Assembly: GCA_025399215.1 (NCBI GenBank)
Contig: MU621239.1
Coordinates: forward strand, 2,902 to 41,979
DNA length: 39,078 nt
Source: Globomyces pollinis-pini
Taxonomy: Eukaryota; Chytridiomycota; Chytridiomycetes; Rhizophydiales; Globomycetaceae
Direction: 5' to 3'
The translations under genes and the position numbers were made by a program. The notes below the pieces were generated by a model. The model had not been told where the DNA came from, ran no database searches, and saw nothing but the letters and a program-made list of their open reading frames with translations. Shown here one piece after another: positions 1 through 39,078 of the stretch. Position 1 is the first letter of the stretch. Each line of letters starts with the position of its first letter.

Positions 1-962
1 CCTATGACAGGAAATGAAGGGTTATTTTTTATATTCCCCAGATTGTCTGTAAGATTTGCAGGAATCTACACAATCTGCTGTACCGTGATGAATATGCAAT
101 CGTATGGATATTAATGTGTATTAATTATCTATTAGTGGGTATTGTGAAATGAAATATTCTGAACCCTTTGAAGTGTTCTCTTCAAAGAGGTATCCTGGTG
201 GATTAGGTAAAATGAAAGACTTACCAAAACTATTAGATTCCCCCTCCTATTCCACTTGTATTATGAAGCTGTTAAAATCAGTATAAACATTGATTTTGAA
301 ATAGAAATAAAATGCCTTAGAACAGCTTGTGTGCTAAAATTTTATCTGTTTGGATCAAGCTTCGATCTGAAAACAAGTTTATTGAGTATCCAATCATGTA
401 CTTGTAATCTATCCTAACTTGCAGATTCTGTAAACTATCCTAACCTGTTGCTTGTGGTTATATCCACGAGGCAGTTATCGGTTGTAATGGATACTTTGTT
501 GCTTGACAAACAATAATTGGACTGTCCAAGTATTAATTTAGCAAATAGGACAATTGCCAATGCTATACCATCAATTAGTATATCAAATGTATCATTCTTT
601 AAGTTTTGTCATTTTTTGTCCAATCATCACCTGTCATCTGAACACCAAATTAACAATGTGCAATGGGCTCTTTTGTTTTATTCGCCAGAACGTCTCGTAT
701 TTTTCCAGGGACAGTCAATCCTGATGTTGAATATTTTGTGGTGTTCGTCATGAGATGGAGATGAACTTTACCATGTGATTTCGTTACTTTTTTGGACAAT
801 GGCCACCATTTGTGTAATGTAAGGAGTAATGAATTTTTCAAAGATGTTCAAAGAATTTTAAAAATAGTACAATGTGATATTCAGTTTATCATAGATCAGC
901 AGGCAATGAAAGAAAGTTAGATCTTAATAGCACCTGTGAATGATGAACTATCCGACTTTATT
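1..962. other. Non-coding or unassigned left flank
   Basis: No convincing coding region was found on either strand. Open frames here are short, lack family resemblance and contain low-complexity AT-rich sequence. The right part is probably the 3' untranslated and terminator region of the receptor gene that ends at 963. Confidence 0.5.
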
Positions 963-1961
963 TCAAAAGAACAGTCCCAGATGATTTACTGGCCGAAATT
1001 CCAATTGCTGGTTTTTCAATCTGATTCGAGTTACAGTCAGAAGAATTCGTTCGGGCAGGTGGAGTTTTTTCAAATGTTGTTTGTATTCCATATGATTTCT
1101 AAACAGATAAACAAAGTCATTGCTTACCAAATTAATTATATATTTAGTCATGATCAACAAGACTAACAGTGTTCCAGTACTTCCCAAGAATAAATGGGTG
1201 TTGTCTGTGAAAGTTGGAGTAGGTATAGTGGAGCTATTTGGTATGCCAAAAAACATCCAATCTTGAATCACTACCAAGTGACTATAGATTGATGCAATAA
1301 TGAAACAATAGGTAATCAGTATCATGATCCCAATACGGATAATGATCATAGACATATTATCTAACTTCCAGCTCTTCTTGAGTTGACTGTAGGTTGCAAA
1401 TCCAAACGGCAGATCAATCAGCGCCGGCAACAAGCACAACCCTACAATAGATAAGAACACTGCATAAAGGATTTGTCTATTGAAGAACTGCATAGTGTAG
1501 TTATCATGGAAGAGCCATGATGGAATGGTATACCCAAATATAAACATGATCAAGAGACCCCCCAAATAGATATTTAACAGATACGTGGCCCCGCTGAGTT
1601 TATCTTTTAAAGTTTTGAGAAGAACACTGTCTGGAAGTATTGCAAAGAGTGCCAACCAATACTTTATAATGGTGTGATAGAAAAATAGGGTACATAATAC
1701 AGATCCCATTTGATTCACTATATAGTAGATTGATATTAAATTTGTAGATTCTAATAAGTCCATCTCTTCCATGGTATCCATAAAAGTACCCATTGCTATT
1801 TCTGTCGTATGATACATGGCCAGGGCCATCAAAAGTAGGGTGTAGGAACTGATTCGGTGCCTTTTTGGTTTTCCTGTGACGTCCAAGCATATTGCGGCCA
1901 GAAGCAACAAGACCGAAAGGCAGTTGCTCACATAGAAAAAAATAATCCTCATCGATTTCAT
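963..1961 (-). CDS. Seven-transmembrane receptor-like protein
   Basis: Single-exon frame of 332 residues from the first in-frame ATG (1961); an upstream in-frame TTG is not needed. Seven hydrophobic segments are visible: near residues 4-27, 38-58, 72-105, 121-147, 159-185, 201-229 and 255-280. They are separated by charged loops and followed by a basic cytoplasmic tail, the pattern of a GPCR-like protein. There is no long extracellular N-terminus and no signal peptide beyond the first membrane segment. I do not recognise the family; no DRY, NPxxY or cAMP-receptor signature stands out. A short upstream exon could be missing, because the N-terminal segment is very short. It lacks introns, unlike the conserved genes of this window. 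It could instead be a seven-helix membrane protein with no receptor role. Confidence 0.6.
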   Translation of the reverse strand: MKSMRIIFFYVSNCLSVLLLLAAICLDVTGKPKRHRISSYTLLLMALAMYHTTEIAMGTFMDTMEEMDLLESTNLISIYYIVNQMGSVLCTLFFYHTIIKYWLALFAILPDSVLLKTLKDKLSGATYLLNIYLGGLLIMFIFGYTIPSWLFHDNYTMQFFNRQILYAVFLSIVGLCLLPALIDLPFGFATYSQLKKSWKLDNMSMIIIRIGIMILITYCFIIASIYSHLVVIQDWMFFGIPNSSTIPTPTFTDNTHLFLGSTGTLLVLLIMTKYIINLVSNDFVYLFRNHMEYKQHLKKLHLPERILLTVTRIRLKNQQLEFRPVNHLGLFF

Positions 1962-2709
1962 TTGGCCAGCCAAACTTTCTTACTATTTATAGGTTTTGTG
2001 CAATTTGGTGAAGTGTAGGGTGGGTTTTCAAAGGAACACAAGGACGGACGGTATGACGTTTTTGTGTCTGCTCCACACTTACGTGCGGCATTGCGGTCAA
2101 AGAAACTAGACACGTAAAAAGCGATGAAGACCCCTGTATGCAAGATATCAGCAAGCCTTGATCTGCAGATGCTAAATCGCGCTTTTGGAATTCGTGTTAA
2201 GTTCGTGTTTTATATTATCTCCTCCAAACTGCTGATCACAATCATAAATTCTTGTGGATGATAAAAAGCCCTAGGACATGATTGACAGACTGTGACACCA
2301 ATGTCAGTGAACAGCAAAATAATGTCTGTCATTAAACGATCAATTTTCGACCCATTTAACTAATTCTAAACCCACCATTCATATGACTTTAGACCCTTGT
2401 CGTACAGTAGATTAATTTAAAGCCATGCAATGATGTAGTCTGGACTGAATAAAGTAAAGCAACGGATTATAATTCAAGAGACTATGAGATGAAGACTATG
2501 AGGACAAGTCGAGTTTGTTCAACAAATGAAGTGTCATTTGATACTCAATATGATTAGATAGTTGGAGATTGATGAAGTGAATTTTTGCCAGGTTACAATT
2601 GTTTCATACAAATCATGCAGAAGATTATCCTTGGACTAGTTTTGGATATTCAATTTCCTTTATATACAGCAATCGCTGTAGCTTTGACGCGAAACTTTGT
2701 TTGTTCAAA
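1962..2709. other. Intergenic, nothing recognised
   Basis: This stretch separates the divergently transcribed receptor-like gene (-) and the small acidic protein gene (+). It should hold both promoters. I see no RNA gene, repeat or convincing exon in it. Confidence 0.45.
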
Positions 2710-3068
2710 ATGATTCAAAGCAAGGATGACTTGGCCAACATATCAAATAGTGACTATGAATTTGAATGTTTACAACAAGTAATTTTTCCAATTAATAGCA
2801 GTTTTTGATATATATTGCATCAAAGGACTATCAGAAAGCATTACCATTGTCAGAAACATGTAAACCAAAAAAATATTCAAACTTAGTACGCAAACTTAAT
2901 CCAAGTAACCAAATGTTCCAAGAATACGAATCAGTATTGAAGCAAAGGTTAAGTCAAATCCAACAAGATATTAATGAGCTTGATGAAGCTGATGATGATG
3001 ATGATTCTGGCATAAGCGAACCTGAATTAGAAGATGAAAGCTCAGATGAAGATGAGAGTGATTCATAA
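2710..3068 (+). CDS. Small acidic-tailed protein, one 20-nt intron
   Basis: The ATG at 2710 opens 23 codons, then a GT-AG intron of only 20 nt (2779-2798), then 89 codons plus stop; 112 residues in all. Without the intron the frame stops a few codons later, so it must be removed. The N-terminal half reads as helical, with a hydrophobic stretch around QFLIYIASKDYQKAL followed by a helix with many glutamines. The last 30 residues are almost entirely Asp, Glu and Ser. The layout (one TPR-like helical hairpin, then an acidic tail) faintly resembles the glutamate-rich protein 2 (ERICH2) type of eukaryotic protein. That is from memory and weak. No function is assigned. Confidence 0.55.
2779..2798 (+). 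other. 20-nt spliceosomal intron
   Basis: It starts GTAATT and ends AATTAATAG, and lies between two in-frame codons (phase 0). The flanking exons join to a 112-residue frame. Twenty nt is at the lower limit known for spliceosomal introns, but it fits the 22-35 nt range seen throughout this window. Confidence 0.6.
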
Positions 3069-3143
3069 CAATGGAGTGTTTCTACATTCAAATAAATTAC
3101 GATTTTTGATTTTTCATCACGCTCTAGTTTGTTGATTTTTTCA

Positions 3144-3509
3144 ATGACTGAAATGAACATAATTGATTTACCACATACAATATTGGAAGGAATAGCAAAC
3201 CATTTAGAACTGCCAGACTATCATAATCTAAGAGATTCTTTTTCAAATGATTTACCTAAAGTCCCATCACTGACTTGGGAAGCTTACGATTCTTCTGTAT
3301 CTCAAATAACTAAAGCCCTTGAAACTTCAACGCAAATATTGGATTATTCAACTATTCTGACTCCAACTATTCAACATCTTACTCCAACCCGAATTAGAAA
3401 ATTGTTTTCTCATCATCAACATCCAACTCTACTAAAAGTATTGGCAAATGAACAACATTTTACCCCAGAAATTCGAGAAGAATTGTTTGCACCATTTGTC
3501 TTCACTTGA
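3144..3509 (+). CDS. Small F-box-like protein
   Basis: Single-exon frame of 121 residues starting at the ATG at 3144 (a second ATG follows at 3153). The N-terminus reads IDLPHTILEGIANHLELPDY, which fits the start of an F-box (LP..IL..I...L...D). F-box proteins dock on Skp1 in SCF ubiquitin ligases. The rest is helical, with no leucine-rich or WD repeats, so a substrate-binding module is not evident. It lies 75 nt downstream of the acidic protein gene on the same strand. A longer gene with missed exons is possible. The F-box call rests on one motif only. Confidence 0.4.
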   Translation: MTEMNIIDLPHTILEGIANHLELPDYHNLRDSFSNDLPKVPSLTWEAYDSSVSQITKALETSTQILDYSTILTPTIQHLTPTRIRKLFSHHQHPTLLKVLANEQHFTPEIREELFAPFVFT

Positions 3510-4045
3510 CAGATGTTCGTTTGTTAAACAAGTTTTCTTCCAATATACTTTTTTGTAAGTAGAGGTCAATTATTCACTTTTTGTTAGATAATTTAATGTA
3601 TGCGCAGATCAGTTTTTGTTATTTCCTATGTGTATTTATGTTTTGATGTGGATTATTATGATAAACCACATTGGACTGTTCTTTTGTTTTTCAAACCGCA
3701 TACGCTGTATGTAAATAATCAACATTTCCTCCTTGATGTTACTATAAACCAAGTTGTAGTCGAACCATAAAATGAAAAATTAAAAGGTATCATCCGAGTC
3801 CTCAAAAAGACGATGGTTTAAAACATCTCTGAATAGCATTGCTTTCTTCGTGGCAGTATTTCTTCACTATCTTTAAAGATAGTGTCCATAACTGTCTATT
3901 TCCAATTGATGTTTGTGGTTTCATTTACATCCACGAATCGCTTGAGTCAATATCGCAAGTTGAAATAATATTGGGACAGTTGAGAATCTTAAATGGATCA
4001 AAGTTTTCAAAGTTTAAATTGGAAATACTTTCCAAACAGTTTTTA
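3510..4045. other. Intergenic with 20-bp palindrome
   Basis: No gene is seen. The MSH4 frame stays open upstream of its ATG to about 3839, but that part has no MSH4 similarity and is AT-rich, so it is treated as 5' leader. A perfect 20-bp palindrome lies at 3865-3884. Confidence 0.45.
3865..3884. repeat. Perfect 20-bp palindrome upstream of MSH4
   Basis: The 10-base half site CACTATCTTT is followed directly by its reverse complement, centred on TTTAAA. It lies about 160 nt upstream of the MSH4 start. It could be a dimeric factor-binding site or an RNA hairpin; this is inference only. Confidence 0.4.
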
Positions 4046-7000
4046 ATGAAACGCCCATTAAGTGAAGAATACACTGACCCTTGTACAGAGCGAACTCTGG
4101 ACTTTCCTAAAGCACACAGGAGCACGAAATCCGGTATAGGATCAAATATTCGCCAATTAAAGACACAAGAATCATCTTTTGAGATTCAGTCCAACAATGC
4201 ATTGTCAGGTGGAAATTTGGCTAGCATAATGTATTCAGACAGGCAAAGTCCAAGACCCCAATCAAATTCGTCTTCCATTATCTCAAGACAAAATTCAACC
4301 AGTTCAAAATCTCCTACCACTAGTACGCATACGATTTTAGCAATTGCTGAGGGCAGAGGCATTTCTTCGGAGATTGGCATCTGCAGTCTTAATTTACAAA
4401 CTAGCATCTGTACTCTTGGCCAATACAACGACTCCATTAGCTTTAACCATACATTCCAATATCTAAATCATGCATCTCCTTCAATGGTAAATTAGAGATT
4501 CTTAGATGCTTTAGGTAATACTATGTTCGCGTTCAATTGACCCACCATCCAAACTTTACCAAGCGGTAGGTTCCTACATACTTGAAATTTCTAAAATGGT
4601 GGATTTACCAAGGCAACATTTCAATGAATCAGAAGGAGTTCGATTTTTGAAGAAATTGTCACTTGCTTGTGAACTTGAATCTCTATTGGGGGTTGTTGAA
4701 AATCGATATTATACACTTGCTGCCGTTAGTGCAGTTTTTAGGTATCCCTCTAACTGTCTAATATGTATAGTTATGTAGATTCTTTCCAAAATATTCTCTT
4801 CAAGAATTCTTCAATTAAATTTTCCTTTACAGCCATTCAAGGAACTGTTCTAATTGGTACTTGTTAACATTGATATTTATAAAAGATATTGAAACTTCAA
4901 AGCATTTGGAATTGATAGTTAATGGAAAGAATAACAAGAATTGTGGATGCTTATTTGGAGTTTTGAACCTTACAAAAACGCAAATGGGAGCTCGATTGCT
5001 ACGCTCATCTATATTACAACCATTAACTAGTATCATATTTTAAGATTGAAAAAATAAGGTATGGAGCTGATTAAAGGAAGGCAATTGGCTGTGCAAGGTA
5101 ATTGAATATCTAACACTCAATAGAACTTATCGACAATGCAGTAATACAATACAAGAAATACTGATAGATTAGGAAGTTTTCAGTATTATACAAGAGAGTA
5201 CGGAATTGGTTTTTAATAGTAGATTTGAAAGATTTTGCGGATGTTGATCACTTAATCTCCTCTGTAAATTCTTCCCATATCAATTCATTTTAATAGTATA
5301 TTCAAGTACCAAGAAATAGCGCGGCAAAATATTCCATGTATGCCATCAACCGGATGTTACAGTTGAAGCAGATCATGTCCAAAATTGTAACATTACGAGA
5401 CGTTTTAGATGGTTTCTTGAAATGTTCTTATAAATAGGAAAGCTGACTTCAAATTTAAATTTACATGTTTTCATGGTATGAACTGTTTGAACTGAATCAA
5501 GACTTTTACTGACGAGAAAATCAACGAATTAGTGACACTCTTGAACAAAGTAAAACATGAATTACATATCAACCTTTAGGTGATTGATCCTGATGTGGTT
5601 TTTCAAAAGAGTAGTTTAGGAATTAGAAATCAGAGATGTTTTGCGGTCAACTCTGGGTACAATGGTTTATTAGATGTTGGTATATGAAACTATAATTAAA
5701 AGCATCAATAGCTCGCCAAACTTATAAGGAAGCTAATGATGACGTCAATGAATTACATGAAGGTTATATAGGTAAATTGTCGAAATCTGATGGATGGCAG
5801 CATTGTATCAATATCCCATCAAATTGAATTTTTCCGAAGGAGTAGGGTATAGTCTATCGTTGGCAAAAGACAGTCTTGGAAATGACAGATTGCCTGATAT
5901 ATTTATCAACGTTACAGAAACATCAAAGACTTTCAAATTCACCACTCTTAAAATAGTAGAGTGTTGCTAAAATTTCTAATTACAGATGTGCCAAAATGAT
6001 CGAATCAAACAATCTTTATGTGATATCTATGCAATGAGTAGTCAGTAATTACACAAAATGTTAATACCCCAAGAGCTATATCTGATTTAATGATCGCTGT
6101 TCATGAATATCTTCCGGTTCTATATCAAATGTCAGAATCATTAGCATTGCTTGACTTCTTGCAGTCATTAGCCCAAGCGGCAAAAACGCATGGCTACGGT
6201 TTTCTTCTTAAACTAATATTTAGTATGTCCTGAATTCGGAAACGTTTTAGCTTTAAAAGATGCCAGACATCCTATTCTTGAAACTTTAATACCAGAATGT
6301 ATTCCTAATGATATGTATTCGGACGATAGTGTGAGAATGCAGATGATAACAGGTCCCAATATGGTAAAGAATACTCTTTCAATAGTAACGTTATAGTCCG
6401 GAAAAACCACCTATTTGAATCAAATAGCGTTAATCACAATCATGGCACATATAGGTAGTTTCGTTCCTTGTGCATATGCCTCCATAAAACCTATTGACAA
6501 GATCCTGACCCGTATAGGTCATGACGATCATAGTGTTGCTCAAGTATCATCATTTACAAAGGAAATGAAAGAAGTGGCAAATATTCTAAGTCAAGCAACA
6601 GAGAATAGTCTGGTAATTATCGACGAATTAGGTCGAGGTAAAACATTTTCATTGATTTTCAAAGGAACATCTACTAGTGACGGGGTTGCTGTAACAATCG
6701 CTGTATGTGAAGATTTGCTTGAGAAACAAGTAAATTATATATCTTATATCAGGCCATGGTGTTCTTTGCCACTCATTTTGCTCAAGTTACAAGCATCTTT
6801 GAAAACAATCCAAATGTTGTATCATTACATCTATCTGTAACAATACTATAAAGCTCACTCTTACAGATTCAAAATTCAGTTCAAAATCAAATAACCGATA
6901 TCTGTTCCAAGTTTGAATATAAAATAAAAAACGGAATCTGTAGATACGAAAATTATGGTATTCCATGACATTTTACTTAGTGCAAGGGTTGGAATTGGCT

Positions 7001-7284
7001 AAAACAGTTGGAATACCCTCTGATATCCTTGAAACTGCAAAGTCGATATCATCCAAACTTGAAAAATCATGGGATCAGTTGCAATCGACAAATCAAAATT
7101 ACAAAAATGAACAGCAGTTGAAACTCAAGTTACGGGTATTTAAAAAATCTTTCACCTTACTTAGTAGTGTATATCACAATTGATCTTGATTATGAGAAAT
7201 AGTCATTTACCTATTCAACAATTACGTAACCATTTGAAAACTGTACAATCTGAATTTAAAATGAATCGGGCAAAGGAAGCATGA
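4046..7284 (+). CDS. MSH4: MutS homologue MSH4, 22 mini-introns
   Basis: MSH4 pairs with MSH5 to stabilise meiotic recombination intermediates and promote crossovers. The raw sequence looks shredded by stops. Removing 22 GT-AG introns (4487-4514, 4742-4770, 4857-4885, 5030-5058, 5098-5123, 5141-5172, 5198-5219, 5264-5296, 5412-5437, 5476-5501, 5550-5579, 5680-5702, 5772-5800, 5956-5985, 6045-6073, 6199-6223, 6364-6396, 6638-6664, 6730-6752, 6837-6866, 6958-6980, 7136-7167) gives exactly 875 codons, 874 residues, close to yeast Msh4. Conserved blocks: AEGRGISSEIG near the N-terminus, LFGVLNLTKTQMGARLLRS in the core, Walker A GPNMSGKT at 621-628 and Walker B LVIIDE at 696-701, followed by LGRGTSTSDG. 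There is no N-terminal mismatch-binding domain, as usual for MSH4. Exons are as short as 17 nt (5124-5140) and 25 nt (5173-5197). The last acceptor (7165-7167) could shift by 3 nt. Confidence 0.95.
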
Positions 7285-7617
7285 ACGTGATTTATTTGCA
7301 TTAAATAAAGTGAAAAGTATTTGCTTAATCTATTGATACTGAGAGACTTCGCGTACTGTTCATCAGCATTGTCTAATTTGAAACTATCAAATTTATCTGC
7401 CAAGATTTTAAAATCGTGTTCAATTATTGGTAATTGCTTTTTCATGTATAATGGGCTTTTGTTTTTTTCAAACTAACAAGTCGCGAATATACCTCATGCT
7501 TGTTTCTCTTTTAAACAGATTGATGGGCGTACATGCGGTGAAGCCAAACTTTCTAATCTCATCAACATTCAGGAACTATACTAAAAAAGTAATAACTCCA
7601 ATAATCTGTCGCATCAT
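7215..7617 (-). CDS. Possible small antisense gene at MSH4 3' end
   Basis: The ATG pair at 7612-7617 opens a frame that needs two mini-introns (7558-7581, 24 nt; 7456-7477, 22 nt) to give 118 residues. The first 20 residues are hydrophobic and basic (start MMRQIIGVITFL). A mixed helical region follows, with PLYMKKQLPIIEHDF in the middle. The last 70 nt overlap the end of MSH4 on the other strand. I recognise no family; a small mitochondrial protein would fit the N-terminus, but that is a guess. It may not be a gene. Confidence 0.3.
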
Positions 7618-8108
7618 ATAAATCATCTCAATAATTAAAAAACGCGTTCCTTGATAATGAAGGATGCATAACCAAATGTTATTTATTCAATATTATTTAA
7701 GGAATTTTGATTGTTTGATGCTAATTCATTTTCAGAATCAAAATGTAATTGCTTCCAACACAAATCAAATGATATGTATGATGCGGACTAATGAGGTGAA
7801 CAGTGCTTCAGGCTTATGATGCTGTCATTTCATATTTGTAGCCAGGCTTTCATGTAGCCATTTTTATACCCCTTTTAAAACGTTCGAATGTGTAGTATAA
7901 CTAGAGTATCTTGATGTGTACAAAAGTTTTTGTGATTATATTACTCTTCTAATTATTTTTTACACAATCTACTCTTGAAATAGTATGTCATTGATTCATT
8001 GTTAAAGAATTATGAAATCATGGTGTTTCATCATGATACAGACCCACTGTACCAAGCCCACTATTTGTATATTTAAGTCGCGTTTATGTCAAGACTTTCC
8101 CATCAAAA
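7618..8108. other. Intergenic, promoter of the Egh16-like gene
   Basis: AT-rich, with no gene seen. The right end holds the TATA-like element and leader of the secreted protein gene that starts at 8109. Confidence 0.45.
8068..8076 (+). promoter_or_regulatory. TATA-like element
   Basis: TATATTTAA lies 32 nt before the ATG of the Egh16-like gene. The two paralogous secreted-protein genes and the small secreted-protein gene have similar TATA motifs 35-45 nt before their start codons, which suggests a shared TATA-driven, short-leader promoter type. Confidence 0.4.
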
Positions 8109-9023
8109 ATGAAAATATCAAACTGTGTATTATACTCCATCTATTCTACCATTGTCGCTGGACATGGATTTCTTATTGCTCCATCAGGGCTTAATGGACA
8201 GAAAGCTACCAAGGTCAACGTCCAAGGAGCACCTTGTGGTCAAGTTCAAGGTGACTTTCCACCATCAGCTGCAGATATGGCTGCGGCTGTTGCAACCTTA
8301 AGACCGGGTGATCCAGCTGCAAAGATCACATACGTGATTCAAAACGGTGACGGAGCGGGACCTGTCAATATTCAATTCGATCAAACTGGTCAAGGTAATT
8401 TTGATCCTGCCAACAATGTTACTATTACCCAACAAGTACCGGGAGAATTGGGTCGAATTAAAGGGGTACGACGTGAACCTCAAGAAGTCGTTTTCCAAGT
8501 TCCAGCCAATTTGAACTGTCCCAATGGATGTCTCATGCGTATCTCACAAGCAGATCGACAATTTGGTGCATGTGCAATGATTAAGACGGGTGCTCAGACT
8601 GCCATTCCCGAACCGGAACCTATTCAAGGTAAACGGGGCAAAAAGGGCAAGAAAGGTAAAAAAGCCAAGAAAGGAAAGAAGGGTAAGAAAGGAAAGAAAG
8701 GAAAGAAGGGGAAGAAGGGAAAGAAGGCTGCGGAGGAAGCAAATGCTAATGCTGGTGCAAATGCTGCTGATGCAGCAAATGGAGCTGCTATCACTCGTCG
8801 CCAAGTTGATCTAACTGAGGAGGAAGCTGCTCAGCTGGATGCAGCAGCTGATAAAGAAGATGGGTTGGTTCGTCGCCAGGCAGATCTGACTGAGGAACAA
8901 GTTGCTCAACTGGATGCAGCAGCCGATAAAGAAGATGGGTTAGTTCGTCGTCAGGCAGATCTGACTGAGGAACAAGCCGCTCAACTGGATGCAGCAGCTG
9001 ACAAGGAAGATGGATTAGCTTAA
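8109..9023 (+). CDS. Egh16/Gas1-like secreted protein with Kex2-type repeats
   Basis: Intronless, 304 residues. A signal peptide (about 1-18) precedes HGFLIAPSG, so the mature chain would start at His19. Residues 19 to about 160 match the Egh16/Gas1-like (DUF3129) pattern by recall: NGDGAGP, QVPGE, and VPANLNC followed by paired cysteines and FGACAMI. In other fungi this family is secreted, often at infection or cell-wall contact, with unclear biochemistry. A tract of about 30 residues made almost only of Lys and Gly (8625-8730) follows, then an Ala/Asn-rich linker. Three 25-residue units come last, each starting with RR at residues 230, 255 and 280. The 23-residue inserts begin QxDLTEE and end KEDGLV or KEDGLA. 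RR is a classical Kex2 site, so the tail could release three near-identical acidic peptides. A role as structural repeats is the alternative. Confidence 0.75.
   Translation: MKISNCVLYSIYSTIVAGHGFLIAPSGLNGQKATKVNVQGAPCGQVQGDFPPSAADMAAAVATLRPGDPAAKITYVIQNGDGAGPVNIQFDQTGQGNFDPANNVTITQQVPGELGRIKGVRREPQEVVFQVPANLNCPNGCLMRISQADRQFGACAMIKTGAQTAIPEPEPIQGKRGKKGKKGKKAKKGKKGKKGKKGKKGKKGKKAAEEANANAGANAADAANGAAITRRQVDLTEEEAAQLDAAADKEDGLVRRQADLTEEQVAQLDAAADKEDGLVRRQADLTEEQAAQLDAAADKEDGLA
8625..8730 (+). repeat. Lys/Gly-rich codon tract
   Basis: Nearly pure AAG/AAA and GGN codons encode KKG-type repeats inside the Egh16-like gene. The tract should be strongly cationic and could bind anionic cell-wall polymers or nucleic acid. 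Replication slippage could make its length vary between strains. Confidence 0.8.
8796..9020 (+). repeat. Three 75-bp tandem coding repeats
   Basis: Three units start at 8796, 8871 and 8946, each 75 bp and each beginning with two Arg codons. The protein units differ at only a few positions (V/A, E/Q). The last unit ends in GLA and stop. Confidence 0.9.
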
Positions 9024-9307
9024 ATCACATCTAATAAATTCTTTTTCATATCCCAACAAACTGTTAACCTAGTCTATGATCATAAAGAGAACTTTAAATG
9101 GCAAATTCACCCTGTGATCTTGGCTGAATAGTTCTATATACTTTCTTTAAGTTATAGAAGAAGCCCTTTGACTTTGTCCAATTTATCCAAGTTTCATAGA
9201 GTGGAACGTCGCAAAAAGAGCGCATGTTCGTTATTTGAAGTTCGAAACTTTGCAATACGACCTAAAACAGTATAATTCTTTTTGATTTTTGATATTTATT
9301 TCGGAAA

Positions 9308-10148
9308 CTACTTGGTATCTTCCGAGACGAGATCGACTCTTTCCTCTAACTGATCAAAATACAAGACCCAATCCTTCTTTACGCGAGTCCATGAAGCCGG
9401 ATCGAAGAATACAAACAAACCTTTTTCACAATCCAAAGAAACTTCTGTTTCTTCACTTTGTAACCATAGTTTGAATTCTTTATGATACTTCCATTTGCGT
9501 TTATATAATTCTTGTGCAGCTGCTTCTTGTAGGATATCACGAGGCATTGAGTAGAATATGTAGAATAGTGTATCATCTGTCAAGTTTTTTAAATTCTTTA
9601 GTACATTTGGAACTTTGTATGTATTGTATGCAGAAGAGAGTTTAAAGGCCGGTTCTATTGTGTTTGATACTGGTGAATCACTATAGGGTGTCAAGAAATA
9701 CGGATGTATTGGATCTGTTGACGATAGATCCAATCCTAGGGATGGTAAATCACAACCCGAAGACAACATTATCTTATCTGGGTCAGATAGTCGAAGAAGA
9801 TCAATTATTCCACCCAATCCAAAACGGTCCAAACTATTAGTTGCGGAATTTTGTTGAATATCTGTATATAAACCAAATGAAAGAATTACCGGTATCAAGG
9901 TTAGGTCTCTGGGACATTGACTGCAGCAGAGAAAGTTGATTTGAATTTTCATTTGGGATATCTGATTGGTTTCCATTAGATGTGAGATTTTTCTGGGGTT
10001 GTTTGGGAGGATTGAGTAAATTCGACATTAAGATCTCCTCGCGTGTAGGATTTAAAGACGGAAAGTCCTGTTTACTCAGTGCTGGTGCTTTCCTGTAGGG
10101 ACCGCCTGCTATATTGGCAAAACTGGGTTGATTATTGTTTAGGTTCAT
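9308..10148 (-). CDS. NOT2: CCR4-NOT complex subunit NOT2 (CNOT2)
   Basis: The start ATG is at 10148 (an upstream TTG in frame is not used). One 28-nt intron (9862-9889) joins two exons into 270 residues. The N-terminal part is low complexity and includes SKQDFPSLNP, the short motif typical of NOT2 N-terminal regions. The C-terminal NOT box is intact: FGLGGIIDLLRLSDPD, DLPSLGLDLSSTDPIHP, TLFYIFYSMPRDILQEAAAQ and FVFFDPASWTRVKKDW. NOT2 binds NOT1 and NOT3/5 and helps assemble the deadenylase complex that shortens mRNA poly(A) tails and regulates transcription. The protein is short compared with animal CNOT2 (over 500 residues) but contains everything needed for NOT1 binding. GatC lies 157 nt upstream on the same strand. 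Confidence 0.93.
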
Positions 10149-10305
10149 GATAGGAAATGAAAAAAAATGAAAGGGTTGTTTTAGTGAAATCAACAGGAAC
10201 TGAGTATATGGAATGACCTTAAATTTGTGTTCAATTCTGGGATTTATTGGAACTGTTTCTGGTACAGTTTCTGTTATATTTTAGTATTAGATATATTGTT
10301 AACAA

Positions 10306-10761
10306 TCAAGCTACATAGTAACCATCCTTCTTATTACTATCTGTATCATCCTTAAAGAGAGTTGGTGGGTTTGAATCAAGTTCTTCAGAATTTTGTATTT
10401 CATCAGGTAGAATGTAGATTGTATTTTGAACAGCTGTTAAAGACACCAACGGGTCAAACCCTTTAGTATCAGATTTCAAGATTGGATTAACCAAGTTTTC
10501 AAAGCTGTTTATCTGAGAAGCAAACTTTGCAATCTCTGCATCCGATAATTTCAATGCAGCCCTTTTAGCCAATTGAGTAGTGTGAGAAATGGTGATAGTT
10601 GAAGAAGAAGGAATATTGAAGATATCGGTAGACCAAGTAGGTTTGTTTGGCAAAGCTGGATGCAGAGGTATTGAATGAATCCGTGTGGTAAAACCCATTC
10701 TCTGCAGCTGCTGGAATCTGCTAGTATTTAAAGAGTAAGAACCTTGCATGAGTCCCTTCAT
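10306..10761 (-). CDS. gatC: Mitochondrial Glu-tRNA(Gln) amidotransferase subunit GatC
   Basis: From the ATG at 10761 the frame runs 151 residues without an intron; an upstream in-frame GTG at 10815 is not needed. The first 40 residues are rich in Ser, Arg, Gln and Thr with few acids, as in a mitochondrial presequence. The rest fits GatC: LAKRAALKLSDAEIAKFASQ, then DTKGFDPLVSL, and at the end DGYYVA (GatC usually ends DGYFVVP). GatC stabilises the GatA amidase in the complex that converts Glu-tRNA(Gln) to Gln-tRNA(Gln) in mitochondria. The gene is divergent from UBE2W, with only 112 bp between the start codons, so they probably share a promoter region. Confidence 0.8.
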   Translation of the reverse strand: MKGLMQGSYSLNTSRFQQLQRMGFTTRIHSIPLHPALPNKPTWSTDIFNIPSSSTITISHTTQLAKRAALKLSDAEIAKFASQINSFENLVNPILKSDTKGFDPLVSLTAVQNTIYILPDEIQNSEELDSNPPTLFKDDTDSNKKDGYYVA

Positions 10762-10873
10762 ATCCTTTAATGTCAGCTTTGAATTCCTTTGAAAAATCAA
10801 GTCCAAGTTTTTCACCTCAGTTTATCTTTGGTTGGTTAAATTACTTTACCTTTCAAGACCAAATTCTTTCCTA

Positions 10874-11377
10874 ATGGCCCCCATTTTCACCAAAAGACTA
10901 CAAAAAGAGTTCAAAGATCTCAAAACTAATCCCCCTCCGGGTGTAAAGCTTCAAGAGACCGATTCTCTCTCTCTTTGGTTGATCGATATCACCCCTCCTG
11001 CCGATTGTCTATACTCAAATACATTCACTATCAAAGTCTCTTTCTCAAAAGATTATCCCCTTGATTCTCCTGAAGTCATTTTCCTCTCTCCTGTCCCTAT
11101 CCATCCTCATATATATCAGTATGCTATCTTCTATTAATATTTTGTTAGGAATGGTCATATTTGTCTCTCCATTCTATACGATCATTGGACACCTGCTCTG
11201 ACGGTATCCTCCGTTTGTTTGTCATTGCAAAGTATGCTGGCTTCTTGTACTGAAAAGGTTCCCCATAATTGTATTTAACTCGAATAGGTTCTTCCAAAGG
11301 ATAACGATTCTTACTTAGCCTCTGGTGTTAAATCTCCCAAAGATTCTGGTTGGATTTTTCATGACGATGACATTTAA
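10874..11377 (+). CDS. UBE2W: Ubiquitin-conjugating enzyme E2 W
   Basis: Start at the ATG at 10874 (MAPIFTKRLQKEFKDL); an upstream TTG at 10832 is in frame but not needed. Two 30-nt introns (11119-11148 and 11258-11287) are removed to give 147 residues. The catalytic cysteine is Cys87 in NGHICLSIL, followed by TPALTVSSVCLSLQSML, as in UBE2W. The C-terminus ends GWIFHDDDI, in place of the WWYHDDTC tail of animal UBE2W. UBE2W attaches ubiquitin to the alpha-amino group of disordered substrate N-termini rather than to lysines. Loss of the terminal Cys is within normal family variation. Confidence 0.92.
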
Positions 11378-11593
11378 TCCAAAGTATTTGTACTAATAAT
11401 AATTCACTTGTAATCTGATATTGACTCACAAACTTTTTCTATCTTATGCCTTCTGGTTTCTGTTTGTTCTGTGTTCATCTTTTGGACATTGCATTTGAAT
11501 GGCCATATACTATCCCTAGTTTTACCACGCTCAACTGCACAACTTCCATCAAAAACAGTGATTATATCTTCTATCATTCATTATATTATTTCT

Positions 11594-12260
11594 CTAATTT
11601 CTAAAGTCAGATACCACAAGGGTAGCATCTAATGATTGTTTAGTGAGTTTATCAACTTCATGGTTGGCAGTATGAGTAATAGCAGTTTGAATTTCGGGAG
11701 ACGACACTAGTCTGGAATCCTCCATTACACCAGGATGGAGACTTTCTGGACTTCCTTCTCCATTCTTACCAGTTCCCTTTTCAGCCACGTCCACTACCCA
11801 CTCGGCAACACGAGTTTCCGTCTCGTTGCGGTCTATTATCTTTGTGGTCGCTCGACGTGGTGGTAAAGGTGGTGGGGGTGGAAAACTTGTCGATGGTGTT
11901 TGTGGTATTGAAGAAGATTCTCTGTTATGTGATTTAACCTTATGCTCTTCATATATCGTTATCACTCTGATTAATCGCATAATCATTCGTTGCAATTCTT
12001 CTTGATCAGTACTAATTGTTAATGTCTTTCATACATCTTACGTGTCCACAACTTCATCTGCTGCTTTTAACAGAATGGTATTTTGTTCATGTAACGTACA
12101 TATGGCTTGATCAATTTGTACATGTTTTTGACTTGATATATGTGCAGCTTCGTAGCGGTCAATGACTTTACACACCTGATCTAAACGCTGATCAAGCATT
12201 TCTCTATTAAAAATCAAAACCGTTGAATGTGAAATACCTTTTTTGGTCATCTGTCAGCAT
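11594..12260 (-). CDS. Coiled-coil protein with proline-rich segment
   Basis: The ATG at 12260, with introns 12204-12237 (34 nt) and 12012-12041 (30 nt), gives 200 residues. The first 100 residues are helical and heptad-like (EMLDQRLDQVCKVIDRYE, then EELQRMIMRLIRVITIYEE), probably a coiled coil. A proline run follows (FPPPPPLPPRR), a classic SH3 or EVH1 ligand type, and then a mixed tail. I do not recognise the family. It starts only 25 nt after the stop codon of the DENN gene on the same strand. I looked for a splice that would fuse the two frames and did not find one, so a separate gene or a dicistronic transcript remains. The association with DENN may be functional, but this is inference. 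Confidence 0.55.
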
Positions 12261-12285
12261 TCCAGCTTCGCTTGGTTTCTTCCAT

Positions 12286-15200
12286 TTAAACTTCATCCAT
12301 TTCGTAAAATCTTGTTTTCCTCTCTAACTCATTAGTTAAATATTTGATTACTGCTGCAGCAGTTCTAGCACGATGAATAACCTCATTTGTATGTGATCGC
12401 ATCATCAGGTCATCAGCTTCGGTAAGTAAAGGTTGTACTTCTCGAGGCTCTATTTCATAAGCCGATTGCCATTGAAATGGATCAACATCTTCGAATGAAT
12501 CTACGAAGAATAAATGGAAGATATTGTGAATACCTCTGGGTAAATCATCGAAATTAGGTGGTAATGTTTGAATAAGAGTACTGATCTGATAAGCTGTTTC
12601 ATTCAAAAAAGGAGTTGGCTCTTTTGAAAATCTCATTTTTGATCTATTTAATTTCTGTTTAATACTTTCATCAAAGAATAAAATATCGTAATCCGATTCT
12701 GGTCGATCTACACGATCAAAAATGAATTGTGTAAAAGCTTGGGTTCCAATAACTACTTGCATAAAATTCTAAAACAAGTCAGAAATGTTCCGTGAAAAAA
12801 TACTTTGGTTTCGTGATCGAATTCAGCTAAAAATTCTTGTTTTCCAAAAAATGTATCCATAGAATCTTCATCACCCTTGTTCTTTATATCTACTCCCTTT
12901 TTCGGACCAACTTTCAAATGATTACGATAATGCTTGAATAATGATGTAAAGATTTTGAAAAATGTTTGATCGATTCTTTCGGAATTGAAAAATAAGGGAC
13001 ATGGCTGAGATTCAATCAATTTTAGGCATTCTTCGTGGATTTGGATATGGCAATCTACGTTTAATTTAGTTGGTTTACGTTGGCACATATATATGGTTTG
13101 AGTTCTTGACAAGCATTCATTGTAACATAAATTACAATTGATTCTACCACTCACCTTCACCTTTTCTTGACGGCTAGGACTTGAATTATCAGTGGCACGA
13201 CGAGCAAATGAATATTCTTTGTATGGGTTTCGATTGAACTGACCCGAGGCACGTTGTGAGGGCCTACGACTGCCTTGGAAAATGCTTGAGCTACGTTCCC
13301 CAATAGTGCTCATTTCGGATCTCGACATGTCATCCGATGAATCCGAATCGGCTGTAAATCTATCCGCATATTCCCCTTCCGATTTGTCGTCATCTTCTTC
13401 ATCAATATCAACTTCTTTATCTGCCAATTGCAATTTGTGAAGCCAATGCCCATCTCTGAACAATGCCTTTTCTTCTGGAATGGATAACTCTGGAACAGAA
13501 GTCATCAAAGACCCTGATCCTAAATTAGAACTTCCTACATGTGTATTGCTTCCTAGTTTCTGACTCCCTGACTGACTTCCAGCTTGAATAGCCACCTGGC
13601 TGCCTAAGAATTGACTTCCCATCAACTGACTTCCTAATGCTTGGCTTCCCAGCATTTGACTATCATTTACATTCTGACTACCCAACATGTCATTGGAAGC
13701 AGCGACAGATTCAATGGATTCTGCTCCACCTAAAAACCTCTCGAACAAACTCTGTTTCTTTTTTGGTGATTCCAACGTTGTAGTATTGGGTGTGGTAGTG
13801 GTCGCCGAATTCTAAATAAAAAAATATTAAATACAAATTGTTAAATTTTACTTTCCACCAAGAAAATTTCGTAGAATTGGTGGTTGCTGTTGTTGCAGTT
13901 GCTGAAAGAGGTGATGGGAGGTTAGAAAAGTTTGTTGTCGATATGTTTAATGATGTAGGTTTGGATGAACCTCTAGCTAATGGTTGCTTGTATTTTAATG
14001 CCTCGCGTAAATCTACTTCACTTTCCATGGCTTCATCACTGACTGGATCTTGATGAACCGAAGGCAGTCTTAATGTGGGAGGAGCATTTTGCAGTGCTTC
14101 CTTGATATCAATTTCTTTACTAATTTCTGAAAGATTGGAAGTTTCTTTGCACAAATGCGACGGTGGTGGTTTCTTCTGTGACTCTCTTGGTGTTGGTACA
14201 AAAGAACCAATTGAATCTGATACAGTATGCTGATCAAGCAATTGCGATAACTTGGCATGATCTTCTGCAACTCGCTGACTTTCGGCTCTAGAAGGTGATA
14301 GTGAATCACTTCCAAGAGTCGAACCTTGTACACTACCTTTATGTCCTGATTTTTTTGTAGATTTTTCAAGTAAAAATTTGTTATTGAAGTTATTATACAT
14401 TGAAGTAGGGATATCTTTGATTTTTCTAGCACCTATTACTGAATGATATGTAGATGCCGCAATTTTCCCGAATGGATATGCACATTGCATTGTAATTGGA
14501 ATTTTTTTCGTTGTACATCCATTTGTGGCATTTATAAGTTGTCCAGTTAATCGCTCCAATTGAGTAAGCAGTTTCTTTCTCTCTTTACTAGGAATTTTAA
14601 CAGTCAACGGTGGAAAATCAATATGATTATTATCAATGTCAATTATAGCAGCCTAAAATCAAATTAAAACAGTTATCAAAGTACATCTGTTGGTCTCCAT
14701 CCATCTTGTTTCCACTCTGGAAAAGCCTTCTTTTGTATGCCAATTAAGTATGGTACAGGTGCCTCAAGATAATTCAAAAGCCGGAAAGGCAATACTGGAA
14801 TCAAGATATGATGCCAAAATAATGGATACAACCATCCAGTAACCACTTCACAAGTCAGATTCAACATTGAAACATGCTCTGATAATAGAATAACTTTGTA
14901 ATCTGTCACCAAGAGCTCAAATAAAGTCACAATATTTTCTATTGACATTGCTTTAAATAATGGATAACTTGAGTAATTCTTCAATATCGGTATGGTATTG
15001 ATTGGAGGTCGAGATCCGTATAGAATATGATTGTGAATTGATATACCGATTTCAAGTTTTCCTGGGGGAGGTAATGGTATTTCATGAATTAAATTGATTA
15101 CACATCTTTAGAATAAAAAACACAATTATAATACCTTTCAAATGGGTATCGTTCAAATTCTGCTTCTATTATGGATCCCATTAAATGTGATAACCAGTCT

Positions 15201-15949
15201 TTGAGCAAATCGTAAAAGGGAAATCGACTCAAGATTCCCAAACAGGTAGGAACAAATACATTATCTGTATCAACCAAGATACTCTTTTTCATTGGTTTAA
15301 TTAATTCCTCTAGAACTCCAATTTTCTCTTCCACTAAAGCAACAGATTCTCCACCACTATCCTCCATTCCACTATTAATCTTCAGCAGCTTTTCTTTTTC
15401 AAATGCTAATTGTTGTTGAACATGTTGGGCAAATTCATAATCTGATTCAACAAGATTATTTGCTCTCCATTTAGATATCATATCTTCCAATTGAGCTGAT
15501 TGATTTTTAGTGGGTGGAACATGAGTGGTGATACATACTCCATAAAGTTTACGTCCACTTGATTCAGTAACAATCTATGATTAGTCATTTTATCATACAA
15601 AGGAATGAAATGTATCTATAGGCTTTCCATTTTCTTGTGCAATAAATCCAATGTCATTTGGAAAGCAAAACTATGAGTTTAACAATTGAAGGTTTACTAT
15701 TGGAGTGAAAGGAGGATACTTCTCATGTTCATCATAATCTTCTTTAGGATAACGAAATATAGTATCTGGTTCATATGAATTTTCTAATGGATGTGGATCC
15801 CCTGGTTTCGTAAGACTTCGTCGACTGCTTTCAACATCGGTTAATGTAACTTTCTTTGAGCATTTAATTTTTGCTAAATCACAATGTGGACTTAGACCTG
15901 CTCTAAAGAAATAGTCTGCAAGCCGAATGTTGTTTTTAACTTCGGTCAT
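12286..15949 (-). CDS. DENN-domain protein with C1-like zinc finger
   Basis: DENN proteins are guanine nucleotide exchange factors for Rab GTPases in membrane traffic. Six introns (15671-15697, 15575-15598, 15106-15134, 14653-14684, 13812-13851, 12769-12803) are removed to give 1158 residues. The upstream DENN part starts ADYFFRAGLSP and includes FCFPNDIGF; the central DENN includes ILYGSRPP, FELLVTDYKVILLSEHVSML and WHHILIPVLPFRLLNYLEAPVP (read in two pieces); the downstream DENN near the C-terminus contains MQVVIGTQAFTQFI. A long disordered insert (about 500-880) has Ser/Thr-rich stretches and about ten GSQ-type repeats (near 13530-13690). A cysteine-rich C1-like finger follows near residues 885-930 (CNLC, CHIQIHEEC, CP). 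The DENN + C1 arrangement suggests recruitment to membrane lipids. The Rab partner cannot be named from the sequence. Confidence 0.9.
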
Positions 15950-16172
15950 TAAACAAGTATTTGACCTTCAAACGCGAGAAAGATTATTTCAATAACCGTG
16001 ACTTGATGTTTATTTTTTAACGTCTAACATATGCTTTTATTAAATAAAATTATCTTGAATAACGGAATGTTTTAAAACTATTTTGGATTACTCAAAGTGA
16101 TGGATAATGTTTGTTTACCAACAATGTTTGTTGTTTGTGTCACACTTGACGAACTTTTGACATATTGAATTG

Positions 16173-17048
16173 ATGCAATACCGATTTGGTTACGATGCAA
16201 TTGGAGTAGTCAAATTGCCTTACGACCAGTCAGTGGATACTTTAAACAGTGTCGAAAGAAAGCCAAAGAAATTGAATGCATCATTAGCATTTCGACTTCG
16301 AAAATATACGTAATCACTAACCACTAAATTCCAGACCATTGGTACTCAATCCACTAGGAATGAAAGATAAAAGTACTGGAGCGCATAATATGAGAATCAC
16401 CAACAAAAGTCGAACGCGGCCAAACACGAAGCATATCAAGAGCAATGAAAATAGCATATTTGATGTCGATGTAAAATATCGCTTTTATTTTATTCTAGCC
16501 AATTCGAGTACCTGGCATTGATGATCAGGAAGAGAACCTTGACCGTGAAAAACCAAAGAGATTTCGCAAAAAATCAATCAATACACTAGCAGATTTACAT
16601 ATAGAAGATTTTGATTCTGATAATGGATTTGATCAATCCGAAAAATCAAAGGAGATTTCTTTTCTAACTAAAGCAGCAGCAGTTCTAACACTTTCACCAA
16701 CAAAAACAAAGAAGGTATACAACCACGTCTTTGATTATAGGATGAATTGGAAAGATCGCGTATGCTTCAATCAAAAGAAAGAATAGTGACAAAACATGAT
16801 GATGTAACTTTGATTGTTATTCATGTTAGGTACGAAAACTGTTAGGATGGGGACCATCTTTATCAAACCAGCGAGAATATATAATAAGAAGCCAGTTAGC
16901 AGATGTTTGTGATTCTTGCCAACAAAATACCAGTTCAAAACCAAAAATACGTCGATGGAAAGGTCCAAAAAAGGCACCAGAACCAGGAGTAGTCGTCATT
17001 ACTAATCGTCATACGAGCAAGTTCGAATTGCCCCCTTTAAAGCTCTGA
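16173..17048 (+). CDS. Orphan basic protein, four mini-introns
   Basis: The ATG at 16173 starts a model with four short introns (25, 28, 26 and 26 nt) that joins to 256 residues ending at the TGA at 17046-17048. The N-terminus reads MQYRFGYDAIGVVKLPYD. The middle is rich in Lys, Arg, Ser and Asp, with likely nuclear signals (KPKRFRKKS). The C-terminal 90 residues look ordered: KLLGWGPSLSNQREYIIRSQ, then VCDSCQQ, KPKIRRWKGPKKAPEPG and a final PPLKL. I do not know the family. Conserved-looking ends around a charged middle suggest a small nuclear scaffold or RNA-related factor, but nothing more can be said. It is divergent from the DENN gene (223 bp between starts). Confidence 0.6.
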
Positions 17049-17105
17049 TATGATACTTTGCTAAGCTCATAATCTCTGTATCGACCCATTGTATCTAATA
17101 AATAT

Positions 17106-18524
17106 ATGCATTTAATATTTCACGAACAAACACTGGTCCAAATGTCTCATTTCATGGTTGAGAATCTCATCATTTTTTCAAACAAAATGGTTAAATTACT
17201 CACGAGTTTGGGGTTTTTTTTAAAGTGGGACAGGATAACCAGTTTTTCCATTCGAACATATTCAGGAATGTATTCAGGAAATCAGAATTCAGCACAGAAG
17301 ATAAGAGCGGATTTTAGGAGTGATACAGGTATCTAGAACTACATTAAAGTCAGTTACAAAACCGACCGATCCAATGCTTTTTGCAATGAAAAACGCTTTG
17401 GTGGGTGATGATGTTTTTGCTGTATTGCTTTAAGTGATTAATTATATAGGATGATCCTACTATTAATGAATTTCAAGATCGGGTTGCTAAACTGGCTGGA
17501 AAAGAAGCTGCTTTGTTCGTCACCAGTGGAACACTTTCGAATCAAGTATACAACTGCAATATATTTAATACATAAAGTTGGCCATTCGAACACACCTAAC
17601 CCAGCCTCCTTATAGTGTTGTGGTAGATGAACGTGCACATGTCCATACATATGAAGCTGGAGGGATCTCTTTTCATGCTGGTAGCCCATTAAGGATTAAC
17701 CTCTAGGTGCACAAGTACTGACTTTGAGTCCAGCACCTGGTGTTCATTATCTAACATCAGACCAAATAGAGAAGAAGTTGGTTTTAGATGATGATGTTCA
17801 TCACGCTCCTACGCAACTAGTTTGCTTAGAAAATACTATGAACGGTCAAATATTCCCTTTGGAGGAACAGCAAAAGATTTCAAAAATGGTTCATGGACAT
17901 GGATTGAAGTTACATTTAGGTACTATTCCTTACCTTATGTGTAGATGGTGCAAGATTATGGAATGCTATTACTGCTACTGGAATCTCCCTGAAAGAAGCT
18001 TGCGATCCATTTGACTCAGTGTCGTTATGCTTTTCTAAAGGTATGTGTGATTAACATTTATACAAGGTCTTGGGGCACCGGTTGGCTCTGTTCTGGTAGG
18101 AAATGCCAAATTTATCAAGAAAGCACGACATTTTAGAAAGTAAAATAGACTGACGGTTGACAGTAGGTTATATGGTGGTGGTTGGAGACAAGCGGGTCTT
18201 CTCGCTTCGGCATGTAACTACGTGTTAGACAATCATCTACCACTACTAAAACATGATCACGAAAACGCTGCGTTGTTGGCTGAAGGATTAATCAAACTAG
18301 GATTTAAATTGAGCATTCCACACGAAACTAATATGGTGTGGGTTGATCTATCTAGCAAAGATTTAATATCCCAAGACGTTTATGATGCATTAATGGCCAA
18401 AGGCATCTTGAATTTTGGAGGAAATGATACTGTACTGCGTTTTGTGGTACACCATCAAATAAGCAAAGAACATATTATAGAAACCATTGATATCATTAGT
18501 GAGTTACTCAATTCAAAAGAATAA
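17106..18524 (+). CDS. GLY1: L-threonine aldolase (low-specificity type)
   Basis: A PLP-dependent enzyme that splits threonine or allo-threonine to glycine and acetaldehyde. Seven introns (17329-17353, 17422-17449, 17546-17577, 17681-17706, 17920-17944, 18041-18066, 18140-18166) are removed to give 409 residues from the ATG at 17106. Family blocks: [60 protein letters not shown] and the PLP lysine in [12 protein letters not shown] (Lys266 in this numbering). Then comes [13 protein letters not shown]. The family core starts near residue 70; the preceding residues are hydrophobic and basic ([19 protein letters not shown]) and could be a mitochondrial presequence, or the start may be the later ATG at 17187. 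It lies 57 nt after the orphan gene and converges on the secreted-protein gene at 18596. Confidence 0.93.
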
Positions 18525-18595
18525 AAATTGGATTTATATGATGTGCAGTTTTTGTTTTTATTGAAAATATAATCATATCTGACAGAAATGTAAGT

Positions 18596-20620
18596 TTACA
18601 TAGGTCGGCTGTATCCATAACGAGGAACCGGAGGGATAGTGATTACAGGATTGGCAGTAGTTGTAGTAGTAGTGGTTGTTGTGACCGTTGTGATGGAAGA
18701 AATCACAACAGGCTTTTTGTAAGATCCATTATCAGGAGTAGAAGTGTTTACAGGGGCTACAGTAATAACGGACGTTACTTTGTAAGTGACAATGGCATCA
18801 GTGGTAGTTGAAGTAGATTTGGTAGTTGTGATTTGGGCCACGGTGGTTTGGGTTGATTGAGTAGTGGTAGTTTGACTTGCGGTGGTTGCTGGTTTAGTAG
18901 TTTCAGCAACGGAGGTTGTAGGAACGATGGTGGAAGCGGTTGCGCTTGTGGTAGTAGCGATTGATGAGGAGGACACTGTGGTAGTTCCGGCAGAAGATGT
19001 ACTTGTGATCGTGACAGGACTAATTGTGGTGCTGACGAACTTATCAATAGGTTCATCTTTGGCATCACATTTACTGCAGAGGGCACAAAAGATTTCCTTT
19101 CGACCAGTATCAAACAAGCTGAAGGTCTTTTTGTTGATTGGACTACTGGCAATAAGATTGATAGCATGTTGATGGAATAATTCCAAGTTAATCTTGCTCT
19201 TCTTACATTTTCTAAATTTTCCAGTGTTCAATTCAATTCCCAAGCTGTTATCCAAGTCCAAAGCCAGTTTAAAATTAACGACTTTGAATAATTGTAAATC
19301 AAGGGAAACACCAGGAATTAAATGAACAGCCGTACGGACTTGAATGTCTTCGGAATGTTTGAAGCCGTGATCGTTCAATTTTGGAGAGGAAGTGGAGGTA
19401 AATGTAGGCTTAGCAAAAAGTCCACTGTTGGATTCCATGGCAAAGTTAAATGGGAATTGGAAGTCATATCCAAAAGAAAGATCAATGTTTTCTTGGTTTC
19501 CCAAAGACAATGCGGTATCCAAGTTAAGGGATGGACCTAAGCTGAAGACACCAGGTACACTGAAAGGGAGAAGTGACTTGGCAAATAAAGTCTTTCGGAT
19601 AACTTTGACATCATTGAGTTGCTTAATAGTAATATCAACATCCATGTTGGCATTTAATTCTCCAAACAAACTTAATTTGTAGGATTTAACGACAATCAAT
19701 GTTGCTTTGATTTCCATTCGTAAATTGGCATCACCTCTTGTGTGGCAATCGCGACAAGCGACAGACACAAATTTGTTTGATGGGACTAAAGGAATCAATG
19801 GATTGATAATGGATTGTGATTGCTTGTCGAAGTTTACATCCATAGGTAAAGTAATGGTTTTATCAACATCGCTGTTAGCAACTTTGTTAAATCCATCTTT
19901 AATTTCATTTCCGACCTTTTTGAATCCATCCTTAATACCTTCACCAACTTTCTTGAAACCGTTACCGACTTTCTTAAAAAAGTCACCGATGCTTCGCTTA
20001 TCAAGAGCTTGAGGAGTTTGAGTAATATTCACAGTGTATTCTTTAATCACATCTTCAGTTTTTAGGGGGTTGGTATCAATAACCAATTTTGTATCTTCTT
20101 GTTTTAAGTTCTTAATTCCACGAGTGACAAATTCTTCAGATTTACCACAATTGAACTACAGAATTAGAAATATATATATGATTACGTCATGACCAATGAA
20201 AAGGGCCATATCTTGAGTTTTGGACCAAGCGTCCAAAGCCTTCTTGGCGTTTTCGGCCAAATCAAAGTTGAGTTTAATATCATTTTCACCACATTCAACT
20301 TTGTTGATCATAGGAAAGTTACGCAAATTCACAGTTGGTCGCAACGCTTCAAATTGAAAATCAGCATTGATTAACTTTTCGGTGTTCGTATTTTCGTATG
20401 AAGCAAGGAATTGAGTGTTTGCTTGATATCCTTCGCGCTTACATGGTTTTCCAGATAAGACAGCGGGAGGAGGTGGAGGGGTGTTGAACAAAGGAGCAGG
20501 TTGTTCTTCAGCAAGTGAAGCAGTGTTTCCAGCTTTCTTGTGATGGCATTTTCGCTTGTGAGTAGTATCAGCCAAAGCACTGATGGAAAGAATAGAATAC
20601 ACCAAGTAGTTCAATTGCAT
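18596..20620 (-). CDS. Secreted Ser/Thr-rich protein, paralogue A
   Basis: Two exons joined across one 30-nt intron (20156-20185) give 664 residues. A signal peptide (about 1-17, ending SALA) is followed by a basic His/Lys stretch (KRKCHHKK), a short PPPPPAVL motif, and a conserved domain with VECGENDIKLNFD and a cysteine just after the intron (NCG). A dibasic KR at residues 198-199 is followed by a Lys-rich amphipathic stretch (200-237) built of repeated FKKVG and IKDG units. A second, larger domain follows with DCHTRGDANLRM, PFNFAMES and HLIPGVSLDLQLFKV. The last 150 residues are mucin-like Thr/Ser, ending RYGYSRPM. The two-domain plan resembles fungal DUF7029/DUF7223-type surface proteins, from memory. 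The KR looks like a Kex2 site that would separate the two domains. It is a clear paralogue of the gene at 25623-27546. Confidence 0.8.
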
Positions 20621-20660
20621 TTATATTTTATGATGGTATTTTTGATCCTGAATGACTTTC

Positions 20661-20667
20661 TTTTATA
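20661..20667 (-). promoter_or_regulatory. TATA box of paralogue A
   Basis: TATAAAA on the minus strand, 40 nt before the ATG at 20620. Paralogue B has the same motif at nearly the same distance. Confidence 0.5.
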
Positions 20668-21896
20668 CAAATCCAAAGCCAATCACGCCTCGAAATTCTC
20701 TCAAACTTGTTTTAAACCATCGGCTCAAGGGACCATGCAATTTCATGATTCTTGTGTTTCAACCCTCAATGACTTTGTGTAGAGCCCACAAGAAATTGCG
20801 TGACCTTCGACTAAAAACATTTTTAGGCTCATTAAACCCATTTGAAAGGATATTATACGTTTGTGCAACGTTAATTTGGGTTTAATTACAAGCCTGTGAA
20901 AATTGGGAGCTCATCAGCGGTACACTCATCTTTCATTGTAGATCTGCCGCAAGAAGCGTTCGATCCAGGTTATTCACTGACTATTATTGCTGTCCATTAT
21001 TCGCGATTACATTCTAGAGCACATGCACAACAACGGTTGATGTTCTTCATTATATAATGCGACTTTCACATTGTATCTTCCCATAAGACTGTTAAATTTA
21101 TTCTCTATAGGAAGTTTTACTCATGTTAAAGTAATTGAGCTGAGATAATTATATCTACCACTAACTGCCGTTTCAAATTCATGAATAAAATGACAATGTA
21201 GCAAATGAAACTAATGACTGTGAAAATAGCTTTAACAGATACTCTCTTATGCACTTCATACTCGTCAATGGATACACATTGCCTTGTGCTTAGCATGCTT
21301 GTATCCAGGCTTAACAGAATTCAAAACACTAACATTAGGCTCCACCTTAAACCTTTCGGCTTTGGGCGAATCGCATAGTAGTTTAAATCATAATCAGCTT
21401 TGTCGATAAAATGCTCTGGATTCCAAAATCCAAAATCAATTTTACACGTTGTTCCCTGTATTATTTTACACGTTCTATGTTTCAGATAGGTTGTGATCAT
21501 TTACCATAATTCTGAATTCACTGGTTCATTAAACACCACATGATTTTAGATGTTTCTCTGGCTCATCACTACTAAACTACTATCTCGTATTTTGAATCCT
21601 TCAAGTTATGTGGTTAAAGTCATTTTTGTAAGGGGTTATGAAAATTGATACTTGCCTTCTGTTTTATTTAACCATAGATATTTTACGTATTTACTGTGAC
21701 ATTAAAGTTTAGTTATAAAGCTGTGCAATTTATGCTTGGAGTATAATTATCCCCCCCCCAAAAAAATAACTAGCTCAAATCTTCATCAAAATCAACTGTA
21801 CAGATGGTGTATCACTTGAATGTGTATTGTAACAGAGCCTATTCATGCTGTCAACTAAAACTTTGGAGTAATGCTCAATGAGCCTAGCAAGTTGGT
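20668..21896. other. 1.2-kb intergenic stretch
   Basis: This is the longest clean gap of the accessory block, between the divergent secreted-protein genes. Open frames are short, and I could not join any of them across mini-introns into a recognisable protein. It contains a run of nine C followed by A6 near 21751-21766. It may hold long promoter regions. No RNA gene was recognised. Confidence 0.45.
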
Positions 21897-21904
21897 TATA
21901 TAAA
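21897..21904 (+). promoter_or_regulatory. TATA box of small secreted protein gene
   Basis: TATATAAA, 34 nt before the ATG at 21939. This matches the spacing seen at the other secreted-protein genes of the window. Confidence 0.5.
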
Positions 21905-21938
21905 TCCCAAGAAATCCGGCTAATACTCAAATATAAAT

Positions 21939-22382
21939 ATGCAATACTTGTTATTCCTTCTCTCATTAGCATCTGTTTTCGCGTTAAATCTCGACACACT
22001 CAAATGGACAGTTGGTACTGGAAGAAAAGCTCAACCATGGCATAAAGTATTTAAAATAGACAAGAATTTCGTTAACAAACATCTTGATGGTAAAAGATTC
22101 ACAGATGCACGAAGATCTACCACTTTGATTCAAGATGCGACCATTAATTTTATTGCTCGCCCCCAAGGAGATGGTACTGTACAATATCAAAGTACAAAGA
22201 AGGTAAAGATGGTTAATATGGCATTTGATGCTGCGACTGGAACTTGGATAAGAGATGGCAATGAGTGTAAGTTATACCAAAATTAATTTCTAGTTAAATC
22301 AGTATTGACGATTGCTGCTCGTCCGCATCCACCTGGAAATGTCATGACTGTCGATCATCTCGAAGGTCGTTACCCGGCATAG
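21939..22382 (+). CDS. Small secreted protein
   Basis: Two exons around a 27-nt intron (starting after GAG at about 22267) give 138 residues. The start MQYLLFLLSLASVFA is a clear signal peptide. The mature part is basic and soluble, with no cysteine visible and no repeat, membrane span or known motif. The C-terminus reads TIAARPHPPGNVMTVDHLEG. I do not recognise the family. Small size, secretion and location among other secreted-protein genes would fit an effector-like or cell-wall protein, but this is inference from context. Confidence 0.65.
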
Positions 22383-22541
22383 TCTTATGATTCGTTGAAA
22401 ATAAAAGTCTCTTCCTTGAATTCATTCGTGTTTTACCTTGTTGATCCTTAATTTTAAGGTGTTGAGCATATCCTACTTCAGTCATTGAATTGTATTACAA
22501 TCCATATCTGAAACAGTTTGTTAAAATCTTCATAAAATCTA

Positions 22542-23121
22542 ATGAGAGTCGTAATACAAAGAGTTAAGCAAGCATCGGTTATAGTTGATGGAGAAATAAT
22601 CAGTTCAATTGGAAAAGGATTCTGTTTGTTGGTAGGTATAAAGGTATGCAATTTGACAACAATAATTAAAGGAAGGTGATGAGGAGAAAGATATCGACTA
22701 TATGTATTACATCTAGGATTAATGCCTTTGTAGGGTCAAGAAAATATTATCAATTAAACTGTTTGAAAACGAAGATGATAAGTTTTGGAAAGAGAACATT
22801 CAAAAACACAAAATAGAAATTCTCAGTGGTAAGATCATATATTGACAATCAATTACTAGTTAGTCAATTTACACTCTATGCGAAAACCACCAAAGGAACC
22901 AAACCAGATTTTCATTTAGCAATGAAAGGTGAACAAAGTAGTCTACTTTACTCACTCTTTTTATCGAAACTACGTGATAATTATCAATCAGATAAAATTA
23001 AAGGTATATTGTTTAGCGTAGTGTTTTTATAGTAGATGGCAAATTTGGTGCGATGATGGATGTTAGCATTGTCAACGATGGTCCTGTTACAATTCTGCTG
23101 GATACGGATAAAGATAGTTAG
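22542..23121 (+). CDS. DTD1: D-aminoacyl-tRNA deacylase
   Basis: Removes D-amino acids (and glycine mischarged on tRNA-Ala) from tRNA, a proofreading step after aminoacylation. Four mini-introns (28, 30, 31 and 32 nt) are removed to give 152 residues, the usual family length. It starts MRVVIQRVKQASVIVDG, and both catalytic-site motifs are present: SVSQFTLYA (split by an intron) and NDGPVTILLD, with the Gly-cis-Pro pair of the chiral-proofreading site. KPDFHLAMKGE and DGKFGAMM are also typical. The gene ends at the TAG at 23119-23121, 135 nt before the stop of the convergent receptor gene, with a perfect palindrome between them. Confidence 0.94.
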
Positions 23122-23132
23122 TGTATTTAATC

Positions 23133-23158
23133 AATATGTCTATTATAATAGACATATT
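23133..23158. terminator. 26-bp perfect palindrome between convergent genes
   Basis: AATATGTCTATTA is followed directly by its exact reverse complement, with no mismatch and no loop. It lies 11 nt after the stop of the deacylase gene and about 100 nt from the stop of the opposing 7TM gene. An RNA hairpin at the 3' end on either strand, or a cruciform that separates converging polymerases, would fit the position. That is inference. Confidence 0.4.
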
Positions 23159-23255
23159 AGTTTAATAGATCAATATTTTTCATTTTATACAACATTGTTG
23201 ATCTCTTCAGGTTTAATGGATCGGTTGAGTTACGAGCAATGGTTTTTATTTAACG

Positions 23256-24818
23256 TTAATCGATTTTAGGCATCAATGAGCTGGGATTCACATATCGATT
23301 TACTTTAGGATTTCCTTGGGTAGGTGGGATAGATGTTGGTAATTCTCTTTTAACGGACGGGAGAGAAGAATCATTTGTTGGTTTGACTGGATAGTTGATA
23401 CTTGAAATATTCGAACTATTATGATGTGTTGACATTGCAGTACTTGAGATTTGAGACCGAAGTTTTAATATCACTCTAACATGTTCAATAAACAAGCAAT
23501 TGACTGCCGAGTGTATAACGTAGCATAGATTGATTGGTCCATTGATAGCAAGAAAATTCCGATCATTACCCCAACTTTCACTATAATTCTGATAACTTGT
23601 CATCAAAATGTACGAAAATAAATTCACCAGTTGAATTAATACTAAAACGGAAAACTTGGTATTCACGCGCTGTAGTTTCAAAAGCGCTTGAATGATGGAC
23701 ATGTCTTCCATATCAATTCTAATGATTGCCAAGGTAACAAAGAATGAAGGAATCGTGTTATAGATAAACATACCAATAATCCAAAACTGAACCAACAATT
23801 GCCACCGCTGAAAAAATCCGGTAATGGATTGTTGTAGTCGTAAATAGTCAAAATATTTACCACCACATAGAAGCACATGTAGTAAGAACACAACAACAAA
23901 AGCCAACCTCCTATGAGTCTTGTTTCTGAGATGTGTGAAAGCAATTAAAAAGTTTGTTGTGTTCAAAACTGTCGCAAAAGTTGCCAAGGCAAAGAGTGAA
24001 CTTTTGATTTCTGAAAAAATCCCCAGAGATTCTGAAGTATTGAAGATAGAATTGTAGTAGTATGCGTCTAATAGAACCCATAGAAGCCAAACGCACTGTG
24101 AGAGTAGCAACCACAACATATACTGAGTCTTTCGTGCGCGATATTTCATGATCAAATATATCACAATACCAATTGATAACACCGCTGACACTGCAAACGA
24201 TATATTCTCAACGTATTCCATTGGAGTTGAATAGTCTGGGACCAACAATGTAGCTGGGACCATAGCTGTCCACACAATATTTCCTTCCCCACCACTGAAC
24301 TTGAGAAACTGCATATTCACTTCACCAATATGAGGTAAAGTGCTGTTTGAATTAATTGACACAGGTTTTCCTGTGCAATTTGATTGTGGAAATACTTCCG
24401 CGACTCCCTGCGATGAACACTTTATAAAGGAATCATGACAATCAGAGCCAGATAAATAGTATGCTTGATTAAATCCCCATAGAGATTCACTATTTTTTGG
24501 TGTTAATTTACAATATTGTTGTCCATTTGCGAAAACTGAGGCACCATTTACATCAGATGGGGAATTCATCAATTCTTGGGTAACACTGGTATACTTGGTA
24601 CTGGTTTTATCCAATGAAGAAAAGCAACAACCAGAAGTACTTCGCGCTTTAGGATTGCTACCACACATGTTATCATGAACAGAACCAGACTGTTCTGTCA
24701 TGTACTTGAATACATCTGTAGTATTTTGTTCATTATTGAACACATACATAGCAACTGGTGGTCCATTACAGTACAATGATGAAGACCAAGCTGCTTGAAA
24801 AATTGCAATATCAGACAT
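23256..24818 (-). CDS. 7TM protein with cysteine-containing ectodomain
   Basis: Single-exon frame of 520 residues, start MSDIAIFQAAWSSSLYCNGPP. The first 200 residues contain about a dozen cysteines (including SGCCFSS) and several N-glycosylation sites (for example NST, NCT), so they look extracellular; a classic signal peptide is missing. Seven hydrophobic spans follow near residues 208-235, 240-262, 277-305, 312-328, 345-373, 392-420 and 430-455. A Ser/Pro-rich cytoplasmic tail without membrane segments ends the protein. This is the topology of a GPCR with a large N-terminal domain. It has no clear sequence similarity to the 7TM gene at 963-1961, and I do not know its family or ligand. Fungi of several early lineages carry expanded sets of such receptors, a known trend but not proof. 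Confidence 0.7.
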   Translation of the reverse strand: MSDIAIFQAAWSSSLYCNGPPVAMYVFNNEQNTTDVFKYMTEQSGSVHDNMCGSNPKARSTSGCCFSSLDKTSTKYTSVTQELMNSPSDVNGASVFANGQQYCKLTPKNSESLWGFNQAYYLSGSDCHDSFIKCSSQGVAEVFPQSNCTGKPVSINSNSTLPHIGEVNMQFLKFSGGEGNIVWTAMVPATLLVPDYSTPMEYVENISFAVSAVLSIGIVIYLIMKYRARKTQYMLWLLLSQCVWLLWVLLDAYYYNSIFNTSESLGIFSEIKSSLFALATFATVLNTTNFLIAFTHLRNKTHRRLAFVVVFLLHVLLCGGKYFDYLRLQQSITGFFQRWQLLVQFWIIGMFIYNTIPSFFVTLAIIRIDMEDMSIIQALLKLQRVNTKFSVLVLIQLVNLFSYILMTSYQNYSESWGNDRNFLAINGPINLCYVIHSAVNCLFIEHVRVILKLRSQISSTAMSTHHNSSNISSINYPVKPTNDSSLPSVKRELPTSIPPTQGNPKVNRYVNPSSLMPKID

Positions 24819-25622
24819 TGTAGAAAGTAATGAGAAGTTTAATTGGGCTTTTCTATGGAAAGTATTTGGTCATTTCTTGGCTTTAAGTAGGAATGACCCA
24901 GTTGTTGCCTCATTTTAAAGGCTGTCTTCCGACTGGTTTAACTGGGGACTTGAAACTATCAATGATACGCCAACATCGTACAATCCAGTGATTTCTCCGT
25001 GTTTTCTATCGGAATTGTATCTGTTGGGTCTCATTCCGATGTATCACAGTTGGTTACTGTAACCAATGGTTACTTAAATTTTGATTTGTAACGTAATGTA
25101 TCAAAAGAAAATGACGTGTTCAGTTCGTTTTTCCACTCCTGATTTTACTTTACTAATGACATTTGTTCCTAAATAAGCCTAAAAATCGTTCAGAGTAACC
25201 AAGTATATCCATAATAATGTGATGGAAACCCAAACTTAAGATGACCAAGACAACATTTTTTTCAACAACGCCAACATGGTACAATTTGCGGAATTACAAT
25301 ACTTCGGATCCCTGTTCAAACTCGGAACGGTTTTCATTTAATAGTAAATGTGAAATGTCGCGTTTGAAATACTCGGCCATGTTTTTCCTGTTCCTTCGTT
25401 CTCAACACCATATTTCAATAAAAGCCAAAAATAAAGGTACGATAAATCATAATGTTGTGCAGTGAGGAAAATGAGGCGTGAAACCTCCACATTTTGATGA
25501 ACTGATACACTTCTTGAACTCCGATTCCACCACTAACACACAAAGATTTTATAAAATTATCACCATTCGAAAAAAAAGAAGCAGTTTTACCAGTTTAAAC
25601 AATGATTTATTAAAAACAAGTT
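24819..25622. other. Intergenic, nothing recognised
   Basis: Promoter side of the 7TM gene and 3' side of paralogue B. The short open frames found here show no similarity to a known family and could not be spliced into one. Confidence 0.45.
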
Positions 25623-27546
25623 TTACATTGGACGAGCGTATCCATATCGACCAGGTGGACGTGCATAACCATTGTTTTGATTGGTAGGAGTGCTTGAAGC
25701 GGTTGTGGTGGAGGTGGTGGAAGTGGTCTTGCCATTATCGGGGCCTAAACCAACAGTAGTAGTAGTTGATGCTTTGGTGGTAGTGGTAGTGATGGATGAT
25801 GTAGTGTGTACTGCAGATGTAGTGACTGAAGTTGTCTTGACTTCAGAGGTAGTGGTTGCAGTAATAGCAGCAACAGATGCAGTAGTGGTGGTTGAAGCAA
25901 CAGTAGTAGTGGTAGCAACTACAGTAGTGGTAGAAGCCTTAGTGGTAGTGGCAGCAGCAGTGGTGGTAGTTACAGTAGCAGTAGTAGTGGTGGTTATAGC
26001 AGCTGTAGTGGTGGTAGTTACAGCGGCAGTAGTGGTAGTTGTAATAGCCTTAGTGGTTGTAGACGCAGGTAAGGTCAAAGTTGGTCGAGAACCAGGGAAG
26101 CATTTTTTACAAAAGAAACAGTGAATTTCCAATCGACCAGTATCAAACAAAGAATAAGTTCTAGTCTTGATTGGAGTAAAGGTAACCAAGTTAATAGCAT
26201 GTTGATGATACAATTCAATGTTGACAGGTTCTTCAGGACATTTTCGGAAACGACCAGTACTGAATTGAACACCCAAACTGTTGTCCAAATCAAGAGATAA
26301 TCCAAAATTCAAAACTTTGAATAATTGGAGGTTTAAACTAATGGCAGGGATTAAATGAACAGCAGCTCGGATTTGAATATCTTCAGTATGTTTGAATTCA
26401 TGCTGGGTAATGACAGGAGGTGGAGATTTGATAAATTCCGGTTTGGCAAACAAACCATTATCAGATTTCATTTCATAATGAAATGGGAATTTCAAATCAT
26501 AACCAAAACTGACATCAATTGGTTCTTGGTTTCCAAGAGAGATAGCAGTATCTAAATTGATGGCAGGTCCCAAATTGAAAATACCAGGGATACTAACAGG
26601 TAATAAGGACTTTGCAAATAAGGTTTTTCGGAAAACGTTAAAATCATCGAATTGGTTGACATGAATGGCAATATCGATATTAGCATTGAAATCACCAAAC
26701 AAGCTAAGGGAGTAGGAATTGACGATAAACAAAGTAGCCTTGATTTGCATTCTAAGGTTGGCATCACCTCTTGTGTGGCAGTCTACACAATCAATGGATC
26801 CAAGCTTGTTGGATGGTAACAATGGAATGATTGGTTTGATGATACTTTGGGTAGCTTTATCATAATTGACATTCAATGGAACAGTGAACGTTTTATCCAC
26901 TTTTGGGTGAATCAAATTATCCCACCATTCTTTAAAACCACGCTTTTCGATTTCTTGTTGACCAGATTGTGTAATATTGACTGTATATTCTTCAATAACA
27001 TCTTCTTGTTTCAATTGATGAGTATCAATCACCAAAACATTTCCATTTTGTTTGACTTTATCTAATCCTCTAGTATTGACTCCTTCACCACCACATTTAA
27101 ACTAGGGGTTAATGATTGTTTTGCCTTACTTCGTGTCCAATGTAGAATGCTAAATCAGGAGTGGCTGACCATGCTTTGAAAGCTTTTTGAGCATTATCTG
27201 ATGAATCGAAATTCAATTTGATATCATTTTCCCCACATTCAACTTTGTTGATCATTGGAAAGTTATGAAAATTGATGGTTGGACGTAAAGCTTTGATTTC
27301 AAAATCAGCATTGATCAATTTTTCGGTGGTAGCTTTGACGTAGGAAGCATAGAATTGTGAATTTGCTTTATAACCTTCTCTAGCGACTGGTCGCGCTTGC
27401 AAAACTACAGGTGGAGGTGGAGGAGTGGTGTAAATTGGTTCTTGAACTTGCTTTGATTTTTTATGATTACATTTATGTTTATGAGAAGCGTCTGCTGAAA
27501 CTGCAGTTGCTACAGCAATCGTGTAAATCAAGTTTGTCAAGTACAT
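25623..27546 (-). CDS. Secreted Ser/Thr-rich protein, paralogue B
   Basis: Two exons across a 28-nt intron (27102-27129) give 631 residues. The intron sits at the same place as in paralogue A (18596-20620), just before a conserved Cys-Gly. Shared features: signal peptide, His/Lys stretch (HKHKCNHKK), TPPPPPVVL, VECGENDIKLNFD, a KR site (192-193), DCHTRGDANLRM, HLIPAISLNLQLFKV, a mucin-like Thr tail and a terminal RYGYARPM. The difference is after KR: here the chain reads GFKEWWDNLIHPKVDK, without the Lys-rich FKKVG repeats of paralogue A. The Thr-rich codons produce long valine frames on the opposite strand, which are shadows. Function unknown; a cell-surface glycoprotein is likely. Confidence 0.8.
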
Positions 27547-27590
27547 GAGTAATATCTATTTTTTGGTTTTTTGATACTTGAGTTCCATCT

Positions 27591-27597
27591 TTTTATA
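27591..27597 (-). promoter_or_regulatory. TATA box of paralogue B
   Basis: TATAAAA on the minus strand, 44 nt before the ATG at 27546, as in paralogue A. Confidence 0.5.
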
Positions 27598-28424
27598 ACA
27601 ATGTGTTTTCCGAATCCATTTGGGATCCAAATGCAAAACGTGACTAGAAGCCTGAGTTCCCTATCGTGACTCCCCTTTTCGTGAAACTAAAAAAACCCGA
27701 TTGGGATTTACTGCTTGGGCTTGTCGGATTTAATATTGAGGCGCACTAGGTTGTTCCTGTTTTTAGGCCGTTTTAATATGTCCAATTAGAGAAAACACGA
27801 GGTAAAAATGTAATCAAATGATATCGTAGGAGTGAAAATACGATTATGAAAATCAAAAATGAACAAGTTGGAAAATCTATTTGCTCCTCAGTTACTTCCC
27901 AGTACCCTGACCATCAATCGTGACGTCAAAGTGTTGATGGTACTTCAAAGGGTGAACACAAAACCAGCGCCTTCATAAAACAAAAGCATTGGATTTGCAT
28001 AAGGGACATCATGGGACAATGGCTAAATATCTTGATGGTATTAGAGACTGATATTCGCTTAGCCCAAAATTTCATGTCAATAGCCTTTGTAACTGACCGG
28101 TAAAAGGACAGTTCCCATGATTCGTATTTGCCAAAGAAAGAGAAAAAGCATGACAGTAATATGGCCAACACCCTCGATGTGTTTGAGAACTGAAATCGAT
28201 AGCAAGATCATTTGCCAAAGAGTTGGAAATACGCATGATAATCAACACGCTGTACATGTTTGAGAACTGAGAACTGAACTAATTGCAAGACAGTCATCCT
28301 AACCCTTAGTTATACCTTCGAAGATAGCAGATAGAAAAGGTGAATCACATAAAAGATAGTGAAACGATTGTCGGATTAGTTGCAGATCCTGGAAGTCAAA
28401 TGCAGTTTGGAATATTAAAGATTA
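27598..28424. other. Intergenic, nothing recognised
   Basis: Upstream region of paralogue B. No gene, RNA or repeat was recognised in it. Confidence 0.45.
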
Positions 28425-28860
28425 TTATAATCTTCTGGTAATCACCTCTTCTTGCAATCGTCTCGCCAAACATTCTAACCCTATTTCACTTTGATATAGC
28501 CTGTTTCTTTGCAAATGATACAAAAACTGATTGGTTTGTTGACCTTGCACTTCTTTCATCCCAATACCTCCTTAGATACATTGCTAATCAGAGATTTTGA
28601 TTGTTGGAATGCAAGAGTATGAATCACTATAATAGCAGTATGTTGTACGTGGAGTATGAATTTGATTTTGAGGATGAAGGCTAAGGAACTTACATTTCTG
28701 CCAAAGCTTGTTGTTTGAATTCATTTTTAACTTGACCGTGATTAAACAACGTGTGAAAAGTATGCTCTGTAATTATATCATCTTAAATGCTCCAATGATT
28801 TTTTAGGAATTGTACGTATCTGTTGTCATTGGAATGCATTTGTGTTTCAAAGGCTGTATT
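28425..28860 (-). other. Unresolved coding-like stretch
   Basis: Three minus-strand pieces look protein-coding: around 28690-28770 (EHTFHTLFNHGQVKNEFKQQ), around 28575-28625 (IHTLAFQQSKSLISN) and 28425-28560 (QTNQFLYHLQRNRLYQSE, then LECLARRLQEEVITRRL and a stop at 28425-28427). I could not join all three with consistent GT-AG introns: the last junction is out of phase by one or two bases. This is either a small gene with an unusual intron, or a gene broken by a small indel. Family unknown. Confidence 0.25.
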
Positions 28861-29435
28861 GATTTGAAATATAATCTTAAACACTGCTACTCTGTCTTTC
28901 TCTATTCAAAATTTCGGTAAAACTACACATGTCCTCTACTGAAAAATCCACCGAATGCAGATCACATGAAATGACACAGTAGCAAGCAAAGCATTTTGAT
29001 TGGAATTCATTACTTGATTCTGAACAATCAGATATGCTGAAAAATTCTGGAGTTTAATTCAAACGTTAGAAACTACTCTTCTATGATCTGGGTAATCAAC
29101 AACTTTTCAAGTATATGATCTAATTTATTAGTTACTTTTAAATATATTGCACCTGGGAATCTGATCGGAGAGAGAAACAGGCAAAAGAAGGAAATTCAGA
29201 CGTTATTGGATTGTAGAGTTTTAGTCTAGAGAGAAAAGTTTCTATGCAAAAATTGTTTATTTTTACATACACATGAATGTAAATGAATAGAATAGTAAAA
29301 AAGAACGTAGATATGTAATTCTATCATCAAAGCTAATCTGGAAAATCAAAACACCAAATCATAACATCCAAGAGTTGATGATAAAATAATATATTACAAT
29401 CCAAATCGTTAAATATACAAAAAGGTAAACTGTTA
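28861..29435. other. Intergenic, nothing recognised
   Basis: AT-rich stretch between the unresolved coding-like region and the 3' end of INSIG. No exon or RNA gene was recognised. Confidence 0.4.
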
Positions 29436-30247
29436 TCAATCGAAAGCTTTGTTGAGTTGTCTTCCAATAGATCCAATGCATACAGATGCTGAATAAAGTA
29501 TCGAAGGAAACCATGAAGTAATACCCATGAAATCTTGCTGTTGAAACCTAAACTGTTAGACAATTGAATATGATTTGATCATATAGACAAGTAAAGATTA
29601 TTGGGATAATAGAAATTAAACATAAAAAAAGGTATTATAAAATGTACCTAAAAACACCTTGAAGAACCAATATTGAAGCAACATTTGTAGCGCAAGCACT
29701 AACTACCATTGATAAAACACATCCATGAGAAGTACGGTCAAATAAATACCAGTATCCTAAACAGATAAAAGCAATTGAGATTGGTATAGGAGATGATAGT
29801 TTCTTTTTCAGTGTTAATAAAAGATTAAGAATTACCACCACAGCAATATTGACACCTAAATCTTTAGAGTATGAATTGAATACCTATTAATTAATACATT
29901 AGAGAGTACCTATGAAAGCACCTAAACTACGTAAACATTTTGACCAATTTGTGTTTATGTTTAATTTCAACTTTTGATCCACCTTTTTATGTTAAAATGT
30001 TGAAATACCTAAAATATTTTTAATCAAAAAAGCAACAAACCTAATTAAAATGAGATATTGAATTTAATACCAAAGGATATAATAAACCTATTAAACAAGC
30101 ACCGAATCCAGAAGAAGCATAAACCCATACCGGATGAGTTGTTTGAGTTGGCCAATTAGTTAAATTATTAGAGGTTTGTATGTAATCAAATAATCCAGAA
30201 AATAAAAATCCAAATGAGAATAAAATCATACATTTTAATATCAACAT
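29436..30247 (-). CDS. INSIG-family sterol regulator
   Basis: INSIG proteins sit in the ER membrane and hold HMG-CoA reductase and, in many species, the SCAP-SREBP complex under sterol control (Nsg1/Ins1 in yeasts). The model joins exons across two tandem intron arrays (29983-30070, three units; 29856-29909, two units) and one 100-nt intron (29548-29647), giving 189 residues. Matches in order: GLLYPL at the end of the first two membrane spans, CLRSLGAFIGVNIAVVV, CLGYWYLFDRTSHG, LVLQGVFRF, then SWFPSILYSASVCIGSIGRQL at the C-terminus. Six membrane spans can be drawn. It lacks the cytosolic N-terminal tail of animal INSIG, unless an upstream exon is missing. It neighbours PHO81 on the same strand (69 nt between its ATG and the PHO81 stop). 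Confidence 0.9.
29856..29909 (-). other. Tandem intron array, two units (INSIG)
   Basis: Two back-to-back GT..AG units, 26 nt (29884-29909) then 28 nt (29856-29883), meet as AG|GT. The exon codon split around them (G|GT = Gly) restores GAFIGVNIAVVV, a conserved INSIG block. Both units must be removed to give this block. Confidence 0.8.
29983..30070 (-). other. Tandem intron array, three units (INSIG)
   Basis: Three contiguous GT..AG units in transcript order: 30041-30070 (30 nt), 30009-30040 (32 nt), 29983-30008 (26 nt). The flanks are GLLYPL and VDQKLKL. Keeping the first or the second unit puts a stop codon in frame, and keeping the third shifts the frame. Each unit alone has the length and ends of a normal intron of this genome. 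Confidence 0.85.
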
Positions 30248-30316
30248 TTAAAAGTAAAAAGATTCTTAATACCATCATGTGAAGCTTTCATGTGAAAAGT
30301 TAAACACGAAAAAAAT

Positions 30317-33300
30317 TTAAACATTCATGTTATATTTGAATATACCATCTACTATAACTGCATCTACTCCATTCTGCTCTTGCATAGATATATTCTCTTG
30401 ATCTTTATTCTTATTACCAAATGTTCCCAAAATTAATCCACTCTCTTTAATAGTTTGAATTAATACTGGCATTTCAAGCTATTCATTATTATTAATAATC
30501 ATTACCAATGGTTGAGATTCACATATCAATCCTAATAAATCACACTCTTTCGCAAATTTAATAGATTCTTTGATAGATATCAATAATTCATCTTCGCGAT
30601 CATATCCACAATAGGTTCGAAAGAAAACACCATAGTTAGGTTGCTTCCAATTCATAACTGTACATAACGCTTTGTTGAAACTGGAAAAAATAATGGAATG
30701 ATTCTTTTCTTGAACTTGTTCGGTATGATCATAAATAACTTTCAATATAGAATCTACAAAATTGTTAATATTCATACTAGTATGAATGAATTGCTTTTCT
30801 CGTTGATAGGGAGTTGGATATTTTAATATAATACTAATTCCAATAGTAGTTGGTAATTTCTGTAAAATTTAAAAAAAATTAAAACAAACCTGTAAAATTT
30901 CTTCCAAAGTTAAAAATGATGAATAGATCCATTCAATCAACTCTACCATTCCAATATCAGACTTTAATTCTTCATATTTCTTCACATTTGGATTTAATGA
31001 TTGAAAAATAGATTTGGCTTGATCATAATTTAGCATCGATAATAGGATATCAACATTGAAGATTTTGATGTACCAATTCGGGTATACAACCAATTTATGA
31101 TCTTTAGTAGTTTGTACCACGAGTTCGAAATATTCTTTATCTAATGACGTGGAAGTGACTAGTGAATGATTTAAATCAGATTGATGTGATTTCGAAGTAT
31201 TGGTGACAACAGTGATAGCTTTCCAATAAGTCTCGATTTTACCACCAATCTGTAATGCATGATGACTGAATGGTTTAACAATCGATAACATGAATGATAA
31301 CTCCCCAATGATTCGTAAATGATTATCAAATATGGTTGTTATATATTCTATTCCTTCAATTCCATCACCATTCTTTTCCTTAATTAAATTCTTTAGTTGT
31401 GATGTTGTTATTCCACTCTTTCCGAATGTCTTTGTTCCAAAGGCCGGATATATATCAAACTCAAATGATAGATCTTGTATCTCTTCCAATGTGTATGAAA
31501 ACACTGTAACATCATCCTTTAGAGGCAAATGACAGAAAAACGAAAGATCCGTCTCTGGTTTACAAGTTATTTTCAATCGTAAAGATGATAATTGCTTTGA
31601 CCCATAAAATCTGACAGGTGAAGGATTTGTTGCCTTGCGGTATTGTCCAAGTTGAATTTGAATTAAATACTTTTTGTCCAAGTAATGATGACCACTAAAA
31701 TAATCAGGTACCAAAGACTTACTAGATTCTTAATGGAATGATAGGTGGTGGTAGGGACAAAGAAGGTATATCATCCAGGTCAAGCGAGATGATATTATCT
31801 AGGGGATCTTTATCCATCACTGACTCTTGAAGTCCATTATTCTCCAACAAGCATACATTGCTAGGAACTGATTGATTCGAATGGTTCTGTCCATCACTCA
31901 CATTGGTATCCTTTACAGTCAGTAGCTCGGATGCCTTCATATGTCCTCGATATAAACTATAAGTCCAAGGTAACCATTCATGCTCATCTTTGATACGTAT
32001 AACACAACCAGCTTCAATCAATAATTTGATACATTCCACATGACCCTCTGAAGCCGCAAAAAATACAGGAGTCCAACCATAAAACGCATCCTTTGCTTCA
32101 ATGTTAGCCCCATGTTGGATCAATCGACGAGTAATATCACTTTTTCCTTCTCGACATGCCAAATGCAATGGATAGAGTCCATCAATATTTGGAATCAGCT
32201 GGGCACCTTTCAATAACAGTAAATCTACAATTTGTAAATGTCCATATTGACAAGCCAAAGAGAGTGGAATAGGTGAAGTGGCAGATGATGGTTCAAACTC
32301 TATCGAATTTTGCTCCAATAAGGTTAAACAACATTCAATATGTCCATTGATGATGGAATAGATTAAAGGTGAATTTCCATCTTGATCAATAACATTACTA
32401 TTTGCTCCAACTGAAATAAGAAATAGACATATTGCTTGATGTCCATACATTCCAGCATAATGCAACGGGGTCCGTCCATACACATCCGTGGCAGAAACAT
32501 TCGCCTTAAAGATTAGTTTTAAAGAAGAAACCTTATATTCTATTGATAATTGAATCGCTTCAAACTTTCCGGCAATAGCCAATTCATGCAAACATGTATG
32601 ATCACTAAAACCATCTGTTAAATTACAATCGACCTAAAGGTATCAGATTTTGACTTTACCTATAGAATAGTAAGAACACTGCGATTTAATACCTGAAAAT
32701 ATCAACAAAACGATATTGACTCTTACCAAATTAGTGTCCAATAACAATCTTAAGAGATCCACATTCACTTCTGTACAATAATCCAAATAAACTCTTGAAA
32801 GCACATCAGCATTCAATACATTGGTTTCGAGGTAACGATTTAACCAAACTTGATTAAGATTGTTATTAAAGAGTAACGAAATTAATTCAGATTCAATATC
32901 ACTGAAAACTGCGGATGATGATTTTTCAATTTTAGAAGGTTTAGAAAGTTCTAAAATCTCTGGATTCGTATTTTGAAGATAATTTTCCAATTCGGCTAGA
33001 TGATTGGAAGCTTTATCTGCTAATTCAGTCAATACTTCATTGTTGAAACATGGTTGAACTTCAATCTGTCGACTAAGATAGATTTCTTTGGTGGAAGATT
33101 TAGCACGTTTATCCCATTTTTTTAAAATCTTTTAGGTTATTTAATAAAAATGAATAATGAACCTTTCTAAATCCAGTTGCATTGACTTCAACAAATTTCT
33201 AAACAAAAATATGAGAGAGGTTGGTGAAAATACTTGTAATTTTGCTAGATCGATTTGAAATTGTAAAAATGCTTCTTTTAGAGTCAATCGAGAGGATGTT

Positions 33301-33910
33301 GCTAATCTAGGGTTGATATTCATAGGTGCATTTGATTTTTTGATTAAACTATCCAATCGTAAAGTGAATTCATTTTCTTTCTGAATGTAAAATTCATTGA
33401 CCTAGAAAAAGTTAAGTAATGTTAAAAAGGTCAAGTAACATCGATATGTGATATATATCATGGTCGTATCAAGATAAGTCTAATAAATTGAATTCCAAAA
33501 CATTGAAGATTGATTTTCAAATTAATGAACTTTACCTTCTCTAATTCTCTCTCCAATTTGAAAAAGAAAGCAGTTTTAGTTTGGCTTAATTGAGAAGATT
33601 CCTGAGAAGTGATTCCTAAATATAAGCAAAGAAGATCAAAAACCAGGTGGATTGGAAGCAGCTAACATGGTGAATTTAACAGTTGAAGGTGATTCATCTT
33701 CTGCCTTCCCAATTATTTTCTTCAAACCTTTGTAGTTCAAGTAATGCGGGGTAGCCCATTCCTGCGCAACGGATTGAATGTATTTTCCAAACTAAAGATG
33801 AACAAGTAACAAACGTACCTGATGAATTAATTAGTCATTGGGTACCTAGTATCAATCAGCCCATTGCAAATAAATACCTAAATAATCAACTAGGGTCTTT
33901 ATACCTTCAT
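30317..33910 (-). CDS. PHO81: PHO81/NUC-2 phosphate-sensing CDK inhibitor
   Basis: PHO81 inhibits the Pho80-Pho85 cyclin-CDK when phosphate is low, so that Pho4 can act. Nine intron positions (two of them arrays) are removed to give 1023 residues, an exact reading frame. The SPX domain (1 to about 185) starts MKFGKYIQ, with WATPHYLNYKGLKKII and the inositol-pyrophosphate-binding KFVEVNATGFRKILKKWDKR. Six or so ankyrin repeats follow (TPLHYAGMYGHQAI, PLHLACREGKSDI, GWTPVFFAASEGHVECI). The C-terminal GDPD-like domain begins near YGHHYLDKK and ends GVDAVIVDGIFKY. The order is that of yeast Pho81 and Neurospora NUC-2. The first exon codes only Met-Lys (33905-33910) and is followed by a four-unit intron array. 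Other introns: 33616-33643, 33402-33535 (134 nt), 33199-33233, 33129-33162, 31695-31722, 30860-30889, 30479-30505. Confidence 0.94.
32634..32726 (-). other. Tandem intron array, three units (PHO81)
   Basis: Three contiguous GT..AG units in transcript order: 32693-32726 (34 nt), 32660-32692 (33 nt), 32634-32659 (26 nt). They sit between LLLDTNL and VDCNLTDG, the link from the SPX/linker region to the first ankyrin repeat. Retaining the first, second or third unit produces an in-frame stop each time. Confidence 0.87.
33402..33535 (-). other. 134-nt intron in PHO81
   Basis: The longest intron in the window, between LERELEK and VNEFYIQKEN in the SPX domain, where other PHO81 proteins are continuous. 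It has no internal AG|GT junction, so it is not a clear array. An internal TTATTAG at about 56 nt could be the remains of a first unit. Confidence 0.75.
33792..33904 (-). other. Tandem intron array, four units (PHO81 start)
   Basis: Four contiguous GT..AG units in transcript order: 33878-33904 (27 nt), 33846-33877 (32 nt), 33819-33845 (27 nt), 33792-33818 (27 nt). They connect a 6-nt coding exon (ATGAAG) to TTTGGAAAATAC, restoring the universal SPX start MKFGKYIQ. Removing only the first one, two or three units leaves an in-frame stop within a few codons. Confidence 0.87.
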
Positions 33911-34990
33911 TCAATCTGGGTTGTTTTGGATGATTTCCTTTGGGTTTTCATTTTTCTTTTTCCTGTGGGTTCGAAACGTGGTCTCGTCCTAACTGTTGAT
34001 TGGCCAATGCTAATATTCCCCCCATAACACCGGAATTCCTTTGGTTTCTTGGATACCTGTTATTCTTAAGATTGTTAATATAGTATCCTCTCTTTCTCTA
34101 GCATGTTGGTCGAATCGACACAAAACGCGTACATTTGGATATCCTGAGCATTGGATTATTTTTAATTATAGGTTTGTGTTATGGAATTGAATAGTGTTCG
34201 TCTTAAAAGTACGCTCCACACTCTTCTATTGTTGATACAGATCTAATATTTGTTAAAATGCCTAAGTATGACCAACAGTTTCAGTCGTTACTTTAAGAAT
34301 TCAAATAATGGCAATACAAGAAGCAATAAAGTATTGAGTGCTTTAAAAGTGAGAGTTATTGAATTTCATCAGTTATACCGCACCAATAATTTGAACCAAT
34401 AAATCACATGCATACGTATTTTTCTATACTATTCTCTAGTCTATGGAGAAATAGTATTCAGCACTATTCAGCACTAAGTATTGGAATATTTATAAATTTG
34501 GATAGTCCATAAAACCATCCAGTTTTCTTTGGACTAATGATGGGTGAAATGGTTGAACTGTTCAATCATTTACTTAGTCAATACAAAGTTTATTAATGAA
34601 GTAAACACTTGTAATGTTATCATATTGTCAAACTGTACGTCGTTATCATATTGTCAAACTGTACGTCCTTGTATATTTCGCTTAGATAATGGACGAATAT
34701 TAATAAAAAACGTATACTTCAACCCTGTTTGATCTTGTTGAAAGGAGTTTTCACCGGGAACGGTACGAAGGGATGAACCTTTATGCCAAATCAGTGCTTT
34801 TTTGGATTTTTTTTAAGAGTGAGATACTGTTAACTAATTCGTAGTTCGTAATTAAAAACATTAGCTAAAGAGAGTGTGAAAGTAACAGTTGAAAATTAAG
34901 CTTGATTACACATGCTCAGCCGAGTTTATGGCTTTGGTAATCTCTTATCAAACACAAGTATTTATGGGTCTATCACAAAATCGATTTATT
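33911..34990. other. 1.1-kb intergenic stretch
   Basis: Lies between the PHO81 start and the 3' end of the zinc-finger gene. No coding model was found. It should contain the PHO81 promoter and holds a 26-bp tandem duplication at 34616-34667. Confidence 0.45.
34616..34667. repeat. Exact 26-bp tandem duplication
   Basis: Two identical 26-bp copies, 34616-34641 and 34642-34667, starting GTTATCATATTG and ending CTGTACGTC. Both copies lie in intergenic sequence about 0.7 kb upstream of PHO81. Confidence 0.85.
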
Positions 34991-36760
34991 CTAATCAGAA
35001 CATAGCAAGCCAGGGGTGGAGTCTACAGAACCAACTAACAGTGCATTCAGTGCCATTGAAAACTGTGGTCTAATATGATCACTCTCCATCAACCGTCCAT
35101 CACTGTTACTCAATTCGATTCGATAAAAACGTTTAGGTTCTGATTTTGTCCTTAATATAAATAATGTTCGTGTTCCATTCTTGAAATAAATACACGTTTG
35201 GTCTAATGCCGTTTGTTTTGAGACAGGTTTCCCGTATACTCGGTCGTAGAGTGATTGTGTAAAAGAGGATCGCTTTCTGACCAATCCATGTTCATTTTCG
35301 ATATCATCTAAAGTAATGTTTTGAAAATGCTTTTTGCAGATCGTAAAAAATAATTCAGAGGTGGAAATGTCATCATCAACAATCAAATTCTGTTTCTGTT
35401 TGAATTCTTTCAAACTTTCGTAAAGGGATCCTAACGCATCGGCTACGTATGGCCATAATTCATTGCTTTCTTGCAAGGAGCCTGCTCCTACTACTAATGC
35501 TTGATAAGTCATCAGTATTTCTCGAAGATTCATCTCATTTACGATCACCTAGCAGTTATATAATTAAAATGTTACAATGTCTGTTCCATCGATTGATATC
35601 TCTGACATGTCCCATGAATAATCCATTTCAGACAATTTTTGGGCTTCTTTGATTCCCAATGGTGCTATGATAAGTTACAGAATTTAATACCATCGGAAAA
35701 TAAATCTATTGGTTTGTTTACCAGCAGTAGAGCATGATTGCTATCATGGTCATGAACACATTCTTTACAGAATGACTCTTGTGTAATACATTCCATGCAT
35801 TGATATCGAATTCCATGAATAACTCTAAAATTAAGCCAGAAAAAGGACTACCTAGTACATAGTTCACATCGATATCCCCAATGAATATTTTTCCATCGAT
35901 GGTCTTTAGGTATAATAAAATTAGAATACAATGTAGCCAATTCATTTGCTTTTTCAATCCTCAGTTTTGTTTTAATCCAAGTCATTGAAGAAATGTATGG
36001 AATAACAAACATACAATTTGGTAAAGTCAGAGTCTTTGCTTTCTTAATTCCACAATAATCGCAAAAGTATTCGATTTGGTTGTTGTTTAAATATACATGA
36101 AGAGTCAGCAGAATTGCATTTCTGCATTCCAAGCATTTGAAGGAAGGCAAATCCGAAATGGTATCATTGACGACAATTTGACAATGGTCGTCTATAACGC
36201 ATTGACAAGTTCCCCTTCTTATAGAACCTGGAGTTTGGGTATGATTAACATGACAAGTATCGATACATGCCTAATGTTAGTTTAAATGCTTACCATACAA
36301 TAATCACCTTTACAGTCCAAGCAAGTGAATAATTTTTGTTCAATAGGATTCAGTCCTTTGGTTAGTTACTCTTCATACCTGTAATCTGTAAAGTACAACG
36401 CTGACTTGACATTCGACTAGCCAAGAAATGATTCAGCATAATCTGTGTTGCCTCTTGTATCAAAAAAGAGTTGGCTTATTAAATATGTGGTGCCATTGTT
36501 TCATTACCGGATCCAAAAAGCACCGATTTCTTACGTTCTTTAACAGAAACAAACGTCTTGGGTTCAATTTGATTCTCGATATCCAAGCATTTGTTCTGGT
36601 AGCAGCTGCCGTGTGTTTTGTATTTGTGTATGGTCTAGATGACTTTGTGTCAATTCCGCCCCTTTCTTTGTTCCAAACAACATGTAAAATGTCACCTTGG
36701 ACAACAACTTCAAAAAACTCCTTAATTTTGGTTTACCGGAAATTTTAGATTATTAAGCAT
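34991..36760 (-). CDS. UBR-like and ZZ-type zinc-finger protein
   Basis: The part from 36439 down to 34991 is firm: introns 36356-36378, 36271-36293, 35825-35851, 35665-35690 and 35549-35575 (23-27 nt) join it into one frame. It extends upstream through a 33-nt intron (36475-36507) into KERKKSVLFGS; a weaker model adds a 38-nt intron (36606-36643) and a 16-nt one (36721-36736) to reach the ATG at 36760, 518 residues in total. The middle has a UBR-box-like cluster (FTCLDC, ACIDTCHVNH, GTCQC), a CxxC finger (FKCLECRNAI, FCDYCG) and a ZZ-type finger (YRCELC, YQCMEC, FCKECVHDHDSNH). The C-terminal 190 residues are of an unknown, mixed helical and strand type. UBR boxes read N-degrons and ZZ fingers bind N-termini or histone tails, so a role in N-end recognition is possible, but no RING or HECT is seen. 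Confidence 0.6.
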
Positions 36761-36928
36761 TGAATTTTTTTGTGATAAAATATCTCTTCATTGTGTTTTA
36801 GATAGTTGTTTACTTGAACATTTATTGAAATCGAAGCGGTGTCGGAAAATTAAAACCCCAATGGATCAAGTGAGCGCTAATGTTTATATCAAGACTCATT
36901 TAACTTTTTTAACTTTTGCGCGTTCAAA
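36761..36928. promoter_or_regulatory. Divergent promoter region
   Basis: About 170 bp between the likely start of the zinc-finger gene (-) and the PRM10/ThrE start (+). It would serve both genes if the upstream model of the zinc-finger gene is right. No specific motif was identified. Confidence 0.35.
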
Positions 36929-38810
36929 ATGTCTTACAATCGATTAATTGAAGAGGATGAATCACCTGAAATTACAAGTCCAGATACAATAGACTTAAAA
37001 CCTGATACTAAAATACAGGTTGATATTCCTCCGGTTCTAACAAAACAATCCGCAGAAGTTCAGCTCAGGGCAAATAAACCCGGTATTCTTAGTCGGATGA
37101 TACCGTCAGGTAAATTCAAAGTAACTAAAGACTAGCGAGCCTGCTAAGAAGTTCAAGCGGAACGAGCACCAGGGTTCCATTAACCAGGGCATTCTCTATG
37201 CCATGGACAGCAGGTGGATTACCAAAAGACCAATTACATGCTCAATTGGTTAATGACATTGCCGGATATCTACTCAGTTTCGGAGCGCCGAGCTATCGGG
37301 TTGATGCCAGATTAAAGGATATCGCTACAATGTTGGACGTTCCTTTCACGGCATTCTACTTACCAACGAACTTTATGCTTTCTTTGGGAGATGGATCTGT
37401 CAAGCATCCTTCTCGAACGACATTCCATGCTGTCTCGCCTACGTGGGTATCTTTACAAACGTATGCTAACTATATAGAATATGGGAAAGTATTTACATGT
37501 AAAGAATTGAACAATCTAGGTTGTTGCATTTGGATAAATTTGCCAGAGACATTCAGAAAATAACCAGTAAGAAATCACAAAATGCCGAAATTGAAAATCA
37601 ACTGTTAGACTTATCAAATAAACTTAAAGTCATTGTTGCTGAACCTTCAATATACCAAAACTGGCAAGTCATACTCTCTTGCTCCGTACAAGCTGCTTGC
37701 TTGGTGATGGTCATCTTTAACGGGGATTTTGCAGATGCAGCAGCTTCCTTTTTACTGGGTGGATTTGCATGTGGAATCAATTTATTTGCCTCAAAATATG
37801 CGTCTAGTTTAAGTAATATAATAACCTACGCACTAAACATTTCAAGGTATGATATCTCAAATTAAATGCTAGGTACAACGATCTTTGTCTCTTTTTTTGT
37901 ATCTTTATTGGCAACAATAGTAGGCAATCAAATATTCTGGAAATGGTAATGAACTGAGTGACTGAATGATAGGACAGGAAATCAAGGAATATGTAATGAA
38001 ACAGTGATTATCTCCAGTTTGGTACTTTACCTGCCGGGAACTCAGTTTGCAGTGTCTTTGATGGAAGTTGGTTATGATTTTGCTGCTGCTGGTGCGGTGA
38101 GGATGTTTCTCGCATTCGTAAAATCAATGCAATTAGGGTAATTCAGTTTTATCGATTTATCTATCTTAGATTCGGTATTTCTGCGGGATCTAAGACTGCC
38201 ATATACTTGATGGATTTGGCAGGATTGTGGGATGCAGAAGCTCATGCATCTGTATGTGAACCAGCTAGGTACAAACCGTGGTGGATTATGCTATTTTATT
38301 TACCAGTATCCCATTTTGTTGCTTAACAATCAGATGACATTTGCTACACTTATTAACTTGAAGAGTGTCCCCATTCAATGGCCGACAATGGCCTTTGTAT
38401 CTACAATTGCATTTTTTACATTACAAATTTGCAAAATGAGTTTCAATGTCGTATGCATGAAACTTTGGTTGAATTTTAGGAATTATCCTTGATTGTGACT
38501 TCGTTTACTTTGGGTGTTATATCAAACTATATCGCCAAGACTAGAAATGAAGTTGCATTACCCTCAATTATGGCTGGTAATCATTTTGAATGTAATTTTA
38601 GGCATTATGTGGATTGTGCCTGGTGGTATTGGGGCACAAGGAGCTGCTGCTGCATTTTCAGATGATGGGGGTTCCGATTTCATGGTTGAGGTACTTCGAA
38701 GAAGTTTGTCAATGGTTATTGGTTTATATATGGCAAATTTAACGATGAGTCCATTGGTGTCACTTCTCCAGACACCAACCACTGATTTAGATAAAGATTT
38801 AGACGTGTAG
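36929..38810 (+). CDS. PRM10: PRM10/ThrE-family membrane protein
   Basis: The family (DUF1212/DUF3815, bacterial threonine/serine exporter ThrE) is membrane-embedded; the fungal members are named after yeast pheromone-regulated Prm10 and their substrate is not settled. Nine intron positions (37110-37135, 37447-37477, 37489-37519, array 37813-37872, 37946-37972, 38138-38169, 38306-38333, 38448-38479, 38577-38601) are removed to give 529 residues. The order is: a disordered N-terminus; the cytosolic family block HAQLVNDIAGYLLSFGAPSY, PTNFMLSLGDGS and NMGKLLHLDKFARDI; then about ten membrane spans, with DAAASFLLGGFACGINLF, VVIISSLVLYLPG-type and GAVRMFLAFVKSMQLGFGISAGS segments, and the final IVPGGIGAQGAAAAF. 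NMGK sits on an 11-nt exon. Confidence 0.9.
37813..37872 (+). other. Tandem intron array, two units (PRM10)
   Basis: Two contiguous GT..AG units, 37813-37846 (34 nt) and 37847-37872 (26 nt). Using the second unit alone leaves the frame out of phase with the downstream TTIFVSFFVSLLATIV span; removing both restores SSLS joined to TTIFVS. It is weaker than the PHO81 and INSIG arrays because one 60-nt intron would also fit. Confidence 0.65.
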
Positions 38811-39078
38811 TACTTGTGCAATATAATATCAAAATATGGACATGAAATGATTGAATGATACAACAATTTTGATAGCTTTAAGTTAAAATGGGTCCCGACC
38901 GAGAGTTTAACAAATTGGTGATCGATTGCATTCTGATTAACTTGACTTATTCGCAACTATCCAATTTGTAATGATGTGACAAAAGTCCAACATGCATTTC
39001 GCGCTGGATTTGCGTGAAGTTTCGTTGATCATTGACTCCTTCAATACGACTAATGATAGAAATGGAGTCTAATGTTAA
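38811..39078. other. Right flank
   Basis: 3' region of the PRM10/ThrE gene; no gene recognised. A minus-strand frame overlaps the end of PRM10, but it reads as a shadow of it. Confidence 0.4.

Follow-up and report, generated by a model that had tools for sequence, protein, structure and literature searches.

The 39,078-nt window, by which we mean the whole stretch of DNA analysed here, comes from the chytrid fungus Globomyces pollinis-pini. Three of its genes carry arrays of minimal introns that lie back to back, at five intron positions:

29635..30229, minus strand: INSIG finder model, which includes both arrays plus one single intron at 29803-29835; the start of the public protein is further upstream
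29983..30070 (88 nt), minus strand: INSIG array 1, three introns at 30041-30070 (30 nt), 30009-30040 (32 nt) and 29983-30008 (26 nt)
29856..29909 (54 nt), minus strand: INSIG array 2, two introns at 29884-29909 (26 nt) and 29856-29883 (28 nt)
30317..33910, minus strand: PHO81 gene, with SPX and ankyrin; a GDPD Pfam accession is precomputed for the public protein P0003
33792..33904 (113 nt), minus strand: PHO81 array 1, four introns at 33878-33904 (27 nt), 33846-33877 (32 nt), 33819-33845 (27 nt) and 33792-33818 (27 nt)
33402-33535 (134 nt), minus strand: long single intron of PHO81 without AG|GT units, on which the conserved protein and the public model agree
32634..32726 (93 nt), minus strand: PHO81 array 2, three introns at 32693-32726 (34 nt), 32660-32692 (33 nt) and 32634-32659 (26 nt)
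36929..38810, plus strand: PRM10-like gene with a ThrE domain; the name PRM10 is that of the initial annotation
37813..37872, plus strand: PRM10-like array, two introns at 37813-37846 (34 nt) and 37847-37872 (26 nt)

At all five sites, the sequence, the finder models and the re-checked unit coordinates agree on contiguous GT..AG units joined at AG|GT, confirming what the initial annotation had described. Its size range of 26-34 nt per unit is also correct for these arrays. Its unit counts of 2, 3, 3, 4 and 2 (INSIG, INSIG, PHO81, PHO81 and PRM10) were wrong, and the actual numbers are 3, 2, 4, 3 and 2.

Removal of a whole array restores the conserved protein, as had also been proposed, and for three arrays the match is exact in public proteins. 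P0123 lacks precisely the 88 nt of INSIG array 1 (exon context cctttg / array / gtggat), P0003 precisely the 93-nt stretch of PHO81 array 2 (LLDTNL/VDCNLTD), and P0001 precisely the PRM10-like array (YASSLS/TTIFVSF), which is likewise absent from P0002 of Globomyces sp. JEL0801. PHO81 array 1 is located at the start of SPX, between MK and FGKYIQ. Its removal gives the start MKFGK, which is found in six of eight aligned public PHO81 rows, out of at least 120 listed; the other two, P0003 and P0007, start downstream of MKFGK. The INSIG model matches Pfam PF07281 (E 7.7e-20), and with array 2 removed (tcatag / array / gtgtca) the match spans residues 1-129 of 139, across the join. At this array the proposal is contradicted by P0123, which retains array sequence: the public model leaves array 2 unspliced, and translation enters it and then meets a stop.

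Three candidates were rejected. The finder called an extra PRM10 array at 37083-37135, of which only 37110-37135 is an intron; the first 27 nt (37083-37109) are coding, and their product GILSRMIPS is kept in the public proteins of G. pollinis-pini (P0001) and Globomyces sp. JEL0801 (P0002). A 105-nt intron call in PHO81 was actually two introns (35 and 34 nt) flanking a 36-nt exon. A strict upper limit on intron length as the cause of the arrays is ruled out by the real 134-nt intron of PHO81.

For intron counts, a self-trained gene finder was run on 289 kb of the genome, window included. The predicted introns are tightly sized, mostly 23-36 nt. Junction scores are log-likelihood gains with exon-context terms omitted. 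INSIG was missed by the finder; manual addition of its two arrays to the 13 that the finder called gave 15, five of them from the window, which was itself chosen for having arrays. The single introns used for comparison (n = 644) are only those of 22-40 nt. One array counted as 61+24 was re-split to 30+31+24 ahead of the similarity comparison. The false PRM10 array was excluded from the signal-score and similarity comparisons, retained in the junction counts (spacing, decay forms and outside-window split), and left in for the nested-intron, flat-prior and unit-frame tests.

Chained introns are in excess at a spacing of exactly zero. In the 289 kb, 24 junctions (one of them false) have spacing 0, with a gain of 93.4, versus 0-3 junctions with a gain of at most 7 at each spacing of 1-12 nt. 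Outside the window alone, the figures are 17 junctions (gain 70.1) versus 0-3 (gain at most 7). A flat length prior gives 10 versus 0-3 at other spacings. The initial annotation had named in advance, as one half of a result that would count against it, an AG|GT frequency no higher than chance; this half is answered by the excess outside the window. Across the whole genome, a strict pattern gave 82 matches at spacing 0 versus 29, 35 and 25 at spacings 1, 2 and 3, a comparison that is valid only between spacings, as a reversed-pattern control exceeds the pattern throughout (202, 98, 145 and 153). A first pattern search was uninformative (267 matches versus 567 for its reversed control). Arrays of complete minimal introns with AG|GT junctions are real and extend beyond the window.

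We fetched 40 loci covering 48 of the 82 matches, taking the six multi-match places and then following list order. Thirty of the 48 matches were called as array junctions, in 24 arrays; the remaining 18 were supported at the donor only (9), the acceptor only (5) or neither (4). Arrays selected by the pattern are biased to CTAA branch sites and to repeats. Elsewhere in the genome, a ten-unit array interrupts the D of a kinase DFG motif, a four-unit array lies in gamma-tubulin and a two-unit array in a kinesin P-loop, with the motif restored across the array in each case; a five-unit array is found in a MEK-like kinase. Arrays measure 53-314 nt and hold 2-10 units. The 130 units are 24-36 nt long (mean 29.2), a range that the finder's length prior favours, and each has the GT donor, branch-like site at a set distance, AG acceptor and typical length of a U2-type spliceosomal intron. 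In arrays of at least three units, the next unit's donor lies ~29 nt downstream.

Judging from the sequence, we propose that the arrays are probably U2-type mini-introns that are removed unit by unit and have grown by tandem duplication of whole units. The complete mini-introns, of 24-36 nt, abut at AG|GT, leaving an exon of zero length at each junction. Intron definition would allow every unit to be recognised and excised as its own intron, and splicing of one unit would restore the donor or acceptor of its neighbour at the junction. The array could then shrink by one unit at a time, whichever of two neighbours goes first, until the flanking exons join. Growth would proceed through tandem duplication, with the short AG|GT repeats that bound a unit as its end points; because AG|GT stands on both sides, a duplication would add a working intron while leaving the protein unchanged. 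Duplicated units may later drift apart, splice signals excepted, and the diverged arrays, those of the window among them, would likewise stem from duplication.

Duplication of whole units is directly visible in some arrays. One seven-unit array holds two 55-nt dimers that are 100% identical, and 11 of 64 adjacent pairs in the pattern-selected arrays score above the 99th percentile of between-array pairs. The earlier view that simple duplication does not explain the arrays goes too far, given the identical or similar units of these other arrays of the same genome, although the units of the window itself are dissimilar. Among the 27 adjacent unit pairs of the 289-kb sample, window included, there is no similarity beyond that of random intron pairs. 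Such dissimilar neighbours would also be expected if pre-formed introns had been inserted at AG|GT proto-splice junctions, by reverse splicing or in an introner-like manner, with no duplication in place. The downstream exon starts with GT in 8 of 15 arrays versus 74 of 644 singles (p 1.3e-4), and outside the window in 4 of 10 versus 66 of 582 (p 0.02), an excess that counts for the proposed reading and that insertion at AG|GT would produce as well; enrichment of upstream AG was not seen (7 of 15 arrays versus 202 of 644 singles, p 0.26). However, no source copies were found among the singles of the 289-kb sample: the resemblance of units of the 15 arrays to the 644 singles does not exceed that of 100 random singles (best-match means 12.74 and 12.84), which does not bear out the suggestion in the initial annotation that new introns are inserting at AG|GT. 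Together with the clear in-place duplication in other arrays, this makes an origin by insertion rather unlikely.

Alternatively, each array might be a single intron removed in one step between its outer sites, with the internal AG|GT as relics of its origin. One-step removal is possible because the 134-nt single intron of PHO81 exists, and about ten other plausible long introns of 45-113 nt, identified by eye, also indicate that longer introns can be removed. In fission yeast, introns that arose from 24-nt tandem repeats reportedly extend over four and two duplicates (PMC4974935), and the in vivo state of one such intron is called unsettled by its source paper (PMC3629103). For relic sites in units that have diverged to background, neutrality predicts more junctions with a single changed base than intact junctions, whereas the twelve single-base decay forms of AG|GT are at background level, with 0-2 of each in the 289 kb, 10 in total versus 24 intact, and none of the 10 inside the window. 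Of six decay-form junctions viewed individually, two (CG|GT and AG|CT) are made of parts the size of a unit and may be arrays that have decayed. The gain of 17.0 for the AT|GT form derives from two junctions with parts of more than 100 nt.

The signals of the later units also speak against relics. Branch scores of the 26 later units resemble those of the 644 singles (p 0.74), and their donor scores show no significant reduction (p 0.086), although the mean is lower (0.67 in later units, 0.62 in first units and 0.96 in singles). The TAG share is 0.62, 0.67 and 0.76, respectively. Because intact junctions outnumber decay forms while unit interiors have diverged to background, the internal AG|GT sites appear to be maintained, an argument that presupposes units that were once alike or arrays that are old; such maintenance fits stepwise removal. 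We consider one-step removal unlikely. Our confidence in unit-by-unit removal and duplication is slightly lowered by the weaker donors in array units and by the two possible decayed arrays.

A further reading takes the internal AG|GT as dual-specific sites of alternative splicing, with units retained on occasion, for regulation, in the form of small exons or poison cassettes. It has a precedent in the tandem AGGT array of human UBC, whose sites are used as donor or acceptor (PMC10809524), and a possible local counterpart in the 27-nt GT..AG segment at PRM10 37083-37109, which adjoins an intron and is coding in two public models. Yet the lengths of 42 sample units are distributed across all three frames (13 divisible by three, 15 leaving a remainder of 1 and 14 a remainder of 2) with no sign of frame preservation, and the arrays interrupt conserved motifs, so that a retained unit would disrupt the protein; we regard such a regulatory role as very unlikely. 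That the arrays are ordinary long introns split by chance by a reader seeking AG|GT is almost certainly wrong: raw AGGT counts in long predicted introns, a weak measure, are scarcely above those of other same-letter words (marginally highest, 47 versus 43 for TGGA), but enrichment occurs only at spacing zero, with full intron signals in both neighbours, and runs reach ten such units.

Taken further, unit-by-unit removal and duplication lead to a bolder picture to which we would give an even chance. The intron would be a self-multiplying cassette, an "intron minisatellite" with its own AG|GT borders for repeat ends, through which arrays would gain whole working introns, and the arrays, numbering hundreds and perhaps more than 1000, would be cleared by obligatory recursive splicing in ~29-nt steps. 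If true, recursive splicing in this genome would serve the shortest introns instead of the longest. The arrays suggest that the splicing machinery clears an intervening stretch in small steps, and they provide a simple setting in which intron multiplication can be studied. Work on recursive splicing has centred on very long animal introns, whose intermediates are scarce; in arrays of up to ten similar-sized mini-introns per site, individual short RNA reads could reveal splicing order, direction and minimal spacing. The arrays may likewise make a route of intron gain visible, in which a whole intron is duplicated between the AG|GT at its two ends without altering the protein, and one genome spans the range from identical dimers to fully diverged units. 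Gene annotation is affected as well: among the public models, that of INSIG ends within an array, and that of PHO81 starts downstream of one.

The junctions share the geometry of zero-nucleotide recursive splice points, a likeness rightly drawn in the initial annotation. As at Drosophila ratchet points, an acceptor and a donor are juxtaposed at AG|GT such that a donor can be restored. The fly points are predominantly a feature of long introns and depend on a cryptic RS-exon, according to the account in PMC8605326, whereas the hosts here are not very long introns but fungal arrays totalling 53-314 nt, with up to ten units of 24-36 nt. Human recursive splicing is described as not limited to very long introns. 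In introns of less than 1,000 nt it is a minor, stochastic mode, with fewer recursive lariats than conventional ones (PMC10156609); arrays of minimal introns, as in this fungus, do not figure in the sections of that account at hand. Complex intervening sequences of abutting U2 introns have been named with reference to metazoan recursive splicing (PMC6616335), and they resemble our arrays in having contiguous U2 introns without an exon between. The references given there are to large Drosophila introns and a recursive-splicing review, whereas here the arrangement is a frequent one of minimal introns. Among the matches listed, there was no published report of contiguous minimal-intron arrays, in line with the novelty claimed initially.

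Stwintrons and the complex introns of Lipomyces are described as nested (PMC7138796, PMC5639578, PMC9024468), whereas the units here abut. The suggested kinship to donor-nested stwintrons found no support: in the 289-kb sample, complex introns number 13 at offset 0, none at each of the donor-nested offsets 1-5, and 0-2 at offsets 6-12. Human UBC is similar in its regular array of AGGT sites; its units are coding monomers, of which varying numbers are included (PMC10809524), whereas ours are absent from the conserved proteins. Introners and introner-like elements are likewise a case of intron multiplication (PMC9860276), from which the present arrays differ in that their units have no sequence kinship to other introns in the 289-kb sample. 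Closest to the proposed growth is intron gain by tandem duplication of AGGT-containing segments, in which splice sites also lie at the repeat boundaries (PMC4974935), and the 24-nt AGGC repeats of fission yeast are another such case (PMC3629103). This known use of tandem repeats with boundary splice sites supports duplication by units. In those cases, as described, the repeats are mainly exonic and yield one intron, whereas here whole introns would be multiplied and stay separate units.

Five intron positions in three genes of the window are occupied by arrays, in which two or more complete GT..AG mini-introns (units) abut at AG|GT with no exon between them:

29983-30070 (-), INSIG array 1, three units
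29856-29909 (-), INSIG array 2, two units
33792-33904 (-), PHO81 array 1, four units
32634-32726 (-), PHO81 array 2, three units
37813-37872 (+), PRM10-like array, two units

The initial annotation had placed these arrays and their 26–34-nt units correctly but miscounted the units (2, 3, 3, 4 and 2, respectively). It had also held that the conserved protein is restored only with the whole array removed. Public proteins match such removal at the PRM10-like array, PHO81 array 2 and INSIG array 1, and the PRM10-like product is identical to the public protein of G. pollinis-pini, a member of the Rhizophydiales among the chytrids, across the full 449-residue query. The exception was INSIG array 2, where the public model (P0123) runs into the first unit and then stops, ending within the array; nonetheless, a Pfam match spans the join, which favors removal of this array. 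PHO81 array 1 splits the SPX start MK|FGK, which is found in six of eight aligned public PHO81 rows; the other two (P0003 and P0007) start further downstream than MKFGK, P0003 downstream of array 1. Arrays thus seem to trip automatic annotation, and public gene models stumble on them in places.

The array arrangement is real and frequent. A self-trained gene finder was applied to 289 kb (200 kb of contig C1, 50 kb of contig C3 and the window, C150:2902-41979) of the 18.5-Mb assembly. With a flat length prior of 18–160 nt, it called 632 introns, of which 498 are ≤40 nt, and intron lengths peaked sharply at 29 nt; donors were mostly GTAA or GTAT, a TAAY-like branch site mostly lay 6–9 nt before the end, and the end was mostly TAG. 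Merged introns and other artefacts are among the 129 introns >44 nt. In a spacing test, introns could be chained either back to back or across a k-nt spacer, with site scores blind to exon context. At spacing 0, 24 junctions were called and the log-likelihood rose by 93.4, versus 0–3 junctions and gains ≤7 at each of spacings 1–12. The window having been picked for its arrays, figures outside it are given separately: 17 junctions (gain 70.1) at spacing 0, and 0–3 (gain ≤7) at spacings 1–12. A flat prior of 18–80 nt gave 10 junctions at spacing 0 versus 0–3 at other spacings; eight chain elements were of 24–34 nt, ten of 49–63 nt and none of 35–48 nt, and the longer ones are read as merged unit pairs. 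Genome-wide, a strict two-CTAA-branch-site pattern matched 82 times at spacing 0 and 29, 35 and 25 times at spacings 1, 2 and 3, although a reversed-pattern control, which was set aside, exceeded the pattern at all four spacings (0–3). By both the outside-window and the genome-wide counts, AG|GT abutment goes beyond chance. Telomere-like CCCTAA repeats (G000:C222:13112-13143 and a few others) were among the pattern matches, as chance fits to the branch-site word.

One of the 24 spacing-0 junctions, in the window at PRM10-like 37083-37135 (+), was rejected as an array. Here a 27-nt GT..AG segment that resembles an intron unit meets a 26-nt intron at AG|GT, yet two public proteins retain the segment as coding sequence (GILSRMIPS).

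Outside the window, 250 kb contained ten arrays, a density that extrapolates to ~740 genome-wide (Poisson range 360–1,360); in the sample, ~2% of intron positions are arrays (15 versus 644 single introns of 22–40 nt). Seven of these 15 have two units, five have three, two have four and one has five. Among 24 further pattern-picked arrays, the longest has ten units (contig C102, 314 nt), two have seven and two have five. The 130 units average 29.2 nt (24–36 nt, a range partly set by the finder's length prior). Branch scores of 26 later units were similar to those of the 644 single introns (p 0.74), and their donors were somewhat weaker (mean 0.67 vs 0.96, p 0.086). Conserved proteins continue across arrays at five array sites in five proteins:

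Ten-unit array, splits the D codon of the DFG motif, kinase
Five-unit array, within MARK|IIH, MEK-like kinase
Four-unit array, within FFYQ|ADD, gamma-tubulin
Two-unit array, interrupts the codon for the first P-loop glycine, kinesin
Seven-unit array, within SVEFDE|FYLLM, EF-hand protein

Such arrays could arise by duplication between short AG|GT repeats flanking the unit. Duplication had initially been dismissed for want of similarity between units. This holds in the sample, where neighbors resemble one another no more than randomly paired introns do (1 of 27 adjacent pairs at p <0.05), but not in some other arrays. The seven-unit EF-hand array contains a pair of 55-nt dimers with 100% identity, and neighboring units are clearly similar in arrays on contigs C15, C31, C59 and C120; in pattern-selected arrays, a set biased by the pattern towards repeats, 11/64 adjacent pairs exceeded the 99th percentile of between-array pairs. 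GT starts the downstream exon in 8/15 arrays versus 74/644 single introns (p 1.3e-4), and in 4/10 versus 66/582 outside the window (p 0.02); upstream AG was not enriched in the 15 arrays relative to the 644 single introns. The identical dimers, similar neighbors and downstream GT fit duplication between AG|GT repeats. The downstream GT excess suits insertion of introns at AG|GT as well; source copies of inserted introns were not seen within the 289-kb sample.

Repeats were also observed elsewhere. A perfect 26-nt tandem duplication of intron-unit size lies outside predicted genes at window 34616-34667; duplications of unit size thus also occur outside introns. A 32-nt minisatellite (L024:6962-7123, C3:46962-47123; 93% matching) has a unit like an intron start plus branch site, without AG. 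Leucine-rich-repeat-like coding repeats of period 98 (L031, C319:6301-7800) carry a called CTAG-ending intron at two repeats, as joint duplication of exon and intron would produce. Window 8795-9018 (+) holds three 75-nt coding repeats (LDAAADKEDGL-like units) in a lysine-rich protein, and 18596-20620 and 25623-27546 (-) are two similar, nearby genes with threonine-rich tails.

Removal of an array as a single intron would leave its internal sites open to decay, and time for decay would have been ample because neighboring units in the sample share only random-pair similarity. When the finder (289 kb) was allowed to accept, one at a time, the twelve one-base variants of AG|GT at the internal junction, the decayed forms gave 0–2 junctions each, 10 in total and none inside the window, versus 24 for intact AG|GT. 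Of six inspected, four had a part >60 nt and look like artefacts, and two (CG|GT and AG|CT), whose parts are unit-sized, may represent decayed arrays; the AT|GT form gained 17.0 from two junctions, both with parts >100 nt. We take this sequence pattern as evidence that internal AG|GT sites are maintained, an argument that fails if arrays are young and were built by inserting unrelated introns. One-step removal is possible. A single 134-nt PHO81 intron at 33402-33535 (-), 4–5 times the usual size and without AG|GT units, is certain from the conserved LERELEK|VNEFY and the agreeing public model, and ~10 other long introns look sound by eye; the splicing machinery can thus excise introns that match many arrays in length. 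In short human introns, moreover, conventional-splicing lariats outnumber recursive ones, according to excerpts of PMC10156609. Overall, the site data suggest that arrays are likely removed unit by unit.

A proposed kinship to stwintrons, which are among the complex introns known from fungi, was not borne out for the donor-nested form, of which none appeared at offsets 1–5 in the 289-kb sample. Excerpts of other reports describe a named class of abutting U2 introns that are excised by recursive splicing, with references to studies of large Drosophila introns and to a review (PMC6616335); introns made by tandem repeats whose borders carry splice sites, in a potato-gene paper and in fission yeast (PMC4974935, PMC3629103); and a coding AGGT array in human UBC (PMC10809524). 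In agreement with the initial annotation, contiguous minimal-intron arrays were not reported among the literature matches listed, a scope outside which most subscription journals fall. Among abutting or recursively spliced introns, the arrays represent a novel variant. As initially proposed, their AG|GT junctions have the same geometry as the zero-nucleotide ratchet points of flies; as described in the excerpted text of PMC8605326, however, the fly points differ from arrays in lying predominantly in long introns and needing an RS-exon.
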